In this document: one piece after another, positions 1 to 64,000 of the stretch | Layout of the letters: the number at the start of each line of letters is the position of its first letter | Numbering within the stretch: position 1 is the stretch's first letter | Origin: a bacterium | GTDB taxonomy: Bacteria; Patescibacteriota; Minisyncoccia; 2-02-FULL-40-12; IGHO2-01-FULL-4-A | Assembly (NCBI GenBank): GCA_030698885.1 | Contig: JAUYLN010000006.1 | Span: 1 to 64,000 of the forward strand | Direction: 5' to 3' | DNA length: 64,000 nt | Translations under genes and position numbers: made by a program | Notes under the pieces: model-generated | What the model was told of the DNA's origin: nothing | What the model saw: the letters and a program-made list of their open reading frames with translations, nothing else | Database searches by the model: none

Positions 1-1116
1 ACCGGCCCCAGAGTCATTGCATTTGATTCTAGGGGTAGAATGCTTGTCAGTGAGACAAAGGCCGGAAGGGTAGTTTTACTTGAGGATACCGATAAAGATG
101 GTTTGGCTGAAACAAAAACCGTATTGCGTGAGGATTTGCGGTCACCTCATGGCCTGGCTTTTTATACTGACCCGAAAACAAAAAAAGTTTATTTGTATAT
201 AGCCGAAACACACCAAGTGTCCCGGTTTGAATATGATGCGTCAAAGGGAATTGTAATAAGTGCATCAGGAAAAAATATTGCCAGTTTGCCGGCCGATGGG
301 CAACACTTTACCAGGAGCATAAGTTTCGGACCTAATTATAGGCCCGTGCCTATTCTGGGAGGAGCTAGTACCATTGATACTCAAGTTAAGGACAAGCTTT
401 ATATAAGTATTGGCTCATCCTGCGATGCCTGTGTTGAGGATACCTGGAAACGGGCAGCCATATTGGAATCTGACCCTGAAGGAAACTATACCGCCGAGTT
501 TGCGGGTGGATTACGCAGTGCCGAATTCTTTACGTTTCATCCTGAAACAAAGGAAATATGGGCATCTGAAATTGGGCGTGATGGCCTGGGCGCTAACTTG
601 CCACCGGATGAAATAAATATAATAAAAGTTGCGACCAGCGAGCATCAATATGGCGCCCGTCGTTATGGCTGGCCATTTTGTTACGGCAATCAGGTGAAAG
701 ATAGTACTTTTCAGCCGGATAAAGTTGATAGAATTGATATTCCGACAGATTGCGGACAGTCCGAGCCTGCCACAATAGAGATCCCGGCGCATTCATCACC
801 CCTGGGCCTTGCTTTCATTACAAGCGATAAATGGCCCAAGGAATGGCGAAATAATTTGCTTGTGGCTTATCATGGTCAAATCGGCAACAGCACCGGCAGA
901 GGATATAAGATTGTCAGACTAGATGTTGATAAAAATGGCCAAAGTGGGGACACTCATGATTTTATAACCGGCTGGCTTGTCCCGAGCGAAGTCGAGGGGC
1001 TTAGTTTAGACAATAAAGTGTTTGGTCAGCCGGTTGATATCAAATTTGGCCCCGACGAATCCTTATATATCTCCGACGATTTAGCAGGAATAATTTACAG
1101 GGTTTCACCCAAATAA
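1..1116 (+). CDS. PQQ-dependent sugar (glucose/sorbosone) dehydrogenase-like beta-propeller, 5' end cut by window
   Basis: The frame is open from base 1, so the gene is partial; the ATG at 40 is probably internal because the codons before it (TGPRVIAFDSRGR) already form a propeller strand. The visible ~371 residues show repeated propeller blades: SPHGLAFY, LYIAETHQVSRF, LYISIGSSCDACVED, RYGWPFCYGNQV, SPLGLAFI and a last blade PVDIKFGPDESLYISDD. The YGWPFC and PVDIKFGPDGxLY-type segments are typical of the GSDH/sorbosone dehydrogenase family. Members usually oxidise sugars outside the membrane with bound PQQ, but CPR bacteria do not usually make PQQ, so the substrate and cofactor are open. The convergent glycosyltransferase ends 3 bp away. 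Export signal cannot be judged because the N-terminus is missing. Confidence 0.75.
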   Translation, partial: TGPRVIAFDSRGRMLVSETKAGRVVLLEDTDKDGLAETKTVLREDLRSPHGLAFYTDPKTKKVYLYIAETHQVSRFEYDASKGIVISASGKNIASLPADGQHFTRSISFGPNYRPVPILGGASTIDTQVKDKLYISIGSSCDACVEDTWKRAAILESDPEGNYTAEFAGGLRSAEFFTFHPETKEIWASEIGRDGLGANLPPDEINIIKVATSEHQYGARRYGWPFCYGNQVKDSTFQPDKVDRIDIPTDCGQSEPATIEIPAHSSPLGLAFITSDKWPKEWRNNLLVAYHGQIGNSTGRGYKIVRLDVDKNGQSGDTHDFITGWLVPSEVEGLSLDNKVFGQPVDIKFGPDESLYISDDLAGIIYRVSPK

Positions 1117-1119
1117 AAT

Positions 1120-2304
1120 TTATAATAGTTTTTCAATTTTTTTAACCATTCTTTCTTCATCAAACTTGGATAAAACAGTTTGATGAGCCTGAATGCCAAA
1201 CTCCTGACGAAGACTTTCGCTGTCCAGGAGTTTTTTAATTGCTTGAGCAAGGTTATTAGAGTCGCGAGGTTCTACTATAAAGCCATTTTTACTATCTTCT
1301 ATCATCTCCGGTATTGCTCCTACACGGGTAGCTACCACCGGAAGCTTGGCCGACATGGCTTCAAGAACCGCCCACGGGAAACCTTCTTTGACCGAGGATA
1401 GAACGAAAATATCAAAGGCGGTGATGTATTTTCTGGCATCCGGCAGTCTTCCCGTAAGCACTACATTATTTTCAAGACCGTATTCTTTGATTTTTATTTC
1501 AAGCGCCGGCCTTCCTTCTCCTTCGCCGATGATTACGCATTTTATAGTCGATAGTCCATAGTCTATAGTCAGTATTTTGATTGCCTCAATTAGATACTCA
1601 AGGCCTTTAACCGGATAAAAATTAGCGACAGTGCCGATGGTCAGGATATTGTCAGCGAGGCCTAGCTCTTTTCTCGCTTCTTCACGGTTTAGAAAATTAA
1701 GTCCGTTTACATCTACCCCGTTATATACCAGCTCAACATTCTCTTTAGGTTTTATGCCCAGCTGTTTTGCCTGTTCAAGCTCGTAAGTATTATTAACTAT
1801 GACAACATCTTTATATCCGGCAAAATATTTTTCCAGGGTTTTCCAGAACCATTTGCCAAAAGCCGAGCGCGGGTCATTGAAGCTCCATCCGCCTATGCGG
1901 TAAATAAGCCTGGGTGTGGGTTTAATTTTTGTCGGCCAGTTAATAGCCAGAGGTCCCCATATGCTGGTTTTTGAACTATTTGTAAAAAAAACATCAGGAT
2001 GGAGCGATTCTATTAATTTTCTTAATTCAAAAATTACCAGCAAATCGCTGATGATATTAACGTTGCGGCGGGCATATCGGAGCTTATGGGTCGGAATATT
2101 GTGTCTTTCCAGTTCGTTAAATATCTCCCAGTTGCCGTCAGGCCCGGCCGAAAAAATAATTTCATACTTATTTTTATCCAGTTTTTTGGCTAAGTTAACC
2201 AAAAATCTTTGCGCTCCGCCTGTTTCAGACTGGGTGATTAAAAATAAAACCCTTTTTTTAGGGCTGATTTTTGTGGTGTTGTTGTTTTTGCCAAGATTAC
2301 TCAT
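1120..2304 (-). CDS. Glycosyltransferase family 4 (GT-B fold)
   Basis: A 394-residue protein with the two-domain GT-B layout. The N-terminal domain begins with KKRVLFLITQSETGGAQRFL, the usual GT4 donor-side glycine-rich start. The C-terminal domain has VYNGVDVNGL, GTVANFYPVKGLEYLIEAI and DIFVLSSVKEGFP followed by VLEAMSAKLPVVAT, which contains the E-x7-E nucleotide-sugar motif. It would transfer a sugar from an activated donor to a surface glycan or lipid; acceptor unknown. The coding strand crosses a short repeat (1543-1573) that encodes TIDYGLSTIK between two beta strands. The ATG at 2304 is the first possible start; no good ribosome-binding site is seen. It is transcribed convergently with the dehydrogenase-like gene. 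Confidence 0.88.
   Translation of the reverse strand: MSNLGKNNNTTKISPKKRVLFLITQSETGGAQRFLVNLAKKLDKNKYEIIFSAGPDGNWEIFNELERHNIPTHKLRYARRNVNIISDLLVIFELRKLIESLHPDVFFTNSSKTSIWGPLAINWPTKIKPTPRLIYRIGGWSFNDPRSAFGKWFWKTLEKYFAGYKDVVIVNNTYELEQAKQLGIKPKENVELVYNGVDVNGLNFLNREEARKELGLADNILTIGTVANFYPVKGLEYLIEAIKILTIDYGLSTIKCVIIGEGEGRPALEIKIKEYGLENNVVLTGRLPDARKYITAFDIFVLSSVKEGFPWAVLEAMSAKLPVVATRVGAIPEMIEDSKNGFIVEPRDSNNLAQAIKKLLDSESLRQEFGIQAHQTVLSKFDEERMVKKIEKLL
1543..1573. repeat. TATAGTC-type ~10-nt periodic repeat inside the glycosyltransferase gene
   Basis: Four imperfect units of the kind ATAGTCxATAGTCC follow each other. The array stays in frame and encodes part of a linker/strand (TIDYGLSTIK read on the minus strand). 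It belongs to the set of short periodic repeats scattered through this window. Confidence 0.6.
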
Positions 2305-2421
2305 TTATGAGAGTATATTATCAAAATATGTCAATTAAATCAATCAGAAATTGGCATGTTTTGTTTTAATCGGACCAGAAATTTATGCCGTGCTTGTTAA
2401 TATTTCAACGTCTTATTCTAT

Positions 2422-3606
2422 ATGGAATTTAATATCATAAAAAAATCTAAAAAGTCGCGGGCCAGATTGGGGCTATTAAATACCGACCACGGTGTTGTTG
2501 AGACGCCTGCTTTGGTTACGGTAGCAACGCAGGCATCAATAAAAACATTAACGAGCGAAGAGGCGGAATCAGTGGGTAGTCAATTACTGATTGCCAATAC
2601 TTTTCACCTTCATTTAAGGCCCGGAGAAAACATAGTAAAAAACGCAGGGGGGATTCATAAATTTATGAATTGGAATAGGCCTTTAATGACTGACTCCGGC
2701 GGTTTTCAGGTTTTTAGTTTAGGTTTCGGAAGCGACTTAAATATAGGCAAATCAGTAAAAAAAAATTCTAATCTGATCGCCATGCCTGCGCATGCAGGTC
2801 GGGTAGGGCAAAGCAAAGAAGTTATAAAAGAGGGGAGCAATCCAAAAAATGTTAAAATAACCGATGATGGAGTTTATTTTTCATCTCCCATTGATGGTAG
2901 AAAACTTTTCATTGGTCCTAAAGAATCTGTGAGGATACAGGAGTCTTTGGGTGCAGATATCATTTTTTCTTTTGATGAATGTCCGCCCCCGCTGGCATCA
3001 AAGGCTTATATTGCTCAATCTCTAAATAAGACTAATCGTTGGGCGGAAATCTGTATTAAAACAAAAAAGAGTAAGCAGGCACTTTTTGGCATAGTGCAAG
3101 GTTCAAGGTTTAAAGATTTGAGGGAGCAAAGCGCAAAATATACAAATTCTTTAGGGTTTGATGGTTTTGGCATAGGCGGAGATTTTGGCAAAGATAAAAA
3201 AGAAACTTCAGATATTATTCTATGGTCAACAAAATATCTTGACCCTAAAAAACCAAGACACATGCTCGGCATTGGGCATCCGGAGGATATTGAAAATGTA
3301 ATAAAAAACGGTATTGATACGTTTGATTGTACCGTGCCGACTCATTATGCCAGGAGAGGTATTGCTTTTCTAGATGATAAAGGCAAAAGGTTAGACTTAA
3401 GGAAGTCAAAATTTCTGAAAGACCAAAAACCCCTTGATCCGAAATGTTCCTGTAATGTTTGTCGGAGCTACAGAAGGTCATATCTGTGCCATCTTATAAA
3501 GGCGAATGAGATTACGGGCATGCATTTGCTTACTTTGCATAATCTGTATTTTTTCAATTCTTATATTGCAGGAATAAGAGAAAAAATAAAAAGGGGAACT
3601 ATTTAA
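2422..3606 (+). CDS. tgt: Queuine/preQ1 tRNA-ribosyltransferase (TGT)
   Basis: Exchanges guanine 34 of GUN-anticodon tRNAs for a queuine precursor. The 394 residues hold the family signatures: MTDSGGFQVFSLG near residue 90 with the catalytic Asp, FSFDECPPP, the substrate-pocket strand FGIVQGSRFKDLRE, GIGGDFG, the second essential Asp in GIDTFDCTVPTHYARRG, and a zinc site CSCNVC with a downstream Cys-His pair. Length fits the bacterial enzyme (about 370-390) plus an extra loop: residues 121-130 (MPAHAGRVGQ) come from a GC-rich dispersed repeat at 2781-2810, and the following ~20 residues are also poorly conserved. No other queuosine gene is in the window, so base salvage is possible. ATG start; upstream signal weak. 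Confidence 0.93.
   Translation: MEFNIIKKSKKSRARLGLLNTDHGVVETPALVTVATQASIKTLTSEEAESVGSQLLIANTFHLHLRPGENIVKNAGGIHKFMNWNRPLMTDSGGFQVFSLGFGSDLNIGKSVKKNSNLIAMPAHAGRVGQSKEVIKEGSNPKNVKITDDGVYFSSPIDGRKLFIGPKESVRIQESLGADIIFSFDECPPPLASKAYIAQSLNKTNRWAEICIKTKKSKQALFGIVQGSRFKDLREQSAKYTNSLGFDGFGIGGDFGKDKKETSDIILWSTKYLDPKKPRHMLGIGHPEDIENVIKNGIDTFDCTVPTHYARRGIAFLDDKGKRLDLRKSKFLKDQKPLDPKCSCNVCRSYRRSYLCHLIKANEITGMHLLTLHNLYFFNSYIAGIREKIKRGTI
2781..2810. repeat. GC-rich repeat element inserted in frame in tgt
   Basis: ATGCCTGCGCATGCAGGTCG followed by GGTAGGGC. It encodes MPAHAGRVGQ in tgt. Related CCTGC/GCAGG elements occur in the terminator at 19812, in a broken tRNA at 23194, in proS at 39914 and between genes at 40530. 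Confidence 0.65.
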
Positions 3607-3613
3607 TTCCCCT

Positions 3614-4084
3614 TCATTTGCAGTGATTTTTTATGAACACTTTTATTGCACCCACCAGGTCTCTTTTTCTAACCAGTATATTTATTTCATGGTAGGGAAA
3701 TTTTTTGCCTGGTCTTCTTTGCTTGGGCCGTATTTTTAAAAGTATTTCTGCATCCCGCTCATGGGTGCCGGGTTTTGTGAAAGTTAGTTCCAGGTTATCA
3801 TTCTCTGCCGGTCTGATTATAATTTTTTCCTTTATCTCCCTTGTCTCAGTTATGCCATTTAGGACAATTTCGATATTTAAATTTTCAATCTGATTAATTC
3901 GTGATTTTAATTCGGTTAGCTTTATTCCAATAGCCATTTCCTGGTATTCGCCGTTGGGCTGTATAGGCACAAAAAACAGATGCCTAAAGTCGTCTGTATC
4001 TACGGCCCCCAGAATAACCTTGCTTTCACGGCTTTTGCCGACTCCTTTTACCACTAATCTTTCGTATTCTTCTTTTCTCGGCAT
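3614..4084 (-). CDS. Hypothetical protein, 156 aa
   Basis: I do not recognise the family. The protein is rich in beta-prone and charged residues (MPRKEEYERLVVKGVGKSRE at the N-terminus, then alternating hydrophobic strands) and ends in a basic stretch with KFPYHEINILVRKRDLVGAI. It has no signal peptide, membrane helix or cysteine pair. The ATG is preceded by GGAG seven bases upstream, which supports the start. It is convergent with tgt and divergent from the helicase-nuclease. An intracellular nucleic-acid binding role is possible from its charge but is only a guess. Confidence 0.6.
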   Translation of the reverse strand: MPRKEEYERLVVKGVGKSRESKVILGAVDTDDFRHLFFVPIQPNGEYQEMAIGIKLTELKSRINQIENLNIEIVLNGITETREIKEKIIIRPAENDNLELTFTKPGTHERDAEILLKIRPKQRRPGKKFPYHEINILVRKRDLVGAIKVFIKNHCK

Positions 4085-4212
4085 AATTTAACTCCGGCAA
4101 AAATTAAAAGTTCTTTTTATAAAATATGTTAAGGGTGATATTATGCAACTGGCGTAAGTTGAATAAACATTGTAATTTAAGAGTAGGTGGTAAGAATAAA
4201 TTAACTTAGCAG

Positions 4213-7182
4213 ATGGAATTATCTAAATTTAAACAATATTATAATCAGCTTAATAAAGAACAAAAGTTGGCCGTGGATGAGATAGAGGGTCCGGTAATGA
4301 TAGTGGCCGGACCGGGTACGGGTAAAACCCAGATATTAACTTTGCGAATAGCCAATATTCTTATTAAAACCGATGTCGGGCCGTCGGCAATTTTAGCGTT
4401 GACATTTACCGAGTCGGGAGTTTTTGCTATGCGCCAACGTCTGGAGGAGATTATAGGTACGCCGGCTTACGAAGTAAACATCAGCACTTTTCATGGTTTT
4501 TGCAATGATATCATTAAGGAATATCAGGAATATTTTCCGCATGTTGCCGGAGCAGAACATATTAACGAAGTGGAACAGGCAAAATTAATGGAAGGCCTGA
4601 TTTTGAATGCAGACCTCAAATATCTAAAACCTTTCGGCAGCAGGTTTCACTATCTTATGCCGGTTCTGGCTTCCATAAGGAAATTAAAGAGGGAAGGCGT
4701 GAGTCCTGATGAATTTTCTTCGTTAATAAAAAAAGAAGAACAAGCTTTTTCTCTGATAGACGATCTATATCATACAAAAGGCGCCCACAAGGGTAAGATG
4801 AAAGGCGACTATGTTAAGCTTCAGAATAATATAGCCAAAAACCAGGAGCTGGCGGTTTTATATTCCGGATACCAAAATGCTTTAAGGGTTAAAAAGTATT
4901 ATGACTACGAGGATATGATAATGGAAGCCCTCGCAGCTATCAGTAAAAATGAAGATCTTCTAAGGATTTTGCAGGAGCAATATCAGTACATTCTGGTTGA
5001 TGAACAGCAGGACACCAATAATGCCCAAAATAAAGTCGTTGAGCTTATCGCTAATTTTCATTCCAGCCCCAATGTTTTTATTGTGGGCGATGAGAAGCAG
5101 GCCATATACAGATTTCAGGGAGCGTCTTCGGAGAATTTCAGTTATTTCAAAAAATTATATCCGCAGGCTAAAACAATAGCTCTGGAGGACAACTATAGGT
5201 CTACCCAGGCAATACTTGATTCAGCGCATAACATAATCCAAGGGCCCGTAAGTCTTAGGGCAAATTCAAAAAACCACAACGAAAAACCTTCAATTTATTC
5301 TTTCTCTTCTCCCGAAAAAGAACATTATTTTATCGCCCAAGATATAAAAAATAAGATAGGCGAGGGGCTGGAGCCGGGAGAAATAGCAGTTTTGGTCAGA
5401 GACAATAAAGACATGATGCCGCTGGCCGATGCCATGGCCAGGCTCGGCCTGATGTTTACAGAAGAAGCCGACATTAATATTTTAAAAGACGCGGATATTA
5501 AAAAGTTTCTCATGCTTCTGAAAGCAATTAAAAATTATGGCGAGGCCGGTTCGTTAATTGAGGCCATGCATCTGGATTTTTTGAAGATAGTGCCCTTGGA
5601 TATTTATAAAATTGCTGAAACCGCCAGAGCAAACAGAATAAATCCCTATGATATTATAAGGTCGGAAAAATCTTTAATATCGGCGGGAGTGGAAGATACC
5701 GGGAGCATGCTCGGATTTTATAAGAATATTTCTCATTGGAAGACATATTCAAAAAATCATACCCTGGAAGAGCTATTGGAAGAAGTCATGAGGGGTTCCG
5801 GTTTTATGGCGGATGTTTTATCCGGGCAGTCTTACATCAGACTGGAGAAGGTCAGAATACTTTTTGACAAGGTTAAAGAATTTGTTGAGCGCAATAAAAA
5901 TATCAGTTTGGACGATTTTTTTGATAATCTGGATACTCTGAAGGAACATAATATACGTATCGGCGGTAATATAAGTTTCGCCGACGCTAATTCCGTGAGG
6001 ATTATGACCGCTCACAGGTCAAAGGGAAGGGAATTCGGCCATGTTTATGTTGCAAGTGCCCATGACGGCCATTGGGGCAATAAAAGGTCTTTTGAGATTC
6101 TCCATTTGCCGGAGAGTGTTTTTATGAAAGGGACTTCTGTCGGCAGGAGTAATGACAAGAATCAGGATGAGCGTAATCTTTTCTATGTAGCATTAACCAG
6201 AGCTAAACATAAAGCTATTTTAACATATTCGCGGGAAGGCTTGGGTGGCCGTCAGCAGCTCCCGTCTCAATTTATAAACGAGATTGAAGGATTGTCCCAA
6301 GTTTTAAGTTCAGATGAATACGAAAAGAAATTTGATGCTTCCGGATTTTTATTTTTACCCAAATCTCAAAAAGGGCCGGGCATAAAAGATAAAGATTTTA
6401 TCAGTTCAATTTTTGCTAAGAGGGGAATTTCGGTTACCTCATTGAATAATTATTTAAAATGTCCGTGGCGTTATTTTTACACAAACCTTGTTGAGATACC
6501 CAAGGCAAAAACCAAACATCAGATGTATGGCACCGCCGTTCATGCATCATTAAAGCGTTTTTTTGACAGTTATGGAGCCGGCCAGCCGATGGATAAGAAA
6601 AAATTACTGGAGGTTTTTAAAGAGTCTCTGGATAAAGAACCTTTAAACGAGCAAGACTATGCCGAGTCTTTAAAAAAGGGCGACGCCTCATTGGCAGGTT
6701 ACTTTGATAATTACAACGGCAAGTGGACGGGCAACGTCTTAAATGAGTTGAGAATAAAAGGCGTTCAGCTATCACCCGGCGTTGTTATAAACGGCCAGAT
6801 TGATAAGCTGGAAATTTCAAACGATGGAAGCGTAGGTGTTGTTGATTATAAGACCAGCAAACCTAAGTCGCGGAATGATATAGAAGGTAAAACAGCATCA
6901 TCTGGCGGTGACTACAAGCGTCAGTTGGTTTTTTATAACTTACTGCTCAATAATTATGATAAGGGAAAATATAAAATGTCATCAGGCCAAATTGATTTTG
7001 TTGAGCCGGATGCTAAGGGTAAATATAAAAAAGAAATATTTGAGATTGCTCCCCGGGAAGTTAAAGACCTTGAAGCATCTGTAATTAAAATGGCTGATGA
7101 AATTTTAAATTTAAAATTCTGGGATGGCAGGTGTGATGACAGAAATTGTGAATTCTGTCTGCTTAGAGAGATGATGGTATGA
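4213..7182 (+). CDS. UvrD/Rep-type SF1A helicase fused to a C-terminal PD-(D/E)XK Fe-S nuclease
   Basis: A 989-residue DNA repair motor. Helicase motifs appear in order: Walker A AGPGTGKTQ (Lys38), the DExQ-type box VDEQQDTNNAQ, GDEKQAIYRFQGA, DNYRSTQAI, TAHRSKGREF and FYVALTRAKHK. After about residue 740 a RecB/AddB-like nuclease follows: LNNYLKCPWRYFY, GTAVHASLKRF, GQIDKLEI, VVDYKTSKPK (catalytic D-x-K) and KRQLVFYNLL. One Cys in LKCPW plus C-x4-C-x2-C near the end (RCDDRNCEFC) match the four-Cys iron-sulfur staple of AddB-type nucleases. The fusion could act as a one-polypeptide end-resection enzyme feeding RecA (encoded at 62628). No RecB/RecC or AddA partner is in the window. Confidence 0.9.
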   Translation: MELSKFKQYYNQLNKEQKLAVDEIEGPVMIVAGPGTGKTQILTLRIANILIKTDVGPSAILALTFTESGVFAMRQRLEEIIGTPAYEVNISTFHGFCNDIIKEYQEYFPHVAGAEHINEVEQAKLMEGLILNADLKYLKPFGSRFHYLMPVLASIRKLKREGVSPDEFSSLIKKEEQAFSLIDDLYHTKGAHKGKMKGDYVKLQNNIAKNQELAVLYSGYQNALRVKKYYDYEDMIMEALAAISKNEDLLRILQEQYQYILVDEQQDTNNAQNKVVELIANFHSSPNVFIVGDEKQAIYRFQGASSENFSYFKKLYPQAKTIALEDNYRSTQAILDSAHNIIQGPVSLRANSKNHNEKPSIYSFSSPEKEHYFIAQDIKNKIGEGLEPGEIAVLVRDNKDMMPLADAMARLGLMFTEEADINILKDADIKKFLMLLKAIKNYGEAGSLIEAMHLDFLKIVPLDIYKIAETARANRINPYDIIRSEKSLISAGVEDTGSMLGFYKNISHWKTYSKNHTLEELLEEVMRGSGFMADVLSGQSYIRLEKVRILFDKVKEFVERNKNISLDDFFDNLDTLKEHNIRIGGNISFADANSVRIMTAHRSKGREFGHVYVASAHDGHWGNKRSFEILHLPESVFMKGTSVGRSNDKNQDERNLFYVALTRAKHKAILTYSREGLGGRQQLPSQFINEIEGLSQVLSSDEYEKKFDASGFLFLPKSQKGPGIKDKDFISSIFAKRGISVTSLNNYLKCPWRYFYTNLVEIPKAKTKHQMYGTAVHASLKRFFDSYGAGQPMDKKKLLEVFKESLDKEPLNEQDYAESLKKGDASLAGYFDNYNGKWTGNVLNELRIKGVQLSPGVVINGQIDKLEISNDGSVGVVDYKTSKPKSRNDIEGKTASSGGDYKRQLVFYNLLLNNYDKGKYKMSSGQIDFVEPDAKGKYKKEIFEIAPREVKDLEASVIKMADEILNLKFWDGRCDDRNCEFCLLREMMV

Positions 7183-7265
7183 CTCTGATTATTAGGAATT
7201 GATTATATGTTATTGTTTTGATACGGTAAGTCATTAAACTGTTAACATAAGAAAGTATCTAGATT

Positions 7266-8321
7266 ATGTTTAAAAAATTAAGTAAAATAAATTTCTGGTC
7301 AAAAGATATCGGCATTGATTTGGGTACTGCAAATACCCTGGTTTATGTTCGGGGCAGGGGGATAATAATTGATGAACCGTCTATAGTGGCCGTTAATCAA
7401 AAAACAGGCCAGATATTGGCTATCGGCCAGGAGGCCCGCCGGATGGTCGGCAAGACGCCCGGTTTTATTTCTGTCACAAAGCCTCTTGTTGCCGGAGTGG
7501 TTTCCGATTTTGAAGTTACTGAAAAAATGCTCAAATATTTTATAGACCGGGCCCATGAACAGTCTTTTACTTTATTTCCCAGGCCTAGAGTTGTTATCGG
7601 CATTCCGTCTGATGTAACGGAAGTTGAGAAAAGGGCAGTAGAGGATGCGGCCTATAGCGCCGGCGCCAAAGAGGTCTATCTTATTGAAGAGCCTATGGCC
7701 GCGGCAATAGGGACCAGGTTGCCGGTTCAGGATGCCGTAGCTAATGTGATTGTTGATATAGGGGGAGGCACTACCGACGTTGTGGTCGTGTCCATGGGTG
7801 GCATCGTCGCTTCGCGTTCCTTGCGCATTGCGGGAGACAAATTAAATGATGATATTTTGAGATTTTTGAGGGAGGGCCACAATATATTCATAGGCGAGAC
7901 TACAGCCGAAAACGTTAAGCTTCAGGTGGGTTCGGCCTATCCGTTAGATGAGGAGCTTAGCGTTCAGGTTAGGGGCCGGGATATTTTAAGCGGTTTGCCG
8001 AAAGAGCTTAAAATAACTTCGGAAGAAGTCCGCAAGGCCATGCATCGCTCAATAAGAATGATTGTCACCGCGATAAAAAACACAATAGAGGAGACCCCTC
8101 CAGAATTGATTGCGGACCTTCTGAATAGGGGTATTGTGTTGGTAGGCGGCGGCAGCCTGCTCAGGGGATTGGATGAGCTTATTAGCCATGAAACCAAACT
8201 GCCGGTAAGGGTTGCTAACGATCCGTTGACGGCCGTAGTCAGAGGGTGCGGATTAGTGCTTGAAGATCTGGACACCTTAAAGCCGCTTTTAGTTTGGACT
8301 ACTAAAGAAGCATATCTCTAA
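7266..8321 (+). CDS. mreB: Rod shape-determining actin homologue MreB
   Basis: A 351-residue actin-fold protein, close to the usual MreB length. ATPase elements are visible: phosphate-1 loop IGIDLGTANTLVYV near residue 16, EEPMAAAIG near 140, phosphate-2 loop DIGGGTTDVVVVS near 162, and the adenosine motif VLVGGGSLLRGLDELI near 290. An N-terminal amphipathic stretch (MFKKLSKINFWSK) could anchor it to the membrane. It organises lateral wall synthesis and heads a mreB-mreC-mreD-mrdA cluster in canonical order. ATG start; no clear ribosome-binding site. An AT-rich repeat separates it from mreC. Confidence 0.97.
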   Translation: MFKKLSKINFWSKDIGIDLGTANTLVYVRGRGIIIDEPSIVAVNQKTGQILAIGQEARRMVGKTPGFISVTKPLVAGVVSDFEVTEKMLKYFIDRAHEQSFTLFPRPRVVIGIPSDVTEVEKRAVEDAAYSAGAKEVYLIEEPMAAAIGTRLPVQDAVANVIVDIGGGTTDVVVVSMGGIVASRSLRIAGDKLNDDILRFLREGHNIFIGETTAENVKLQVGSAYPLDEELSVQVRGRDILSGLPKELKITSEEVRKAMHRSIRMIVTAIKNTIEETPPELIADLLNRGIVLVGGGSLLRGLDELISHETKLPVRVANDPLTAVVRGCGLVLEDLDTLKPLLVWTTKEAYL

Positions 8322-8325
8322 CGGA

Positions 8326-8400
8326 CAAATTTTAAATTTTAAGTTTTAAATTTTAAAAATTGAATTAAAATTTAAAAATGAGATTTTATAATTTGAAATT
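8326..8400. repeat. AT-rich TTTTAAATTTTAAG periodic repeat between mreB and mreC
   Basis: About 70 bases built of TTTAAATTTTAAG-like units. A closely similar array lies at 40441-40562 after proS. No protein or stable GC hairpin is seen here; it occupies the only sizeable gap in the mre cluster. Confidence 0.6.
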
Positions 8401-8405
8401 GGCCG

Positions 8406-9221
8406 GTGTCTTATTTTAAGAAAATTCTCATAGTTTTAGCGTTGTCGGCCGGCACTGTGGTATTGGACGTTTTTGTAATGTCCGGAATTATAAAAAATAC
8501 AGGCCTTAGCATCGTGGGACGGACCTCGGGATTTTTTGCCGCTAAAATCATGCCATCCTCAAATTTTCTGAGGGTGCTATTTAATGTGTCTGACATAGCT
8601 GACGAAAATAAAAAATTATCAGAACAAAATCAGAAATTATTATCTGAGGCGGGCCGGCTGGAATCATTGCAAAGAGAAAATGATTTTTTAAGAGATCAGG
8701 TGGGGGTAATTAGAAATAAAGAGCCCGACCTTATTTTGGGTCAGATAACTTCTATTGACAGGACTGCGCTATCTTCTTTTATAACTGTAAATAGGGGTTC
8801 GGCTAACGGCATTCAGGAAAAGGTGGCCGTTGTTTCGGCCGGCAATATTCTTGTGGGTACGGTTGTGTCTGTTTTTAAAGATTATTCTTTGGTCAGACTG
8901 GTGGATGACCCCGGTTCTTCACTTAGTGTCAGGGTTATTTCCGCACCGGATACTGACAGCGGGAGAGGCGAGACATTTTTAGCATCAGCCAAAGGCATCC
9001 TTGGCGGAAAGTTATCTTTGGATTTAATAAAAAACGACGATGATGTTATTGAGGGCGACCTTGTTTTAACAAGCGGTATTGACGGTTTGCCCGAAGGTTT
9101 GCCCATAGCCAGAGTTATAGAAGTTAAAAAATCTGATGCCGGTTCATTCAGCGAGGTGAAGGCGGATATGATATTCCACGCACCTTCCACACCTAATTTA
9201 TTTATAATCAAAAATGATTAA
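8406..9221 (+). CDS. mreC: Rod shape-determining protein MreC
   Basis: A 271-residue bitopic membrane protein. One N-terminal transmembrane helix (KILIVLALSAGTVVLDVFV) is followed by a coiled coil (DENKKLSEQNQKLLSEAGRL to about residue 100) and two beta domains with the MreC signature segments ITSIDRTALSSFITVNRG and LVDDPGSSLSVRV. It scaffolds PBP2 and RodA outside the membrane. The start is GTG; there is no upstream ATG in frame. The gene overlaps mreD by 8 bp, indicating translational coupling. Confidence 0.93.
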   Translation: MSYFKKILIVLALSAGTVVLDVFVMSGIIKNTGLSIVGRTSGFFAAKIMPSSNFLRVLFNVSDIADENKKLSEQNQKLLSEAGRLESLQRENDFLRDQVGVIRNKEPDLILGQITSIDRTALSSFITVNRGSANGIQEKVAVVSAGNILVGTVVSVFKDYSLVRLVDDPGSSLSVRVISAPDTDSGRGETFLASAKGILGGKLSLDLIKNDDDVIEGDLVLTSGIDGLPEGLPIARVIEVKKSDAGSFSEVKADMIFHAPSTPNLFIIKND

Positions 9222-9747
9222 CCAAACCAATAGTTTCAGATTTTGGCTTCTGGCCGTAGCAATCTTTCTGGTTGAAAGGTTCTTTCCGTTGTTCTTTAGT
9301 TATCCGTTATTTTTTTCAACAGCGTTTATTATTGTTTATATGATGAGAAACGAGGTCAAGACTTTTTTTATTAATGTCATTATTTTTACTGCTATTCTGG
9401 ATATTTTCTCCGGCTTTGCACTGGGTTCTATTTTTTTACCCGTAATCGCCACACTTCTAATCATAGAGGCATCAAAAAAAGTTATTAGTATTTCGGATAG
9501 GTCGTTTATAACGACCACGATAATAGCAATTATTTTTACCGGCATATATATATCTCTACGGTTTTTTGTAGAATATATATTTGCCCGGGGAAGCTTTGAT
9601 TTTGAATTCAATTTAATCAATCTGATTTTAGATAATTGGCTGCCGGTTTTTATCCAGACATTCATTATTATTATAGTTTTTAATGTGGTTTCAAGCTTTG
9701 TAAAAAATAGGAAATCCTATGAAAAAGTACTTTATCTCAAAAGCTAA
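9214..9747 (+). CDS. mreD: Rod shape-determining membrane protein MreD
   Basis: A 177-residue polytopic membrane protein with about five hydrophobic helices and the MreD-like sequence order, recognised mainly from position between mreC and the PBP2 gene and from length (160-180 is typical). Sequence conservation of MreD is low, so the call rests on context. Its ATG lies in the last codons of mreC and its end overlaps the PBP2 gene by 29 bp, so the three genes form one tightly coupled operon. Confidence 0.87.
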   Translation: MINQTNSFRFWLLAVAIFLVERFFPLFFSYPLFFSTAFIIVYMMRNEVKTFFINVIIFTAILDIFSGFALGSIFLPVIATLLIIEASKKVISISDRSFITTTIIAIIFTGIYISLRFFVEYIFARGSFDFEFNLINLILDNWLPVFIQTFIIIIVFNVVSSFVKNRKSYEKVLYLKS

Positions 9748-11596
9748 TAAAGAAGAGCTGGTTCCGGAGGAAACTCTTATAGACTCCACAAGCCTTCATT
9801 CAAAAGTAGAAGCTCCGGTCAGGCGCGGGGTTTTTGCGATTTTTTATGCCGTCATATTTCTCTTAGCTATTGCGGTCGGGGTTCGTTCATTTAATCTGCA
9901 AATAATGAACGGTGATTATTATGCTTCTTTAGCAGAAAGGAATTCTTTCACCCGATATTATACCGCGAGTCTACGCGGCGTTATTATGTCGGCTGATGGT
10001 GAAGCTTTGGCCAAGAACAGGCCCATTTTTGATGTAGTGGCTTTGACTTCCCGATTGCCCAAAGACGAGGAAGGAATAGCAGAATATGCAGAAATACTGA
10101 GCGGTGTTATGGGCATAAACAAGGACGAACTCCTTGATAATTTTAATAGAAGCAAGAACAAAGCTGTTTTTGTTTTGGTCAAAGACTTGGATAAAGAACT
10201 TGTTTTAAAACTTGAGCAGAAGAATATTCCCGGTATTTTTACGGTTGTAAATTATGGCAGGCAGTATGCTGATGGCCATATATTTTCCCAGGTTCTGGGT
10301 TATATTTCCGGTGTAGGCGAGGCAGACCTCGGTGACGGCTTTTATATTTCAGGTGATAGAATAGGGCGTGCCGGAGTAGAGGAGCAATACGAAGAATATT
10401 TAAGAGGCCAAAGAGGCGCGGTTTATTTCAGAAGCGATGATGGCGGAGTTATTGTTGAGGAACCAATGCAGGGGAATACCGTTGAACTAAATATAGACTT
10501 TATGGTTCAAGAAAAGCTCTTTGAAGCATTAAATGAGGTTTTGCGTTCTCAGGGTTTGAGAAGTGGCGCAGCGGTTGTCCAGGATTCAAAAACGGGAGAG
10601 ATAAAAGCGCTTGTCAGTTTGCCGACTTACGATAACAATATTTTTGACAATTATTTTAATGAGGCGTCAGCAAAACAAGTAGAAGCCGTGTTCAAAGACA
10701 GGAGCCGCCCGCTTTTTAATAGAATTATAAGCGGTAAATATAGCCCAGGGTCAACGATTAAGCCTTTGTTTGCTCTTGCGGGACTTAAGGAGGGTATTGT
10801 TAATACATCCACCATAATTTATTCAAGCGGAGCCATAAATGTCAGAAGCGATGTAGATCCGAACGTATTTTTTACTTTTCGGGACTGGAAAGTTCATGGC
10901 TGGACCGATATTTATAAAGCTATTGCCGATTCGGTTGACGTTTTTTTCTATGCTTTGGGTGGAGGATATGAGAATATAAGCGGTCTTGGTATAGATAGAA
11001 TCTATAAATACTTGTCGGGTGCCATGGCGGATAAGATTTTAGGCGTAGATATGCCCGGAGAGGCAAGCGGTCTTGTCCCTTCCCGGGAATGGAAAAAACT
11101 TGTTAAAAATGAGCCCTGGTATAAGGGTGATACGTATAACGTTTCTATCGGCCAGGGAGATCTTCTGGTAACACCCCTATGGATAAATTCTTATATAAGC
11201 GCCATAGCTAACGGGGGCGATATAATGAAGCCCATAGTAGTTAATCGGATACTAACTCCGGAAGGCGAGATAGTTTTAGAAAATAAGCCGGAAAAGATAG
11301 GTGCCTTGGATTTTGATGAGGATACTTTAAATATAGTCAGAAGAGGCATGAAACAGACAGTTGAGTCCGGAACGGGCAAATTATTAGAAAGCGTGCCGGT
11401 AACTTTAGCCGCCAAAACCGGTACTGCACAGATAACAGGAAGCCAGCTCAACTCTTTACTGACCGTTTTCGGGCCGTATGAAGATCCTGAAATAACTTTA
11501 ACCATAATTGTTGAAACTATCGGCGACCAGCAGGGGCTGGCCCTAAGGGTTGCAAAAAGTTTCCTGGAATGGTATTTTGACCCGAATAGAAATTAG
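9719..11596 (+). CDS. mrdA: Penicillin-binding protein 2, elongation transpeptidase
   Basis: Class B PBP of 625 residues that cross-links peptidoglycan during elongation. One transmembrane helix near residue 45 (VFAIFYAVIFLLAIAVGV) is followed by the pedestal domain with RGVIMSADGEALAKNRP and RAGVEEQYEEYLRGQRG. The transpeptidase domain has SPGSTIKP (catalytic Ser345), SVD in ADSVDVFFYALGG near residue 404 replacing the commoner SxN/SCD, and AAKTGTAQ (Lys566). All catalytic positions are intact. It is the last gene of the mre operon; its partner RodA is at 47904. Confidence 0.95.
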   Translation: MKKYFISKANKEELVPEETLIDSTSLHSKVEAPVRRGVFAIFYAVIFLLAIAVGVRSFNLQIMNGDYYASLAERNSFTRYYTASLRGVIMSADGEALAKNRPIFDVVALTSRLPKDEEGIAEYAEILSGVMGINKDELLDNFNRSKNKAVFVLVKDLDKELVLKLEQKNIPGIFTVVNYGRQYADGHIFSQVLGYISGVGEADLGDGFYISGDRIGRAGVEEQYEEYLRGQRGAVYFRSDDGGVIVEEPMQGNTVELNIDFMVQEKLFEALNEVLRSQGLRSGAAVVQDSKTGEIKALVSLPTYDNNIFDNYFNEASAKQVEAVFKDRSRPLFNRIISGKYSPGSTIKPLFALAGLKEGIVNTSTIIYSSGAINVRSDVDPNVFFTFRDWKVHGWTDIYKAIADSVDVFFYALGGGYENISGLGIDRIYKYLSGAMADKILGVDMPGEASGLVPSREWKKLVKNEPWYKGDTYNVSIGQGDLLVTPLWINSYISAIANGGDIMKPIVVNRILTPEGEIVLENKPEKIGALDFDEDTLNIVRRGMKQTVESGTGKLLESVPVTLAAKTGTAQITGSQLNSLLTVFGPYEDPEITLTIIVETIGDQQGLALRVAKSFLEWYFDPNRN

Positions 11597-11679
11597 TAGT
11601 TTTTTGAGCTATCCACAGCTAGAAAGGCTGATTTTTATTTTTATAGTATAATTTATGTTTGCGCGCTTAGCTTATAAAT

Positions 11680-12135
11680 ATGGCTACATATATAAGCCCG
11701 GAAGGGCTAGAAAAATTAAAAAAAGAGCTTGAGGACAGAAAGACCATAACCAGAGAAGAAATAAACGCCAAAATAAAGGAGGCTAAGCAATTTGGCGACC
11801 TTTCTGAGAATTCGGAATATACTGAGGCAAGAGAGGCACAGGGATTTAATGAGGGCAGGATAGAGGACTTAGAGCAGATGATAAGAGATGCGGTTATAGT
11901 ATCAGGCAGTCAAAAGCATGGCGCTATTGATGTGGGTTCTACGATTAAAGTAACCTCGGTTCACGGCGAGCAGAAATTTACCATTGTTGGCGTAGCAGAA
12001 GCCGATCCGGTTAACGGTTTTATATCCAATGAATCTCCTTTGGCGGAAGCATTTATCGGACGTAAGAAAGGTGAAGAAGTAGAAGTTAAGGTACCAAGCG
12101 GAAAGATAAAGTATAAGATAAATGATATTGAATAA
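11680..12135 (+). CDS. greA: Transcription elongation factor GreA
   Basis: A 151-residue protein of standard GreA length. The N-terminal coiled coil (LEKLKKELEDRKTITREEIN onwards) carries the acidic tip GDLSENSEYTEAREAQ that reaches the RNA polymerase active site and stimulates transcript cleavage. The C-terminal FKBP-like domain ends with IGRKKGEEVEVKVPSGKIKY. A TATAAT at about 11645 may be its promoter. A clear intrinsic terminator follows at 12167. Confidence 0.96.
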   Translation: MATYISPEGLEKLKKELEDRKTITREEINAKIKEAKQFGDLSENSEYTEAREAQGFNEGRIEDLEQMIRDAVIVSGSQKHGAIDVGSTIKVTSVHGEQKFTIVGVAEADPVNGFISNESPLAEAFIGRKKGEEVEVKVPSGKIKYKINDIE

Positions 12136-12166
12136 TAGATTTACGATTTAAGATTTATGATTTATG
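12136..12166. repeat. GATTTACGATTTAAGATTTATGA periodic repeat after greA
   Basis: Three to four units of GATTTAxGATTTA type directly after the greA stop. The same kind of unit lies in frame inside alr at 16581-16610. Confidence 0.65.
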
Positions 12167-12192
12167 AAAAAACTGCCCTACGGGGCAGTTTT
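12167..12192 (+). terminator. Intrinsic terminator of greA
   Basis: Stem AAAACTGCCC / GGGGCAGTTTT with a 2-3 nt loop and T-run, usable in both directions. Confidence 0.8.
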
Positions 12193-12368
12193 AATGACCG
12201 AGGCCATTATTTTAAATAATAGAGAAGGGCGTAGAGGCGTGGAATAGGGTTTGCACCTAGTTTGGTCTTTCTGTTTTACCACATATTTGCTATTATTTAT
12301 TTGTAGTTCCGACGATTCTGGCGAGCCATCAACCCAATGGCGTCAGGATTTGGAGCTTGGGGTTTGTT

Positions 12369-12404
12369 TAGGAATTAGGATTTAGAAATTAGAAATTTAA
12401 ATCT
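12369..12404. repeat. AGGAATTAGGATTTAGAAATTAG-type repeat upstream of lysS
   Basis: Four AATTAG-like units just before the lysS start. Similar units occur at 14583-14606 and, inverted, at 62341-62395. The preceding 170 bases after the greA terminator hold no gene that I can support. Confidence 0.5.
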
Positions 12405-12409
12405 ATACT

Positions 12410-13882
12410 ATGGCTCTAGATGAAATTAAACAAGTTAAGCTAGATAAGTTAAATAAGCTCAGAAATTCAAATAAGGATCCCTATCCGGCTGTTTCGGCGC
12501 GGACGCATACAATAAAAGAAGCATTGGAAGGATTTGATGAGTTTGCGGATAAAAAAACAGATTTAGTTCTTGTTGGCAGGGTTCTGTCAGTCAGAGAGCA
12601 CGGCGGTTCGGTCTTTGCCGACCTGGTGGATGGCACAGCCAGAATTCAACTTTATTTTAAAAAAGATATTTTAGGAGATAAGGATTTTGATTTTTTTATG
12701 GGAACCGTTGATATCGGAGATTTTATTGAGGCCGGTGGGTTTTTATTTAAAACAAAAAGAGGCGAGCAGTCACTTGAAATTAAAAATTATAAAATGTTGG
12801 CCAAGTCGCTTATGCCATTGCCTGAAAAATGGCACGGACTTCAGGATGTTGAAGAAAGATATCGCAAGCGATATCTGGATGTTATTTTCAATGAGGATTT
12901 GAAGAATAAGCTTATTGCACGTTCAATGATTATTGAACATTTAAGGCAATACCTTTTAGCCAATAAGTTTATGGAGGTTGAAACTCCTATTTTGCAGACG
13001 TTGCCCGGCGGAGCAAATGCCAAACCTTTTAAAACTCACTTGGATACTTTGGATCTGGATCTCTATTTGCGTATTGCGCCGGAACTTTATTTAAAGCGCT
13101 TACTTGTTGCAGGTTTTGAGCGTGTTTTTGAGCTGGGCCGTGTTTTCCGCAATGAAGGCATGGACAGAGAGCATAATCCCGAGTTCACCATGCTGGAGTT
13201 TTATTCTGCATATTGGGACCACGAAAAAATGATGGAATTTGTTGAGAAAATGCTTTTGCATGTTACTAAGGAATGGTTTGGTAAAAGTTCATTTAATTAT
13301 CAGGAAAAAGAAATTAAATTTGAAAAATCATTCAGCCGAATATCTTTTAATGATTTATTCAAACAATATTCCGGCCTTGATTATGACAGCACAGACGGGG
13401 AAGAACTTGCCGAAAAAGCCAAGGAACTTGGCATACAGATAAACAAGTCTATGACCAAAGGCAACCTCGGTGACGAGATTTATAAAAAAGTTGCCAGGCC
13501 TAACATTATTGAACCGACATTTGTGATTAATCATCCTTTAGAAATTTCGCCCCTCGCCAAGAAGTTATCTGATGACCAAGACCATGTTGCACGTTTTCAG
13601 TTAATTGTCGGCGGAATGGAGGTAGTGAACGGCTTTTCGGAGCTCAATGACCCGGTAGATCAGAGGGGGAGATTTGAAGAACAGGAAAAAAATGCCAAGA
13701 GGGGTGACCAGGAGGCTCAAAGACTGGACGAAGATTTTATTGAAGCGCTGGAATATGGCATGCCTCCTGCGGCAGGTGTAGGTATCGGTATTGACCGGCT
13801 TATTGCGCTGTTTACCGACTCTCATTCAGTGAGGGAGATTATCGGATTTCCTCTGATGAAACCGAAAGTAAGCGGTAAGTAA
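12410..13882 (+). CDS. lysS: Lysyl-tRNA synthetase, class II
   Basis: A 490-residue class IIb enzyme that charges tRNA-Lys. An OB-fold anticodon-binding domain at residues 50-150 (VLVGRVLSVREHGGSVFADL) is followed by the class II catalytic core: motif 1 region YLLANKFMEVETPILQ, motif 2 VFRNEGMDREHNPEFTMLE, and motif 3 GVGIGIDRLIALF. NGFSELNDPVDQ is the lysine-pocket segment typical of class II LysRS. Length and domains are normal. It precedes DUF5674 and a small helical protein, then serS. Confidence 0.97.
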   Translation: MALDEIKQVKLDKLNKLRNSNKDPYPAVSARTHTIKEALEGFDEFADKKTDLVLVGRVLSVREHGGSVFADLVDGTARIQLYFKKDILGDKDFDFFMGTVDIGDFIEAGGFLFKTKRGEQSLEIKNYKMLAKSLMPLPEKWHGLQDVEERYRKRYLDVIFNEDLKNKLIARSMIIEHLRQYLLANKFMEVETPILQTLPGGANAKPFKTHLDTLDLDLYLRIAPELYLKRLLVAGFERVFELGRVFRNEGMDREHNPEFTMLEFYSAYWDHEKMMEFVEKMLLHVTKEWFGKSSFNYQEKEIKFEKSFSRISFNDLFKQYSGLDYDSTDGEELAEKAKELGIQINKSMTKGNLGDEIYKKVARPNIIEPTFVINHPLEISPLAKKLSDDQDHVARFQLIVGGMEVVNGFSELNDPVDQRGRFEEQEKNAKRGDQEAQRLDEDFIEALEYGMPPAAGVGIGIDRLIALFTDSHSVREIIGFPLMKPKVSGK

Positions 13883-13908
13883 TAAGCTATAAGTATTAAG
13901 CATAAACT
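13881..13908. repeat. AATAAGCTATAAGTATTAAGC repeat between lysS and DUF5674 gene
   Basis: CTATAAG/ATTAAGC units of the same AGCTATAAGC class found at 14690-14726, inside alr at 16630-16662 and at 47830-47853. It fills the spacer and leaves no visible ribosome-binding site for the next gene. Confidence 0.5.
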
Positions 13909-14256
13909 ATGGAAATTAGAATAATTAAAGACAAAATTAGTATTGATGAATTAAAACAAATGGCGAAATCCCAGTTTGGGGATTTTGTGAAGGCGGTTGT
14001 GGATGTGGGGCAGGGTATAATGGCCGTAGGAGGAGAGCTCCACGCGGATGAGCAGACGGTTTTGGCTGAAAAAGAAAATTCAAAATGGGAGAATTCTTGG
14101 GGAATTAATATTTATCCTGAACAACCGCAGGATAAAATGATAGAGTTTGATTCCATGGTAAACATTAAGCCCCAATTCAATAATATGTCCCGAAGCATAG
14201 CGAATGTTGAAATTCAAAACAAAATTAAAGAAGTTTTATCTAAATTAATTTCTTGA
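13909..14256 (+). CDS. DUF5674 family protein
   Basis: A 115-residue soluble protein. The pattern FVKAVVDVGQGIMAVGGELHAD, then WGINIYPEQPQDKMIEFDSM, then NIKPQFNNMSRSIANVEIQ is what I recall for DUF5674, a small family frequent in CPR genomes and of unknown function. It has no membrane segment or signal peptide. The next gene starts one base after its stop, so the two are probably co-translated. Confidence 0.8.
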   Translation: MEIRIIKDKISIDELKQMAKSQFGDFVKAVVDVGQGIMAVGGELHADEQTVLAEKENSKWENSWGINIYPEQPQDKMIEFDSMVNIKPQFNNMSRSIANVEIQNKIKEVLSKLIS

Positions 14257-14257
14257 T

Positions 14258-14593
14258 ATGTACCAGCATAAAAATTTAGCGGAAGGCGGGTGGCAAAAAT
14301 TTAGTTTGGCTGAACAACTGGGCAATATAGGTAGTGAAATAAGCCGGGCTGTGAATTGGCAGAATAAAGAACCAAAATTTTTTAATAATGCGGTTAGCAG
14401 AGCGCTTGAGCTTTTTGACCTAACTTTATCTGACCAAAGATGGCGGGGAAGGCTATTTGAGATAGGTCGGGCTCGCGAAGTATTTTGCGATAATATTTTT
14501 GGAGATAAAATTTATAATACGTCGTTGAAAGATTTACTTCACTATTTTGACCAATTCGCGTATTTAGCGGCGGTGAATAGAAGCACGAATTAG
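14258..14593 (+). CDS. Conserved small helical protein, 111 aa
   Basis: Predicted mostly helical and soluble (MYQHKNLAEGGWQKFSLAEQ, then IGSEISRAVNWQNK and AVSRALELFDLTLSD). I recognise this as a recurrent hypothetical protein of Parcubacteria-type genomes, possibly a four-helix bundle related to variable small-protein families, with no known function. It starts one base after the DUF5674 gene. Confidence 0.7.
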   Translation: MYQHKNLAEGGWQKFSLAEQLGNIGSEISRAVNWQNKEPKFFNNAVSRALELFDLTLSDQRWRGRLFEIGRAREVFCDNIFGDKIYNTSLKDLLHYFDQFAYLAAVNRSTN

Positions 14594-14605
14594 GAATTAC
14601 GAATT

Positions 14606-14689
14606 ATGATTAAGACCAGAGAGGCAAAATTTGATGAAAAAGAAAAATATGATGGAACGGCGGTGATTTATTATAAAGATTTATCTTAA
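14606..14689 (+). CDS. Possible 27-aa small ORF
   Basis: ATG at 14606 opens a charged 27-residue reading frame (MIKTREAKFDEKEKYDGTAV then IYYKDLS). It begins inside a TTAGGAATTACGAATTATG repeat and has no ribosome-binding site. It may be a gene remnant or noise; listed because it lies between two coupled genes and serS. Confidence 0.2.
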   Translation: MIKTREAKFDEKEKYDGTAVIYYKDLS

Positions 14690-14726
14690 AGCTAAAAAGC
14701 TAGAAAGCTGACAGCTGTGAGCTATT
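14690..14726. repeat. AGCTAAAAAGCTAGAAAGCTG repeat upstream of serS
   Basis: Three to four AGCT-centred units immediately 5' of the serS start; same class as the second in-frame array in alr. Confidence 0.5.
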
Positions 14727-14730
14727 CATT

Positions 14731-16002
14731 ATGCTTGATATAAAATTCATTCGTGAAAATCAGGATTTAGTTAAGGAGGCAATCCGCAAAAAGGGGGTAA
14801 AATTTGAGTTGGACGAGCTTATCGCAGTTGATGAGAGGAGAAGGCATGTACTGAAAGAAATGGAGGATAAAAGGGCCGAACAGAATAAAAAATCGGAAAC
14901 TAAACCGGGACCGGAAGAGATAGCTAAATTAAAGGGTCTGAAAGAGGAAATAAAAATTTTGGAAGAAGAGAATAAACATGTTCAGGAAGATTTTGAGCGG
15001 TTGATGCTGATGGTTCCGCAGGTGCCTGACCCGTCGGTGCCTGAAGGCAAAGATGATTCTGATAATGTTGAAATAAGAAAATGGGGTCCCTCGGGCATAC
15101 TCGGGACTGGCGTAAATATACCGGAATTTGATTTTGAGCCCAAAGATCATATTGAACTTATGGAGTCGCTGGATTTGCTTGATTTAGACAGGGGGACTAA
15201 GGTTTCGGGTTTTCGGGGATATTTTTTGAAGAATGAAGCGGCGCTTATGTCTAATGCTTTGTGGAGTTTTGTGCTTGAGAAAATGGTCAAAAAGGGATTT
15301 ACTCCGATAATAGCACCGGCCATTGCCAGAGAAATTGCTTTTCGCGGAACCGGATGGCTCCCGCAGGGCAAGGATGAGATTTACAAGGTTGGTGAGGACC
15401 AGTATCTAATCGGTACTTCTGAAGTCTCAGTTATGGCTTATCATTCAGATGAGATTTTATATGAAAAAGATTTGCCCAAAAAATATATTGCATTTTCACC
15501 ATGCTTCCGTTCAGAGGCCGGTTCATATGGCAAAGACACTAAAGGTATAATAAGGGTCCACGAATTTTATAAAATGGAGCAGATTATACTTTGTAAGGCA
15601 GACCACGAAGAGTCGGTCAGGTGGCATGAAGAGATAACTAAAAATTCCGAAGAAATTATGCAGGAGCTAGGATTGCCGTACCGTGTGGTTGCAAATTGTG
15701 CCGGAGATTTAGGCCTTGGCCAGGTTAAAAAATATGACATTGAAGCCTGGATGCCTTCCCAGCAGAAATACCGCGAGACACATTCAGCATCTTATTTCCA
15801 TGACTTTCAGACTCGCCGGCTTAATATCCGCTACCGTGATTCAAAAAATGAACTTCAGTTTGCTCATTCGCTCAACAACACTGCCGTGGCTACTCCGCGA
15901 ATTTTAACGGCTATTGTTGAGAATTATCAGACAAAAAAAGGAACCGTGAAAGTTCCTAAGGTGTTACAAAAATGGATGCAGGGAATTAAAGAGATAAAAT
16001 GA
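14731..16002 (+). CDS. serS: Seryl-tRNA synthetase
   Basis: A 423-residue class II synthetase. The N-terminal antiparallel coiled coil (about residues 30-105) is the tRNA-Ser long-arm clamp. The core contains YLIGTSEVSVMAYHSDE, motif 2 CFRSEAGSYGKDTKGIIRVH and motif 3 HSLNNTAVATPRILTAIVEN. Length matches the bacterial family. It also supplies Ser-tRNA-Sec precursors in some bacteria but no selenocysteine gene is seen here. Confidence 0.97.
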   Translation: MLDIKFIRENQDLVKEAIRKKGVKFELDELIAVDERRRHVLKEMEDKRAEQNKKSETKPGPEEIAKLKGLKEEIKILEEENKHVQEDFERLMLMVPQVPDPSVPEGKDDSDNVEIRKWGPSGILGTGVNIPEFDFEPKDHIELMESLDLLDLDRGTKVSGFRGYFLKNEAALMSNALWSFVLEKMVKKGFTPIIAPAIAREIAFRGTGWLPQGKDEIYKVGEDQYLIGTSEVSVMAYHSDEILYEKDLPKKYIAFSPCFRSEAGSYGKDTKGIIRVHEFYKMEQIILCKADHEESVRWHEEITKNSEEIMQELGLPYRVVANCAGDLGLGQVKKYDIEAWMPSQQKYRETHSASYFHDFQTRRLNIRYRDSKNELQFAHSLNNTAVATPRILTAIVENYQTKKGTVKVPKVLQKWMQGIKEIK

Positions 16003-16008
16003 TGCAGT

Positions 16009-16233
16009 TTACGGCTCCGGGTCGCTGTTCAGTAATACTCGTAGCTGTTCAATAGCCAATGTTACTAAAAAACCGCCCATATATCTTATCGTAGAAAGAA
16101 ATAAAAAATATGCACAACCAGATAAAGCTCCTATCTCCGGTGATTTAAATATATTCGACATCATAAAACCCAAGAACACCGAGCTCCCAATTGCAGCAAT
16201 CGCTGACCATAGGTCGTAGCTGTCTTTTCCCAT
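16009..16233 (-). CDS. Small hypothetical membrane protein, 74 aa
   Basis: Two hydrophobic segments (LWSAIAAIGSSVFLGFMM and GALSGCAYFLFLSTI) with a short loop, ending in a charged tail. The start at 16233 is supported by AGGAG eight bases upstream on the minus strand. Family unknown. It is the only minus-strand gene between serS and the PP2C-like gene, convergent with serS and divergent from alr. Confidence 0.55.
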   Translation of the reverse strand: MGKDSYDLWSAIAAIGSSVFLGFMMSNIFKSPEIGALSGCAYFLFLSTIRYMGGFLVTLAIEQLRVLLNSDPEP

Positions 16234-16296
16234 GTCATTACTCCTACGTTTGTTCGTGTAAATAATCTGCCATTATAATAGCAAAATGTTATCAAA

Positions 16297-17409
16297 ATGT
16301 CAATTAGTTACAAAACCTGGGTTGAGATTTCAAAATCAGCCCTGAAAAATAATGTTAATGCCGTCAGGAAACTGTTAAAACCGGAAACGAAATTAATGGC
16401 GGTAGTTAAATCAAACGCTTATGGTCACGGTCCCGCCACAGCGGGATTGTTTTTAAAATACGGAGCAGACTGGTTGGGCGTTGATAATATTGATGAAGCG
16501 ATTGAGTTAAGGAGGGCCGGAATTAAAAAACCTATACTAATTCTTGGTTATACGCCGCCCGAGCGCATTAATAAAGGCCGGATTTATGATTTAAGATTTA
16601 CGATTTATGACGAGGGTATTTTTAACAAACTGACAGCTAATAAGCCAGAAAGCTATAAGCTGCATTTAAAAATTGATACAGGTATGTCGCGTCAAGGCGT
16701 GCCGGTTAATGATTTGCCAAAATTTGTAAAAAAATTGCCGGAAGGTTTTCAGTTTGAAGGAGTGTTTTCTCACTTTGCCAATGCAGATAATTTAAAAGAT
16801 AGGACTTATCCGGACTTCCAGATGTCAGAATTTGATAAGTCACTGGGCCTCCTTGCGTCAAAAGGTATTATACCTCAAATGAGGCATATGGCGGCCACTA
16901 CGGCCCTTTTTACGATGTTAGGGAGCCACTTTGACATGGTTAGGACCGGCATTGCCCTTTATGGCCTTTGGGCTTCTCCTGATTTTGCCGGTAAATTTAA
17001 AAAGGCAGGAATCAAGCCGGTTCTTAGCTGGAAAACAAGGGTGGTTCAAATGAAAAAAATTAAAAAAGGAACGCCGGTCGGATATGGCATAACCGAGAGA
17101 GTAAAAAAAGACACAAAAATCGGTATTTTGCCTGTGGGATATTATGACGGATATAACAGGGTGCTTTCTTCAAGGGGAGAGGTTTTAATAGACGGTGCCA
17201 GGTGCAGGGTTATCGGCCGGATGTCTATGAACTTGATGGTAGTTGATATCTCTAAATCAGGAAATGTTAAAATTTGGGATGAGGCGGTTCTTATAGGGAA
17301 GCAGGGGAAAGAGCATGTAACAGCCGAAGAATTAGCGGAAAAATCAGGCACTATAAGCTATGAAATAGTTTCACGTATTAATCCGTTACTGCCCAGGATT
17401 TATATTTAA
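16297..17409 (+). CDS. alr: Alanine racemase
   Basis: PLP enzyme giving D-alanine for peptidoglycan. The 370 residues contain the PLP lysine in VVKSNAYGHGP (Lys38), LKIDTGMSRQG, EGVFSHFANAD, the C-terminal catalytic tyrosine region ILPVGYYDGYNRVLSSRGEV and IGRMSMNLMVVDIS. The barrel segment at residues 95-125 is odd: RIYDLRFTIYD and KLTANKPESYKL come from two different periodic repeats (16581-16610 and 16630-16662), so about 30 residues are repeat-derived, yet fit a strand-helix slot. A TATAAT at 16274 lies only about 18 bases before the ATG. A long hairpin terminator follows. Confidence 0.93.
   Translation: MSISYKTWVEISKSALKNNVNAVRKLLKPETKLMAVVKSNAYGHGPATAGLFLKYGADWLGVDNIDEAIELRRAGIKKPILILGYTPPERINKGRIYDLRFTIYDEGIFNKLTANKPESYKLHLKIDTGMSRQGVPVNDLPKFVKKLPEGFQFEGVFSHFANADNLKDRTYPDFQMSEFDKSLGLLASKGIIPQMRHMAATTALFTMLGSHFDMVRTGIALYGLWASPDFAGKFKKAGIKPVLSWKTRVVQMKKIKKGTPVGYGITERVKKDTKIGILPVGYYDGYNRVLSSRGEVLIDGARCRVIGRMSMNLMVVDISKSGNVKIWDEAVLIGKQGKEHVTAEELAEKSGTISYEIVSRINPLLPRIYI
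16581..16662. repeat. Two periodic repeat arrays in frame inside alr
   Basis: 16581-16610 consists of GATTTATGA/TTTAAGATTTACGATTTATGA units, as after greA at 12136. 16630-16662 consists of AGCTAATAAGCC/AGAAAGCTATAAGCTG units, as upstream of serS. Both keep the reading frame. Confidence 0.7.
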
Positions 17410-17473
17410 AACTTCCTAGCTTGGTTCGTTCGGGCATGCCAAGGCAGGGCAATGAACCAAGCCAGGAAGTTTT
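17408..17473 (+). terminator. Long hairpin terminator after alr
   Basis: Arms AAAACTTCCTAGCTTGGTTC and GAACCAAGCCAGGAAGTTTT pair nearly perfectly; the loop contains a GC-rich repeat (GGGCATGCCAAGGCAGGGCA). It ends 10 bases before ftsQ. Confidence 0.7.
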
Positions 17474-17483
17474 ATGAAACGTA

Positions 17484-18284
17484 ATGAGGCCCGTTAAAAC
17501 CTACAAAGACGAATTTAGAATTAAAAAAAGAAAACAGGCGATAAGGCGTCTGGTTCTTTTTATTGCTCTAGGCGTGGGGATTTTAACCGGTGGAATTTAT
17601 GTCTGGTTTTTTTCGGGCGCATTTGCGGTAACTGATATAGAATATTCAATTCCTGATAAAATAAGCGAGCTTGGCGTAAGAGGTTTTATAGAAAATTGGC
17701 TTGGAGAAGAAAAATTTAAAATTGCCAGAACCGATAACATATTTTTAATTCATCCGGAAGAAATTTCGGCCACACTGCTTGGCAATTTTCCGGAGATTAA
17801 AAAAGTAACTGTTTTGAAAGAAGCGCCGCACAAAGTTAGCTTCAACATTGAGGACAGAAAGCCGGAGGGTATCTGGTGCGGAGCCGGCAAGTGTTTTTAT
17901 TTTGATGATACAGGCGTTGCCTATAGTGAAGCAGTAAATACCAGCGGATTCATCTATACCATTGTACGCGACTCAAGGGACAAAGAGCTGATTAAGGGTC
18001 GTGAGGTAGCAGAGGGAGAGTGGCTGGACGGTGTTTTTATGGTTAAAAATTTCCTGCCGTCTATTGGTCTTTCGGCCAGGGAGTTTATGATTCCGGCAGA
18101 TTCTTTTGATGAATTTATTGTTGAAACCGATGCCGGATTTAAAATATTTTTCAGCCTTCTGGCAGATATTAGCGATCAGATGAACTCTTTTTCTATAGCC
18201 TGGAAAGAGAAGATAACACCGGCAGAAAAAGTGGTCCTGGAATATGTGGATCTCAAAATTGACAGAAGGATATATTACAGGTAA
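17484..18284 (+). CDS. ftsQ: FtsQ/DivIB-like cell division protein
   Basis: A 266-residue bitopic protein: basic cytoplasmic tail (KTYKDEFRIKKRKQAIRRLV), one transmembrane helix at about residues 23-45, then a POTRA-type segment (FAVTDIEYSIPDKI ... IHPEEISATLLGNFPEIKKV) and a beta domain (KVSFNIEDRKPEGIWC). The order and the phrase LLGNFPEIKKVTVLKEAP are typical of FtsQ/DivIB, which bridges FtsB/FtsL and the septal synthase. It is unusual to see it after alr rather than a mur-ddl gene, but D-Ala supply is functionally related. ATG start at 17484; ribosome-binding site weak. Confidence 0.82.
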   Translation: MRPVKTYKDEFRIKKRKQAIRRLVLFIALGVGILTGGIYVWFFSGAFAVTDIEYSIPDKISELGVRGFIENWLGEEKFKIARTDNIFLIHPEEISATLLGNFPEIKKVTVLKEAPHKVSFNIEDRKPEGIWCGAGKCFYFDDTGVAYSEAVNTSGFIYTIVRDSRDKELIKGREVAEGEWLDGVFMVKNFLPSIGLSAREFMIPADSFDEFIVETDAGFKIFFSLLADISDQMNSFSIAWKEKITPAEKVVLEYVDLKIDRRIYYR

Positions 18285-18326
18285 TGTATTTTTAATAAAA
18301 GCCCATTTAAAACTTATAGGAGAATT

Positions 18327-18593
18327 ATGCACAGAATGAGTAGGTTATTTTTGGCTATTGCTATGCTCGTTGTGATTCCGGTAGGCATTACCGGGTCGTT
18401 TATTAAATATAAAAAATGGCTTAAACAAGAGAAAACCATCCGTAAACTTCACGAAGGATTAGGCAACCAGGTCATACAAAGAAAACCCAGTAAAGTCAGG
18501 GATGCCCTGTTTCTTATCGGAATGGCCGGGGAACTTTTTCATGAAATTTTTATCAAATCACCTAAAAAAGGAGGAGAAAAATGCTCAAAATAG
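18327..18593 (+). CDS. Small hypothetical membrane protein, 88 aa
   Basis: A single N-terminal hydrophobic segment (LFLAIAMLVVIPVGITGSFI) could be a membrane anchor or uncleaved signal, followed by a basic tail. AGGAG seven bases upstream fixes the ATG. The stop lies 13 bp inside the following GDPD gene, so the two are co-translated. Function unknown. Confidence 0.6.
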   Translation: MHRMSRLFLAIAMLVVIPVGITGSFIKYKKWLKQEKTIRKLHEGLGNQVIQRKPSKVRDALFLIGMAGELFHEIFIKSPKKGGEKCSK

Positions 18594-19294
18594 GACACAG
18601 GGGAGCGCCCGGAAATCCCAGATATGGAGAAAATACTTTTACCTCATTTAGAAAAGCTATTTGGAGCGGAGCCGATGCAATTGAACTGGATGTCCGTAAA
18701 ACAAAAGACAATACACTTGTTGTGATACACGACTTAGCTTTGGACCGGACAACAGGTAGTAGTGGCAATGTATGTGATTTTAATTATGATGAGCTAAAAA
18801 AGCTTGATGCCGGTTTTGGTGACTGCATCCCTATGTTGGTTGATGCTGTGTATGAATGCTTTGGAATGGGTAAGTTTGTTAATATTGAGATAAAGGAGTC
18901 AGATATAGTCGGACGTATTACGGGTGCCGGTATATATAAACATGAAAGGAATCATGTTATACTCTCGGCTTTTGATAAGGATGATAATGACCCAGATTCA
19001 AGCTCTTCGTGGGCAGAGCTTACGCGCGATGCCAATGGCTTTAATTTCGCTCTTCTTGCCACAAGAAAAAAGATTTTTGGAATGGGCAACGAAAGTTATA
19101 TTAAAACAGCTAAAGAAGTGGGTGCTATTGCTATACATCCGGAGTATACTGCTGTTAATTCAGAAATGATGGAATTGGCAAGAGAGGCGGGCCTGTTGGT
19201 GAATGTCTGGACAGTTAATTCCTTTGAGTGGATAGAAAGTATGCGCAGGCTGGGTGTTAACGGAATTTGTTCTGATTTTCCGGAGAGACTATAA
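18581..19294 (+). CDS. Glycerophosphodiester phosphodiesterase family protein
   Basis: A 237-residue TIM-barrel hydrolase. The GDPD signature is clear: IGHRGAPGN near the N-terminus, ENTFTSFRKAI, GADAIELDVRKTKDN and VVIHDLALDRTT, with the two catalytic His (HRG and IHD) and Ca-binding Glu/Asp all present. It would split glycerophosphodiesters into glycerol-3-phosphate and an alcohol. There is no signal peptide, so it acts in the cytoplasm. A strong AAAGGAGGAG precedes the ATG. A terminator follows at once. Confidence 0.93.
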   Translation: MLKIGHRGAPGNPRYGENTFTSFRKAIWSGADAIELDVRKTKDNTLVVIHDLALDRTTGSSGNVCDFNYDELKKLDAGFGDCIPMLVDAVYECFGMGKFVNIEIKESDIVGRITGAGIYKHERNHVILSAFDKDDNDPDSSSSWAELTRDANGFNFALLATRKKIFGMGNESYIKTAKEVGAIAIHPEYTAVNSEMMELAREAGLLVNVWTVNSFEWIESMRRLGVNGICSDFPERL

Positions 19295-19312
19295 ACCGCC
19301 TTAGGCGGTTTT
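19293..19312 (+). terminator. Intrinsic terminator after GDPD gene
   Basis: Stem AAACCGCC / GGCGGTTTT with TTA loop and a T-rich tail. Confidence 0.8.
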
Positions 19313-19373
19313 ATTTTTATTAAGTAGGTGCTACTATCTTCCTAGGATATTAAGAATTTTATTGGAGATTGTA

Positions 19374-19811
19374 ATGACTCACAAACTGAAAGCAAAACCC
19401 GATGCACTAAAATTATTTTATGAACCCATAGAAAGGCAAGTCGGCCACATACCTGTGCCGGAAGCTATTTTTGAATTTGCCAGAGACATTGGCGGTAGAA
19501 CTCTGTATTTAAATGATGTGGTGGATGCATTAACAGCCCTAAATTGCGGTACGGTACAACTAAAGAGCTGCCATTTATATTTATTTACAAAGGTTCCGGC
19601 ATCAGCAGTCGTCCGGCTGATGGAGGAAGACGTTAAAAATGGCCAAAAAGATTTTGGTCTAAGGGTTGAAAATGATAAGCAGGGCAGGGCTAGGCGTAAA
19701 AAAATAGACCTTAAGGACATTAAAAAAGAGATAGAAGGATATAAAAAAATGGGAGATTCGCCTCTAGATGTTTGGCTGAGGGTTATAAGTTTTACGGACC
19801 ACATTAATTAA
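19374..19811 (+). CDS. Hypothetical protein, 145 aa
   Basis: I do not recognise the family. It is soluble, with a central hydrophobic core (LYLNDVVDALTALNCGTVQL) and a lysine/arginine-rich middle (NDKQGRARRKKIDLKDIKKE). I prefer the ATG at 19374 because GGAG lies six bases upstream; an in-frame TTG 12 bases earlier overlaps that site. It is a monocistron between two terminators. Confidence 0.55.
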   Translation: MTHKLKAKPDALKLFYEPIERQVGHIPVPEAIFEFARDIGGRTLYLNDVVDALTALNCGTVQLKSCHLYLFTKVPASAVVRLMEEDVKNGQKDFGLRVENDKQGRARRKKIDLKDIKKEIEGYKKMGDSPLDVWLRVISFTDHIN

Positions 19812-19850
19812 CCCCGCCCTACCTGCGGTAGGCAGGCATGCGGGGTTTTT
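19812..19850 (+). terminator. Terminator built around a GC-rich repeat
   Basis: CCCCGC / GCGGGG arms with a T-run. The loop contains CCTACCTGCGGTAGGCAGGC, a member of the dispersed GC palindrome family. Confidence 0.7.
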
Positions 19851-19874
19851 AGTTATTCTAGCGGATTTAATTTT

Positions 19875-21953
19875 TTAGGGAGTTATCTGCCAAATCTTGT
19901 TGTCTTCGGACAGGGTGGTTATTTTCCCGCCGGTTGAAATATTAATATCTATTATTTTGCCGGCCGAAGAAAAGTCGTACGTTGTTTTTAGCTGGCCACT
20001 TGTTTTATCAAACACCATTACGTTGCCGTCACTGATATTAACCACATATACAAAAGCAAAATCTTTTTCAGTCCATATCCGCGAGCTGTCGGAAGGTGTT
20101 ATTGCCAAATCCAATTCAGATTCCTTGCCTCCTTTGAAGTATTTTATAAGCTTGCCGTTCTTGCTTAAGCCATAGATATCTCCGTCAACAGCTAGCGATA
20201 TTATCTCGTCTTCAACAGTACCCCAGATGGAACTCTTGGAAGTCTCCTTGGCGCCGTCGGTAAATTTTAGTATGTCATTTCCGGATATTGCGTAAACATT
20301 ATCGGCATAAATAAAGTGGTCATTTGCCGGAGAAACGCTGTTTAAAGTATGAGATGACATCTTGGAGCCATCAAAGAAGTTGACTGATGAGAGGCCGTCT
20401 AGTATTGAGAATGAACCGCCAAGGCTGAAGAAATATTTAGCCCTGCTGTTTAATGCGCCTAAATTATTAAATTTTTCTTCTGCCAGAGTATAGATATCAT
20501 TATTTTCAGCAATAACCACCAAGCCGCCATCAAATTCTCCGGTTCGCCAGGTCTTTATTTCGCCGCTTGAAAGCATTCCAATGTCAGCAACTAGTGTCGG
20601 TTGCTGAGAGCTGACCTTATTGATATTTGATATCGTTGAGATTATTGAGGCCTTAAGCTCTGTAGCCTTTTTATTATTAAGGTTAGCCAACTGTGCCAGA
20701 GACTTTTTTAGGATATCGCGAGCGTCCCTAATATTGTTTTGCGTTATTTGTGAATTTGCTATTTTTATTTCTTCTTCCAGTTTTGTTACGGCCTGATTTT
20801 CTTCATTGAACGGTGAATTGTTCAGTCCGAAGAATATAAACCCGAATATTCCGGTTATCATAATTCCGGCGATTATAACAAGAAGAGATGTCTTTGTGCG
20901 GGTATCATACTTGTTAAAGCCCCTGAACCTGGAAACTAACATTGCTGTACTGCTTATGGCATTGTGTTTTTTGGCCAATGAGAGTTCCGAGGACATTATT
21001 CTCGGAGGCGGGGGCGCATTCTTTGCTATTTCAAGCGGCATAGGCGGTGCTATTTTATTTTCTTTTTCTTCTTCCGGTTCGGATTCTTGTTCAGTCTCTG
21101 CATCTTCTTCCTTGATATTTTTCTCTGATTCTATTTTTTCATCGGTTTCTCCAGTTTCGGACTCAACTATTGATTCATTTGTCTCTTCCTCGTCTTTGCC
21201 GGATGCGTTAACGCCGGTGAATCTGACCTGTGCGGAGCTGAGATCCGGCATTTCAACCGGTATCTCTTTTATTTTTGCCATTGAAAGATGAATACCGCAA
21301 CAATAAAAAGAGGGGACAGTTGAGGCGAGTGTGGCTAATTTTTGTTCAAATTCGGTCTGACTTCCGGATACCAGGGCCTCTTTCAGCTGTTTTTCTCTGG
21401 AAACCATTGTTCTAAAGGGCAGATAAGCAAATATTTTGTCATCGCTTTTAAGTTTGCCGGAAATGATGTTAGAAAATTCTTTATCATTATCTGTAAGTTC
21501 TTTATTGAATAACTGAACATTGTTCAGGACGTCTATGGTCTCGCTTCCTCTGGATAATATGACTTTTAATTTTCCGATGCGGGAAACATACATATTTTGG
21601 CCGGTTACTGCGACAATGGCCAGGTCTATTTTTAGATTTTTGTTATTGAAAAATTCAACCAGAGTCTCATTGGTCTTTTTTAGCATCCGCTCAAATGCCT
21701 GTCTCGGGTCGCGTTCTTTTAACGATAGGTCGCTGTAATATTCTCTCTTAGCGATAGATGAAGCCAGGTTTATAACATATGACAGTTCGTCATCACCACC
21801 GCCGTTCTTTACGTTGCCGAGCACAAAAAGGGAGCCTAGAGTAGACTCCTGAATGCCCGTACCGCGGTAACTTATGACGTCATAAAAAGAATCATGTCCA
21901 TCTTTTTTGAAAAGCAATTCTTTTATTACCGGTTTTAAGCTTATTTTTTCCAT
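19875..21953 (-). CDS. PP2C-like phosphatase domain, membrane helix and C-terminal propeller-like domain
   Basis: A 692-residue membrane protein. Residues 1-240 resemble a degenerate PP2C/PPM phosphatase fold (GTGIQESTLGSLFVLGNVKN, SSIAKREYYSDLS, LAIVAVTGQNMYVSRIGKLK). An acidic low-complexity linker follows (DEEETNESIVESETGETDE and onward), then a basic patch, one transmembrane helix near residue 355 (LLVIIAGIMITGIFGFIFFG), a coiled coil, and a ~260-residue extracytoplasmic domain of repeated strands (FDGGLVVIAENNDIYTLAEE, DGDIYGLSKNGKLIKYF). The canonical metal-binding Asp residues of active PP2C are not obvious. The domain order suggests a cytoplasmic signalling head coupled to an outside sensor. 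The exact family is not recognised. Start at 21953; no clear ribosome-binding site. Confidence 0.65.
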   Translation of the reverse strand: MEKISLKPVIKELLFKKDGHDSFYDVISYRGTGIQESTLGSLFVLGNVKNGGGDDELSYVINLASSIAKREYYSDLSLKERDPRQAFERMLKKTNETLVEFFNNKNLKIDLAIVAVTGQNMYVSRIGKLKVILSRGSETIDVLNNVQLFNKELTDNDKEFSNIISGKLKSDDKIFAYLPFRTMVSREKQLKEALVSGSQTEFEQKLATLASTVPSFYCCGIHLSMAKIKEIPVEMPDLSSAQVRFTGVNASGKDEEETNESIVESETGETDEKIESEKNIKEEDAETEQESEPEEEKENKIAPPMPLEIAKNAPPPPRIMSSELSLAKKHNAISSTAMLVSRFRGFNKYDTRTKTSLLVIIAGIMITGIFGFIFFGLNNSPFNEENQAVTKLEEEIKIANSQITQNNIRDARDILKKSLAQLANLNNKKATELKASIISTISNINKVSSQQPTLVADIGMLSSGEIKTWRTGEFDGGLVVIAENNDIYTLAEEKFNNLGALNSRAKYFFSLGGSFSILDGLSSVNFFDGSKMSSHTLNSVSPANDHFIYADNVYAISGNDILKFTDGAKETSKSSIWGTVEDEIISLAVDGDIYGLSKNGKLIKYFKGGKESELDLAITPSDSSRIWTEKDFAFVYVVNISDGNVMVFDKTSGQLKTTYDFSSAGKIIDINISTGGKITTLSEDNKIWQITP

Positions 21954-21991
21954 AATATAATAATATTAGTGCCTGTAAAAATATTAAATAC

Positions 21992-22164
21992 GGGACTTAC
22001 GCGCCTGCTCATTTTTCGGCTTGCTAAGCAAAGCCAATGAGCAGGCCCGGAAGGGTTTGGGCCAATTTCTTTGTTAAAATCTACGTTTGAGATTCACCGT
22101 ACCATCAGTACGGCTCATCTCAAACCTCAATTTTGCCTCGAAATTGACCAAACGCGTAAGTCCC
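21992..22164. mobile_element. 173-bp MITE-like nested inverted-repeat element
   Basis: Perfect 12-bp terminal inverted repeats GGGACTTACGCG and CGCGTAAGTCCC. Inside are a hairpin CCTGCTCATT / AATGAGCAGG and a longer imperfect stem (GGCCAATTTC / GAAATTGACC, GTTTGAGAT / ATCTCAAAC) closed by CGTACCATCAGTACG. No coding capacity. It may be a non-autonomous transposon or a structured RNA. Confidence 0.55.
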
Positions 22165-22282
22165 TAAGCATTAAAATTTTAGCAGCACGACTTTGACTTT
22201 AGGTTATTTTTATAATAACCTTTCTGATTAGAAACATCCAGAGGATAAAAAGTTAATAAATGAAGTTAGTTTAATTTTTATT

Positions 22283-22438
22283 GTTTGTCCCAAGTTCAAG
22301 GCAAAATGGTTGAGGAATGGCGAGGCGTACTAACGCTACGGTGAACCATTCCGAAACCATTTTAACGAAGAAATTGGGCAAACCCAAGAGGGCTTAATTT
22401 GCGGTAGCCCATTTCTTATTTGGGCCCGTAAATTAAGC
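22283..22438. repeat. Two adjacent large hairpins upstream of the HTH gene
   Basis: First hairpin: GTTTGTCCCA (22283) pairs with TGGGCAAAC (22375), with inner arms AATGGTTGAGGAATGG and CCATTCCGAAACCATT and an apex CGTACTAACGCTACG resembling that of the 21992 element. Second hairpin: GCTTAATTT / AAATTAAGC (22392-22438), ending 13 bases before the next start codon; there is no T-run. Confidence 0.5.
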
Positions 22439-22451
22439 AGGAAAATTAAAT

Positions 22452-22646
22452 ATGTCCAGTAAAAGTTTAGAAATATTATTAGGTTCAAAAAATAAAGTAA
22501 AAATACTCAAATCGTTGTTTAGAAATGACAATAAGAATTTTAGCGTGTCCGAGCTTGCTAACCTAACTCAAATTGATGTAGCTATTGTACGAAAAGAAAT
22601 TAAAACACTCCTTGAAGCAGGGCTTATAAAGACAAAGACAAGCTAA
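22452..22646 (+). CDS. Winged-helix DNA-binding domain protein, 64 aa
   Basis: The 64 residues form one ArsR/MarR-like winged-helix unit: SLEILLGSKNKVKILKSLF, SVSELANLTQIDVAIVRKEI (recognition helices) and LLEAGLIKTKT. It stops 10 bp before the next gene, which is in another frame. From memory of related genomes this domain is usually fused to the nucleotidyltransferase-like part encoded next, so this pair may be a split or frame-shifted version of one regulator. Confidence 0.7.
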   Translation: MSSKSLEILLGSKNKVKILKSLFRNDNKNFSVSELANLTQIDVAIVRKEIKTLLEAGLIKTKTS

Positions 22647-22656
22647 GTCATTAAAA

Positions 22657-23148
22657 ATGACAAAAAAAATAAAAAACAAAAAACGAATCACAGTGGCGAA
22701 ACCCAAAAGTGCAAAACCGGCGGGCAGGGAACCCAGGTATGTTTTAAATAGAGAGTTTGAGCTTTTTTATGAATTAAGAGAGTTAATCTTAAAATCTGTG
22801 CCGGCTGAGAAAAGCAAAATCGTGGAGAGGTTAAATAAAGTCGGCCGAGTCAGGTTAATTTTAATTTCCGGCATTTTTTTGAATAAAGAGAATGATGATG
22901 CTTCAGTGCCGGATTTGTTCATGGTTATAGATGACGTGGACAGCCGTAAATTGAAAATAGTTTTAAAATCTCTTGAGGCCGAAGTAGGTAAAGAAATAAA
23001 GTTTGCTATTATGGATAGGGATGAGTTTACTTATCGGCTCGGGATGTTTGACCGGTTCATCAGGGTTTTACTTGAAGGTCCTCATGAAAAACTTCTTGAT
23101 AAAATAGGACTTGAACAAAATGCCGCAATCTTGGCTAAGAGCAGCTAG
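22657..23148 (+). CDS. Nucleotidyltransferase-like domain protein, 163 aa
   Basis: A basic N-terminal tail (KKIKNKKRITVAKPKSAKPA) is followed by a domain resembling a degenerate MNT/pol-beta-type fold: FELFYELRELILKSVP, VRLILISGIFL, DLFMVIDDVDSRKL and FAIMDRDEFTYRLGMFDRFI. The catalytic G-S-x(n)-D-x-D pattern is not evident, so it may bind rather than transfer nucleotides. It is paired with the HTH gene 10 bp upstream, probably forming a two-part regulator. The target is unknown. Confidence 0.6.
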   Translation: MTKKIKNKKRITVAKPKSAKPAGREPRYVLNREFELFYELRELILKSVPAEKSKIVERLNKVGRVRLILISGIFLNKENDDASVPDLFMVIDDVDSRKLKIVLKSLEAEVGKEIKFAIMDRDEFTYRLGMFDRFIRVLLEGPHEKLLDKIGLEQNAAILAKSS

Positions 23149-23171
23149 GATTATGGGGGGCTATTTCTAGT

Positions 23172-23193
23172 GGGCCGTTAGTTCAGTGGTAGA
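23172..23193 (+). pseudogene. Broken tRNA gene remnant (5' part of a tRNA-Ala-like gene)
   Basis: GGGCCGTTAGTTCAGTGGTAG A matches 20 of 22 bases of the 5' acceptor and D-arm of the intact tRNA-Ala at 27627. It is cut by a GC-rich palindromic element directly after the D-arm, and no anticodon or T-arm follows. Confidence 0.6.
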
Positions 23194-23215
23194 CTTGCCT
23201 GCCGGCAGGCAGGAC
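23194..23215. repeat. GC palindrome element inside the broken tRNA
   Basis: Core TGCCTGCCGGCAGGCA is a perfect 16-bp palindrome. The same core is at 40530 and a diverged version at 39921. Confidence 0.7.
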
Positions 23216-23245
23216 GTTAGATTAACTCATCCGTTTAGAGTTTCT

Positions 23246-23317
23246 GGGCACTTAGCTCAGCGGCAGAGCACTGCATTCACATTGCAGGGGTCACAGGTTC
23301 AAATCCTGTAGTGCCCA
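23246..23317 (+). tRNA. tRNA-Val (anticodon CAC)
   Basis: A complete cloverleaf: acceptor GGGCACT/AGTGCCC, D-arm TTAGCTCAGCGGCAGAGC, anticodon stem CTGCA/TGCAG with loop TTCACAT giving CAC, and T-arm ACAGGTTCAAATCCTGT. CCA is not encoded. A 41-bp terminator palindrome begins at its 3' end. Confidence 0.93.
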
Positions 23318-23358
23318 CCCCAATCAAAAATCACGCTTAGGCGTGATTTTTGATTGGG
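23318..23358. terminator. Palindromic terminator after tRNA-Val, twin of 25814
   Basis: CCCAATCAAAAATCACGC pairs with GCGTGATTTTTGATTGGG. It differs by two base pairs from the palindrome at 25814-25853; together they bracket the three-gene membrane module. Confidence 0.8.
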
Positions 23359-23364
23359 TAAAAA

Positions 23365-23393
23365 TTGTTTGAGTGGTAGAATTATGCTAGAAT
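23365..23393 (+). promoter_or_regulatory. Promoter of the DUF2157-type module
   Basis: TTGTTT, 17-bp spacer, then TGC-TAGAAT (extended -10), 25 bases before the first start codon. Confidence 0.6.
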
Positions 23394-23417
23394 ATAGATA
23401 TCTTAAATCTAAACAAT

Positions 23418-24110
23418 ATGGCCGAGCAGAAATTAGTTGAATACGTTAAAATATCTTTGGCACAAGGTAAGCCGAAAGAGGAAATATACAAAGAGCTTTT
23501 AGGCCAGGGGCATACGATTGAAGTTATTCAGGAGTGTTTTAATTCTCTTATTGCCGAGGAAGATAAAGAGGATACATCAAAGAGAACCATAAGGATAATT
23601 GTTCTTATCGGTGCTGTTTTAGTTGGTGCCGGTGTTTTTTCATTCATCGCTGCGAATTGGCAGGAAATGACGCGACCAATAAAAATTGGTGTTATTCTTC
23701 TTTCCATGGTGATCTCTTATGGTGCGGGCTGGTACATGAAAGAAAGGGCTAATTTGTTCAATACCGGAGAGGCGCTTATTCTGCTCGGTGCAATTATTTA
23801 TGGCGCCGGAATATTTTTGGTGGCTCAAATGTTTAATATTAGGGCAAACTGGCCTGACGGATTTATTTTGTGGATGATTGGAACAATTGTTATGGCTTTT
23901 GCTATTGAGTCCTATTATCTTTTCTATTTTGCGATTCCGCTCGGCGTTATCGCTTTAGGCGGACATCCATTCGGTATTTTTACCGGTGTTGGGTACAATT
24001 CGTTTCTTCTTACCTCCTCCTTCCTGCTCTTGGCCTCAACAATAATTACCTTCGTAACCGGTTGGATAATTCGCAAAAGAATATCACCGGAGCTAAAAGA
24101 ATTTTACTAA
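23418..24110 (+). CDS. DUF2157-type membrane protein
   Basis: A 230-residue protein. The cytoplasmic N-terminus (about 55 residues) is a helical domain with ISLAQGKPKEEIYKELLGQG, followed by six or so membrane helices starting with IIVLIGAVLVGAGVFSFIAA and ANWQEMTRPIKIGVILLSM, which is the core of DUF2157. It forms an apparent operon with the next two genes (spacers of 4 and 1 bp). The module DUF2157 / polytopic protein / GDYXXLXY protein is known from other bacteria but has no assigned function; an envelope role is likely. Confidence 0.8.
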   Translation: MAEQKLVEYVKISLAQGKPKEEIYKELLGQGHTIEVIQECFNSLIAEEDKEDTSKRTIRIIVLIGAVLVGAGVFSFIAANWQEMTRPIKIGVILLSMVISYGAGWYMKERANLFNTGEALILLGAIIYGAGIFLVAQMFNIRANWPDGFILWMIGTIVMAFAIESYYLFYFAIPLGVIALGGHPFGIFTGVGYNSFLLTSSFLLLASTIITFVTGWIIRKRISPELKEFY

Positions 24111-24114
24111 ACCT

Positions 24115-25224
24115 ATGTATATTCTATACAGTATTTTCTCGTTTCTACTCTGGCCGGTCATAGTTATTGGTTTAATTGTATTTTTTGTGAGACGAGGGCG
24201 CAAAAAATCACACCCATCTCAGGATAAAGAATGGTATTTGCAATTTGCTCTTTCTAAGGAAGATGCGGTTAGTCAGTTGTTTCTTTTACTCTCACTTCTT
24301 TTCTTTGGTGTCACCCTGCTTGCCTTTAATAGAGATTTCGGTAATTTACTCGAATGGCGTACAATCCTTTTTATCACATCCGCAATCGGACTTGTCGGTG
24401 CATATTATTTAAAAACAATCTACTCTTTAATTTTTAGTCTTATTGGATTAACGAGCTGGTGGGGGGCGCAAGCTGTTCAATGGATAGAAGGTAAAGACAT
24501 CAAAACATCTGCTCTTTTTGTCGGTTTAACCTTTCTCGCATTACTTTTTTATTCACTCGGGCATTTACACGAGAAACAAATTAAATTCAAACGCTTCGCG
24601 CTTGTGTATTTGATTCTCGGAATTATCTCCGTTACAGGAGCTTTGTTTTTCTTTTCAACAAAACCGGGGATTGGTGTAATAGGAGAAATGACAAAAGGGG
24701 CTTCTTTCCTGGGTTCGTGGCAGTTAACTCTATCCCTGTTTATTTTCCTCGTTTCCTTAGTTGGTGTAACTCTTTATTCTGCGGTCCAAAAATTGCTTTC
24801 TCTATTTGAGCTTCTTGCAGTTTTTGTTTTGGCTTGTTTATTTGGTATTACCGCTTTCCTGCCCGAGCAGGCTATGTTTGTCCAGTCTACGCAATATTAT
24901 AGTTTTTTTTCAGGTGGTAATGAGCTTTCGAGTGCCGGCATTTTATGGGCTGTTATTTATAACTTTGCTATTTTCTTTGAGCTGCTCGGGTTGATTTTGT
25001 CAGGATATATACGTCGCGAAACTTGGCCTATCAATATTGGAGCACTGTTCCTATTTTTACTTATCATAGTCAAGTATTTCGATTGGTTCTTCACTTTTCT
25101 CGACAAGAGTATCTTCTTTATCGGTGCCGGTATTTTGCTCTTTGTTGTCGGATGGTTTATGGAAAGGGGCAGGAGATACATGATTTCAAATATCAAGGTG
25201 CAGACCCAACAAGTTCAGCAATAA
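24115..25224 (+). CDS. Polytopic membrane protein of the DUF2157/GDYXXLXY module (DUF4401-like?)
   Basis: A 369-residue integral membrane protein with about ten hydrophobic helices, a short basic loop after helix 1 (FFVRRGRKKSHPSQDKEW) and a basic C-terminus (GWFMERGRRYMISNIKV). In other genomes a DUF4401 or extended DUF2157 protein takes this place, so it may be the continuation of the upstream protein as a separate chain. No catalytic motif is seen. Confidence 0.7.
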   Translation: MYILYSIFSFLLWPVIVIGLIVFFVRRGRKKSHPSQDKEWYLQFALSKEDAVSQLFLLLSLLFFGVTLLAFNRDFGNLLEWRTILFITSAIGLVGAYYLKTIYSLIFSLIGLTSWWGAQAVQWIEGKDIKTSALFVGLTFLALLFYSLGHLHEKQIKFKRFALVYLILGIISVTGALFFFSTKPGIGVIGEMTKGASFLGSWQLTLSLFIFLVSLVGVTLYSAVQKLLSLFELLAVFVLACLFGITAFLPEQAMFVQSTQYYSFFSGGNELSSAGILWAVIYNFAIFFELLGLILSGYIRRETWPINIGALFLFLLIIVKYFDWFFTFLDKSIFFIGAGILLFVVGWFMERGRRYMISNIKVQTQQVQQ

Positions 25225-25225
25225 T

Positions 25226-25795
25226 ATGATGACTAAACAAAATAAATTTATATTGGCGATAGCATTTCAGGTGGTGATAATTTTTACCATTATAATTTTT
25301 AAATTGTCTGTGCTTGCTGGCGGTACAGATGTTTTGTTAAAAATTGCACCTGTGGACCCGCGGGATTTCTTACGCGGTGACTATGCCACTTTTCAGTACG
25401 ATATTTCTAACGTTTATTCATATTCTGGCGATGGGTATAAGATTAACGGACGACAAATCAGGAACGGGGATACTGTCTATATCGTTTTACGACAAAGCGG
25501 GAAGTATTGGATATCGCAGGGTGTCCAAACAAATCAGCCGACAGGAAGCGTGTTTATTAAAGGAAAAGTTGAGAGCGGTGGTCTAGAAAGTCAAAACAAT
25601 CTATTTGATGAGTATCGGCCTTTCGGTGATGGACGCATCCATGTTGTATATGGCATTGAACAATACTTTATTCCCGAAGGTGTGGGGCGTAATTTTAGTT
25701 TTTGGGATAAAGAGGCTGCAGCGAGAGTCGCGGTTGACGATAACGGCAACGCGGTACTTAAGCAAATTTATGTAGATGATAAGCCTTGGCCATAA
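25226..25795 (+). CDS. GDYXXLXY-domain membrane-anchored protein
   Basis: A 189-residue protein with one N-terminal membrane helix (FILAIAFQVVIIFTIIIF) and an exported domain. It carries the motif DPRDFLRGDYATFQYDIS, which defines the GDYXXLXY family, then VYIVLRQSGKYWISQGV and the conserved YFIPEG segment. It ends with VDDNGNAVLKQIYVDDKPWP. It belongs to the module with the two preceding genes. Function of the family is unknown. Confidence 0.85.
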   Translation: MMTKQNKFILAIAFQVVIIFTIIIFKLSVLAGGTDVLLKIAPVDPRDFLRGDYATFQYDISNVYSYSGDGYKINGRQIRNGDTVYIVLRQSGKYWISQGVQTNQPTGSVFIKGKVESGGLESQNNLFDEYRPFGDGRIHVVYGIEQYFIPEGVGRNFSFWDKEAAARVAVDDNGNAVLKQIYVDDKPWP

Positions 25796-25813
25796 ATTTC
25801 TTCTTTGACTCAC

Positions 25814-25853
25814 CCCAATCAAAAATCCCGCCTAGGCGGGATTTTTGATTGGG
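25814..25853. terminator. 40-bp perfect palindromic terminator between the module and the UDG gene
   Basis: CCCAATCAAAAATCCCGCCT is followed by its exact complement. Flanking CTTTGAC / GTCAAAG extend the pairing. It can terminate both convergent transcripts. Confidence 0.85.
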
Positions 25854-26396
25854 TCAAAGTAGCTCTTTAATTTTGGCCAGCCCTTTTCTAAATTTGTGTC
25901 CCCAGTTTGGGTTTCGAAGAATTGCGGCAGGATGATAAACAACCAATATCTTTCGTCCATTTTTTTCTATTACCTGGCCATGGTTTTGGCTCATTGTGCC
26001 TTCAATGCCAAGACCGGTCATGGCTATTCGGCCAAGGACAACAATAAGTTCCGGATTAATAATCGCAATTTCTTTTTCAAGCTCCGGTCGGAATTTTTCT
26101 ATTTCTTCCGGTGTCGGCGTTAATGTTTTGCCGTATTGGTCTTGGGGTCGGTATTTGACTATGTTTGAAACGTAAAAATCGCTTCTTTGCCAGCCGAGGG
26201 CCTCAAGTGTTGCATTCAGTAATCTACCTGCTCTGCCGACAAATGGTTTGCCTTGTTTTTCTTCATCTTTTCCGGGCGCTTCGCCTACTATCATTATTTG
26301 TGAGTCCGGAGAGCCGTCGCTGAAAACCAGAGTTTTTTTAGGATAGGCTTTTTTTATGGTATCCCATGTATGCTCTATTTTTTGACTTTTTGTCAT
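25854..26396 (-). CDS. Uracil-DNA glycosylase, family 4-like but without Fe-S cysteines
   Basis: A 180-residue repair glycosylase removing uracil from DNA. Motif A reads GEAPGKDEEKQGKPFVGRAG and motif B VVYHPAAILRNP, as in families 4/5. The family 4 enzyme normally has four Cys holding a 4Fe-4S cluster, two near the N-terminus and two around NVVKCRP...C; here the protein has no cysteine at all, with NIVKYRP and KFRPEL at the second site. The catalytic residues themselves are preserved. The minus-strand start at 26396 lacks a ribosome-binding site. Confidence 0.88.
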   Translation of the reverse strand: MTKSQKIEHTWDTIKKAYPKKTLVFSDGSPDSQIMIVGEAPGKDEEKQGKPFVGRAGRLLNATLEALGWQRSDFYVSNIVKYRPQDQYGKTLTPTPEEIEKFRPELEKEIAIINPELIVVLGRIAMTGLGIEGTMSQNHGQVIEKNGRKILVVYHPAAILRNPNWGHKFRKGLAKIKELL

Positions 26397-26456
26397 AATT
26401 ATGATATAAAAAAAGAAGATTATTAACCTTTACAATTAAAACAAAAAGGAGTGTGA

Positions 26457-27173
26457 ATGGCAAAACCAAAGGAAAAGATAAGGGCGCTTGCCTTCGATTT
26501 GGGTAGTGTTTTGGTGGATGTAGACTTTACTCCTATGTTTAACAGAATACTGCCACATACTGATTATTTAAACCTTGAAGATTTACGTAGGGTAGCGCCT
26601 ATTCATGAGCATCATTTTAGGAGTGAATCCGCGCGACGTTTTAATCTGGGCAGTATGAGTTCTAATGATTATTATAAAACTTTTTGTTCTGAGGTGGGCA
26701 TTGATGAAGGTAGCCGTGCTCATGAGATGTGTAGTTTTTCTTATGATAATTTTGTTCATGCCTTTAGTAATAATGTTTTTTCTGAAATTGAAGAAATGTC
26801 CGAACTGATAGCAGAGGTAAGTCCCCAGCTTGAAATGATGATAATGATTACTAATATCAATGAACTTCATTATGATTTTTTAAGAGAGAAGTTTCCGCAT
26901 GTTTTTAAGCCATTTGGGCAGAACATTATAGCTTCTTATCGGGTTAAATTAATGAAGCCCGACGACAGGATTTATAAGCTTGCTATTAAACGTTTGGCGT
27001 CAAGGGGGATAAGGCGAGAAGAAGCACTGTTCATTGATGATATGGCAGAGAACACACACGGTGCCAAGGGGGTTAAAATAAAAACTTTTTGGTTTGACCG
27101 CAAAACGCCTTTGCCGAAGTTAATGAAAGAACTTAAGGGTAGACTTAGGGGTCACGGCCTTAATTTAAGTTAA
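26457..27173 (+). CDS. HAD-superfamily hydrolase (subfamily IA-like)
   Basis: A 238-residue protein. HAD motif I is AFDLGSVLVDVD, motif II IMITNIN (Thr in place), motif III lysine in MKPDDRIYKLAI and motif IV ALFIDDMAENTHGA. A helical cap lies between motif I and II. These features fit phosphatases acting on small phosphorylated metabolites. Motif I reads D-L-G rather than D-x-D, as in the epoxide hydrolase/haloacid group, which may lower or change phosphatase activity. Strong AAAGGAG precedes the ATG. Confidence 0.85.
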   Translation: MAKPKEKIRALAFDLGSVLVDVDFTPMFNRILPHTDYLNLEDLRRVAPIHEHHFRSESARRFNLGSMSSNDYYKTFCSEVGIDEGSRAHEMCSFSYDNFVHAFSNNVFSEIEEMSELIAEVSPQLEMMIMITNINELHYDFLREKFPHVFKPFGQNIIASYRVKLMKPDDRIYKLAIKRLASRGIRREEALFIDDMAENTHGAKGVKIKTFWFDRKTPLPKLMKELKGRLRGHGLNLS

Positions 27174-27185
27174 GGTAAATTTAAT

Positions 27186-27215
27186 ATCGCGGAGTTGAAA
27201 AAACCGCGATTTTTT
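27186..27215 (+). terminator. Terminator after the HAD gene
   Basis: ATCGCGG / CCGCGAT stem with an 11-base loop, then TTTTTT. Confidence 0.75.
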
Positions 27216-27232
27216 GTTATTATCTATGAATT

Positions 27233-27304
27233 GCGCGTGTAGCTCAGCGGTAGAGCACGTCACTGATAATGACGGGGTCCATGGTTCGATTCCATGCACG
27301 CGCA
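27233..27304 (+). tRNA. tRNA-Ile (anticodon GAT)
   Basis: Acceptor GCGCGTG/CACGCGC, D-arm TAGCTCAGCGGTAGAGC, anticodon stem CGTCA/TGACG with loop CTGATAA giving GAT, T-arm CATGGTTCGATTCCATG. CCA is not encoded. The MazG-like gene starts 17 bases downstream. Confidence 0.94.
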
Positions 27305-27320
27305 CAAAAACAAATTTATT

Positions 27321-27623
27321 ATGAAGAAATATCAAAAAGAAATAGACGATTGGTTTAAGAAAAATAAGTGGCAGTATTGGAGGCCGCTGTCTATTCTGGC
27401 GAGACTCTACGAGGAGTGCGGAGAGTTTGCCAGAGAGGTTAATCATTTGTATGGTGAGAAGAAAAAAAAGAAAAACGAAATAAGCAAAAAGATAGAAGAA
27501 GAAATGGGGGATATCGTTTTTACTCTAATGTGCTTCGCTAATTCTCAGGGTATTGATTTGGGTAAAGCTGTAAAGAAAAGCATTAATAAAGTTAAAAAAA
27601 GAGATAAGGACAGGTTTAAATAG
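27321..27623 (+). CDS. MazG-like nucleotide pyrophosphohydrolase
   Basis: A 100-residue all-alpha NTP pyrophosphatase. The motif LARLYEECGEFAREVNHLYG with downstream EEEMGDIVFTLMCFANSQGI gives the E-x2-E ... E-x2-D metal-binding pattern of MazG/dUTPase-like enzymes. It may clean the nucleotide pool. I use the ATG at 27321; a frame open further upstream runs into the tRNA-Ile. It is sandwiched between two tRNA genes (3 bp before tRNA-Ala), so it may be co-transcribed with them. Confidence 0.87.
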   Translation: MKKYQKEIDDWFKKNKWQYWRPLSILARLYEECGEFAREVNHLYGEKKKKKNEISKKIEEEMGDIVFTLMCFANSQGIDLGKAVKKSINKVKKRDKDRFK

Positions 27624-27626
27624 AGC

Positions 27627-27701
27627 GGGCCGTTAGCTCAGCGGTAGAGCACCTCATTTGCAATGAGGGGGTCAGCGGTTCAAATCCGCTACGGTCCACC
27701 A
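27627..27701 (+). tRNA. tRNA-Ala (anticodon TGC), CCA encoded
   Basis: Acceptor GGGCCGT/ACGGTCC, D-arm TAGCTCAGCGGTAGAGC, anticodon stem CCTCA/TGAGG with loop TTTGCAA giving TGC, T-arm GCGGTTCAAATCCGC. Discriminator A is followed by CCA. The wobble G-T pair in the acceptor is not the G3-U70 position usual for Ala recognition in this reading; pairs are G-C, G-C, G-T, C-G, so a G3:T70 pair is in fact present. Confidence 0.94.
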
Positions 27702-27740
27702 TTATAAAAATCAATGGCTTATCATAATTCGTCAATAAAA

Positions 27741-27762
27741 AATACCGGCCTAAGCCGGTATT
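27741..27762. terminator. Bidirectional terminator between tRNA-Ala and the GGDEF gene
   Basis: AATACCGGCC / GGCCGGTATT-type stem (loop TA) with A- and T-rich flanks. Confidence 0.6.
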
Positions 27763-27807
27763 GTAGTTTTGGGATTTGTCCCAGTAGTTTAAACGTTCGT
27801 GAACGTG

Positions 27808-28716
27808 CTAAAAGAACGAATACTGAAGGCAGAATTGAAAGCGGCTGCCTTCATATTTGAGGGTGCCCTGCTCATTATTTTTAGCTCGGTACATAGAGCA
27901 GCTAGCACATTTCATTAATACCTTAATACTGCTGTCTATGTTTTTTATCTCTTCTTTCGGACGGGGCAGTGAGAACGGGACAACTCCAATGTCCAGCCCC
28001 ATGGTGATTTTACGTTCATCAGACGCCCCTATGACCTTATTCCAATTGTATTTGTTCAGGGCTTCAGCAAATCTTTTTACTACCCCTACAATGCTATCGC
28101 TTTCGTTGGGGAAGCTTGTGAGAAATGCCCCGAACTCATCTCCGCCCAGGCGACCAAAGATATCGTCTGGAGATAGCCTAATAGTTGATGGAAATAGTTC
28201 GGTTATTTTTTCTAGCAGAAGGTCTCCGGCCGGATGCCCAAATGTGTCGTTGACAAACTTGAGTTTCCTCACATCGCAGAAGATGAACGTGCAACTAAGC
28301 ATCCGCTCCCCTTCTTTAAAAATGTACCGAACCCTCTCATTGAATTCGTCTTTTGTAAGAAGCCCTGTCGTTTTATCAACCCTTTTTGATTCGAGGTCTT
28401 TTCTTAGGCTCTCAACCTGAAGTTTCAAGCTCTTGATTTCTTCATCGTATAAAGACGCCGAATTGACCAAGGTTTGGAATATTCTGTTGCTTGTTTTTCT
28501 AAGTTGTTCCAGTTGCTCGTCTTGGAGCTTTAGTCGCTCACGAAAATTTTTAATAGACTTGGCATGTAGTTCGTGTGTTATGGAACGCAGAACAAGCTTT
28601 GTTTCTTCCGGGAGGTTAGATTCCTTTAGGAACCTCAGTTCAGGTGTATATTTTGTGAGCGCTGTTTCGTTGTTGGTATCCGGTATCACATGAACGTTCG
28701 CGAGCTTTGCTTTCAC
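27808..28716 (-). CDS. GGDEF-domain protein, putative diguanylate cyclase
   Basis: A ~302-residue cytoplasmic protein. The N-terminal half is a helical coiled coil (HAKSIKNFRERLKLQDEQLE to KSLKLQVESLRKDLES) that may dimerise. The C-terminal half is a GGDEF domain: DKTTGLLTKDEFNERV, FCDVRKLKFVNDTFGHPAGD and an intact active loop GRLGGDEFGAF, so c-di-GMP synthesis is plausible. The inhibitory RxxD I-site is absent (Ser at the Arg position). I choose the GTG at 28716 because GGAGGG lies six bases before it; a TTG six bases earlier would touch that site. No EAL, HD-GYP or PilZ partner is in the window. Confidence 0.87.
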   Translation of the reverse strand: MKAKLANVHVIPDTNNETALTKYTPELRFLKESNLPEETKLVLRSITHELHAKSIKNFRERLKLQDEQLEQLRKTSNRIFQTLVNSASLYDEEIKSLKLQVESLRKDLESKRVDKTTGLLTKDEFNERVRYIFKEGERMLSCTFIFCDVRKLKFVNDTFGHPAGDLLLEKITELFPSTIRLSPDDIFGRLGGDEFGAFLTSFPNESDSIVGVVKRFAEALNKYNWNKVIGASDERKITMGLDIGVVPFSLPRPKEEIKNIDSSIKVLMKCASCSMYRAKNNEQGTLKYEGSRFQFCLQYSFF

Positions 28717-28826
28717 AGGCAACCCTCCGAGGGAAGTCTATAAGCAGAACCTATCTCAAAGTACCGCTAGTATAATACTATATAATATCTCGCCATGTCA
28801 ATAGTTTAAAATGCAATATCTTGACG

Positions 28827-28874
28827 ATATTCTCCACTCCCGGTGTGGAATTCCACACCGGGAGTGGAGAATAT
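28827..28874. repeat. 48-bp perfect palindrome upstream of the beta-oxidation operon
   Basis: Arms ATATTCTCCACTCCCGGTGT GGAA and the exact complement meet at a GAATTC centre with no loop. It lies between the divergent GGDEF gene and the thiolase promoter. It could be an operator, a terminator-like cruciform or a replication-derived repeat. Confidence 0.85.
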
Positions 28875-28889
28875 AAAAGGCGTGAAGGG

Positions 28890-28918
28890 TGGACGAATAT
28901 TGGTAAGGTTGCTATATT
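28890..28918 (+). promoter_or_regulatory. Promoter of the thiolase-multifunctional protein operon
   Basis: TGGACG, 17-bp spacer, extended -10 TGC-TATATT. The start codon is about 31 bases after the expected transcription start. The 48-bp palindrome ends 16 bases upstream of the -35. Confidence 0.6.
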
Positions 28919-28955
28919 TTGGTCAGAATTTTTATAACAACAGACGGAGAAATAA

Positions 28956-30317
28956 ATGGGAAAAACTGTAATTGTTGATGGTTTCAGAACTCCTTTTTGC
29001 AAAGCCGGCACGCATTTCAAAAATATAGAGCCTTATTTTTTAGCGGCCATGGCTGTTAAAGAGATGACACAGCGTATGAACGGTTGGGGTATGAAACCGG
29101 GCGAAGTTGATAGGGTAGTTGGCTCTAATGTAGCTACGCCCATTAACGCCCCCAATATTGCCAGAGTCGCAGCGACCATGGGCGGTTTGCCTGATTCTGT
29201 CGTTGCCGATGGTATTAATAAAAACTGCGGTTCCGGAGTCGCGGCAATAAATTACGGCCGGATGTATATTGAGTCGGGCCAGGCCGATACGGTTATGGTG
29301 GTTGGTGTTGAGTCTATGAGTAAGATAGTCCTTGCTTATGATGAAAGGGTAAAAGAAATTTTTACTTTGCTTAGTATGTCCAGGACACCTTCGGAAAAAG
29401 TAAGGAATCTTTTCCGGCTCATTCCAAAATTAATCCGCTTTCAAAAATATCCGCCTCAATCCGGTTTAGTGCTCGGGTTAACTGATCCGATTTGTAATCA
29501 GATAATGGGTAAAACAGCGGAAAATATAGCGAGAGCATTTAATATCAGCAGACAAGAGCAAGACGCTTTTGCTTGCAGGTCCAATAATCTGGCCGAGCAA
29601 GCTGATAAGGCGGGCTTCTTTAAAAAGGAAGTCTGGCCGGTTTTTGCAGCGAGTAAATTTATTAAACACGACAATGGTATTCGTAACAGTCAGACAGTAG
29701 AAAATCTTGCCAGGTTGAAACCTGTTTTTGATAAAAAATATGGTACGGTTACGGCCGGCAATTCCTCACAGGTTACGGATGGCGCGGCCTGCATGCTTCT
29801 TATGGCGGAAGAAAAAGCTAAAGCATTCGGTCTGCCCATACTGGGCCGTGTCGGTGTCTATGCTGATGCCGGATATAAGCCGGAATTTATGGGCTTAAGC
29901 CCGGTTCTGGCAATTGCAAAACTGCTTAAGGCAACCGGACTTTCTATCAAAGATTTTCCGGTCATTGAGCTGAACGAAGCATTTGCCTCTGTTGCTGTGG
30001 CTTGCATGATGACGATGGATAGCGATGCTTTAATGAAAAAGTGGTTTGGTGATTATGGGTTTACTAAAGCTCTGGGCAGGATAGAAAATGACCAGATTAA
30101 TCTTAATGGCGGTGCGATAGCGTTGGGCCATCCGCCCGGCGTTAGCGGATTGCGGCTTGCCATAACGGCCTTATGTGAGCTTGCCAGAAAAAGTGAAGGC
30201 CGGCCGGCTTTGATAAGCGCTTGCGTTGGCGGAGGTCAGGGCGTGGCCATGATACTTGAACGGTTCGACTCCGCTCACCGTAAACAATCTGATTCTGCTC
30301 ACCAGAGGAGGGGCTAG
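28956..30317 (+). CDS. fadA: Acetyl-CoA acyltransferase (thiolase)
   Basis: A 453-residue thiolase that cleaves 3-ketoacyl-CoA with CoA, the last step of beta-oxidation (or condenses acetyl-CoA). Catalytic residues are intact: Cys91 in KNCGSGVAAI, NEAFASVAV, His392 in GGAIALGHPPG and Cys423 in SACVGGGQG. The sequence is longer than the usual ~390-400 because of an insert near residues 130-175 (LLSMSRTPSEKVRNLFRLIP) typical of FadI/trifunctional-type enzymes. The last residues (FDSAHRKQSDSAHQRRG) come from a repeat-like stretch at 30264-30305. GGAG before the ATG. It ends 2 bp before the next gene. Whether fadA or fadI is the better name is open. Confidence 0.92.
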   Translation: MGKTVIVDGFRTPFCKAGTHFKNIEPYFLAAMAVKEMTQRMNGWGMKPGEVDRVVGSNVATPINAPNIARVAATMGGLPDSVVADGINKNCGSGVAAINYGRMYIESGQADTVMVVGVESMSKIVLAYDERVKEIFTLLSMSRTPSEKVRNLFRLIPKLIRFQKYPPQSGLVLGLTDPICNQIMGKTAENIARAFNISRQEQDAFACRSNNLAEQADKAGFFKKEVWPVFAASKFIKHDNGIRNSQTVENLARLKPVFDKKYGTVTAGNSSQVTDGAACMLLMAEEKAKAFGLPILGRVGVYADAGYKPEFMGLSPVLAIAKLLKATGLSIKDFPVIELNEAFASVAVACMMTMDSDALMKKWFGDYGFTKALGRIENDQINLNGGAIALGHPPGVSGLRLAITALCELARKSEGRPALISACVGGGQGVAMILERFDSAHRKQSDSAHQRRG

Positions 30318-30319
30318 TT

Positions 30320-32479
30320 ATGAAACCGAATTTTCAACTTAGGAATTTCAAAACGCGCTTGTTGGATAACGGGATATTACTCATCGGATTTGACCATGTG
30401 GGAAGGCAGGTCAATGTTTTAAGCAGTGATGTTCTATACGAATTGGCTGATGTTGCAACTTACGAAGTTTTAGAAAACGAAAAAGTAAAGGGTGCAGTTG
30501 TGGTCAGCCTGAAGGATTCTTTTATAGCAGGTGCGGATATAGAAGAAATTGCTTCTATTTCAAAGAAAGAAGAATGTGAGTCACTGGTTAAATTCGCCCA
30601 CTCTTTATTTGATGCCATGTCCTATTCTCCAAAACCTTTTGTAGCCGCAATAGAGGGCGCATGTTTTGGCGGGGGATTTGAACTTGCTCTGGCCTGTGAC
30701 TGGAGAGTCGCCAGTGATCGTCCCGGAACTGTATTCGGCTTGCCCGAAGTGAAACTCGGTATAATTCCCGGTTTTGGCGGGACTCAAAGGTTGCCTAAAT
30801 TAACGAACCTTGACCAGGCTCTGGATATAATAATGACAGGCAAAAGCATCTACCCTTACCCCGCCCTGAAGAGAGGGTTGATTGATGATTTGGTCGGCCA
30901 TTCCGATGTCTTTTGCCGGAGCATCGCTACAATTGATAAAGAGAGATTTGTTCAGGTGGCTGTCCAAAGAGCTATTGAGTTAGCTTCGGAAAAAAAACTA
31001 AAGCGTAAAAAACTTGGGCTCGGATTTATGAGTCAGATGTCGGGTTGGCCTGTTGCCAGAAATTTTACATTCATGCAGGCCCGTAAATTAGCCGGAAAAT
31101 CAACCGGTGGCCATTATCCGGCACCGTTGGAAGCGCTTGAGGCCATAAAGAATGGACTTGGCAAGAAAACAATTAATGGTTGTCTTGAAGCTGAAATGCC
31201 CAGACTTCTTGAGTTGATAGTTTCTCCGCTTTCAAAAGATCTGATAGATGTTTATTTTCAGAACGAAAAGGCGAAGAAATCAGTTGTGAGAAGGGCGGTT
31301 AAGAATGGGGGTCGGATAGATGTTATGGGGGCAGGATTAATGGGAACTCAAATTGCCGGGCAATTGTCTGCAAAAGGTTTTGATGTTTTGCTTAAAGATA
31401 TAAGCTACGACGTCTTGGCCTCGGCCAAAGCGTTTATTGAAAAGTCCGAAAGGGAAAATTTAAGAAAGCGGACCATTTCTCAAAGTGAATTTGAAAAGCG
31501 ACTATTGAGAGTAAGTCCGACCATAGACATGAAGTCTTTTGCGGGGACCTCTTTCGCCATAGAAGCTGTCGCCGAGAACATTGAATTAAAAAGAAAATTA
31601 CTGGCCGAGTTTGAAGATGTTGCCCTGTTCGATGCTATATTTGCTACCAATACCTCTTTCTTTATGGTTTCAGAAATTGCTTCCAGAGCTAAACACAGAG
31701 AGCGTTGTGTCGGAATGCATTTTTTCAATCCGGTGGGCAAGATGCCACTGGTTGAAGTGGTTAGGGCTGAATTTACCAGTCAGCAAGCCGTTGATACTGC
31801 ATTGTGGCTGGCAGGCAGACTGGGCAAAGTTCCGATTCTGGTAGGTGATGGTCCCGGATTTTTGGTGAACAGGATACTCGCACGATATATGACAGAAGCT
31901 CTTTTCTTGCTGGCCGATGGCCTGACCATTGAAGATATTGACGGAGCGGCGAAGAGATACGGTATGGCCATTGATTCCGGCCGACCCATGGGGCCGTTTA
32001 GGCTCATTGATTTTGTCGGAATAAAAACCGCGTATAGCGCTCTTAAATCTTCTAAAAAACTTGGGCCTAGAATGAATGCCCCGGAGTTCATAGAAAGTGT
32101 TGCTGAAAAAAATATGACTTTTTATCTGGACAAAGAAGAAAATCCCGGTATTTATACCATGCTGACAGTTGATTATGGTTGGTCAAGAAAAAAGCTTGCG
32201 GAAAAAGAAATTCAAGACAGATTGTTTTTGCCGATGGTGGACGAGGCGTTGCGCTGTATCGGAGGAGGCATAATCAGTGACCCCAAACAGCTTGATCTGG
32301 CAATGCTCCTTGGAGCAGGCTTCCCGGCTTTTCGGGGAGGATTACTGAAGCATGCTGTTAGGAATAACATGAACAGAGTCCACGACGATATAGAGAAATT
32401 AGCTTTTCATAATACCAGATTCTGGCCGTTTGAAGATTTTCTGGCGGTAGCCAGAGTAGTTGAAGGATATTATAGATAA
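30320..32479 (+). CDS. fadB: Fused enoyl-CoA hydratase / 3-hydroxyacyl-CoA dehydrogenase
   Basis: A 719-residue multifunctional beta-oxidation protein. Hydratase domain (1-200): AGADIEEIASI oxyanion loop, CFGGGFELALACDWR and FGLPEVKLGIIPGFGGTQR, with both catalytic Glu present. Dehydrogenase domain (from about 330): Rossmann motif DVMGAGLMGTQIAG, CVGMHFFNPVGKMPLVEVVR with the catalytic His near residue 466, and DGPGFLVNRIL. A C-terminal repeat domain finishes the chain. It would hydrate enoyl-CoA and oxidise the hydroxyacyl-CoA with NAD. GAGGAGGGG precedes the ATG. It is co-transcribed with the thiolase, the typical fadBA-type pairing in reverse order. FadJ is an equally valid name. Confidence 0.94.
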   Translation: MKPNFQLRNFKTRLLDNGILLIGFDHVGRQVNVLSSDVLYELADVATYEVLENEKVKGAVVVSLKDSFIAGADIEEIASISKKEECESLVKFAHSLFDAMSYSPKPFVAAIEGACFGGGFELALACDWRVASDRPGTVFGLPEVKLGIIPGFGGTQRLPKLTNLDQALDIIMTGKSIYPYPALKRGLIDDLVGHSDVFCRSIATIDKERFVQVAVQRAIELASEKKLKRKKLGLGFMSQMSGWPVARNFTFMQARKLAGKSTGGHYPAPLEALEAIKNGLGKKTINGCLEAEMPRLLELIVSPLSKDLIDVYFQNEKAKKSVVRRAVKNGGRIDVMGAGLMGTQIAGQLSAKGFDVLLKDISYDVLASAKAFIEKSERENLRKRTISQSEFEKRLLRVSPTIDMKSFAGTSFAIEAVAENIELKRKLLAEFEDVALFDAIFATNTSFFMVSEIASRAKHRERCVGMHFFNPVGKMPLVEVVRAEFTSQQAVDTALWLAGRLGKVPILVGDGPGFLVNRILARYMTEALFLLADGLTIEDIDGAAKRYGMAIDSGRPMGPFRLIDFVGIKTAYSALKSSKKLGPRMNAPEFIESVAEKNMTFYLDKEENPGIYTMLTVDYGWSRKKLAEKEIQDRLFLPMVDEALRCIGGGIISDPKQLDLAMLLGAGFPAFRGGLLKHAVRNNMNRVHDDIEKLAFHNTRFWPFEDFLAVARVVEGYYR

Positions 32480-32484
32480 TTTCA

Positions 32485-32507
32485 AGCTCCCTAAGCGGGA
32501 GCTTTTT
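32485..32507 (+). terminator. Terminator of the thiolase operon
   Basis: AGCTCCC / GGGAGCT stem, loop TAAGC, then TTTTT; the next promoter starts four bases later. Confidence 0.8.
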
Positions 32508-32510
32508 ATA

Positions 32511-32539
32511 TAGACATTCTTCTTATGGGTTGCTATATT
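32511..32539 (+). promoter_or_regulatory. Promoter of the acyl-CoA dehydrogenase gene
   Basis: TAGACA, 17-bp spacer, TGC-TATATT. The -10 block GGTTGCTATATT is identical to that of the thiolase operon, which may mean joint regulation. Confidence 0.65.
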
Positions 32540-32583
32540 CTGGGCAGATAACCGCCCTTTTTAAATTTAATAAGGAGTAGGAA

Positions 32584-34605
32584 ATGGACCCCCAACTTAA
32601 AAAAGCTAAACAGCTTATGAAAATGACAGCCGGAGACGGAGAGCCGAGTTTTGCGGATGGACTTTCTTCTGGCAAGGTTGACATGGATTTTTTGAAAAGT
32701 TTAAAACTTGAAAACCCCTTTGATAAAAATTTCAATAAATATTTTAAATGGGCTGATGAGTATCTAAGGGCAGAAGTTGATCCCGCTGACATTGAAAGAA
32801 ATGCCAAGGTTCCGCTTGATAAACTTATGAAATTAAGTCAGTCCTTGCTTGGCGCCAAAATCCCGGCTGAATACAACGGCTTGGGACTTAGCACTACTCA
32901 ATATTGTTATCTGATGAAATTACTTTCAAGTTGTCACTCTTCGCTGGGTATATGGTTTACGGCCAACTGCTCTATAGGTTTAAGCGGGTATTTATTGGTT
33001 GTGCATAATGAACTTAAGAAAGAAAAAGCAAAAATAGAAAAAAAGATACGAGAGGCAAAGACTCCTCCGGAAGATCCGGATAATTTATCGAATAAATTGA
33101 ATGAAGTAATCTTATTGCTTGAGAGGACTGAATGGCAGATGTCTGAATTCCTGCCAAAGCTGGCCGCAGGCGCTAACGCGGGATTTGGCTTAACACAGCA
33201 AACCGCAGGCTCTGATCCGGGCGGGATGATAGGTAGCGATACCCGTGCGCACAGAATAGGCAACGGGAAAATACGCTTAGTCGGTCATAAGCTTTACAAT
33301 ACTAATGCCACGCTTGCCGAGTTTGAAGTAATAATGGCACCGGGTCCTGATTCAGATCACGAAATCTCAACTTTTATTGTTCCGACAAGGGGTTATGGTA
33401 AGTTTCATATCATACCCTTGGATTTCGCCGGTAACAGAGGAATAGAGAATGGAGCAATCCTTTTCAATGTAATTATTCCGGAAAAATTTATGGTCGGCCG
33501 GCAGGGAGAGGGCCTGAAGAATGCCTTAAAGACTCTCAATGTCGGGCGCCTGGCTATGGCGGCGGGGGCGTCTGCTTCTATCGCTCAGTGTTTGCAGATT
33601 AGCCGTTGGTGGTGCAAGGTCAGAGTTCAGATGGGACTGCCAATAGGCAAATACAAGCAAAATGCCGTAAGGGTTGCCAGAATGGCCTCAAATGCCTTCG
33701 CCGTTGAGGCGCTTATGCATATCGGTGCATCCGTTTATGATCAATTTAAACCAAGGCACGATATGCGTCTAATGACGGCGGCCATAAAATATTGGTCAAC
33801 TGAGATGGCTCTTGATGCGGCAATAAAGAATATGCAGATAAGAAGCGGGCATGGTTATGAGACATATGAGTCGCAGGTGAGAAGAAAAGAGTTTATTGAA
33901 CCTCATGAGATTCCTTTGCCTGACGAAAGATTCATAGACGATTCTTTGGTGATGTTGATAGGCGAAGGTACAAGTGATATTCAAAAACTTGTGATATTTG
34001 GCGTTATGGCATCACCGCACCTAGCAAGGGTTATGCCCATTATTGATTCCAGTTTGCCTGTATCAAAAAGGCTTGTAGCTGTTGTTAAACTGCCTTATTA
34101 TCTGCCGTGGATTTTCATGCGCTTTATAAAATTTATTTTTTCAATTGTTGTTGTGCCTTCCGGCAGTCCGCTAAGAAAGCATGTCAGCTATATTAATCGG
34201 CAGAGCCAGAAGATGGCCCTTAAATTACTTTGGAATCTGGCGAAAGATAGGGTGGGGTTATTGAAAGAAAATATTGTTACCGGATTTATGGCAAAACAGA
34301 TTACAGAGCTTATGGTTATGTCATTTGTTTGCCGGTATGCCGAGGAGCTTTATTCCAAATGTGGCAATATAGTTTTTGAAGTGGCCGATGTGTTCTGCGG
34401 ATATGCCCGAGCAAGGATTAATGGTCTTCATGAAGATGTGCCGATGCCTAACGTAGACGCCAAGGCCTATAAGCTGGCCCAAAAAATTATTTTTCCGGAT
34501 AAAAATAAAGACGGCAAGTCAGCGTCAGAATTCCTGGAGAAAAATATTATCTCAATTCTGGAGAGAGAGATTAAAAGACATGGTGATAAATTGAGCTATA
34601 CATAA
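32584..34605 (+). CDS. Acyl-CoA dehydrogenase, long form
   Basis: A 673-residue FAD enzyme for the first oxidation of acyl-CoA. Core features: GFGLTQQTAGSDPGGMIG (FAD/substrate loop), VGRQGEGLKNALKTLNVGRL, and the catalytic Glu461 in LIGEGTSDIQK. It resembles VLCAD-type enzymes in having about 190 extra residues after the core (including a hydrophobic patch, WIFMRFIKFIFSIVVV) that may bind the membrane. A charged insert at residues 143-175 (KKEKAKIEKKIREAKTPPED) is not part of the usual fold. Strong AAGGAG before the ATG. It has its own promoter and terminator. No electron-transfer flavoprotein gene is nearby. Confidence 0.92.
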   Translation: MDPQLKKAKQLMKMTAGDGEPSFADGLSSGKVDMDFLKSLKLENPFDKNFNKYFKWADEYLRAEVDPADIERNAKVPLDKLMKLSQSLLGAKIPAEYNGLGLSTTQYCYLMKLLSSCHSSLGIWFTANCSIGLSGYLLVVHNELKKEKAKIEKKIREAKTPPEDPDNLSNKLNEVILLLERTEWQMSEFLPKLAAGANAGFGLTQQTAGSDPGGMIGSDTRAHRIGNGKIRLVGHKLYNTNATLAEFEVIMAPGPDSDHEISTFIVPTRGYGKFHIIPLDFAGNRGIENGAILFNVIIPEKFMVGRQGEGLKNALKTLNVGRLAMAAGASASIAQCLQISRWWCKVRVQMGLPIGKYKQNAVRVARMASNAFAVEALMHIGASVYDQFKPRHDMRLMTAAIKYWSTEMALDAAIKNMQIRSGHGYETYESQVRRKEFIEPHEIPLPDERFIDDSLVMLIGEGTSDIQKLVIFGVMASPHLARVMPIIDSSLPVSKRLVAVVKLPYYLPWIFMRFIKFIFSIVVVPSGSPLRKHVSYINRQSQKMALKLLWNLAKDRVGLLKENIVTGFMAKQITELMVMSFVCRYAEELYSKCGNIVFEVADVFCGYARARINGLHEDVPMPNVDAKAYKLAQKIIFPDKNKDGKSASEFLEKNIISILEREIKRHGDKLSYT

Positions 34606-34624
34606 ATATTTTTTAATTTTAACA

Positions 34625-34647
34625 CCCCGCCTGAGCGGGGCTTTTTG
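34625..34647 (+). terminator. Terminator of the acyl-CoA dehydrogenase gene
   Basis: CCCCGC / GCGGGG stem with CTGA loop and TTTTT. Confidence 0.8.
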
Positions 34648-34656
34648 TTATTTATC

Positions 34657-34700
34657 CATGCGAAGTTGAGCAATGAAGATTGCGAAATACTGAGCTTAGC
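34657..34700. repeat. Dispersed TCCATGCGAAGTTGAGC-type repeat
   Basis: Shares the pattern TCCAxGCGxAGxxGAGC with sequences at 41718 and 53240. All three lie between genes, next to a terminator or stop codon. Confidence 0.5.
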
Positions 34701-34747
34701 AAAGCGAATGTGTTGAGCTTCAGCAAGCCCCGACTCCGGAGCCGGAG

Positions 34748-34783
34748 GGTTACTAGTTACAAGTTACCGATCACTAGTTACTG
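34748..34783. repeat. TTACTAGTTACAAGTTACC periodic repeat upstream of gdhA
   Basis: Four AGTTAC/TAGTTAC units. The same unit occurs at 59200-59224 and in frame inside proS at 39455-39490. Confidence 0.65.
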
Positions 34784-34859
34784 GAATGTTTGTATTTATT
34801 TTACAACAGGAGTATATCTGAAGAAAGAAGGATGGTTCTTTCAAATAAGGAGATAGTCC

Positions 34860-36227
34860 ATGAAATGCAGTGAAGGAATATCTAAATTCATACTTGATTT
34901 GTCAGAAAAATATCCGAGCCAGACTGAATTCATTCAGGCAGTGGAAGAAGTAGTCAGGTCTGTTTATCCTATTGTCAAAGAAAACTCTATTTATCGCAAG
35001 CATAAAATTTTGGAACGTTTAGTGGAGCCGGATAGGAGCGTTTCTTTCAGAGTAGATTGGACGGATGATAAAGGCCAGGTGAGAACCAATCGCGGATACA
35101 GAGTTCAGTTTAACAATGCGCTCGGGCCGTATAAGGGCGGATTGCGTTTTCATCCGACCGTCAACCTGGGCATTTTGAAATTTCTGGGCTTTGAGCAGAT
35201 TTTTAAGAACAGTCTTACGGGACAATCCCTTGGCGGTGCCAAGGGTGGGTCTGATTTTAACCCTATGGGCAAATCTGACCTTGAAGTTATGAGGTTTTGC
35301 AACTCCTTTATGGAGAAACTTCACCGGGAGATTGGGCCTGACAGAGATACGCCGGCCGGAGATATAGGCGTTGGCTTGCGGGAGATAGGATATCTTTTCG
35401 GAAGCTTCCGCAGATATGAGAATGATTTGTTCTTGCCAAGCGCTATTACCGGTAAAGGCCCTGATTGGGGAGGAAGTTTGCTAAGGCCCGAAGCTACGGG
35501 ATACGGCCTGATATTATTCCTGGAAGAAATGCTTAAAGTAGTAAACCATTCTTTGAGCGGAAAAAGAGTCTGCATATCCGGTTCTGGCAACGTGGCCCAG
35601 TATGCGGCGGAAATGGCCATTGAATCCGGAGCTAAAGTTTTAACCATGTCAGATTCTTCCGGCTTTATATTTGATAAGAACGGATTATCTAAAGATAAAC
35701 TCAAATTTATCATGCTTTTAAAGAACGAACAGCGGGGGAGAATAAAACAATTTGCCGATGAATTTGACGGTGTTGAATATTTAACGGGGAGTTCCGATGA
35801 TAGTCGCAGGCCATGGAGATATGTTAAGTGCGATATAGCATTGCCTTGCGCGACCCAGAATGAGATAAACGAAGATGACGCCGGGGCATTGGTAGAAAAT
35901 GGTGTCATGGCCGTTGCCGAAGGCGCCAATATGCCGAGCACCAAAGAAGCTATTAGAGTTTTTAAGTCTGCCGGTGTTTTATTCGGACCCGCTAAAGCTG
36001 CTAATGCCGGAGGAGTCGCCGTTTCCGGTTTCGAGATGTCGCAAGACAAATCGGGTGTTCGGTGGACCAGAGCAGAAGTATTGGCCAAGCTTAGAGATAC
36101 TATGCTTGAGATACACAAGAGATGCACCGAATTTGGAACAAGGTCAGGATGCATTGATTATGTAGAAGGCTCTAATATAGCAGGATTTAAAAGAGTTGCT
36201 GACGCTATGGTTGCTCAAGGACTATAA
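34860..36227 (+). CDS. gdhA: NADP-type glutamate dehydrogenase
   Basis: A 455-residue hexameric enzyme interconverting glutamate and 2-oxoglutarate plus ammonia. Signatures: GPYKGGLRFHPTVNLGILKF, LGGAKGGSDFNP with the catalytic Lys at about residue 128, RDTPAGDIGVGLREIGYLFG, and the nucleotide-binding SGSGNVAQYAAEMAIESG followed by SDSSG, where Ser at the end of the second strand favours NADP. Length and motifs match the E. coli-type GdhA. AAGGAG lies nine bases upstream. It follows the beta-oxidation genes in the same direction but with its own spacer and terminator. Confidence 0.95.
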   Translation: MKCSEGISKFILDLSEKYPSQTEFIQAVEEVVRSVYPIVKENSIYRKHKILERLVEPDRSVSFRVDWTDDKGQVRTNRGYRVQFNNALGPYKGGLRFHPTVNLGILKFLGFEQIFKNSLTGQSLGGAKGGSDFNPMGKSDLEVMRFCNSFMEKLHREIGPDRDTPAGDIGVGLREIGYLFGSFRRYENDLFLPSAITGKGPDWGGSLLRPEATGYGLILFLEEMLKVVNHSLSGKRVCISGSGNVAQYAAEMAIESGAKVLTMSDSSGFIFDKNGLSKDKLKFIMLLKNEQRGRIKQFADEFDGVEYLTGSSDDSRRPWRYVKCDIALPCATQNEINEDDAGALVENGVMAVAEGANMPSTKEAIRVFKSAGVLFGPAKAANAGGVAVSGFEMSQDKSGVRWTRAEVLAKLRDTMLEIHKRCTEFGTRSGCIDYVEGSNIAGFKRVADAMVAQGL

Positions 36228-36241
36228 TTTTAGATGTAATC

Positions 36242-36265
36242 AAAACCTCTCAGAAGAGGTTTTTT
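36242..36265 (+). terminator. Terminator of gdhA
   Basis: AAAACCTCT / AGAGGTTTTTT with a CAGA loop. Confidence 0.8.
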
Positions 36266-36278
36266 GTTTTCTGTGTGG

Positions 36279-36284
36279 TATAAT
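36279..36284 (+). promoter_or_regulatory. Extended -10 (TGG-TATAAT) directly before the DUF2784-like gene
   Basis: TATAAT ends eight bases before the TTG start at 36293, so transcription would begin at or next to the start codon. A -35 is not clear. Confidence 0.45.
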
Positions 36285-36292
36285 TATCTAAG

Positions 36293-36667
36293 TTGGGCAA
36301 CTATAGGCACAAATTATTGGCCGACATTTTGTTTTTAATCCATTTCGGGTGGCTTTTGATGTTGGCCGCCGGGACTGTTTATATGTTTTTCAATAGGGGA
36401 TATGTTATTACTCATTTGATAATTTTGTCCGGGACTCTTGCCTTAAACTTACCATTTCGTGGCAGGTGCCCGCTGACCTTATGGGAGGGCAAGTATAGGA
36501 AGCTTTGGGACCCTAATTCTGATTATATGTTTGATTCTTTTGTGGCTACCCACATGAAAAGCATTCTAAAAATAAACATGACCCCAAAACAGGCCAATCG
36601 TATGCTTACAGTTATTAAGCTGTCGGCCTATGGTATTATTACTCTTATGTTGACTAAGGTAATTTAA
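36293..36667 (+). CDS. DUF2784-like small membrane protein
   Basis: A 124-residue protein with about three hydrophobic helices (LLADILFLIHFGWLLMLAAG, VITHLIILSGTLALNLPF, VIKLSAYGIITLMLTKVI) and the segment GRCPLTLWEGKYR, which resembles the CPLTxLE signature of DUF2784. The TTG at 36293 is the first start in the frame and sits 8 bases after a TATAAT, so the mRNA may be leaderless. Function unknown. Confidence 0.65.
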   Translation: MGNYRHKLLADILFLIHFGWLLMLAAGTVYMFFNRGYVITHLIILSGTLALNLPFRGRCPLTLWEGKYRKLWDPNSDYMFDSFVATHMKSILKINMTPKQANRMLTVIKLSAYGIITLMLTKVI

Positions 36668-36691
36668 TATGCTAACTTACGCCTTATAACT

Positions 36692-37012
36692 ATGAGCTTT
36701 GCGATAATAAAAACCGGAGGAAAGCAATATAAAGTCGCCGAAGGCGATAAGTTTTTAATTGAAAAACTGGACCACGAAGTCGGTAAAGAGTTTGATTTTG
36801 AAGAGGTTTTACTTGTAGGAAATGAGAAGATAGAGAGTTTGAAAGTCGGCCAGCCGCTAGTAGAAGGTGCCAAAGTCCATGCCAGAGTTCTTGAGCAGGG
36901 CAAAGCCAAAAAGAAAATAGTTTTTAAATACTCAAACAAAACCCGTTACAAAAAGAAACGGGGACATCGTCAGCCATTCACCAAAGTTGAAATTCTAAAA
37001 ATATCAGCCTAA
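36692..37012 (+). CDS. rplU: 50S ribosomal protein L21
   Basis: A 106-residue L21 of normal length: SFAIIKTGGKQYKVAEGDKF, VLLVGNEK, VGQPLVEGAKVHARVLEQGK, and the RNA-binding tail KKRGHRQPFTKVEILKI. The usual neighbours rpmA and obg are not adjacent. The stop codon sits in the loop of the terminator hairpin. Confidence 0.97.
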   Translation: MSFAIIKTGGKQYKVAEGDKFLIEKLDHEVGKEFDFEEVLLVGNEKIESLKVGQPLVEGAKVHARVLEQGKAKKKIVFKYSNKTRYKKKRGHRQPFTKVEILKISA

Positions 37013-37030
37013 CGGCTGATATTTTTAGAA
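36993..37030 (+). terminator. Terminator overlapping the end of rplU
   Basis: TTCTAAAAATATCAGCC and GGCTGATATTTTTAGAA form a perfect 17-bp stem with the stop codon in the TAAC loop. Confidence 0.85.
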
Positions 37031-37058
37031 TTGATAAAATACTTAACTGTGCTATCCT
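37031..37058 (+). promoter_or_regulatory. Promoter of rseP, positioned for a leaderless mRNA
   Basis: TTGATA, 16-bp spacer, TGC-TATCCT; the ATG at 37065 is seven bases after the -10. Confidence 0.6.
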
Positions 37059-37064
37059 TTTATT

Positions 37065-38147
37065 ATGTTAACTATTCTAATCTTCATAATTGTTTTGGGA
37101 GTTTTGGTGTTTGTTCATGAATTCGGGCATTTTATCACAGCTAAAAAAGCGGGCATGAAAGTAGAGGAATTCGGATTCGGATTTCCGCCAAGAATTTGGG
37201 GCGTTAAGAAAGGTGAAACTGTCTACTCCATCAACTGGATACCTTTTGGCGGATTTGTAAAAATACTCGGCGAAGCAGGCGAGGAAGCCGGTAATCCAAG
37301 AAGTTTTGCCTCAAAACCGGCCGGAGCTAAAGCTAAAGTCATTGTTGCCGGTGTAATTATGAATTTTCTTTTGGCGGCGTTGTTACTATCATTCGGTAAC
37401 TGGTCCGGATTGAGAGTCGGCATATTGGATGATGAAACTGCCCGCGTGGCCACAGATAAAAAAATACAGATAATAGGAATATCTCCTGATAGTCCGGCAT
37501 CAGGGGCAGGCATTTCGCCCTTGGACGAAATTTATGGTTTTATGATTAACGGACAAGAAATCAAAGCTGAAAGCGTGGAGCAGGTTCAGGATGTAATAAA
37601 AGAAAATGCCGGCAGTGAACTGACATTTTTAATAAGAAATGGCACCGAAATAGTTCCAAAAAATATTACGCCAAGAGAAAATCCACCGGAAGGCCAGGGA
37701 GCTACCGGAATTGCCCTTGCTCAAACCGGGATTGTAAAATATCCGTGGTATCAGGCGCCGATAAAAGGAGTTGAGAATGCAGTGGTCCTAACCATAAACA
37801 CGGCAATAGGCTATGGAACTATAATCAAAAACTTATTTGTTACCGGCAATGCGGGAGTTGAGCTAACGGGGCCTATCGGTATTGCGGTTATCACAGGACA
37901 GGCAACCCGTCTCGGGTTCACGTATCTAATGCAATTTACCGCTCTTATATCCATAAACTTAGCCGTACTGAATATCATTCCATTTCCGGCGTTGGACGGT
38001 GGGAGATTGTTATTTATTATTATTGAGAAAATAAAGCGGAGCCCCATACCTCGCAAAGTAGAAAATATCGTAAATACTGCCGGTTTTGCCCTCTTGATTT
38101 TTTTGATGATTTATGTTACAATTAAAGATATATTCAAGTTCTTGTAA
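37065..38147 (+). CDS. rseP: Site-2 protease RseP (RIP zinc metalloprotease)
   Basis: A 360-residue intramembrane protease. HEFGH (His18, Glu19, His22) in the first helix binds zinc; the second motif NIIPFPALDGGRL lies in the last helices. A PDZ domain (IIGISPDSPASGAGISPLDE) sits between. Four membrane helices are visible. It would release membrane-bound regulators or clear signal peptides; no anti-sigma factor gene is adjacent. The ATG is seven bases after a -10 box, so no ribosome-binding site is expected. Confidence 0.95.
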   Translation: MLTILIFIIVLGVLVFVHEFGHFITAKKAGMKVEEFGFGFPPRIWGVKKGETVYSINWIPFGGFVKILGEAGEEAGNPRSFASKPAGAKAKVIVAGVIMNFLLAALLLSFGNWSGLRVGILDDETARVATDKKIQIIGISPDSPASGAGISPLDEIYGFMINGQEIKAESVEQVQDVIKENAGSELTFLIRNGTEIVPKNITPRENPPEGQGATGIALAQTGIVKYPWYQAPIKGVENAVVLTINTAIGYGTIIKNLFVTGNAGVELTGPIGIAVITGQATRLGFTYLMQFTALISINLAVLNIIPFPALDGGRLLFIIIEKIKRSPIPRKVENIVNTAGFALLIFLMIYVTIKDIFKFL

Positions 38148-38201
38148 CGGGCGTGTTTAGCCAGTGCGTGTTTGAATTAAAAACCAAAGAGAGGGGGCCA
38201 A

Positions 38202-38501
38202 ATGGAGCAGCTGGCAATACCGGGGATTCCTTTGCGTCGAAAGCCAAGACGCAGGGAGTTTAAAAGTCGAAAATCCAGCCGCGGGACTTATCAGGGCTGG
38301 GAGGATTGTGGTACATACCTCAGGCGACAGGTGGTCGCCAGGAAGGACTACTTGTGTGTGAGGTGTCAAAGAACAATCCTAAAGGGTTCACGAGCTGATG
38401 TCATTGTTAATAAAGATGACAAAGGCAATGTGGACTTTAGACATTCAACTTTTGAATATTTTCACTCCGATAAGGGGTGTAGAGGATCGGGGACCGAATA
38501 G
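38202..38501 (+). CDS. Hypothetical zinc-ribbon-like protein, 99 aa
   Basis: A strongly basic N-terminus (PLRRKPRRREFKSRKSSRG) precedes a CVRCQRTILKGSRADVIV segment with a Cys-x2-Cys knuckle, and a later Cys near the end (HSDKGCRG). It may be a small zinc-binding, nucleic-acid-associated protein. Family not recognised. A GAGGGGG upstream supports the ATG, and a clear terminator follows. Confidence 0.55.
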   Translation: MEQLAIPGIPLRRKPRRREFKSRKSSRGTYQGWEDCGTYLRRQVVARKDYLCVRCQRTILKGSRADVIVNKDDKGNVDFRHSTFEYFHSDKGCRGSGTE

Positions 38502-38517
38502 GTCCCCGTTGTTTTTT
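38488..38517 (+). terminator. Terminator after the 99-aa protein gene
   Basis: CGGGGACC / GGTCCCCG stem, loop GAATA, then TTGTTTTTT. Confidence 0.85.
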
Positions 38518-38544
38518 AGGGATATGCCTACCGTGTAGTTATTA

Positions 38545-38573
38545 TTGACTAGATATTTAGTTTATGCTATAAT
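38545..38573 (+). promoter_or_regulatory. Strong promoter upstream of the 116-aa protein gene
   Basis: TTGACT, 17-bp spacer, TGC-TATAAT; the start is about 24 bases after the expected transcription start. Confidence 0.75.
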
Positions 38574-38603
38574 ATTAAATAGTCAATAAAGGAGGTATAG
38601 ATT

Positions 38604-38954
38604 TTGAGGCTCAGGGAAAAGATTAAAACTCCCGCAAGAAGATTCGTTCGCATACCGGGTGGCAGAAAGAGGGTAAAGGGGAAGATGGGCGGTCCTGTTG
38701 CTGAAAGAGGCATCGGGGACTGGTTGGACAGAATTGAGATAGAGGCCAAAATCCAGAAGAGAAAGGGTATTGGAGGGCTGAAGTCTTTTTCTGCTCCGCC
38801 TGCCCAAGTAGTTGTTTCTGTCGCCAAGTTGATGGAGGAAGGCCGTCTTACCGGAGGTCCTCGCTATTCTCTCTATGCCCGGGAATATCAGAGACGGAGA
38901 GAAAGAGAGGAGCTGACGGAGGTACGGGGGCCGCGCCCAATGTTTACCGTTTAG
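38604..38954 (+). CDS. Hypothetical basic protein, 116 aa
   Basis: A soluble, Arg/Lys-rich protein (LREKIKTPARRFVRIPGGRK at the start; YAREYQRRREREELTEVRG near the end) with a central helix-rich part. Family unknown. The TTG start is convincing: AAAGGAGGT lies eight bases upstream. It is a monocistron with near-consensus promoter and terminator, so it is probably well expressed. An RNA- or ribosome-binding role is possible from charge alone. Confidence 0.6.
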   Translation: MRLREKIKTPARRFVRIPGGRKRVKGKMGGPVAERGIGDWLDRIEIEAKIQKRKGIGGLKSFSAPPAQVVVSVAKLMEEGRLTGGPRYSLYAREYQRRREREELTEVRGPRPMFTV

Positions 38955-38970
38955 TACCCACCGTTTTGCA

Positions 38971-38999
38971 GGAGTCCCGCCTTGGCGGGACTCCCTTTT
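38971..38999 (+). terminator. Terminator after the 116-aa protein gene
   Basis: GGAGTCCCGCC / GGCGGGACTCC with a TT loop, then CTTTT. Confidence 0.85.
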
Positions 39000-39005
39000 G
39001 TTTTG

Positions 39006-39074
39006 TTGACATAAACTACCCTCTGCTAAACAGGTAGCCCTGCATGGCTGAACCGTTCTGGTGCGGTTTTTTTT
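39006..39074 (+). ncRNA. Possible very short RNA unit (promoter plus terminator)
   Basis: TTGACA with a 15-bp spacer to TGC-TAAACA, then about 40 bases containing AGCCCTGCATGGCT and a terminator AACCG / CGGTTTTTTTT at 39051-39074. No ORF fits. It may be a tiny sRNA or a decayed gene. Confidence 0.3.
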
Positions 39075-39085
39075 CTTTTCTCCTA

Positions 39086-39111
39086 TTCTAATGTTCTTAA
39101 GAACATTAGAA
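39086..39111. repeat. 26-bp perfect palindrome upstream of proS
   Basis: TTCTAATGTTCTT and AAGAACATTAGAA meet at CTTAAG. It follows the same scheme as the 46-bp palindrome at 46293. Confidence 0.7.
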
Positions 39112-39150
39112 CGATGGCAGTGAGCTATTTCATTAGTTTTAATGCTTTGG

Positions 39151-39156
39151 TATTAT
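39151..39156 (+). promoter_or_regulatory. Extended -10 (TGG-TATTAT) seven bases before proS
   Basis: The distance suggests transcription start at or beside the proS ATG. The -35 is weak. Confidence 0.4.
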
Positions 39157-39163
39157 TTAACTA

Positions 39164-40438
39164 ATGTATATATCTCAAATTTTTACTAAAACAACCAAAG
39201 AAAATCCGGCTGGCGAAGTGAGTGTTAATGCCCAACTGCTTGAACGGGGAGGTTTTGTTTACAAAAATTCAGCAGGAGTCTATACTTTTCTTCCTCTGGG
39301 CTGGAAAGTTGCTCAAAAGATCACCGCTATAATCAGGGAAGAGATGAATGCTATCGGTGGACAGGAAATGTTCATGCCCGCTCTGGTTGAGAAAAAATAT
39401 CTTGATGCGACAGGAAGGTGGGATGTCGGCGTCGGTTTTAAGATTCTGGATAAATTACCAGTTACGGATTCCGAGTTACAAGTTACTAATTTCGTCCTTG
39501 GCTGGACACACGAGGAAGTCATCACCGAAATGGCCTCAAAATTCATCAGCTCATATAAAGATTTGCCGTTTTCGGCCTATCAGATTCAGACTAAATTCCG
39601 AAATGAACCTCGCGCCAAATCCGGTCTTCTGCGTGGCAGGGAGTTTATGATGAAAGATTTGTACAGTTTTCATACAAGTGAAGAAGATATGCTGGAATAT
39701 TATGGCAAAGTAAAAGATGCATATGCGAAAATTTTTGAACGTTGTGGACTCAAGGCTTATTATACTGTAGCTGCTGGAGGAGATTTTACTGCCGAGAACA
39801 CGCATGAGTTTCAGGTGCTGTCTGAAGTGGGCGAGGATACAATCTTTTTATGCGAAAAGTGCGAATATGCTGAGAATTCAGAAATCTCAAAACTAAAAAC
39901 TGGAGAGAAGTGCCCCACCCGCCTGCCGGACGGGCAGGAATGCGGTGGTGATATAAAAGAAGAAAAATCTATTGAAGTTGGAAATATTTTTCCGCTCGGT
40001 ACAAAATATTCCGATGCCTTTAATTTTAAATTTACTGATGAAAAAGGCGGTAAACATTCGGTTGTGATGGGGTCATACGGCATCGGCATAGGCAGAGTCA
40101 TGGGCGCGACCGTAGAAGTCAGTCATGATGATAAGGGTATTATTTGGCCGGATAATATCACGCCGTTTAATGTTCACCTTGTTGATTTGACCAAAAATGG
40201 AGAAGGCAAGGATGTTTATGAGAAGCTTATTGCCAAAAATATAGAAGTTTTGTATGATGACCGGACTGATAAAACTGCCGGCGAGAAATTTGCTGATGCG
40301 GATTTGCTCGGGTGCCCTGTCAGGTTGGTTGTGAGCGAGAAAACCTTGAAAGAAAATAGCGTGGAGGTAAAAAGAAGAGCGGGCGATGAAATTAAACTGG
40401 TTTTGATTGAGGAGCTAGAGAGAGCACTAGTAAGATAG
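39164..40438 (+). CDS. proS: Prolyl-tRNA synthetase without editing domain
   Basis: A 424-residue class II enzyme, shorter than the ~570-residue bacterial form because the INS editing domain is missing. Motifs: SAGVYTFLPLGWKV, GWTHEEVITEMASKF, FRNEPRAKSGLLRGREFMMKD, SFHTSEEDM, and motif 3 YGIGIGRVMGATVE; an anticodon-binding domain ends the chain. A zinc-like region CEKCEYAENSE replaces part of the lost domain. Two in-frame repeats disturb the sequence: residues near 98-109 (LPVTDSELQVTN) and CPTRLPDGQEC near 250. A -10 sits seven bases before the ATG. Confidence 0.95.
   Translation: MYISQIFTKTTKENPAGEVSVNAQLLERGGFVYKNSAGVYTFLPLGWKVAQKITAIIREEMNAIGGQEMFMPALVEKKYLDATGRWDVGVGFKILDKLPVTDSELQVTNFVLGWTHEEVITEMASKFISSYKDLPFSAYQIQTKFRNEPRAKSGLLRGREFMMKDLYSFHTSEEDMLEYYGKVKDAYAKIFERCGLKAYYTVAAGGDFTAENTHEFQVLSEVGEDTIFLCEKCEYAENSEISKLKTGEKCPTRLPDGQECGGDIKEEKSIEVGNIFPLGTKYSDAFNFKFTDEKGGKHSVVMGSYGIGIGRVMGATVEVSHDDKGIIWPDNITPFNVHLVDLTKNGEGKDVYEKLIAKNIEVLYDDRTDKTAGEKFADADLLGCPVRLVVSEKTLKENSVEVKRRAGDEIKLVLIEELERALVR
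39455..39490. repeat. AGTTAC-type periodic repeat in frame inside proS
   Basis: TTACCAGTTACGGATTCCGA followed by GTTACAAGTTACTAAT encodes PVTDSELQVTN. It interrupts a segment between two conserved catalytic-core motifs. Confidence 0.7.
39914..39943. repeat. GC palindrome element in frame inside proS
   Basis: CGCCTGCCGGACGGGCAGG is an imperfect palindrome encoding TRLPDGQ within the cysteine-containing loop. Confidence 0.65.
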
Positions 40439-40440
40439 TT

Positions 40441-40562
40441 TTTAAATCCAAATTTTAAGTTTTAAATTTTAAGTAAAGCCCGAATGACCCGAATGTTTAA
40501 AAATTGGAATTTTGTATATTGAATTAACCTGCCGGCAGGCAGGAATTTGTAATTTATAATTT
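40441..40562. repeat. AT-rich repeat array with GC palindrome after proS
   Basis: TTTTAAGTTTTAAATTTTAAG units (as at 8326) and later AATTTATAATTTAAAATTT, with the palindrome CCTGCCGGCAGG at about 40530. Confidence 0.6.
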
Positions 40563-40576
40563 AAAATTTAGTACTC

Positions 40577-40604
40577 TTGACATTATGTATGGGTTTGCTA
40601 TAAT
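40577..40604 (+). promoter_or_regulatory. Near-perfect sigma-70 promoter of the structured RNA
   Basis: TTGACA, 16-bp spacer, TGC-TATAAT. Both hexamers match consensus and the extended -10 is present, making it the best promoter in the window. Confidence 0.85.
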
Positions 40605-40610
40605 ATAAGT

Positions 40611-41208
40611 ACAGTAAATCACCCACCTGAATTGCTTGAAAGTTGTTATTTTTTGGTAATTCAGGCGGGTCCCTGGTTTCGGCCATTTTGGCCAGCATAT
40701 TAAAAGAGGGGTGTTTCTCTTGGACTGCTTTTGAGAGTCCTTGAACCCGGAAACACAGATGCTGGTTGAGTGGGCCCGCCATTCTTTCGCCTTTCTGGAG
40801 ACAGGACCGGATTGGCAAGCCCTTGTGGCTGAAAAACTTTTTGAATCTTCTTTCATTGGATGGGAGGGTGGAGATCCGGCAAGGATCTATGAAGGAGGCC
40901 GATAGGGTTTAGTAAGAGCTAGGGTTATTATTCAAGGCGTCTAGAATGCAGGTCATGCAGAGAGGGTATTCCCTGCGCCGGGATCTCCCTGATCTATCCT
41001 CTCTGAACTTTTAAAAATTTCAGCCTTGCGAAATTTGTAACTAATATCCGGTGTTGGAGATAAATTTCGCAAGGCCGGCCGCTTCATTTCCCAAGTGAAC
41101 CGAAAGGTAAGGGAGAGGCGCATGTCGGCCTTGCACTAAACTCGCTCTAGGCGAGGACGTACAGCATGGGGACTGGCTGCCAGGGGTGACAGCCAGTCCC
41201 CGATTTTT
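40611..41208 (+). ncRNA. Candidate large structured non-coding RNA (~600 nt)
   Basis: Runs from the consensus promoter to a strong terminator (41168-41208). Visible stems: ACCCACCTGAATT / AATTCAGGCGGGT (40620-40670), GGCGGGTCC / GGGCCCGCC closing a multibranch with CCAGCAT / ATGCTGG and GGACT / AGTCC, CAGAGAGG / CCTCTCTG, GGAGATCCGGC / GCCGGGATCTCC, and CCTTGCGAAATTT / AAATTTCGCAAGG (41023-41073). I find no RNase P core (GAAAGTCC, ACAGAAA), tmRNA T-arm or SRP GGAAG tip, so it is none of these in standard form. It may be one RNA or two processed RNAs. No ORF fits the strand. Confidence 0.6.
41168..41208 (+). terminator. Strong terminator of the structured RNA
   Basis: GGGGACTGGCTG / CAGCCAGTCCCC perfect 12-bp stem with a 10-base loop and a T-run. 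Confidence 0.9.
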
Positions 41209-41301
41209 CCAGGAATTAGATTTTTGAAATGCTTGCCTCCGCCAGCTGGCGAAGGCGAGCTAAAGCCAAAAGGCAATTCAAAAATTCACTTCCTGGTTTT
41301 A
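41209..41301. repeat. 93-bp imperfect hairpin with internal GC palindrome
   Basis: CCAGGAA / TTCCTGG outer arms and TTTTTGAA / TTCAAAAA inner arms enclose GCTTGCCTCCGCCAGCTGGC followed by GAAGGCGAGC, itself a palindromic repeat unit. Confidence 0.55.
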
Positions 41302-41322
41302 CCAAGTTCTTTTGAAAAGTTA

Positions 41323-41385
41323 GGGGCCGACCAAAGTCTGTTTTTCTGCTACCAGCGGAGAAGGAGGTGATCCAGGTCGGCCCCT
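41323..41385 (+). ncRNA. Hairpin with the complement of the 16S rRNA 3' end in its loop
   Basis: AGGGGCCGACC and GGTCGGCCCCT form a perfect 11-bp stem. The 41-base loop ends with AAGGAGGTGATCCAG, which pairs with CTGGATCACCTCCTT at the 3' terminus of bacterial 16S rRNA (15 nt). No start codon follows at a usable distance. Function unknown. Confidence 0.5.
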
Positions 41386-41431
41386 GCTACACTTTTTTAA
41401 AGTTGAGCTTACCAAATAGTCCCGGAATATA

Positions 41432-41608
41432 GAGGCGGTTTCAAAACTCCATTTCTACTGCAATTCCTGATTTTTGACTGCGACTGCGTCAGATTTCATA
41501 AAATATTCTCACTGTAGCTATTGCTACACTTCCGAGTATTTTATTCATCTTCCTTGTCTCGTTCAAAAATCAGGAATTTCGTTACGAAAGAAGCTTTGAA
41601 ACCGCCTC
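41432..41608. mobile_element. 177-bp MITE-like element, copy 1
   Basis: Terminal inverted repeats GAGGCGGTTTCAAA and TTTGAAACCGCCTC. Inner arms ATTCCTGATTTTTGA / TCAAAAATCAGGAAT and apex GTAGCTATTGCTAC. The ends closely match those of the element at 59917 (shared TTTCAAAACTCCAT and CGAAAGAAG). No coding capacity. Confidence 0.7.
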
Positions 41609-41675
41609 ACAATAGTTCTTTTCATATCCGGGGCTGCTTGGTGATCTTACCCTCGCCACTCCTAGACCACACATT

Positions 41676-41712
41676 CCCGGGACAGAGCTGCCACTCGTCC
41701 CGGGGTTTTTTA
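41676..41712 (+). terminator. Terminator after the element
   Basis: CCCGGGAC / GTCCCGGG stem, then GTTTTTTATT; it implies that a transcript reads through the region. Confidence 0.8.
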
Positions 41713-41717
41713 TTATT

Positions 41718-41762
41718 TGTCCACGCGCAGTTGAGCGAAGAGAAACGAGCATGGAAACAAAT
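41718..41762. repeat. Dispersed TCCACGCGCAGTTGAGC-type repeat
   Basis: Copy of the repeat at 34657 and 53240; the three copies share GCGxAG, GAGC and CGAGCAT-type blocks. Confidence 0.5.
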
Positions 41763-41987
41763 AATAACCCCTCTTTAATTTTGCCCTTGGATGATTATGC
41801 TTCATATATTTTAAGTATTATACATTTAAATATTTTGCGACACAGGGGCCGAATAGGCCCGAGTCCCGCTATGGCGGGCGAGTGTGGTGCCGCTATCTTT
41901 TTTGCAAAATTAAGGATGGGGTAAGGAGTGATATTATGTATTCTACAAGGGGCATGAAGTTTATTATCTGTCACAATTGAGCAAGGT

Positions 41988-42015
41988 TTGAAGTTGCATC
42001 CATGTTTGCTATAAT
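41988..42015 (+). promoter_or_regulatory. Promoter of the coiled-coil transglycosylase gene, near leaderless
   Basis: TTGAAG, 16-bp spacer, TGC-TATAAT, only eight bases before the ATG at 42024. Confidence 0.65.
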
Positions 42016-42023
42016 TCTAAGTA

Positions 42024-43379
42024 ATGTTATTTAACCGAAAAAATCCTATTATCGGCTTGATTTTTATGTTTTTAACCGCAATGACGGTTTTTTTATTCAT
42101 AAGTAATTCAAATAATGTTAATGCTGCTGTACAAGATGAAATAGCCGAAAGAGAGAGACAGATACAAGATATACAAAAATTAATAGATGAATATCAGTCT
42201 CAGCTTGAAGAAAATTCACAGCAAAAGCGAACTCTTGAAACTGAAATATCTAAATTAAATACTCAGATAAATAAAATACAGCTGGAAATAAAAAGCCTTA
42301 ATGTCTCAATAGAACGAACCGGTTTTGAGATAGAAGATACTAAGCAGAAAATTGAGGACTCTAAAAGCAAAATTGATATACATAAAAGTGCTCTCGCTGG
42401 CTACATTAAAGAAATAAATGCTGCCGATCAAGAAACGCTTACCCAGGTGCTCTTAAAGAATAAAAGCATATCGGATTTTTTTGATAATTTAAATGACATA
42501 GAAACAACCCAGGATAAGCTTCGCTTAGTTATAGAAGATATTAAATTATTAAAATCAGACCTTGAACAAAAAGAAACTAACCTGGTGGATAAAAAAGATG
42601 AGCTTGAGCAACTAAGATATCTTCAACAAATAGAGAAGAATAGCGTGGCGTCTGTTAAGAGCGAGAGAGACTCTATTCTTAATGCGACAAAGGGTCAGGA
42701 GAAGCAATTTCAGGATTTAATAGCCAAATCCCAAAGAGATATAAACGCTATACGCAGTCAAATATCATTTCTTCTTCAACAAGGCATAACCGCCGAAGAC
42801 GCAGTAAAATACGCAGAGCTTGCTGCTTTGAGGGCCGGCATCAGGCCCGCGTTTCTGCTGGCCATTCTTGAAATTGAATCCGGCCTCGGCCGAAATGTGG
42901 GTTCCGGCAATTGGCGTGACGACATGTATGAATGCTATATCAGACTTGGTACGATATATTATCCGGCGAGAAAGGCCTATTATCTTAAGAGAGCCGAAAC
43001 GGAGAAGAGTGCATTCTTTAAAATTACAAATAAACTCGGCCTAGACCCGGATTCTGTAAAAGTTTCAAAAGAACCGAGTTATGGATGCGGTGGAGCTATG
43101 GGGCCTGCGCAGTTTATTCCTTCTACTTGGTTGGCCTATGAAGAAAGGGTAGTAGCATTAACCGGTCATAATCCGCCCAATCCCTGGAGTATTGAAGATG
43201 CTTTTATGGCCTCAGCCATAAAGCTCGCCGCTGGCGGAGCTGATTCAAAAACTAGAGCGGGTGAGATAGGGGCGGCGAAGGCGTATATTGGCGGCAGTAG
43301 AACTTGCAGTTCCAGTATCTGCAACTCTTATTCAAGCGCAGTATTGAGGAAGGCCGAAGAAATAGAGAGGAATCTCTAA
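42024..43379 (+). CDS. Exported coiled-coil protein with C-terminal lytic transglycosylase-like domain
   Basis: A 451-residue exported protein. A signal peptide/anchor (IIGLIFMFLTAMTVFLFI) precedes about 230 residues of coiled coil (EIAERERQIQDIQKLIDEYQ onwards), as in PcsB/CwlO/EnvC-type hydrolases regulated by FtsEX. The C-terminal domain carries an SLT-like fold: LLAILEIESGLGRNVGSG with the catalytic Glu, GGAMGPAQFIPSTWLAYEER, and AFMASAIKLAAGGAD. It would cleave glycan strands during growth or division. Combining a CwlO-like coiled coil with a transglycosylase domain rather than NlpC/P60 or LytM is uncommon. The -10 lies eight bases upstream. Confidence 0.85.
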   Translation: MLFNRKNPIIGLIFMFLTAMTVFLFISNSNNVNAAVQDEIAERERQIQDIQKLIDEYQSQLEENSQQKRTLETEISKLNTQINKIQLEIKSLNVSIERTGFEIEDTKQKIEDSKSKIDIHKSALAGYIKEINAADQETLTQVLLKNKSISDFFDNLNDIETTQDKLRLVIEDIKLLKSDLEQKETNLVDKKDELEQLRYLQQIEKNSVASVKSERDSILNATKGQEKQFQDLIAKSQRDINAIRSQISFLLQQGITAEDAVKYAELAALRAGIRPAFLLAILEIESGLGRNVGSGNWRDDMYECYIRLGTIYYPARKAYYLKRAETEKSAFFKITNKLGLDPDSVKVSKEPSYGCGGAMGPAQFIPSTWLAYEERVVALTGHNPPNPWSIEDAFMASAIKLAAGGADSKTRAGEIGAAKAYIGGSRTCSSSICNSYSSAVLRKAEEIERNL

Positions 43380-43401
43380 GAAAATTTATAGATTTGATAA
43401 T

Positions 43402-44655
43402 GTGAACCTCATTTATAGCAAAAAGAAAATTATAATAGGTTTTGTGTTTTTGGGGTTAGCAGGACCCCTTTTTTTCTATTTGGTAAAAGGAGGGTTTTCA
43501 TTTTCTCGTGAGGTCCAGATACTGAACAGTTTCGGCTTTGGCGGTAATGTTATTAATGATTTCAGTTATATTAAAAAAATAGACAGTGGATTTGAAATAT
43601 TAAAAAATTCAGCGCCTCTTAAATCAAGAAGCGACAGGTACGGAAATTTGATAGAGAAAGAAATAGCATTTGCAGTTTTTGATACTGAAACCGGGGAGGT
43701 TTTTGAGAAACGAGGATGGATAAATGAATCCCAGGCTCAAAATTACAGGCAGACAGGCATAATGAATATTGCCATGGAATCGGCCGGACCCGACATAAAT
43801 ATTCAGCCGAACTGGTTCAATAGCTTTAATAGTGATTATAGGATAGTAGACCATCCCGAGATGGTTGTTGTTGCCAATAAGTATCTTGTGCCGTCTTCGT
43901 ATTTGCCGCCATCGCTTCGTTCCGGCAAAGCATATTCCGACATAACCTATGCGCCTTATTCCGGAGGCCTTCATGTGCCGGAAGTTATAAAAGAAGGCAT
44001 AGATTATTTAAATCAAAAAACAGAAATTGCCTTCAATGAGTTAGAGAGTTTAGGTGTGAAGTCAAGAGCGGAACCGACTCGTCTGGTAACGGAACTTGTA
44101 TCGCCAGACTTGGTTAAAAATATTTTAGTGGTTGAGCACATTGACCCGGATGCTTTCAATAATGCTTCTAACGAAAGAAAAAAAGAATTAGCTGAAAGGG
44201 TGCTAGTGATTATAGGGGCAAATAAGGGGCTGGCATATGGTCTAACCGGTTCTCATGCCGGAGCCAATGGCATAGCCCAGTTCATAAGACCAACCTATGA
44301 TTATATTTCTTCCCTGTATCCTAAGGCTAAACTGATTCAAAATTATCAGCTCGGAACGATGGATCACGATAATATAATCAAAGCTCAGGTTTTATTTTTT
44401 GACCGGCATAAAGAAAGTCTGGCTAATTCTATTAGCCGCAAAGATTTGGTAAATGCCCTGGGTATAAGCGATGAAATGCTGGCCGCGTCTTACAATGGCG
44501 GACCCTCCCGTGTGGTTCAGTCGGTAAATAAATATGGTCTTGCCTGGATAAATCTTCAGCTTAATTCAACCTCGGTTGCTCAAATCTTCCGTCAGGAAAC
44601 CATAGATTACATAAAAAAGTTCCAGTTTGTGAGAGGGGAAAGGGTATTTGAATAA
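43402..44655 (+). CDS. Exported transglycosylase-like protein, 417 aa
   Basis: GTG start; N-terminal hydrophobic anchor (IIIGFVFLGLAGPLFFYLV). The middle is unlike anything I recognise (IAFAVFDTETGEVFEKRGWI). The last 150 residues have an SLT-like pattern: LVVEHIDPDAF, GSHAGANGIAQFIRPTYDYI and EMLAASYNGGPSRVVQSV, where AxSYNGGP is characteristic of lytic transglycosylases; the usual E-S dyad is replaced by E-H in VVEHIDP. It lies 22 bp after another transglycosylase gene and is probably co-transcribed with it. Confidence 0.72.
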   Translation: MNLIYSKKKIIIGFVFLGLAGPLFFYLVKGGFSFSREVQILNSFGFGGNVINDFSYIKKIDSGFEILKNSAPLKSRSDRYGNLIEKEIAFAVFDTETGEVFEKRGWINESQAQNYRQTGIMNIAMESAGPDINIQPNWFNSFNSDYRIVDHPEMVVVANKYLVPSSYLPPSLRSGKAYSDITYAPYSGGLHVPEVIKEGIDYLNQKTEIAFNELESLGVKSRAEPTRLVTELVSPDLVKNILVVEHIDPDAFNNASNERKKELAERVLVIIGANKGLAYGLTGSHAGANGIAQFIRPTYDYISSLYPKAKLIQNYQLGTMDHDNIIKAQVLFFDRHKESLANSISRKDLVNALGISDEMLAASYNGGPSRVVQSVNKYGLAWINLQLNSTSVAQIFRQETIDYIKKFQFVRGERVFE

Positions 44656-44706
44656 AGTTGTGTCAGTTGTTATTATAATCAAAGTTCGTTTGCCCGGAGG
44701 TTTTAT

Positions 44707-45003
44707 ATGAGTAATTTAGTTAAGCCATTAAACAGGAGACAGCTGAAAAAGATAAATAAAGAAGTTGAAAAGCTTGCCAGAGAACGAGAGGCATTGCCAA
44801 AAGCCGAATTACCGGGAATAGTGGAAACAGGTAAAAGTTGCAGTGCTTGTAAAAAAGGAAAGGTAGTTAAGGAAAGGAGTTTTGATGCCAGGCCCTATAG
44901 CCCACATGATATTATTGGGCCGGGCGGTGTCGCGAGGCCTTTAATTGAAGAATATTATTGTAATTCTTGCGGTGTAATGTATAAATTCCTTCCAAAAAAG
45001 TAG
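44707..45003 (+). CDS. Small zinc-ribbon protein, 98 aa
   Basis: An N-terminal helix (LNRRQLKKINKEVEKLARER) precedes a four-Cys zinc ribbon: CSACKKGKVVKE and YYCNSCGVMYKF. The CxxC pairs are 50 residues apart. It may bind nucleic acid or protein. CGGAGG eight bases upstream supports the ATG. Family not recognised. Confidence 0.65.
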   Translation: MSNLVKPLNRRQLKKINKEVEKLAREREALPKAELPGIVETGKSCSACKKGKVVKERSFDARPYSPHDIIGPGGVARPLIEEYYCNSCGVMYKFLPKK

Positions 45004-45044
45004 CCCCGTCAAATGAGGCTAGGGCCCCGTTTGACGGGGCTTTT
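45002..45044 (+). terminator. Terminator after the zinc-ribbon gene
   Basis: AGCCCCGTCAAA / TTTGACGGGGCT stem of 12 bp and a T-run. Confidence 0.85.
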
Positions 45045-45046
45045 GA

Positions 45047-45075
45047 TTGTCAAATACATTAAATCATGTTAAAAT
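45047..45075 (+). promoter_or_regulatory. Promoter of mnmA, leaderless geometry
   Basis: TTGTCA, 17-bp spacer, TGT-TAAAAT; the GTG start at 45082 is six bases beyond the -10. Confidence 0.6.
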
Positions 45076-45081
45076 ATTTTC

Positions 45082-46278
45082 GTGAAAAAAATAGATAAAC
45101 AAAAAACAGTTTATGTAGCAATGAGCGGTGGAGTGGATAGCTCCGTAGCGGCAGCATTGCTTAAAAAAGAAGGCTATGATGTGGTCGGAGTTTTTTTTAA
45201 ACCGTGGAGCCCCGATAGGGCAAATCAAAAATCACAAACCACAAATCACAAACAAATTCAAAATTCAAAATTCCAAATTCTAAATTCTTGCCTCTGGCAG
45301 GAAGACAGGCAGATGGCGATGAGGGTAGCGTCAAAACTGGGAATAAAATTTAAGACTTGGGATTTTTCAAAAGAATACGGCAAAGAGGTCGTTGAATATA
45401 TGGTAGATGAATATAACAGGGGATTAACGCCGAATCCTGATGTGATGTGCAATAAGGAGATAAAGTTTGGTTTATTTTTGAAAAAGGCCCTTAAGGAAGG
45501 AGCGGACTACATTGCAACGGGACACTACGTTCGACTACGTCGGAAAATCACAAATCACAAATCACAAATCACAAATAAATCCAAAATTCCAAAAACTACA
45601 AACTACAAACTTTTGGTCGGCATTGATAAAAATAAAGACCAATCTTATTTCTTGTGGACTTTAACGCAGGAACAGTTGAGATATTCTCTGTTTCCGATAG
45701 GAGGCCACACTAAGTCGGAAGTCAGAAAACTGGCCAAGAAATTCGGTTTGCCAAATTATGACAAAAAAGACAGTCAAGGAATATGTTTTGTCGGAAAAAT
45801 GGATGTGAAGGATTTCTTGAAAACCAAAATAAAACCTAAAGCAGGAAAGATAATACTGGCTTCAACAAACAAAATTATAGGAACACATGACGGAGTATAT
45901 TACTATACTCTCGGGCAACGGCATGGGCTGAACGTTGGTATAGGCGGCGGACCATATTTTGTCATCAGTAAAGATATTAAGAAAAATATAATTTATGTAG
46001 ATAAAGAACACTTGCTTAACCGTAATTTCACTGTGGTTGATGTTAACTGGATACATGAGCCCAGCTTGCCTCTGTCTTCCACTAATACAAAAGTAAAAAT
46101 ACGTTATAGAAACAATTCAACTCCTGCCAAGATAATGCCAAACGGTTCTCCGGGGACAGTTGACGTTAAGTTATCAAAATTAGTTGCCGCAATAACACCC
46201 GGTCAGTCGGCGGTTTTTTATCGGGGAGAAGAAGTGTTGGGGGGAGGAATAATACAGAAAGTACTAAGTAGTCAGTAG
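45082..46278 (+). CDS. mnmA: tRNA-specific 2-thiouridylase MnmA
   Basis: Thiolates U34 of tRNA-Glu, -Lys and -Gln. The 398 residues show the PP-loop MSGGVDSSVAA, NPDVMCNKEIKFG (catalytic Cys), ATGHYVRLR, KDQSYFLWTL, DSQGICFVG (second catalytic Cys) and GVYYYTLGQRHGLNVG. The usual length is about 360; the surplus is two repeat-derived inserts: residues 47-69 (QKSQTTNHKQIQNSKFQILN) and residues 155-176 (KITNHKSQITNKSKIPKTTN). Both stay in frame and lie at loops next to conserved motifs. GTG start, probably leaderless. Confidence 0.95.
   Translation: MKKIDKQKTVYVAMSGGVDSSVAAALLKKEGYDVVGVFFKPWSPDRANQKSQTTNHKQIQNSKFQILNSCLWQEDRQMAMRVASKLGIKFKTWDFSKEYGKEVVEYMVDEYNRGLTPNPDVMCNKEIKFGLFLKKALKEGADYIATGHYVRLRRKITNHKSQITNKSKIPKTTNYKLLVGIDKNKDQSYFLWTLTQEQLRYSLFPIGGHTKSEVRKLAKKFGLPNYDKKDSQGICFVGKMDVKDFLKTKIKPKAGKIILASTNKIIGTHDGVYYYTLGQRHGLNVGIGGGPYFVISKDIKKNIIYVDKEHLLNRNFTVVDVNWIHEPSLPLSSTNTKVKIRYRNNSTPAKIMPNGSPGTVDVKLSKLVAAITPGQSAVFYRGEEVLGGGIIQKVLSSQ
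45222..45288. repeat. AATCACAAA/AAATTC periodic repeat in frame inside mnmA, array 1
   Basis: CAAATCAAAAATCACAAACC, ACAAATCACAAACAAATTC and AAAATTCCAAATTC units encode an Asn/Gln/Lys-rich loop between FFKPWSPD and CLWQED. Confidence 0.8.
45544..45609. repeat. AATCACAAATCAC periodic repeat in frame inside mnmA, array 2
   Basis: Four near-perfect AATCACA units followed by AAATTCCAAAAACTACAAAC. Encodes a loop between GHYVRLR and LLVGID. Confidence 0.8.
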
Positions 46279-46292
46279 ATAGTATTAAGCAA

Positions 46293-46338
46293 CTTAAAAA
46301 CATTCTAACATTCTGCAGAATGTTAGAATGTTTTTAAG
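46293..46338. terminator. 46-bp perfect palindrome, terminator of mnmA
   Basis: CTTAAAAACATTCTAACATT CTG and its exact complement meet at CTGCAG. The arm is itself two CATTCTAA-type units. It ends in a T-run on both strands. Confidence 0.8.
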
Positions 46339-46400
46339 AGGTGGTTTTTATTATATTATTTATTTTGCTAAACTTTAACTAGTTTCATAAAGGAGTTTTT

Positions 46401-46826
46401 ATGGGAAGTTTTAAAAAGTTTTTTAAAAATTATGTTTTTCCGGAAGATATAATTCCAAGCACTGACAAGAAAAGACGGGCCCTAATTTTCATATCAAGGG
46501 CAATATTTTTTTGGAGCATATTTTTAATTGGCACAGGGGTATTATTTGGCTGGGGTTATTATATGACAGAGGCCGGCCAAATAAAAGATTTTGACAGGTG
46601 GCTGATTCTTTGGGGATTTATCGGCTTGGTTATCGGTGTTTCCGGATGGGCCAATGAAACTACGCCTGTCATTAGGCGGGGTGTTACATATACAGACAGG
46701 CAAGGCAATACTTGCGTTGATTTGGATGAACTTTTTAAATCACCCAAATTCCGGGAGTCACTAAAGCAATTTGAGCACATATCAAAAGCAATAAAGGAGA
46801 GGGGTAGTTATACTTATTATGATTAA
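46401..46826 (+). CDS. Hypothetical membrane protein, 141 aa
   Basis: Two membrane helices (AIFFWSIFLIGTGVLFGWGY and WLILWGFIGLVIGVSGW) with a basic cytoplasmic N-terminus, followed by a soluble tail (GVTYTDRQGNTCVDLDELFK onward). AAAGGAG precedes the ATG. Family not recognised. Confidence 0.6.
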   Translation: MGSFKKFFKNYVFPEDIIPSTDKKRRALIFISRAIFFWSIFLIGTGVLFGWGYYMTEAGQIKDFDRWLILWGFIGLVIGVSGWANETTPVIRRGVTYTDRQGNTCVDLDELFKSPKFRESLKQFEHISKAIKERGSYTYYD

Positions 46827-46853
46827 ACAGTCGTGAAGGTGGCTGTTTTTTTA
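46825..46853 (+). terminator. Weak terminator after the 141-aa gene
   Basis: AAACAG / CTGTTT stem with T-run; short stem. Confidence 0.5.
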
Positions 46854-46908
46854 TTATTAAATAAGCTTTGAAATCATTTCGTTTACTGATATATTGAAAG
46901 GGAACTTG

Positions 46909-47035
46909 TCCCCACACCAAACAAGGATTGTGGGGGAGGTATAGATCATCGGAGATTGTCGGTAATTACTAAACAAAACGGTAACTTTAATTACACGCAT
47001 TGTGAAATTTTAGCTATCCTTGTTTGGTGTGGGGA
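46909..47035. repeat. 19-bp perfect inverted repeats 89 bp apart
   Basis: TCCCCACACCAAACAAGGA at 46909 and its complement TCCTTGTTTGGTGTGGGGA at 47017. The right arm holds a possible -10 (TATCCT) and ends on the A of the next ATG. It may be a small mobile element or a long-range regulatory stem. Confidence 0.7.
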
Positions 47036-47814
47036 TGTTACCCGCAGAAAGAATTGTAAAACAAATAACGGCTCTGGTAATTTTTGTAATAATCTTTGGC
47101 GGATTAGGCTTTTTGGCATATGAGGGACTGAAGCCTTCGGCGCCAACACCTACGCCACCGCCAATACTTAATCTAACTCCCGTTTATGCCTTGTCCTCAA
47201 AATTATTCAATGTTCAGAATAATGACTATGATTTTGTAGCCAAAGTTAAAAATCCGAACCAGGAATATGGCTCAGATAGCATTCAATACGAGTTGAGCTT
47301 ATGGGATAATGACGACGAACTGATATTAAGAAAATACGGTACTTTTTACATAATGCCCGGCCAAACAAAATATATCGCCGATCTCCCTATGAGACTTTCA
47401 AGGCCGGCAGTTAGGCACGATTTTAAAGTTGTCAGCATAAACTGGCTTAAGGTTGGTGAGACGGTTGGCGAAGATGTGTCCCTGGTGGTTAGAAATATAA
47501 CTTATTCCCAGCCGCCCGGAGAGTCATTTTTTTCAAAAGCCGCAGGTAATGTTTATAATAATTCCGATTTTGACCTGGGTGAGGTTGGTCTGGTTGCGGT
47601 AGCTTTCAATTCAAGCGGAGAGCCGATTGCAGTGAATAAAACTATAATCAACACTTTTCTGGCTAAAACCAGCCGCGGATTTGAATTAAAATGGCAATAT
47701 CCTTTTGTCGGCTCATATTCAACTATAGAGATTGAAGCCAACACAAATATTTTTGAGAATGCCAATTTTATACGTCGGTTAGGCGAACAGGAAAGATTTC
47801 AGCAGCTCTATTAG
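47035..47814 (+). CDS. Membrane-anchored hypothetical protein, ~259 aa
   Basis: One N-terminal helix (IVKQITALVIFVIIFGGLGFLA) then a Pro/Thr spacer (PSAPTPTPPPIL) and an exported beta-rich domain with two similar halves: VYALSSKLFNVQNNDYDFVA and AGNVYNNSDFDLGEVGLVAV, which recall FxLYD-type modules. I choose the ATG at 47035; the frame is open to a TTG at 47020 but TATCCT at 47015-47020 suggests transcription starts near the ATG. It lies directly before rodA. Confidence 0.65.
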   Translation: MLPAERIVKQITALVIFVIIFGGLGFLAYEGLKPSAPTPTPPPILNLTPVYALSSKLFNVQNNDYDFVAKVKNPNQEYGSDSIQYELSLWDNDDELILRKYGTFYIMPGQTKYIADLPMRLSRPAVRHDFKVVSINWLKVGETVGEDVSLVVRNITYSQPPGESFFSKAAGNVYNNSDFDLGEVGLVAVAFNSSGEPIAVNKTIINTFLAKTSRGFELKWQYPFVGSYSTIEIEANTNIFENANFIRRLGEQERFQQLY

Positions 47815-47829
47815 CGCGGTATGCTTGCA

Positions 47830-47853
47830 GCTATAAGTCATAGGCTATAAGCT
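47830..47853. repeat. AGCTATAAGTCATAGGCTATAAGC repeat
   Basis: CTATAAG units as at 13881 and in alr, between the anchored protein gene and the rodA hairpin. Confidence 0.55.
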
Positions 47854-47903
47854 AGGGGTGCAGGTTTTAACCCCGCCATGGCGAGATTAAAACCTGCACC
47901 CCT
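47854..47903 (+). promoter_or_regulatory. Perfect 17-bp hairpin ending at the rodA start codon
   Basis: AGGGGTGCAGGTTTTAA and TTAAAACCTGCACCCCT with a 16-base loop; the ATG of rodA follows with no gap. It leaves no room for a ribosome-binding site outside the stem, and could act as a translational switch or terminator. Confidence 0.65.
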
Positions 47904-48989
47904 ATGTCATCATCAAGAAATTTTATTCACCGTTTTGACTGGATTTTATTTGGCGTAGTTTTATCTATGCTGGTTCTTAGCTCGCTCACTTTTTATGGCC
48001 TGGACGACAGGAGCGGGCAATTTTTAACCAGACATATCATTCTTATTCTGGCTGCCATAGGAATAATGTTTCTAGTTAGCTTTTTTGACTATAGGGTTTT
48101 CAAGAACTATTCCACAGCTTCTGTAATTATCTATGTTGTCGCCATAATTTTACTGGGCTTAGCCTTCGCTTCTCAGCAGATAAGAGGTATTAGCGGCTGG
48201 ATAGTATTCAATCAGTTCACTTTTCAGCCGGCCGAATTTGCTAAGCTGGCAGTTCTGATATTGCTGGCTAAATATTTTTCTCAAAAGCATGTTGAGATAA
48301 ATAATGTCAGCCACATCATAGGTTCGGCAGTTTATGTGGGACTGCCTTTGGCTATGGTTTTTGTTCAGCCGGATTTCGGCTCTGCCGTAGTATTCGGGGC
48401 AATCTGGCTGACGATTTTGATTTTTTCAGGTATTGATAAAAGGAAGCTCCTCTCAATTATTATGCTCGGCGTAATTGCCATAACTGCCGGTTGGTTTTTA
48501 GTTTTAAAAGACTATCAAAAAAATAGGATACTTTCATTCTCAGATCCGACAAGCGATCCTCGGGGCCAGGGTTATCATCTTATACAGTCTAAAATCGCCA
48601 TTGGTTCCGGAGGCTGGGGAGGGGACATTTTTAATTTTAATAAAACTTATTCAACTACAGTTCCCGAACCCTATACTGATTTTATTTTCACTTCCTATGC
48701 TCATAAATTCGGTTTCATCGGAGTTATTATCCTGGTCGGTCTTTTGCTCGTGCTGACCACTCGGCTCATCAATATTGCTTCACACGAGGCGCAGAATAAT
48801 TTTTCCAAGTTTTTTACAATAGGATTTTTGGGCATATTGATGACCCACTTTACTATTAATATAGGCATGAACCTCGGCCTTCTGCCTATAACAGGCATAC
48901 CTCTGCCGTTCCTAAGCTATGGTGGGAGTCATTTGATAACTATGATGGCCGGACTGGGGATGGTGCAGAGTATAAAGATACATGGATAA
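47904..48989 (+). CDS. rodA: Peptidoglycan glycosyltransferase RodA (SEDS family)
   Basis: A 361-residue polytopic SEDS protein that polymerises lipid II with PBP2. About ten helices are visible, with the family segments GWIVFNQFTFQPAEFAKLAV, VFVQPDFGSAVVFGAIW (catalytic-site Asp), SDPRGQGYHLIQSKIAIGSG and a C-terminal GIPLPFLSYGGSHLI. RodA is preferred over FtsW because the cell also has MreBCD/PBP2 and no ftsI is adjacent; the sequence alone does not settle it. The ATG directly follows a hairpin. Confidence 0.9.
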   Translation: MSSSRNFIHRFDWILFGVVLSMLVLSSLTFYGLDDRSGQFLTRHIILILAAIGIMFLVSFFDYRVFKNYSTASVIIYVVAIILLGLAFASQQIRGISGWIVFNQFTFQPAEFAKLAVLILLAKYFSQKHVEINNVSHIIGSAVYVGLPLAMVFVQPDFGSAVVFGAIWLTILIFSGIDKRKLLSIIMLGVIAITAGWFLVLKDYQKNRILSFSDPTSDPRGQGYHLIQSKIAIGSGGWGGDIFNFNKTYSTTVPEPYTDFIFTSYAHKFGFIGVIILVGLLLVLTTRLINIASHEAQNNFSKFFTIGFLGILMTHFTINIGMNLGLLPITGIPLPFLSYGGSHLITMMAGLGMVQSIKIHG

Positions 48990-49025
48990 TAAATAGAATT
49001 AAGAAGTTAGAATCTAGAATTAAGA

Positions 49026-49058
49026 GAAACCCCCGATAAGTTTATTATCGGGGGTTTC
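49026..49058. terminator. Bidirectional terminator after rodA
   Basis: GAAACCCCCGATAA / TTATCGGGGGTTTC, 14-bp perfect stem with GTTTA loop. Confidence 0.85.
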
Positions 49059-49081
49059 TGCGCTGATATATGTTACCAGTT

Positions 49082-49585
49082 TTATTGTTGGAGGATTTTG
49101 GCTTGAAGAAATATCCTGCCTACATTTACCGCACCCTCGCAACTTATAAGAAGGTCTTTGGGGATTTCTGAGCTTGAAAGAGTGATTATTTTGTAGCCAT
49201 AGCCGGGGAGAGCATATTGAGATGGGCCGATGAATATAGTTCTGGCATCTCCGGAACGGTTATCAAGCATTATACTCGTGCCATTTTTAAAAGTAAGATT
49301 ATTTGGGACGGCTTGGCAGTTGATATCAAACTGTATCCTTCTCCCTTCATATTCTGTTAGCAGCTCCGTATATGTTTTTGGCGAAGTTGCGGCATCGCCG
49401 GATTTTTTCACAGAAGAACCGGAACTGCTTTTAGCTGGAGTAGCTGTTGCCGAAGGAGAGGGGCTAGGGGATTCCATCGCGGAATCATTGCCTGTATTCT
49501 TCAGAGTAAAATATAGAACCAAGACAACGACCGCGGCAATTCCTATCCATACATATTTATTAATTTTCACTTTTGTTACTTGCAT
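49082..49585 (-). CDS. Membrane-anchored hypothetical protein, 167 aa
   Basis: A short basic N-terminus and one helix (YVWIGIAAVVVLVLYFTL), then a Ser/Pro/Thr-rich spacer (MESPSPSPSATATPAKSSSG) and a ~100-residue exported domain (YTELLTEYEGRRIQFDINCQ ... ISCEGAVNVGRIFLQAKILQ) with two Cys that may form a disulfide. OB-like folds have similar strand order, but I do not recognise a family. Confidence 0.6.
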   Translation of the reverse strand: MQVTKVKINKYVWIGIAAVVVLVLYFTLKNTGNDSAMESPSPSPSATATPAKSSSGSSVKKSGDAATSPKTYTELLTEYEGRRIQFDINCQAVPNNLTFKNGTSIMLDNRSGDARTIFIGPSQYALPGYGYKIITLSSSEIPKDLLISCEGAVNVGRIFLQAKILQQ

Positions 49586-49786
49586 GTTCTGTGTCTGGGC
49601 GGGGAACAGTACAAGGTTATTAATTTAACTTAATTATATTACCGTTATCATTTATATCAAAACATGTTATTAACAGGCAGTATAAGACACTGTGGGCTCA
49701 TGCCCCTTGACTTCCTGGGCGTGATATATTAAGATTGTATTAAGACTTGTTTGAGGCGCTAGATAGATTGAAGTGGATAAGTAAAC

Positions 49787-49814
49787 TTGACAAATTTATA
49801 TAAACAAATAGAAT
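49787..49814 (+). promoter_or_regulatory. Promoter of rpoBC
   Basis: TTGACA, 16-bp spacer, TAGAAT. Confidence 0.65.
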
Positions 49815-49865
49815 ACTACCAACGCTTCAAAATTCATTAAAATCAAAGAAACTAGGGCTTTTTGG

Positions 49866-49907
49866 GGAATTAAGGTTTGGCTGATAAATTGGCCAAACCT
49901 TAATTCC
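49866..49907 (+). promoter_or_regulatory. 16-bp perfect stem-loop in the rpoB leader
   Basis: GGAATTAAGGTTTGGC / GCCAAACCTTAATTCC with a 10-base loop. Confidence 0.7.
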
Positions 49908-49962
49908 TGATATATCTAGTGTTGCCAGACTTCATTATTTAAAGTTGATATTTTTACCAAGT

Positions 49963-49998
49963 ACCGCCAGGTAGAGTAGTGGCGGCCTTTCTTTTTGC
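49963..49998 (+). terminator. Terminator-like hairpin inside the rpoB leader
   Basis: ACCGCCA / TGGCGG stem followed by CCTTTCTTTTTGCTTTT. Its position after the promoter and before the gene suggests attenuation. Confidence 0.5.
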
Positions 49999-50072
49999 TT
50001 TTAAATCCGAGTTGACCAATCTTATGAATTTGAGCCGATACAGATTTATAAGACCAAAAGCTCGGCCTCTTT

Positions 50073-53000
50073 TTGTCTAATAGCAGAAAAATATTTTCTA
50101 AATATCCTTCTGTAGAGTCTGTGGTCGCTCCAAACTTAGTCCAAGTTCAGCTGGATTCATACCAGTGGTTTTTGGATGTCGGTATAAAAGAGCTTTTGAA
50201 AGATGTCTCCCCGGTAATGGACTGGACCGGAAAAGAATACGACCTGAACTTTTTGGACTTTAAACTTGAAGAACCAAAATACGACGAGAAAACCGCCAAG
50301 GCCAAAAATATAACCTACGAAGCGCCGTTGAGAGTTAATATTGAAATAAAGAACAAGAAAAACGATGATGTCAGAGAGCAGGAAGTTTATTTGGGCGACT
50401 TCCCTATAATGACCGAAAGGGGGACTTTTATTATAAACGGTATTGAAAGGGTAGTCATCTCCCAGCTTATAAGAAGCCCCGGCGCATTTTTTCTGCTTTC
50501 AAAATTAAGCCGCCTCAAAAAATTATTCGGTGCCAAGATAATTCCTTCTCGGGGTGCTTGGCTTGAATTTGAGACCGAATCAAGTGGCGTCATAACTGTA
50601 AGAATAGACCGGAAAAGAAAAATTCCGGTTACTTCGGTTTTAAGAGCTTTCGGCATGGGCAAGGATGAAGACATAAGGAAGGCCTTTAAGGATGTGGATA
50701 CCGACCCGGAGATGCAATATATTACGGCTACCATATTACAGGATGCATCATCTACGGAGGTGGAGGGTCTTATAGAAATGTACAAGAGAATAAGGCCCGG
50801 TGACCCTGCTACGCCCGACAATGCCAAACAGATGATACACAATATGTTCTTTAATTTTTCAAGATATGACCTTTCCAAGGTGGGCCGTCACAGAATGAAT
50901 AGGCGTTTTAATGAAGATCATCCTTTAGACGAGAAGAACAGGACTCTTAAGCTCCAGGATATAATTAATGTTGTTAAAGAAATAATCAAACTTAACAATA
51001 GCCCCGCATCTCAGCCGGACAATATTGATCATTTAGGAAATAGAAGAGTTAAAACTCTCGGCGAGTTGCTACAGGACAGGCTAAGGCTCGCATTTACGAG
51101 GATGGAAAGAATTATTAAGGACAGGATGAGCACCTTAGATGTTGAAACGGTGATGCCGGTACAACTTATAAATTCAAGGCCGTTTATTGCCGCCATTAAA
51201 GAATTCTTTTCTTCCGGTCAGCTTTCACAGTTCATGGACCAGATAAACCCGCTTTCCGAGCTCGAGCATAAGAGGCGTTTATCAGCTTTGGGTCCGGGAG
51301 GTCTGACTAGAGAGAGGGCAAGTTTTGAGGTTAGAGATGTCCATCCTTCTCACTACGGCAGAATCTGTCCTATTGAGACTTCCGAAGGTCCGAATATAGG
51401 TCTTGTTGGCCATCTGGCTTTATATGCTAAGATTTCGCCTTTAGGTTTCATTCTCACTCCTTATAGAAAAGTTAAGAACGGAAAAATAACTGATGAAGTC
51501 AGTTATATGGATGCAAACGAAGAAGAAAAATACATTATTGCTCATGCTGGAGCAAAGACAGTTAACGGCAAGTTAGTTGAAGATAAGATTCCTGCCAGAA
51601 TAAGGGGTGAAGCCGGTTTAGCCAATGCGGACAGTGTTGATTATCTTGATGTCTCTCCAAAGCAACCGTTCTCCGTGGCTACCGCTTTAATTCCTTTCCT
51701 TGAACACGATGATGCTAACAGGGCATTGATGGGATCCAATATGCAGCGCCAAGCTGTTCCTATTGTTGCTCCGCAGTCGCCTATTGTCGGCACAGGTATT
51801 GAAGAAAAAATTGCCCGTGATTCAGGCATGCTTGTTATAGCTCAGGAAGACGGAGTCGTTGATGCCGTAGACTCGGCTAAAGTTGTTATTAAAGAGAAAG
51901 GCGGCCGCAAGAAAGAATATGACCTTCTTAAATTTAATAAATCAAACAGCTATACCTCCATTAACCAGAGGCCGGTTGTAGCCCTTGACCAGGTGATTAA
52001 GAAAGGAGATGTTTTGGCTGATGGCCCCGCCACTCAGGGCGGAGAACTTGCTTTGGGCCGAAATCTTGTCGTGGCCTTTATGTCTTTTGAAGGCGCTAAT
52101 TTTGAAGACGCTGTTGTGTTGTCTGAAAAGTTAGTCAAAGAAGACCTGTTTTCCTCAATACATATAGAAGATTTTTCCGTTGATGTCAGAGATACTAAGC
52201 TCGGCCCTGAAGTTACTACTTTTGATATACCAAATCGTTCCGAAGAAAGATTAAAAGACCTTGATCCTGACGGTATAGTCAGGATAGGCGCTGAAGTTCG
52301 TTCTCAGGACATTCTGGTCGGTAAAATTTCTCCTAAAGGAGAAAGCGATCTTACCGCAGAAGAGCGTTTGCTAAGGGCAATTTTCGGAGAAAAGTCACGC
52401 GATGTCAGAGATACTTCACTGACCCTGCCACACAGCAAGCAGGGCAGGGTAGTAGGTGTTAAAATATTTTCACGCGACCAGGGTGATAAATTACCGGCCG
52501 GTGTTATCAGACAAATACAGGTATCCGTTGCTCAGATGAGAAAGATTCAAGTCGGTGATAAACTTGCCGGAAGACACGGAAATAAAGGTGTTATTTCTAC
52601 CATATTGCCGGAGGAAGATATGCCGTTTCTGCCTGATGGTACGCCGGTTGATATGATTTTAAGTCCCCTTGGTATTATTTCCCGTATGAACATCGGCCAG
52701 GTTTTGGAAACCCACCTTGGCTGGGCGGCTTCAAAATTGGGATACAAAGCAGCCGTGCCGGCTATGGCCGGACCGACGGAGGAGGATATTAAAGTTGAAT
52801 TAAGAAAAGCAGACCTTCCCGAGGATGGAAAAATATATCTTATGGACGGCAGGACCGGTGAAAGGTTCAGTCAGAAATCAACAGTCGGCGTTATTTACTT
52901 CATGAAACTGAATCACATGGTTGAGGATAAGCTTCACATGAGATCTATAGGTCCTTATTCATTAATTACACAGCAACCCCTTGGCGGTAAGGCTCAATTC

Positions 53001-53234
53001 GGAGGACAGAGATTTGGAGAAATGGAAGTATGGGCTCTTGAGGGCTACGGCGCTGCATATACTTTGCAGGAAATGTTGACCATAAAATCTGATGATGTTC
53101 AGGGCAGAACAAAAACCTATGAATCAATTGTTGAGGGAGAAGAGATAAAGGCCCCTCATTTACCCGAATCATTTAAGGTCTTGCTGTCTGAAATAAAGGG
53201 CCTTGGATTAGATGTAGAACTTAAAGAACAATAA
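50073..53234 (+). CDS. rpoB: DNA-directed RNA polymerase subunit beta
   Basis: A 1053-residue beta subunit, compact like those of CPR bacteria. Conserved parts include the lobe start KYPSVESVVAPNLVQVQLDS, RSPGAFF, the rifampicin region QLSQFMDQINPLSELEHKRR LSALGPGGLTRE, VHPSHYGRICPIETSEGPN, GRNLVVAFMSFEGANFEDA, KLAGRHGNKGVIS and the C-terminal GGKAQFGGQRFGEMEVWALE. In the rifampicin pocket the key Asp, His and Ser are standard, while the first Asn after FMDQ is Ile. The TTG start at 50073 is forced by an upstream stop; no ribosome-binding site is visible. Confidence 0.97.
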   Translation: MSNSRKIFSKYPSVESVVAPNLVQVQLDSYQWFLDVGIKELLKDVSPVMDWTGKEYDLNFLDFKLEEPKYDEKTAKAKNITYEAPLRVNIEIKNKKNDDVREQEVYLGDFPIMTERGTFIINGIERVVISQLIRSPGAFFLLSKLSRLKKLFGAKIIPSRGAWLEFETESSGVITVRIDRKRKIPVTSVLRAFGMGKDEDIRKAFKDVDTDPEMQYITATILQDASSTEVEGLIEMYKRIRPGDPATPDNAKQMIHNMFFNFSRYDLSKVGRHRMNRRFNEDHPLDEKNRTLKLQDIINVVKEIIKLNNSPASQPDNIDHLGNRRVKTLGELLQDRLRLAFTRMERIIKDRMSTLDVETVMPVQLINSRPFIAAIKEFFSSGQLSQFMDQINPLSELEHKRRLSALGPGGLTRERASFEVRDVHPSHYGRICPIETSEGPNIGLVGHLALYAKISPLGFILTPYRKVKNGKITDEVSYMDANEEEKYIIAHAGAKTVNGKLVEDKIPARIRGEAGLANADSVDYLDVSPKQPFSVATALIPFLEHDDANRALMGSNMQRQAVPIVAPQSPIVGTGIEEKIARDSGMLVIAQEDGVVDAVDSAKVVIKEKGGRKKEYDLLKFNKSNSYTSINQRPVVALDQVIKKGDVLADGPATQGGELALGRNLVVAFMSFEGANFEDAVVLSEKLVKEDLFSSIHIEDFSVDVRDTKLGPEVTTFDIPNRSEERLKDLDPDGIVRIGAEVRSQDILVGKISPKGESDLTAEERLLRAIFGEKSRDVRDTSLTLPHSKQGRVVGVKIFSRDQGDKLPAGVIRQIQVSVAQMRKIQVGDKLAGRHGNKGVISTILPEEDMPFLPDGTPVDMILSPLGIISRMNIGQVLETHLGWAASKLGYKAAVPAMAGPTEEDIKVELRKADLPEDGKIYLMDGRTGERFSQKSTVGVIYFMKLNHMVEDKLHMRSIGPYSLITQQPLGGKAQFGGQRFGEMEVWALEGYGAAYTLQEMLTIKSDDVQGRTKTYESIVEGEEIKAPHLPESFKVLLSEIKGLGLDVELKEQ

Positions 53235-53239
53235 CTAGA

Positions 53240-53283
53240 TGTCCAAGCGCAGACGAGCAGAGCGAATCGAGCATTGGCAACAG
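53240..53283. repeat. Dispersed TCCAAGCGCAGACGAGC-type repeat after rpoB
   Basis: Third copy of the family at 34657 and 41718. Confidence 0.5.
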
Positions 53284-53290
53284 ATAGTTA

Positions 53291-53358
53291 CCGAGCACAT
53301 AAATTTATTCTTTATATGTGTTATGTCTATATAATAAAGACTAAATTTATGTGCTCGG
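53291..53358. repeat. 17-bp perfect inverted repeat between rpoB and rpoC
   Basis: CCGAGCACATAAATTTA at 53291 and TAAATTTATGTGCTCGG at 53342, with a 34-base AT-rich loop. Confidence 0.75.
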
Positions 53359-53362
53359 TGCA

Positions 53363-53420
53363 CGAATTTTCTAACAACTCAGCGGCGTAAGTAAACTTAC
53401 TTGCCTCGTTGAGAAAATCG
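53363..53420. repeat. Second hairpin directly before rpoC
   Basis: CGAATTTTCTAACAACTC pairs imperfectly with CGTTGAGAAAATCG; inner arms GTAAGT / ACTTAC. It ends two bases before the rpoC ATG. Confidence 0.6.
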
Positions 53421-53422
53421 GC

Positions 53423-56400
53423 ATGGCTTACGCTGAACTAAAAATAAAAATAGCTTCCCCGGAGGATATTTTAGATTGGTCTTATGGCGAGGTTACCAAG
53501 CCGGAAACCATAAATTATCGTACCCAGAAACCGGAGAAAGACGGCCTTTTCTCAGAGGCGATTTTTGGTCCGACTAAAGACTGGGAATGTTATTGCGGAA
53601 AATACAGGAGAATAAGATATAAGGGCATAGTTTGTGACCGTTGCGGAGTAGAAGTAACGCGTTCCATAGTAAGGCGTGAAAGGATGGGCCATATCGTACT
53701 AGCCGCTCCAGTTGCACATATTTGGTTTTTGCGGGCCGTTCCTTCAAGGATAGCCGCTACTTTGAATATCAGCTTACCCGATCTTGATAAGATAATTTAT
53801 TTCTCATCTTACATAATAACCAGAGTCAACGAGGAGCTTAAGGTTGAGGCCATGAAGAAGATAGATTCTGAATTCAAGGCCATGATAAAGAATGCGCCGA
53901 CCGAAAGCGAGCAGGACAGAATAAAAGAGCAGAGAGAAAAAGAAAAAGAAAATATTAAGAGTATAAAACGCCTAAAGGTATTGTCTGAACTTGAGTTCAG
54001 GGATCTTTCTATTAAATATGGAGAAGTTTTTGAAGTAGGAATAGGCGCCGAGGCCGTAAGGAAAATACTTGAAGAAATGAATTTGAATGAAGAAGTCAAG
54101 AATATAGAGAACGATCTTAAGACCATGGAAACAGCCGCCAACAGGCTTAAACTCGTCCGAAGGCTAAAGATATTAAAAGGTATGATAGCAAGCGATATTA
54201 GGCCCGAGTGGATGATAATGACTGTTCTGCCGATAATTCCACCGGCATTAAGGCCTATGGTTGCCTTGGACGGTGGCAGGTATGCTACCTCTGATTTAAA
54301 TGATCTTTATAGAAGGGTCATTAACAGAAATAACAGGTTGAAGCATTTGGTTGAGTTAAAGGCGCCTGAGGTTATAACCAAAAACGAAAAAAGAATGCTT
54401 CAGGAAGCCGTTGATGCTTTGATAGATAATGCAATGAGAAGCGGTCAGACTCTGGTTGCCGCCTCAACCGGTCAAAAAAGAGCATTAAAATCTTTGGCGG
54501 ACATGCTCAAAGGAAAGCATGGCAGATTCAGGCAGAATCTTTTGGGTAAGCGCGTAGACTATTCCGGAAGAAGCGTTATTGTTATCGGTCCGTGGCTTCC
54601 TATGAATAGTTGCGGTCTTCCAAAATATATGGCCCTTGAGCTGTTCAAGCCGTTCGTAATTAATTATTTGATAACTAAGGGATTTGCTCATAACATCAGA
54701 TCAGCCAACCATTTGATAGAGCAGGAAACTCCTGAAGTATGGGAGGCGTTGGACGATGCCATAAAAGATAAGCTTGTTTTGTTGAACCGCGCTCCTACCC
54801 TTCATCGTCTCTCGGTGCAGGCATTCAAGCCGATATTGATAGAGGGTAAAGCTATAAAAATTCCGGCCATGCCTACCAGGGCTTTCAATGCTGACTTTGA
54901 CGGCGACCAGATGGCCGTACATTTGCCATTGACTGAAGAAGCTCAAAAAGAGGCCAGGGAGCTGATGCTTTCCACACACGGTATTTTGAAGCCGGCAACA
55001 GGCGAGCCTGTGGCCATAGCTACCAGAGACATTACTTTCGGATGTTATTTCTTAACCAGCATAGCCCAGGGCGCTAAGGGCGAGGGTAGGATTTTCTCTT
55101 CAGAATATGAAGCTGTGATGGCCCATGATTTCGGCCTCATTGACCTAAGGGCAAAAGTAAAGGTCAAGATATCCAAGGATGTAAAAGATTCAGATACTAA
55201 CTTTATTGAAACAAGCGCTGGCAGGGTAATATTCAATCAGTCTATGCCGGATATATTCCCATTTCTAAATAGAGAGATGGGCCAGAATGAGTTAAAAACG
55301 CTTGAGGCCGAGATATTAGATGATTACGGTGAGGACATCGCGGTTAAGTTCCTGGACTCTATTAAAGACCTTGGTTTTAAATATGCTACCGTGTCGGGAG
55401 TCTCTTGGGGCATGGATGATCTCAAAATTCCTCCCGAGAAAGCCGGAATAATAGATGAAGCGGAGAAGGTGATAGACAATAACAGAAAACTTTATGAGCA
55501 GGGTCTTTTGACCGAACACGAAAGAAAATCAAAGGCATTTGAGGTATGGATGGTTGCCAATGCTAAGCTTGAAAAACTGGTTAGCCAGCAATTTGACAGA
55601 GAAAGCGCCGTAGCCCTCATGGTCAACTCAAAGGCCAGAGGAAACTGGGGAACGGTTAACCAGCTTACGGGTATGAGAGGCCTGATGACCAGGCCGGACG
55701 GCCAGCTGATTGAGTGGCCAGTAAAGAGTAATTTCAAAGAAGGTCTTAATGTTGTTGAATATTTCATTTCCACTCACGGCGCCAGAAAGGGTTTGGTTGA
55801 CACTGCCTTGAGAACTGCTACTGCCGGATATATTACCCGAAGGTTAGTGGACGTGGCTCAGGATGTTGTTATCAAGGAGGCAAATTGCAAAGATACCGAG
55901 GGGTACACTTTGCATACTAATGATAATAAGATAACCGGTGAGAAATTAAGCCGAAGGATTTTAGGCAGAGTTATATTGGAAGATATCAAAGATGATAAGG
56001 GCGAGGTTATAATCAAAAAGGGAACATTAATAGACAAGTATCTCGCGCCGAAAGTAGATGAATTAAATATTGATAAGCTGAAGATAAGATCCATTCTTAC
56101 CTGTAAGGCTGTTGATGGCATTTGCCAGACTTGTTATGGCTATGATCTTTCTAAGAATAAAGTCGTTAAAATGGGCGAGGCTGTCGGTATTGTTACAGCT
56201 CAGGCTATCGGTGAACCGGGTACCCAGCTAACCATGAGAACCTTCCACACCGGAGGCGTTGCTAGCGCAAGCGATATTACCATGGGTCTGCCCAGGGTTG
56301 AAGAAATTTTTGAAGCCCGTACTCCTGCCGGTAAGGCTCTGGTTTCTGACGTTGACGGAAAAGTTACAACTGTTGAAGAAAAGAACAATCAAGTCTTGAT

Positions 56401-56974
56401 AAAATTGATAAGCAATGACGGTGAGGAAAGGGAATATTTGCTTCCTCCCAAAATACCCGCCTCAGTAAGCGCCGGTGATCTTGTTACTGCCGGAACCCAG
56501 TTATCCGACGGTCATCTGGACTTAAAAGAATTATTCAAAGTTACCGGCAATATAGAGGAAGTTGCCAGATATATCATAAGAGAGGTTTATAAAGTTTATC
56601 AGACAACCGGTGACGGACTAAACGATAAACACATAGAACTTATTATCAGGCAGATGTTCTCAAGGGTTAAAGTCGTTGATCCGGGCGAGACTACTTTATT
56701 GCCGGGTAATATTGTTGAGAAGCGCAAGCTGATAGAAGAAAATATTAAAGCTAAGGAAGCCGGCAAGCAGGAAGCTAAGCATGAACAGCTTATTTTAGGC
56801 ATAACCAAAGTTTCTCTGACTACTGAAAGTTATCTATCCTCAGCTTCATTCCAGGAGACCGCGCACGTTCTGATTGATGCCGCCATAACCGGCGCCGTAG
56901 ATACATTACGAGGCCTTAAGGAAAATGTGATTATCGGCAGGCTGATTCCAGCCGGAACCGGAACAAAGCAATAG
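53423..56974 (+). CDS. rpoC: DNA-directed RNA polymerase subunit beta-prime
   Basis: An 1183-residue beta-prime subunit. The N-terminal zinc finger is CYCGKYRRIRYKGIVCDRCG; the clamp region has RLSVQAFKPILIEGKAIKIP; the active site is NADFDGDQMAVHLPL near residue 489 with all three Asp; bridge/trigger elements KGLVDTALRTATAGYITRRL and EPGTQLTMRTFHTGGVA; the second zinc site is CKAVDGICQTCYGYD. No large lineage inserts. It ends at a terminator. The 188-bp spacer to rpoB is long for this pair and holds two hairpins. Confidence 0.98.
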   Translation: MAYAELKIKIASPEDILDWSYGEVTKPETINYRTQKPEKDGLFSEAIFGPTKDWECYCGKYRRIRYKGIVCDRCGVEVTRSIVRRERMGHIVLAAPVAHIWFLRAVPSRIAATLNISLPDLDKIIYFSSYIITRVNEELKVEAMKKIDSEFKAMIKNAPTESEQDRIKEQREKEKENIKSIKRLKVLSELEFRDLSIKYGEVFEVGIGAEAVRKILEEMNLNEEVKNIENDLKTMETAANRLKLVRRLKILKGMIASDIRPEWMIMTVLPIIPPALRPMVALDGGRYATSDLNDLYRRVINRNNRLKHLVELKAPEVITKNEKRMLQEAVDALIDNAMRSGQTLVAASTGQKRALKSLADMLKGKHGRFRQNLLGKRVDYSGRSVIVIGPWLPMNSCGLPKYMALELFKPFVINYLITKGFAHNIRSANHLIEQETPEVWEALDDAIKDKLVLLNRAPTLHRLSVQAFKPILIEGKAIKIPAMPTRAFNADFDGDQMAVHLPLTEEAQKEARELMLSTHGILKPATGEPVAIATRDITFGCYFLTSIAQGAKGEGRIFSSEYEAVMAHDFGLIDLRAKVKVKISKDVKDSDTNFIETSAGRVIFNQSMPDIFPFLNREMGQNELKTLEAEILDDYGEDIAVKFLDSIKDLGFKYATVSGVSWGMDDLKIPPEKAGIIDEAEKVIDNNRKLYEQGLLTEHERKSKAFEVWMVANAKLEKLVSQQFDRESAVALMVNSKARGNWGTVNQLTGMRGLMTRPDGQLIEWPVKSNFKEGLNVVEYFISTHGARKGLVDTALRTATAGYITRRLVDVAQDVVIKEANCKDTEGYTLHTNDNKITGEKLSRRILGRVILEDIKDDKGEVIIKKGTLIDKYLAPKVDELNIDKLKIRSILTCKAVDGICQTCYGYDLSKNKVVKMGEAVGIVTAQAIGEPGTQLTMRTFHTGGVASASDITMGLPRVEEIFEARTPAGKALVSDVDGKVTTVEEKNNQVLIKLISNDGEEREYLLPPKIPASVSAGDLVTAGTQLSDGHLDLKELFKVTGNIEEVARYIIREVYKVYQTTGDGLNDKHIELIIRQMFSRVKVVDPGETTLLPGNIVEKRKLIEENIKAKEAGKQEAKHEQLILGITKVSLTTESYLSSASFQETAHVLIDAAITGAVDTLRGLKENVIIGRLIPAGTGTKQ

Positions 56975-56989
56975 GCGCTCAAACCATAA

Positions 56990-57128
56990 CATCTCTTGGA
57001 GACGCAAAAATCCCCCAGCGGGGATTTTTGCTATTACAAGAATGTGAATTTTGTTTGCGGTCTCGCTTCGCGAATATTATACCGCAAACAAACCATGCAA
57101 TTCACAATCTTGAAATCTCCAAGAGATG
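56990..57128. repeat. 139-bp nested inverted-repeat element at the end of rpoC
   Basis: Outer arms CATCTCTTGGAGA / TCTCCAAGAGATG (13 bp) enclose the rpoC terminator, a CAAGAATGTGAATT / AATTCACAATCTTG stem and TTTGCGGT / ACCGCAAA. The layout resembles the element at 21992. Confidence 0.6.
57004..57031 (+). terminator. Terminator of rpoC
   Basis: GCAAAAATCCCC / GGGGATTTTTGC stem with a 4-base loop, able to act on both strands. Confidence 0.85.
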
Positions 57129-57258
57129 CTATAGTTTTCGCTTAGGGTCGGGAAAGAAAAATCTCAAAAATTATGATTTTAAATCAGCACACAATCATAG
57201 TCAGTTTAAATATTGGTAAAATACAAAAATAAAAAGAAGCCCCGCCTTTTCTATTAAC

Positions 57259-57277
57259 AAAAAACCCCCGAAGGGGT
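57259..57277 (-). terminator. Terminator of the 190-aa membrane protein gene
   Basis: On the minus strand ACCCCTTCGGGGGTTTTTT, a UUCG-type tetraloop hairpin. Confidence 0.75.
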
Positions 57278-57285
57278 CGGATAGC

Positions 57286-57858
57286 TTATGGGAAAATAAT
57301 TATTCCGCAGGCTATCGTTATAGCCACGAATGCGATTACATGCACTACGGCAGAGCCAGTTCTTGCATCATCGCTTTCAAAATCATGACGTTTGACATAT
57401 TCAACAGTGCTATCTTTTTTATTTACCACTTTCTTTTTCATGTGGAAATATCTAAAAGACCAGATGACAATACTTACTAGGATAAACCATGCAATGGTAC
57501 CACCCACAGCTCCCAATATGTCCGGTCCCATGATATGCCATACTATCAAGGCAACAGTTAGCTTGCCGGTATTTGTTTTAAGAAATTCGTCGGCTGCTAC
57601 CCCAAGCTCCTTGGCGGTGGCTGCGATTGCTACTCCAATGTTTTTGCCCAAATCTACCCACTTATTAAGTTCTTCGGGGTTGACTTTATCCACCAGAGAG
57701 GTGGCGGGGCTATTATTGTCCTTTTTCATTTGAGCTACCTGCAGGGCAAGCTGGGCTCTCTGTTCTTCGGTTAAGCCGTCAGTACCTATTATTGTTTGGG
57801 CAACACAAATAGAGGAAATAAAACAAACAAAAACCAATAGAATCAAGGCTTTTTTCAT
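57286..57858 (-). CDS. Exported/membrane hypothetical protein, 190 aa
   Basis: A cleavable-looking signal peptide (KKALILLVFVCFISSICVAQ) is followed by a helical exterior part (LTEEQRAQLALQVAQMKKDN, VDLGKNIGVAIAATAKELGV) and three hydrophobic helices (VALIVWHIMGPDILGAVGG, IAWFILVSIVIWSFRYF, VVHVIAFVAITIACGIIIF). AAGGAG upstream fixes the ATG. Family not recognised. Confidence 0.65.
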   Translation of the reverse strand: MKKALILLVFVCFISSICVAQTIIGTDGLTEEQRAQLALQVAQMKKDNNSPATSLVDKVNPEELNKWVDLGKNIGVAIAATAKELGVAADEFLKTNTGKLTVALIVWHIMGPDILGAVGGTIAWFILVSIVIWSFRYFHMKKKVVNKKDSTVEYVKRHDFESDDARTGSAVVHVIAFVAITIACGIIIFP

Positions 57859-57978
57859 TGCAGCTCCTTGTTTGTAAACTAACCGTAATCATATTAACAG
57901 ATAAATATTATGTTGTCAAATTATATCATTTATTGACGTGACTACTAAAGGCATGGATGCTAGAATTATCAAAATAAT

Positions 57979-58494
57979 ATGACTAGAAAACAAATTATTA
58001 AAAAGATGCTTGAGGCCGGGGTTATATACAAAGGCCCCATAAAACTTTCATCAAAAAAGAGAGCCGGTTTTTATTGCGATGTTAAAAGAGTATTCGGCTA
58101 TCCCGAATTATTAAATGCGCTTGCCGACGAAGTCGGCAAGCTGTTAACTAAAAAAATAACCTGTGTTGCCGGTTCAGGTTATGGCGGGCTTCCGTTGGCA
58201 TCAGTAGTAGCATCCAGGCACGGTCTTAATTTTATTGCCGTGAGAGAAAAACCAAAAAAACACGGCAAGGGCGGATTTGTTGACGGCTATGTTCCAAATA
58301 AAAAAGATAAGATTGTGATAGTAGACGATGTAATAACTACAGGCCAAAGCATTGAAAAAGTCTATGTAAACTTAAAAAAGTCCGGTCTAATTTCTGTGGT
58401 CAATATTTTGTGCGCAGTTGTTATCGTGAGGCGGGAAAAAGCAAAGTTGCAGATTCCTTATAAATATATCTTTGATATTAGGGAAATATTATAA
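57979..58494 (+). CDS. pyrE: Orotate phosphoribosyltransferase
   Basis: A 171-residue type I phosphoribosyltransferase that makes OMP from orotate and PRPP. The PRPP loop IVIVDDVITTGQSIEKV, the pyrophosphate loop VAGSGYGGLPLASVVAS and VREKPKKHGKGGFVDGY with catalytic lysines are present. It is somewhat short compared with the ~200-residue average but domains are complete. No other pyr gene is nearby, so salvage or scattered synthesis is possible. An extended -10 (TGC-TAGAAT at 57961) puts the transcript start a few bases before the ATG. Confidence 0.9.
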   Translation: MTRKQIIKKMLEAGVIYKGPIKLSSKKRAGFYCDVKRVFGYPELLNALADEVGKLLTKKITCVAGSGYGGLPLASVVASRHGLNFIAVREKPKKHGKGGFVDGYVPNKKDKIVIVDDVITTGQSIEKVYVNLKKSGLISVVNILCAVVIVRREKAKLQIPYKYIFDIREIL

Positions 58495-58544
58495 ACTGTT
58501 GTCATTTTTTAGAATAAAGAGTATTAGCGCATATTAAATAATAA

Positions 58545-58578
58545 ACAAGGGGCATCTTTGTACAAAGATGCCCCTTGT
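58545..58578. terminator. 34-bp perfect palindrome after pyrE
   Basis: ACAAGGGGCATCTTTG and its exact complement around a TA centre. No loop; it may terminate pyrE. Confidence 0.7.
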
Positions 58579-58611
58579 AATATTTGCCAGGATTAGTTTT
58601 TTTGTCAGATT

Positions 58612-58641
58612 TTTAACGCCTCAATTCATTGAGGCGTTAAA
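58612..58641. repeat. Inverted repeat, 14-bp arms
   Basis: TTTAACGCCTCAAT / ATTGAGGCGTTAAA with a 2-base centre; second of three stems in a row. Confidence 0.7.
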
Positions 58642-58666
58642 TTGATGAGATTGCAGGGTTGTTTAA

Positions 58667-58705
58667 TTTTTTGACGAGTTTGTCGAGGTTCAACCTCGTC
58701 AAAAA
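58667..58705. repeat. Inverted repeat, third of three stems
   Basis: TTTTTGACGAG / CTCGTCAAAAA with a GTCGAGGTTCAAC-type loop; it ends four bases before the next -35. Confidence 0.65.
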
Positions 58706-58709
58706 TACC

Positions 58710-58738
58710 TTGACATGTTAACAATAAAGTGCTAGGCT
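58710..58738 (+). promoter_or_regulatory. Promoter of the 117-aa protein gene
   Basis: TTGACA, 17-bp spacer, TGC-TAGGCT. Confidence 0.65.
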
Positions 58739-58778
58739 AGTTTTAGTTCTATAAATATTTTTGTCAGGAGGTTAAGCA

Positions 58779-59132
58779 TTGAAATCATCCATGGGCCCGT
58801 CTTTAAGTATTAAAAAGGATTTTTTTCTAAGAAAAGTAGCCAAATTACAGGCAGCTGTGCTGGCCCAAGCTATTGGCGATTTGGCTTATGGTTGGGGAAG
58901 TACTTTCTATAATGCCCGTACCTGGGTATTTGGAGAAACGGACGGGAGTTTTATGCGGGACCCCTTCTCTTTTATTAGGATTTGCCATGAGACAGAGAGA
59001 GACCCAGAGGTAATTCGGGCTAAAATACTTAGCCAGCTCAGTATTGCCAAGAGAGAAGTAGTTATTAATTACTGGCAGTCGGTTATGAAAAACAATTCAA
59101 ATTATAGGACTGGTTCTCGCAGCACCGCATAG
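58779..59132 (+). CDS. Hypothetical protein, 117 aa
   Basis: A soluble protein with N-terminal helix FLRKVAKLQAAVLAQAIGDL, an aromatic centre (YGWGSTFYNARTWVFGETDG) and a C-terminal helical part. Family not recognised. The TTG start is supported by AGGAGG seven bases upstream. Own promoter and terminator. Confidence 0.6.
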   Translation: MKSSMGPSLSIKKDFFLRKVAKLQAAVLAQAIGDLAYGWGSTFYNARTWVFGETDGSFMRDPFSFIRICHETERDPEVIRAKILSQLSIAKREVVINYWQSVMKNNSNYRTGSRSTA

Positions 59133-59146
59133 GCGGTGCTTTTTTG
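59121..59146 (+). terminator. Terminator overlapping the end of the 117-aa gene
   Basis: AGCACCGC / GCGGTGCT stem with ATAG loop and TTTTT. Confidence 0.85.
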
Positions 59147-59172
59147 CCCCGCACCTTTTATGTATCAGTCCT

Positions 59173-59224
59173 CGGTCCCACCGTGGCGGGACCGACCTTT
59201 ACCGATTACCAGTTACTAGTTACT
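59173..59224. repeat. CGGTCCC / GGGACCG inverted repeat and AGTTAC-type array
   Basis: CGGTCCCACCGTGGCGGGACCG followed by TACCGATTACCAGTTACTAG and TTACT; the second part is the same unit as in proS and upstream of gdhA. Confidence 0.6.
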
Positions 59225-59234
59225 TTGTTCGGGA

Positions 59235-59263
59235 TTGACACATGGTGGCCGTAGCACTATATT
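59235..59263 (+). promoter_or_regulatory. Promoter of the 113-aa protein gene
   Basis: TTGACA, 17-bp spacer, TATATT. Confidence 0.75.
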
Positions 59264-59293
59264 ATTGGTAGAGTCTTTAAAAAGAGGCTTATC

Positions 59294-59635
59294 GTGATTT
59301 ACAAAGACGGAATACCTCAAATCGTAGATGACGCAGTATTTTTTACCAGGCCGCTTTACTATCCCTATGCTGAAGGCGAAACCTGTAAGTTTCAGATTTT
59401 AAATGAAAAAGATGAGTTAAAAGAATGCGGTAACCCGCTTTCACGGCAAAACCCATTTTTTATATGTAATTCATGCCAGACTAAGATAGAAGATGCCATT
59501 GAATGGAACCGTTTGGCCGCCAAGTATAAGCGTAATAAGATTAAAAAAACGGCTTCCTCCGTTAGGAGAGCAGGATTTGAACTAGCATCACTTGAGCGGA
59601 GCGAATTCGGGCAAGATTCGCGAAGCGAGGAGTGA
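59294..59635 (+). CDS. Hypothetical zinc-binding-like protein, C-terminus formed by a palindromic element
   Basis: GTG start. The first ~90 residues have four Cys in CKFQILNEKDELKECGNPLS and FFICNSCQTKIEDAIEW, a plausible zinc site. The last ~25 residues (RRAGFELASLERSEFGQDSR) are translated from the left half of the inverted-repeat element at 59562, and AGFExA-type sequence is a typical artefact of reading an antisense tRNA 3' end. The original stop has probably been lost. Family not recognised. Confidence 0.5.
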   Translation: MIYKDGIPQIVDDAVFFTRPLYYPYAEGETCKFQILNEKDELKECGNPLSRQNPFFICNSCQTKIEDAIEWNRLAAKYKRNKIKKTASSVRRAGFELASLERSEFGQDSRSEE

Positions 59636-59836
59636 TGCGTACTTTAATGTACGTGAGCGACAAGCGACAAAGAAGTTTGCCTGAATTCACCCGCCCGAAG
59701 GGAAGTCCGAAAATGGATACTTTCGTCGTTGCTCCTTCCTCAATGTGGTTTAAACCACACTTTCGTCGTCGCGCCTAGAAATCATCTCATTTTCGGACTT
59801 CTCAACTTGATGAAAGTTCGAATCCTGCTCTCCTAA
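59562..59836. mobile_element. 275-bp composite inverted-repeat element with tRNA-3'-end-like arms
   Basis: 22-bp arms TTAGGAGAGCAGGATTTGAA CT and AGTTCGAATCCTGCTCTCCT AA, one mismatch. Inside: AGCATCACT / AGTGATGC, GAATTCGGGCAA / TTGCCTGAATTC, GAAGTCCGAAAATG / CATTTTCGGACTTC and GTGGTTTAAACCAC. GTTCGAATCC is T-arm-like, but no D-arm or anticodon arm fits. Confidence 0.55.
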
Positions 59837-60095
59837 GCATTAACTATTTTAAGCCACGCGATACACGCGTGGCGTTTGTTTTTATTTAGGCCGGTTGGTA
59901 TAATAAACCTGTATTAGAGATGTTTTCAAAACTCCATATTCGGCCATAATTTTTATATATGGCCTCCAACTTTGTGAAAATTTTTCAACAAAAGCTATGG
60001 CTTTGCCTCAAAATTTTCACTTCGTTTCGTCTCATATATAGAAATTCTATCTCGAAAGAAGGTTTTGAAACCATCTCATAAAAATCATTCTTAAA
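59636..60095. other. 460-bp region without gene before ftsK
   Basis: Filled by the rest of the 59562 element, a TATAAT-like box at 59898 and the 59917-60077 element. No protein gene supported. Confidence 0.6.
59917..60077. mobile_element. 161-bp MITE-like element, copy 2, upstream of ftsK
   Basis: Ends GAGATGTTTTCAAAACTCCA and CGAAAGAAGGTTTTGAAACC ATCTC match the 41432 element. Inner arms TGAAAATTTTTC / GAAAATTTTCA-type and apex AAAGCTATGGCTTT. It lies 18 bases before the ftsK start, inside its probable leader. Confidence 0.7.
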
Positions 60096-62330
60096 GTGCC
60101 TAAAAAGAAAAAAGAAAATAAAAAAAAGAAGATTGAGGATATAACCGATGAAAAGCGGGGACTTTCCCAGGAGACCAAGAACGGTGTCTGGGGTGTGGCA
60201 AGTTTTGGATTCGCCATATTATCGGTCTTGGCTTTTTGGGGTAAGGCCGGCGTAGCCGGGCAGGTTTTTGCTTCTGTCTCCAAGCTATTTTTTGGCTGGG
60301 GGATTTTTCTTATTCCGGTAGCTTTTTTAATACTCGGCATTTCTTTTATAAAATCATTTGAACGGCAGATTTATAAAAGCGCGCTCATAGGCACCTCTCT
60401 TTTTGTTTTAAGTTTTCTCGGGACCTTTCATATTGTGGGAGGGGGAGACCTCACTGAACGCATCAGTCAGGGAGGATATTTCGGCTTGGCTTTCGGGTAC
60501 CCCCTATTCAAGTCTGTCGGTTTTATTTCATCATTTGTAATACTTATTCTGGCTATTTTTGTTTCTTTTTTGGTGGCCCTGGATATTCCTTTTCATCGCG
60601 TGATATTTAAGAAAAAACTTGAAGAAGGAGAGGGGGATGAAGAAAGCGAAGAAGAGCAATCCGGACCCCTCAAAGACAATATTGTTATCAGGCAGGGCAA
60701 TAGGGTGGTTGATGACGCCAAGACTCAGAAGGAATCTCCGGCTCATGCAGCCGCTACCTTAGCTAAAAAGCAAGTTAAACCGGATGGTGAGCACGAATTT
60801 ATTATAAAATCTTCAAAATCCGGAAAATGGACATTTCCGCCCATGGAAATTTTGCATTCCGACAAAGAACAGCCAAGATTTGGCGATATTAACGCCAATG
60901 CAAATATTATCAAGAGAACGCTATCCAATTTTAGTATTGATGTTGAGATGGGCGAGGTTTCAGTTGGTCCTACTGTAACTCAGTTCACTTTAAGGCCAGC
61001 CGTGGGAGTTAAGCTGGCCAAAATAACTGCTCTCCGAAGCGACTTGTCTTTGGCCTTAGCCGCTCATCCGATAAGAATTGAAGCTCCGATTCCGGGTAAG
61101 TCTTTAGTTGGTATTGAAGTTCCTAATAAAAAATCCGCCACTGTCGGCTTGCGGGACATGTTTGAATCTGAAGAATTCAAGAAGAGCAGTTATCTTTTGC
61201 CTCTTGCTATTGGGCGCGACGTAGCAGGGTTTCCGATTGTTGTCGGCCTTGAAAAAATGCCTCATATGCTTATTGCCGGTGCCACTGGAACCGGCAAATC
61301 CGTATCTATAAATACGGTTCTTCTGTCGCTTCTTTATAAGCATTCCCCGGACATGCTAAAGCTCATATTGGTTGACCCTAAGCGAGTTGAACTTTCATTG
61401 TACAATCATATACCTCATCTAATTACGCCGGTTATCGTTGATACTAAAAAAGTGGTCAATGCTTTGCGCTGGGCAGTCAGAGAGATGGAACGCCGCTATG
61501 AAGTGCTATCTGAATCGGGGTCGCGCGATATTTTGTCTTATAATACAAAACAGGCCACTGCAGGTGACAATCTGATGCCGTTTATTGTCGTTGTTATTGA
61601 TGAGCTGGCTGATATCATGGCATCTCACGGCCGTGACGTTGAGGCGGCAATTGTCCGCCTGGCTCAAATGGCCCGCGCCGTCGGCATCCACCTGATAGTT
61701 TCTACCCAGAGGCCGTCGGTTGAGGTTATAACCGGACTTATTAAGGCCAATATCACTTCCCGTGTTGCTTTGCAAGTTGCGTCGCAGGTTGATTCCAGAA
61801 CTATCCTAGACGCATCCGGCGCTGAATCCTTGCTTGGCAATGGTGATATGCTTTTGCAAGCCGGCGACACCGCTAAGCTAAGGCGTATCCAGGGTTCTTT
61901 CGTTACCGAAAAAGAAGTTAAAGACGTAGTTAAATTCATTAAGCAGGAGGCTGAAAAATTGGAAGAAAATGAAACTGAAGAAGAGCAGGAGAATCGTTTG
62001 AGAATGGACCTGGAGCAAACCGTTGAGGCGTCGTTGGCCGGAACAGAAGGGGATGATGTAGATGACCTTTATCTGGAAGCTAAAGATGAGGTTGTGAGGG
62101 CAGGCAAGGCATCGGCATCATTTTTGCAGCGTAGATTAAAGGTTGGCTATGCCCGTGCGGCGAGACTTTTGGATGACCTTGAAAGAAAGGGCGTAATAGG
62201 TCCGGGTGAGGGCGCTAAGCCGAGAGATGTATTTGTAAAGCCGGAAGGCGTTGTTGAAGCTATGCCAGCTGATGAAATGCCGGGAGAAGAAGGCGGCGAT
62301 TCGCCGTCTGAAAAGACAGAGGAGATATAG
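60096..62330 (+). CDS. ftsK: DNA translocase FtsK/SpoIIIE
   Basis: A 744-residue septal DNA pump. The N-terminus is strongly basic (PKKKKENKKKKIEDITD), followed by four membrane helices to about residue 165, an acidic linker, then the motor: alpha domain, Walker A AGATGTGKSVSINTVLLSLL near 395, VDPKRVELSLYNHIPHLITP, Walker B VVVIDELADIM, STQRPSVEVITGLIKANI. The C-terminal gamma winged helix (SFLQRRLKVGYARAARLLDD) binds orienting DNA sequences. It hexamerises to clear chromosomes at division and may activate XerCD. Start GTG; the leader is occupied by a MITE-like element. Confidence 0.96.
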   Translation: MPKKKKENKKKKIEDITDEKRGLSQETKNGVWGVASFGFAILSVLAFWGKAGVAGQVFASVSKLFFGWGIFLIPVAFLILGISFIKSFERQIYKSALIGTSLFVLSFLGTFHIVGGGDLTERISQGGYFGLAFGYPLFKSVGFISSFVILILAIFVSFLVALDIPFHRVIFKKKLEEGEGDEESEEEQSGPLKDNIVIRQGNRVVDDAKTQKESPAHAAATLAKKQVKPDGEHEFIIKSSKSGKWTFPPMEILHSDKEQPRFGDINANANIIKRTLSNFSIDVEMGEVSVGPTVTQFTLRPAVGVKLAKITALRSDLSLALAAHPIRIEAPIPGKSLVGIEVPNKKSATVGLRDMFESEEFKKSSYLLPLAIGRDVAGFPIVVGLEKMPHMLIAGATGTGKSVSINTVLLSLLYKHSPDMLKLILVDPKRVELSLYNHIPHLITPVIVDTKKVVNALRWAVREMERRYEVLSESGSRDILSYNTKQATAGDNLMPFIVVVIDELADIMASHGRDVEAAIVRLAQMARAVGIHLIVSTQRPSVEVITGLIKANITSRVALQVASQVDSRTILDASGAESLLGNGDMLLQAGDTAKLRRIQGSFVTEKEVKDVVKFIKQEAEKLEENETEEEQENRLRMDLEQTVEASLAGTEGDDVDDLYLEAKDEVVRAGKASASFLQRRLKVGYARAARLLDDLERKGVIGPGEGAKPRDVFVKPEGVVEAMPADEMPGEEGGDSPSEKTEEI

Positions 62331-62340
62331 GCCTGGCCCA

Positions 62341-62395
62341 AATTCCTAGTTCCTAATTTCTAATTCCTAAACAATTTCTAAATTCCAAATTTTAA
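62341..62395. repeat. TTCCTAATTTCTAATTCC periodic repeat after ftsK
   Basis: TTCCTAGTTCCTAATTTCTA followed by ATTCCTAAACAATTTC and AAATTCCAAATTT; related inverted units occur upstream of lysS. Confidence 0.6.
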
Positions 62396-62399
62396 TATA

Positions 62400-62428
62400 A
62401 AAACCTCTCGCGAAAGCGAGAGGTTTTT
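62400..62428 (+). terminator. Terminator of ftsK
   Basis: AAACCTCTCGC / GCGAGAGGTTTTT with GAAA-type loop. Confidence 0.85.
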
Positions 62429-62627
62429 ATAAGGCATAAATAGACTTTGTGTTTTTTGTCAATATTTAATCATGTCTGGCAAATGTTAATATCACTAAAC
62501 AATTAAACATATTAACATTTTTAAAATGACATCTCCGAATTAGCATTGTTATTCTGCTCAAACGCTTCTGTCGGAGCCCCGAGCAATAACGTCGGGGTCA
62601 AGTTGTTAAATTGTTATTTTTTATTTT

Positions 62628-63668
62628 ATGCCAAAAATCAAAACCATTAAACCAATTTCAAAAATTTCTAGTGTTAAAGCCGTAGCTTCCAGCGGCGCTC
62701 TTGATCTGGCAGTCAAAGAAATTCAGGAGAAATTCGGCGACGGCTCAATAATGCGTTTGGGTGATGCTAAGAAAGTAGATGTCGATGTTATTCCGACAGG
62801 CTCAATATCTTTGGATGTTGCTTTGGGCGTAGGCGGAATTCCACGGGGCAGGGTAGTGGAAGTTTATGGTCCGGAAAGTTCAGGTAAAACTACGCTAGCT
62901 TTGCATGTGGTTGCAGAGGTTCAAAAAATGGGAGGCAAGGCGGCTTACGTTGATGCCGAGCATGCGCTAGATCCTGAGTATGCCAAAAAAATTGGCGTTA
63001 ATGTAGCTGACCTTTTAATATCACAACCGGACACCGGCGAGCAGGCTTTGGAAATCGTTGAAATGCTCGTCCGTTCAGGTGGCGTCAACATTGTTGTCGT
63101 TGACTCGGTAGCCGCTCTAACTCCGCGCGCCGAGATAGAAGGCGAGATGGATCAACAGCATGTAGGCACCCACGCCCGTCTTATGTCCCACGCTTTGCGT
63201 AAACTTACCGGAGTTATTTCCAAGACGAACACAACACTTCTTTTTATAAATCAGATAAGACATAAGATTGGAGTGATGTTCGGTAATCCGGAAACTACCA
63301 CCGGAGGACTGGCCCTCAAGTTTTATTCGTCCGTTAGAATAGAAGTCAGAAGAGCGGCCAAGATACAATCAGGTGATAAAATAATTGGAAATAGGGTGAA
63401 TGTTAAGATAGTAAAAAACAAAGTTGCCGCGCCATTTCAAGTTGCCGAATTTGATATTCTATACAATGAAGGAATTTCCCGTCATGCCGATCTGGTAAAT
63501 ACCGGAGTTAAATACGGAGTCGTTGCCAAGGCAGGAGCGTGGTATAATTTTGGCGAGACAAAATTAGGACAGGGGATTGAAGGTTCAAGGCAATTTCTAA
63601 AAGATAATCCCAAGGTGGCCAGGGACATAAATTCCGCTATAAGAAAGGCTGTCATCCAAATGGTGTAG
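62628..63668 (+). CDS. recA: Recombinase RecA
   Basis: A 346-residue RecA. Walker [16 protein letters not shown] near residue 82, [35 protein letters not shown], loop L1 [20 protein letters not shown], the L2 region [20 protein letters not shown]. The unstructured acidic C-terminal tail of E. coli RecA is missing; the chain ends soon after the C-terminal domain. The ~23-residue N-terminal basic extension ([20 protein letters not shown]) is longer than usual; an internal start near residue 20 cannot be excluded. No LexA-type box is seen upstream. Confidence 0.97.
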
Positions 63669-64000
63669 TCATTCCATAGATTAAGACCAAATTTAAGAAC
63701 GAAAAAACCCATGTCTATATGTGGGTTTTTTCGTTAAAATCAGAAACCTGTCAATAGCGGTTGGGGCTATTTTTTTTGCTTTATTTTTTAGTTCACAGCA
63801 TATAAATTTTAATGTTTTTATGGTCTATCGTTTGCATGTGATTAAACTAATAAACCTTAATAATGGTGCATAATTATTTCAGGGGCTTTAAATAGGTTTA
63901 ATTCTATAAAAATTTTTATTATTTTTAATTAAAATTGACTAAATTATCCAAGATAAAATTGCTGGGTATTGCCAGCTTCTTAGTTATCAACATCTTTTGA
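63669..64000. other. AT-rich end of window without supported gene
   Basis: After the recA terminator the 260 bases are AT-rich. A 21-codon TTG frame at 63935-64000 encodes a hydrophobic stretch (LSKIKLLGIASFLVINIF) ending in TGA; it has no ribosome-binding site and is not called as a gene. Confidence 0.5.
63699..63735 (+). terminator. Terminator of recA
   Basis: AACGAAAAAACCCA / TGGGTTTTTTCGTT, 14-bp perfect stem. Confidence 0.85.

Follow-up and report, generated by a model that had tools for sequence, protein, structure and literature searches.

Putative ETF-independent fatty acid degradation and apparent cassette exchange at fixed chromosomal slots in an order of CPR bacteria

Described beta-oxidation systems and the genes of the island

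Bacteria of the Candidate Phyla Radiation (CPR) are usually pictured as fermenting epibionts to which lipids from other cells serve as building material only. Beta-oxidation with an electron-transfer flavoprotein (ETF) and a respiratory chain was described in 2017 for Ca. Parcunitrobacter nitroensis (Parcubacteria), whose beta-oxidation genes were reported as highly divergent and include an acyl-CoA dehydrogenase (ACAD), a hydratase, a dehydrogenase, a thiolase, and an AMP-forming ligase, with the ETF adjoining the pathway and an electron transport chain described (PMC5220378), and a recent description of a CPR genus stresses the absence of beta-oxidation (PMC11809585). The genome behind the window analyzed here (i.e., the whole stretch of 64,000 nucleotides) resembles Ca. 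Parcunitrobacter in being that of a CPR bacterium with all five of these functions, but it differs in that neither ETF nor COX1 was detected, and in having a fused FadJ-like enzyme and a C-terminally extended ACAD. Searches of the open literature, where absence is not proof, turned up no account of Yanofskybacteria with the trait, of sets lacking ETF, or of cassette swapping, and none of an ECH-ACAD fusion in a CPR genome.

A sequence-only reading of the window had proposed that a thiolase, a fused hydratase/dehydrogenase, and an ACAD lie side by side at 28956-34605 with their catalytic residues retained, and open reading frames, Pfam domains, and residue checks agree with this. The first gene (28956..30317, + strand, 453 aa) encodes a FadI-like 3-ketoacyl-CoA thiolase with PF00108 (Thiolase_N, 4e-67) and PF02803 (Thiolase_C, 2e-35), and it scored 377.7 bits against TIGR01930 (acetyl-CoA C-acyltransferase; cut-off 240.55), which together with its Cys91, His392, and Cys423 places it among the acetyl-CoA C-acyltransferases. 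The second (30320..32479, + strand, 719 aa) encodes a fused enoyl-CoA hydratase and 3-hydroxyacyl-CoA dehydrogenase with the FadB/FadJ/TFE-alpha arrangement, in which ECH_1 (PF00378) is followed by 3HCDH_N (PF02737) and 3HCDH (PF00725), all above Pfam cut-offs, and in which both the hydratase pair Glu121 and Glu143 and the dehydrogenase pair His467 and Glu479 are present. We take these residues, together with Glu461 of the ACAD described below, to be catalytic from established knowledge of the families. The thiolase scored 298.3 bits against NF006516 (cut-off 560) and 247.4 bits against TIGR02446 (cut-off 711.55), the fused protein 527 bits against the FadJ equivalog NF008363 (cut-off 869), and because these scores fall below the FadI and FadJ equivalog cut-offs, the two proteins are named FadI-"like" and FadJ-"like" only. 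Their closest known counterparts are mitochondrial TFE and the trifunctional FadI/FadJ enzyme of E. coli (8bnu, 8bnr); the fused protein matched the E. coli-type alpha subunit 8bnu at full length, with residues 15-711 aligned, and the thiolase also aligned along its entire length. Unlike the E. coli enzymes, however, both come from a CPR host, score under the equivalog cut-offs, and belong to a separate clade, in which both the FadJ tree and the thiolase tree join the window with Yanofskybacteria and with a contig binned as Methylomirabilis (L048; support 100/100).

The third gene (32584..34605, + strand, 673 aa) encodes the C-terminally extended ACAD, identified by PF02771 (Acyl-CoA_dh_N) and PF00441 (Acyl-CoA_dh_1) above Pfam cut-offs, by alignment, by its clade, and by the presence of Glu461. 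Its N-terminal domain holds an insertion in the alignment, its middle domain (PF02770, Acyl-CoA_dh_M) reached 29.5 bits, below the cut-off of 33.3, and the C-terminal extension contains a hydrophobic stretch at residues 506-524 that could bind a membrane. ACAD9 was the best match among solved structures and, like VLCAD, shares the presence of a C-terminal extension, but the extension of the window ACAD gave no Pfam match to ACAD9-ACADV_C (PF21343), which sets it apart from the VLCAD/ACAD9 group. In the ACAD tree, the window protein falls on a long branch within a C-extended clade (100/100) of mixed membership, where several CPR stand beside Planctomycetota, a viral contig, and an actinobacterial replicon, and its closest relative there is not the ACAD of the Yanofskybacteria genome G414. 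Given the long branch and the middle domain under the Pfam cut-off, the function of this ACAD may have changed. An AlphaFold model of it, built from 3 sequences, had a mean pLDDT of 37 and was discarded. The gene order thiolase, FadJ, and C-extended ACAD also occurs in a Planctomycetota operon (B104T1B8; L049), which is not CPR and whose proteins are 42%, 38%, and 30% identical to those of the window. The fused protein had no match in the viral collection, and among the matches listed for the phage and plasmid collections there were only ordinary FadB/FadJ-type proteins (25-36%).

The first two genes are 2 bases apart, and the third stands behind a terminator-like hairpin (32484..32504, + strand) 3' of the fused gene and has its own promoter-like site; another such hairpin lies 3' of the ACAD gene (34625..34640, + strand). 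An identical -10 block had been claimed for the two transcription units, and the 12-mer GGTTGCTATATT is indeed found before genes 1 and 3, at 28907-28918 and 32528-32539 (38 and 45 nt upstream, respectively), i.e., in two exact copies in the window versus 0.01 expected. In both units the last bases of the 12-mer belong to an extended -10 box, with a -35-like hexamer 17 nt earlier, which gives the promoter-like sites TGGACG - 17 nt - TATATT (28890..28918, + strand) and TAGACA - 17 nt - TATATT (32511..32539, + strand). Across the 957-kb genome there are 3 copies of GGTTGCTATATT (0 for a reversed-pattern control), the third being within a peptidase-like coding sequence; the only intergenic copies are the two in the island, and we rejected the 12-mer as a marker of a wider regulon. 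No close copy was found upstream of the ligase and lipase genes considered below. A 48-bp perfect palindrome (28827..28874), present once in the window between a divergent GGDEF gene and unit 1, is a possible operator.

Host genome and distribution

The window is almost the entire contig (64,843 bases), and the genome to which it belongs measures 957 kb, with 94.6% completeness and 2.1% contamination. The CPR host assumed in the sequence-only reading stands, since neither a misassembled island nor a lineage outside CPR emerged. An origin of the island by contamination or misassembly could be argued from its FadJ, which shares about 50% identity with a FadJ from the contig binned as Methylomirabilis, and from its slightly raised G+C. 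Against this, rpoB, rpoC, and recA (open reading frames recognized by sequence) are on the contig of the island. About 48 kb of the window (1.1-49 kb), including the flanks on either side of the island, is collinear, in reverse orientation, with contig 3 of a genome of the same family (G381), with proteins of 31-81% identity. An orthologous cluster is also present in the independently assembled Yanofskybacteria genome G414, a member of the same order, which includes Ca. Yanofskybacteria. At 0.41-0.44, the GC3 values of the three genes lie close to the window mean (0.39, sd 0.03) and thus give no sign of recent transfer. The collinearity and the Yanofskybacteria cluster exclude contamination to the extent that sequence allows, and we rejected this highly improbable explanation.

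At the level of the phylum, HADH at E<1e-25 was found in 3 of 379 sampled genomes, the present one among them, in line with the earlier statement that CPR are generally poor in these genes. Within the order, strong HADH matches (E<1e-36) were found in 15 of 45 genomes and ACAD in 21 of 45, and, with phylogeny ignored, ACAD co-occurred with HADH (p=8e-6) and with the AMP-ligase (p=7e-4). Beta-oxidation genes are a trait of this order. The set had been regarded as an oddity among CPR, and this holds for its rarity phylum-wide but not within the order, where it recurs; CPR beta-oxidation had, moreover, been published in 2017 (PMC5220378).

Cassette types and chromosomal slots

The order holds at least three unrelated cassette types. 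Type I, the type of the window (FadI-like, FadJ-like, and C-extended ACAD), also occurs in G414, with 54% (thiolase) and 51% (FadJ) identity to the window, and the Methylomirabilis-binned contig carries FadI/FadJ together with a ligase and a patatin. Type II consists of a thiolase, a separate HADH, and an ECH-ACAD fusion (G407, G408, and G413), with thiolase and HADH also fused in G411 and G420, while type III combines HADH-ECH, SCP2-like thiolases, and ACADs, with a ligase as well in G400. In the HADH tree, type I lies beside non-CPR FadJ, and types II and III are on branches of their own. The enzyme trees suggested earlier as a check place FadJ and thiolase with Yanofskybacteria and L048 and the ACAD in a mixed clade. 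Neither the fused enzymes of relatives nor the swapping of cassettes at fixed slots had been part of the sequence-only reading.

The slot used in the family of the window is flanked on the left by a UDG-superfamily gene (25854-26396, - strand), a HAD hydrolase (26457-27173, + strand), tRNA-Ile(GAT) (27233..27305, + strand), and tRNA-Ala(TGC) (27627..27701, + strand), the two tRNA genes being slot markers common to relatives, and on the right by the conserved genes of an NADP-type glutamate dehydrogenase, a DUF2784 membrane protein, and rplU (34860..37012, + strand). It contains the type I cassette in the window and a lone 398-aa ACAD in G381. The corresponding slot of family f2 has the UDG-superfamily gene with transketolase halves on one side and tRNA-Ile on the other, with the nearest cassette gene mostly 38-408 bases (about 0.8 kb in G395) from tRNA-Ile, and it holds type I in G414, type II in G407, G408, G413, and G411, and a lone FadE-like ACAD in G395, G397, and G399; G400 carries type III at the UDG-transketolase flank. 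Taken alone, the UDG gene was rejected as a slot marker between families (27-31% identity, weak); we relied on it only in combination with the HAD gene and the tRNA-Ile/tRNA-Ala pair.

The UDG and transketolase flank is 86-91% identical between G414 and G400, which belong to one genus, with the FadI/FadJ part replaced, and in one genus of family f154, G386 has HADH and ECH-ACAD where G389 has a C-extended ACAD, most flanking proteins being 84-93% identical. Different cassette types also stand near smpB and tmRNA in G412 and G384. From these arrangements, unrelated cassettes appear to have been gained and replaced repeatedly at fixed slots, mostly by the tRNA-Ile/tRNA-Ala pair or tmRNA, and such recurrent swapping in the same places suggests that what is selected is the function and not any one lineage of enzymes. 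An integrase-type island at a tRNA gene was considered and rejected, as neither a tRNA-end repeat nor a 13-nt direct repeat was found across the island of the window, and homologous exchange over the conserved flanks would be the simplest mechanism.

Fatty acid supply, electron acceptor, and alternative explanations

Both an acyl-CoA ligase and an ETF had been listed as missing. The former claim did not hold, because the genome encodes one AMP-binding protein elsewhere (contig 10:561-2270, 569 aa) that qualifies as an acyl-CoA ligase; the NCBIfam models that it matches best are those of long-chain fatty acid CoA ligases, with scores under their cut-offs. Homologues with 33-37% identity are present in G403, G407, G412, and G414, and no match was found in some relatives with fatty-acid genes (e.g., G411 and G408). 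The gene that lies 102 bases upstream of the ligase, in the same orientation, encodes a protein of 612 aa in which a hydrophobic segment at the N-terminus and a middle part that is charged and repetitive are combined with a GDSL lipase domain (E=2e-18). This protein may be akin to TesA-like lysophospholipases and may be exposed at the cell surface; the two genes could just as well function in the salvage of membrane lipids. The absence of ETF, by contrast, was upheld. No ETF (PF01012) was found in the genome or in 46 relatives, with controls positive in 10 of 14, and the genome as assembled does not fit canonical ETF-linked beta-oxidation, which is defined by ETF alpha/beta in the genome. As the assembly is 94.6% complete, a gap could hide an ETF in this one case, but hardly in every relative. 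Phylum-wide, 3 of 379 genomes have ETF, 0 of them from this order; two of the 3 also have weak ACAD matches, and in G039 ETF and ACAD are near each other on one contig. COX1 (haem-copper oxidase) was found in none of the 45 genomes of the order.

We consider it somewhat probable that the native island is a module, probably under common regulation, that breaks down long-chain acyl-CoA from scavenged fatty acids without ETF and belongs to the cassettes swapped at these slots. The GDSL lipase would free fatty acids from phospholipids or lysophospholipids of neighbors, the AMP-forming ligase would convert them to acyl-CoA, and the ACAD, the fused enzyme, and the thiolase would shorten the acyl-CoA to acetyl-CoA, while the C-extended ACAD would be reoxidized without ETF through a membrane partner or oxygen; the catabolic direction and the electron acceptor are what we infer from sequence. 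E. coli FadE has no identified ETF, and its activity raises cellular H2O2 (PMC11495604), which makes an ETF-free ACAD plausible. Lysolipids are enriched in samples rich in CPR, and uptake of lipids from outside is presumed for these bacteria (PMC7242380), both consistent with a lipid-using cell. Extended to the order, the proposal of ETF-free beta-oxidation, in which C-extended ACADs or ECH-ACAD fusions would pass electrons directly to oxygen or to a partner in the membrane and unrelated cassettes would be interchangeable in fixed slots, is more tentative, with a chance that we put slightly short of even.

The lack of both ETF and a detected terminal oxidase would also suit an ACAD that works like an acyl-CoA oxidase, giving electrons to oxygen and forming H2O2 in peroxisome fashion, and so would the weak ACOX_C_alpha1 matches in ACADs of relatives and the rise of H2O2 in cells with E. 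coli FadE activity (PMC11495604). We nevertheless think this unlikely, as the window ACAD had no match to acyl-CoA oxidase Pfam domains, among solved structures its sequence is nearest to ACAD9, which is a dehydrogenase, and the known member of the order comes, by its name, from an aquifer-sediment project, where oxygen may be scarce. The thiolase, hydratase, and dehydrogenase reactions are reversible, and so these steps could instead run backwards as reverse beta-oxidation, an ACP-independent elongation of acyl-CoA giving some chain lengthening in a cell without fatty acid synthesis. CPR are without ACP-dependent synthesis, and a route that needs no ACP has been regarded as a possibility for them (PMC7242380), yet the reductive ACAD step needs a strong reductant, normally delivered via the absent ETF, and the lipase and ligase pair suggests imported fatty acids, so that we give this direction a low probability.

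Import is equally the premise of a limited beta-oxidation that only trims acyl chains to fit the membrane of the cell, with energy as a side effect. Such trimming agrees with the lipid import presumed for CPR (PMC7242380), with the ligase in the genome, with electrons being worth little to non-respiring cells, and with the lone ACAD at the slot in several relatives, but a complete thiolase and fused enzyme with a shared promoter suit full rounds, and we regard trimming as a rather improbable main role. For the reading that we prefer, ETF-independent degradation of scavenged fatty acids, the swapped cassettes form a natural comparison set for tracing the missing electron acceptor. No ETF was found in any of the genomes of the order that were tested, which points to an undescribed way of reoxidizing the acyl-CoA dehydrogenase. 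With about one third of the sampled genomes of the order carrying beta-oxidation enzymes, our data suggest that for these bacteria scavenged lipids can also be food.

Palindromes and a GGDEF gene beside the island

The beta-oxidation island is flanked by a gene for a GGDEF-domain protein (27808-28722), which is oriented divergently from it; diguanylate cyclases are seemingly unusual for a genome as small as that of the host. Between the divergent predicted promoters lies a 48-bp perfect palindrome without a spacer (28827-28874), and further perfect palindromes, likewise lacking a spacer, are present in the window at 46293-46338 and 25814-25853.

Fused enzymes and lipid-related genes in the host and other genomes

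Single-chain fusions were encoded in relatives of the host, joining either an enoyl-CoA hydratase domain to an acyl-CoA dehydrogenase (ECH-ACAD; ~690 aa; L037 3752-5824, L039 7389-9434, and L041 4336-6447) or a thiolase to a 3-hydroxyacyl-CoA dehydrogenase (thiolase-HADH; within a size range of 830-847 aa; L038 6001-8544 and L039 4693-7185). Both domain orders are unusual for beta-oxidation enzymes. At a separate host locus (L027), the acyl-CoA ligase gene adjoins that of a 612-aa GDSL lipase (2373-4211), which carries a hydrophobic segment at its N terminus; its central part is long, charged, and repetitive and leads into a linker rich in Pro, Ser, and Thr. In another lipid-related cluster, conserved across three genomes of the family (G380, G383, and G385; loci L165, L166, and L167), the genes next to that for an HADH-ECH protein resemble those of aldehyde dehydrogenases and short-chain dehydrogenases, and these neighbour genes are also carried by G427.

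Homologs on a Methylomirabilis-binned contig and a viral-collection contig

The FadI and FadJ nearest to those of CPR are located on a contig binned as Ca. Methylomirabilis (L048, 1-8307), where the next genes encode an AMP-ligase and a patatin-like phospholipase. The G+C content of this contig is 0.46-0.53 and jumps to 0.64 past ~5600, and the contig represents either a transferred island or a chimera. Separately, a C-extended ACAD that is 31% identical to that of the window is encoded at 2920-4689 of a 98-kb contig from a viral collection (IMGVR_UViG_3300037264_002228), beside genes resembling dCMP deaminase and KdsA, and it is possibly a viral auxiliary acyl-CoA dehydrogenase.

Follow-up and report, generated by a model that had tools for sequence, protein, structure and literature searches.

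Positions 40,611 to 41,716 of the window (the whole stretch of DNA analysed, 64,000 nucleotides), between proS (the proline-tRNA ligase gene) and the next gene, are supported as an array of structured RNA units under a promoter of its own, for which no expression data are available. We give a probability of about 0.5 to the reading that this locus is an untranslated RNA operon with its own promoter, built of tandem strand-exchange units with boxA-like motifs, whose transcript is processed, and that it represents an order-specific family; transcription, the switch, Nus binding, and processing are all inferred. This reading is based on the promoters, the conserved position, the covariation of both competing helices, a strand-specific motif, and the presence of a NusB gene. 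By every test applied the array is a new RNA family, and its three-strand tandem layout is unusual.

Extent and architecture of the array

A sigma-70 promoter on the forward strand (TTGACA-16 nt-TGcTATAAT, 40577-40604) matches the consensus at 12 of 12 positions, carries a TG extension, and ranks best within the range scanned (39,000-43,000), in agreement with the initial annotation, which had placed a strong promoter ahead of the region. The same annotation described a candidate large structured RNA of about 600 nt, ending in a terminator. The predicted structure and a terminator-like hairpin were both confirmed: 40615-41210 (596 nt) has a predicted folding energy of -241.6 kcal/mol compared to -196.5 +/- 8.5 for shuffles (z = -5.3), and a hairpin with arms at 41168-41182 and 41187-41201 is followed by the T run CGATTTTT. 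The length was not, since the structured stretch runs on past 41,208 to a second terminator at ~41,711. The folding z-score of 41209-41725 is -12.3, which is partly due to the palindrome of an inserted 177-bp repeat, and that of the array as a whole is -5.7. The array is modular and extends to ~41,716, with 40,611-41,208 as its first half, and a single 600-nt RNA is the wrong unit. The parts are listed below, where a and a' are the arms of a hairpin, b' is a later strand that can pair with a', G000 is the genome of the window, and G001 onward are its relatives.

40611..41716 (+), whole array and probable transcript, without expression data; its 5' end is inferred from the promoter and its 3' end from the second terminator-like hairpin
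40621..40669 (+), unit 1, first hairpin a:a'; from the fold, kept in G003 by alignment
40771..40780 (+), unit 1, strand b' TGGGCCCGCC, which can re-pair the 3' arm; duplex of -22.8 kcal/mol, equalled by 17/200 shuffles
40781-40787 (+), ATTCTTT after unit 1 b'; motif position
41023..41075 (+), unit C hairpin a:a'; 14 bp, arms 41023-41036/41062-41075, 100% complementary
41124..41134 (+), unit C, strand b' GTCGGCCTTGC, a complement of the unit C 3' arm; 1/200 shuffles as good
41168..41208 (+), first terminator-like hairpin with its T run
41209..41296 (+), long hairpin with 24-nt arms
41306..41312 (+), GTTCTTT boxA-like motif, copy 1; from the motif listing
41323..41384 (+), domain D, a stem GGGGCCGACC/GGTCGGCCCC enclosing the 16S-complementary stretch; from the fold, with a counterpart in G003
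41361..41374 (+), AAGGAGGTGATCCA, a 14-nt perfect complement of the 3' end of the genome's own 16S rRNA; 300 shuffles
41411..41425 (+), B hairpin 5' arm; assigned by sequence comparison to other B hairpins
41432..41608 (no strand assigned), 177-bp palindromic repeat in the B hairpin loop; also found elsewhere in G000 and in relatives
41615..41621 (+), GTTCTTT boxA-like motif, copy 2, in the B loop; from the motif listing
41628..41642 (+), B hairpin 3' arm; assigned by sequence comparison to other B hairpins
41675..41711 (+), second terminator-like hairpin with T run; from fold and sequence

The helix of unit C had been reported as 13 bp at 41023-41073; it is real, but measures 14 bp and ends two positions later. 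Its two states have nearly the same predicted energy (-41.2 and -42.6 kcal/mol). The b' strand of unit 1 is weak when taken alone, because 17 of 200 shuffles are as good. The earlier statement that the region holds no ORF is nearly right, except that a 54-codon TTG frame is present at 40741-40905 (+); this frame was rejected as a gene because it matches no Pfam or PHROG family and no counterpart was seen in the other arrays. The gene 3' of the array, which has a separate promoter-like site upstream (41988-42015), encodes an SLT transglycosylase; G003 has a gene of the same kind, and neither is mreB. The 177-bp element is an imperfect, MITE-like palindrome with two further copies in G000, and it also occurs in G002, G004, G005, G006, and G010.

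Comparison to known RNAs

At the gathering scores of Rfam 15, the window contains three tRNAs, none of them inside the array, and no other family. With relaxed thresholds, the window array gave only weak, chance-like matches (best score 26.9 bits where 70 are needed), and the matches to asX1, RalA, and mir-3747 obtained in the arrays at such thresholds were dismissed as chance-like. The covariance-model search that had been proposed for this region therefore found nothing in the array that reaches an Rfam threshold, and the only threshold match in any other array is a tRNA in G004. RNase P RNA (C14:68329-68770, E 7e-29, 91 bits, slightly below the cut-off) and tmRNA (C27:58592-58946, E 6e-54, 132 bits) were located elsewhere in G000. 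Small SRP RNA (RF00169) has no match in the array or anywhere in G000, and none in G003 or G004, which completes the three genomes of the Yanofskybacteria family that were tested; in G010 the RF00169 match is weak.

These results bear on both possibilities raised by the initial annotation, a new RNA class and a highly diverged housekeeping RNA (RNase P, tmRNA, SRP, or, as we added, 6S). The strong promoter, the length, the structure, and the lack of an SRP RNA elsewhere in G000 would fit the latter. However, two of the candidate RNAs are encoded elsewhere in this genome, the array has no SRP match and no meaningful 6S match, the array of G001 has shrunk to a single hairpin, and many relatives have no array at this place, so that a housekeeping role is already largely refuted and remains only as a very improbable reading. 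The annotation had also noted that the conserved cores of RNase P RNA, tmRNA, and SRP RNA are absent. A new class is favored by the absence of Rfam matches, by homologues after proS, and by covarying base pairs. Lineage-specific structured RNAs as such are already known; no earlier description of this family was found in the open literature, with most subscription papers outside the scope of the search.

Distribution among relatives

The initial annotation had proposed to collect homologues 3' of proS in related genomes, and reading the DNA at this place did identify them. Equivalent arrays are present in 13 related genomes of the Ca. Yanofskybacteria order (ten after proS, two after recA, and one elsewhere), and the 14 array genomes, including that of the window, span three families. 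All 14 arrays are headed by a near-consensus promoter in an equivalent position and all fold better than shuffles (z from -2.6 to -6.9). The arrays after proS, in the family of the window (f1) and in the f4 genomes G010, G013, and G020, range in size from ~0.1 to 1.6 kb. At the lower end, the array of G001 is reduced to the promoter, one (B) hairpin, and a T run (~75 nt). In G006, a contig end interrupts proS, and the array starts another contig that opens with an apparent proS end. Arrays of family f3 sit after recA in G027 and G037 (the RecA C-terminus is confirmed for G027, and the G037 neighbour was assigned by resemblance) and at a third place in G032. proS and mreB are adjacent in many Paceibacteria, usually less than 100 nt apart, and the array is absent from this place in many relatives. 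The genes 3' of the arrays vary; usually they are mreB or another cell-wall gene, with SLT transglycosylase genes and, after recA, others. A DNA search with a 616-nt region against 40 relatives gave only chance-level matches outside the region itself, the same region has no phage match, and the motif pattern of the arrays is absent from the viral contigs searched.

Several other features were observed at or near these loci. Micro-ORFs with Shine-Dalgarno sites are present in the g3 arrays (L068, reverse strand, ~435-680; L071; L072). Their part (M)WKRWAGRESL* differs only synonymously among G002, G005, and G007, and G004 has a possible relative, MPRCFLWRAGDWTL*. A different promoter-hairpin RNA is common to G035 and G044 (L248 and L252), 5' of a small gene and a gene that by eye is ComM-like.

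Conserved hairpins and strand exchange

The arrays share two types of hairpins with covarying pairs, the signal for which the initial annotation had proposed to test. B hairpins consist of a 16-17 bp helix with GUUCUUU in the loop; in eight sequences, 9 of 16 pairs covary, and 96.8% of alignment cells are paired compared to 29-50% when the arms are slid. With the corresponding model (R1), a single strong copy per genome was detected in seven f1 relatives and in G010 and G020, in each case inside the array. Eight of these nine genomes supplied training sequences, and G006 is new. R1 misses the B hairpin of the window because the 177-bp repeat splits its arms. Weak R1 matches in G036, G045, and G104 and at G007:C6 and G003:C7 resemble terminators or unrelated hairpins and were rejected. 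For the C hairpins, ten sequences show covariation at 9 of 13 pairs. The second model (R2) has its best match in the unit C hairpin (55.6 bits), which is one of its own training sequences, and it revealed the further arrays of G013, G027, G032, and G037. When 384 genomes from 295 genera of the class were scanned, R2 matches with E <= 1e-4 were confined to this order; few candidates per genome were scored, so matches may have been missed. R2 matches in G031, G035, and G044 also resemble terminators or unrelated hairpins, and that of G031 is without a b' strand (p = 0.74).

Many of the hairpins are followed, mostly 40-120 nt downstream, by a complement of a', strand b', which hence repeats a. 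In a first set of 21 hairpins, 11 have a downstream b' duplex at p <= 0.045 (equalled by no more than 9 of 200 shuffles), and among hairpins found later, 7 of 11 b' matches are at p <= 0.033. Control hairpins in the window reached p <= 0.02 in 0 of 16 cases and p <= 0.05 in 1 of 16. The tests are not all independent, since G010 and G013 belong to one genus. In the same 12 units, covarying pairs make up 9 of 12 in a:a' and 7 of 8 in a':b', with far lower values for slid controls. Because pairing was the criterion by which hairpins and b' strands entered the covariation tables, the counts lean that way; the 7 of 8 in particular is inflated by the selection of b' strands for complementarity. A search of the whole window for three-strand arrangements with exact 7-mers found 3, compared to 0-5 in shuffles, so the three-strand claim rests on the hairpin-anchored tests. 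Since both helices share strand a' and both covary, many units appear to have two mutually exclusive folds. The predicted energies of the two states, calculated for 17 units, are less than 5 kcal/mol apart in about half and up to ~10 kcal/mol apart otherwise, in either direction. Most b' strands are without a terminator T run, and the B-type units, with GUUCUUU in the hairpin, are mostly without a significant b'.

The payloads between the shared parts differ among genomes, and none is common enough to be tested as a separate RNA. Some are tRNA-like. When strand a is blocked, the payload of G013 is predicted to adopt a tRNA-like cloverleaf with a':b' as its closing stem; ARAGORN makes no tRNA call for it. 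Two other tRNA-like genes were seen. The start of the G006 array (L251 ~80-230) holds a tRNA-Ile(GAU)-like gene with a long extra D-loop stretch, not called by ARAGORN, and the G004 array (L070 450-522) holds a tRNA-Cys-like gene with a 6-nt anticodon loop and an ARAGORN anticodon of 'gc', either an assembly error or an odd tRNA.

A boxA-like motif on the transcribed strand

GUUCUUU is the commonest 7-mer of the arrays, where it occurs in 12 of 14. In 12.8 kb of arrays there are 16 copies on the forward strand and none on the reverse, compared to a mean of 1.5 and a maximum of 5 in shuffles, and in G027, G032, and G037 it directly follows b'. The boxA consensus in gamma-proteobacteria is GYTCTTTAANA (PMC5725501). 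At the level of sequence, GUUCUUU equals the boxA core, and the criterion for a boxA operon, GYUCUUU on the transcribed strand, is met. A NusB-family gene (PF01029) was found in all nine genomes searched, where rRNA methyltransferases with the same domain are not excluded. Against the boxA reading, no GYUCUUU was found in the rrn leaders of G000, G001, G003, G004, and G010, and the boxA of these genomes may therefore have another sequence; AGAACTTTCAAAA, present in the rrn leaders of G000 and G003, could be the boxA of the lineage. The rrn leaders (L128, L129, and L131, 5' of 16S) have in common a conserved block like CGTGATTTTTTATCGTT..CCAG and, 3' of the promoter, a long hairpin. The 16S genes of G001, G003, and G010 (L113, L114, and L116) are overlong or match in split form, which points to large insertions, probably introns.

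Alternative explanations

The complement to 16S rRNA in domain D raises the possibility of a ribosome-directed regulatory RNA, in which a super-Shine-Dalgarno sequence binds free 30S subunits and holds ribosomes or tunes translation. Its length of 14 nt exceeds anything in 300 shuffles (mean 8.1, longest 12), 13 of the 14 nt are kept in G003 while much of the nearby sequence has changed, and GGAGGTG occurs five times on the forward strand of the arrays and never on the reverse. However, a complement of this length is limited to the window and G003, other arrays have only 6-10 nt, the GGAGGTG count by itself does not exceed the shuffle maximum, and in several arrays the site is followed instead by ordinary micro-ORFs. 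Even the G003 array pairs only 10 nt with its own 16S, because the 3' end of that 16S is changed, and we consider this explanation unlikely. The G003 16S 3' end (L129 ~2560-2585) reads GGATCACCTTCTTT, a change within the anti-Shine-Dalgarno region that may be a sequencing error.

Helices that exclude each other by sharing a strand are also what attenuators are built from, and the arrays meet this expectation (with b' chosen by complementarity in the counts) and usually lie upstream of mreB or another cell-wall gene. A cis-acting leader, that is, a riboswitch or attenuator controlling the downstream gene through competing helices, is nevertheless doubtful. Two terminator-like hairpins and the promoter-like site at 41988-42015 intervene before the next gene, the downstream genes are inconstant (mreB, SLT transglycosylase, and others after recA), and an attenuator needs no tandem units. 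Further, a second helix that acts as a terminator or masks the start site of a conserved gene was not found, most b' strands lacking a T run. We give equally little weight to the arrays being mobile palindromes gathered at one intergenic spot at the DNA level, without RNA function. A 177-bp palindromic repeat did insert in the window array, and the arrays vary fast and have different positions in f3. Mobile palindromes would not be expected to show b' competition, and they are at odds with the 16:0 strand bias of GUUCUUU, with a near-consensus promoter at the head of each array, and with R1 hairpins being limited to one copy per genome at a common locus instead of being dispersed.

Comparison to known systems also separates the proposed RNA operon from its closest analogues. 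With rRNA-tRNA operon precursors (boxA, NusB-S10) it shares a strong promoter, a long untranslated transcript, a boxA-core motif, processing-type helices, and, in some arrays, tRNA genes or tRNA-like domains. In contrast to these, the arrays contain no rRNA, a third strand competes in many units, payloads are variable, and the lineage's own rrn leaders lack GYUCUUU. GOLLD, ROOL, and OLE are likewise long, highly structured, lineage-limited, and of unknown function, whereas the arrays have no such Rfam match at gathering or relaxed thresholds and consist of repeated small units over 0.1 to 1.6 kb without a fixed core. Attenuators and riboswitch expression platforms have mutually exclusive helices with one common strand; the arrays differ in being tandem, mostly without a terminator on the second helix, and without a constant downstream gene. 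Integron gene cassettes and other variable cassette arrays resemble them, by analogy only, in having a constant frame with changing content, although the frame of the arrays appears to act as RNA.

Proposed mechanism and implications

In the untranslated RNA operon that we favor, the a:a' hairpin of each full unit would form as soon as it is transcribed, followed by the payload domain and then by b', complementary to the same a'. Strand b' would displace a by branch migration, leaving the payload closed by an a':b' stem; this refolding is inferred from the pairing evidence. GUUCUUU may act as boxA, with NusB-S10 keeping RNA polymerase moving along a locus whose transcript would be long, rich in hairpins, and free of ribosomes. 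Cutting of the long helices, most likely by RNase III, would then free payload RNAs as in rRNA-tRNA operons. Both polymerase protection and helix cutting are established for rRNA operons; for the arrays they are inferred. The payloads are likeliest to be a set of small RNAs specific to the lineage, regulatory or tRNA-like, a function that is likewise inferred. More tentatively, the locus may be an RNA cassette array with fast turnover between related CPR bacteria, in which a constant RNA frame (promoter, boxA-like site, and bistable hairpins) carries exchangeable structured payloads, some tRNA-like, each folded by strand exchange during transcription; we regard this as possible, though not probable.

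The non-coding RNAs of CPR bacteria, which have tiny genomes, seem to be little studied, and an RNA locus of ~1 kb with its own strong promoter that is kept in reduced genomes likely earns its place. Should the three-strand units function as predicted, they would be a natural case of tandem co-transcriptional strand displacement and would extend the use of boxA in CPR bacteria beyond rRNA, and they may be a new way to package several structured RNAs in one transcript.
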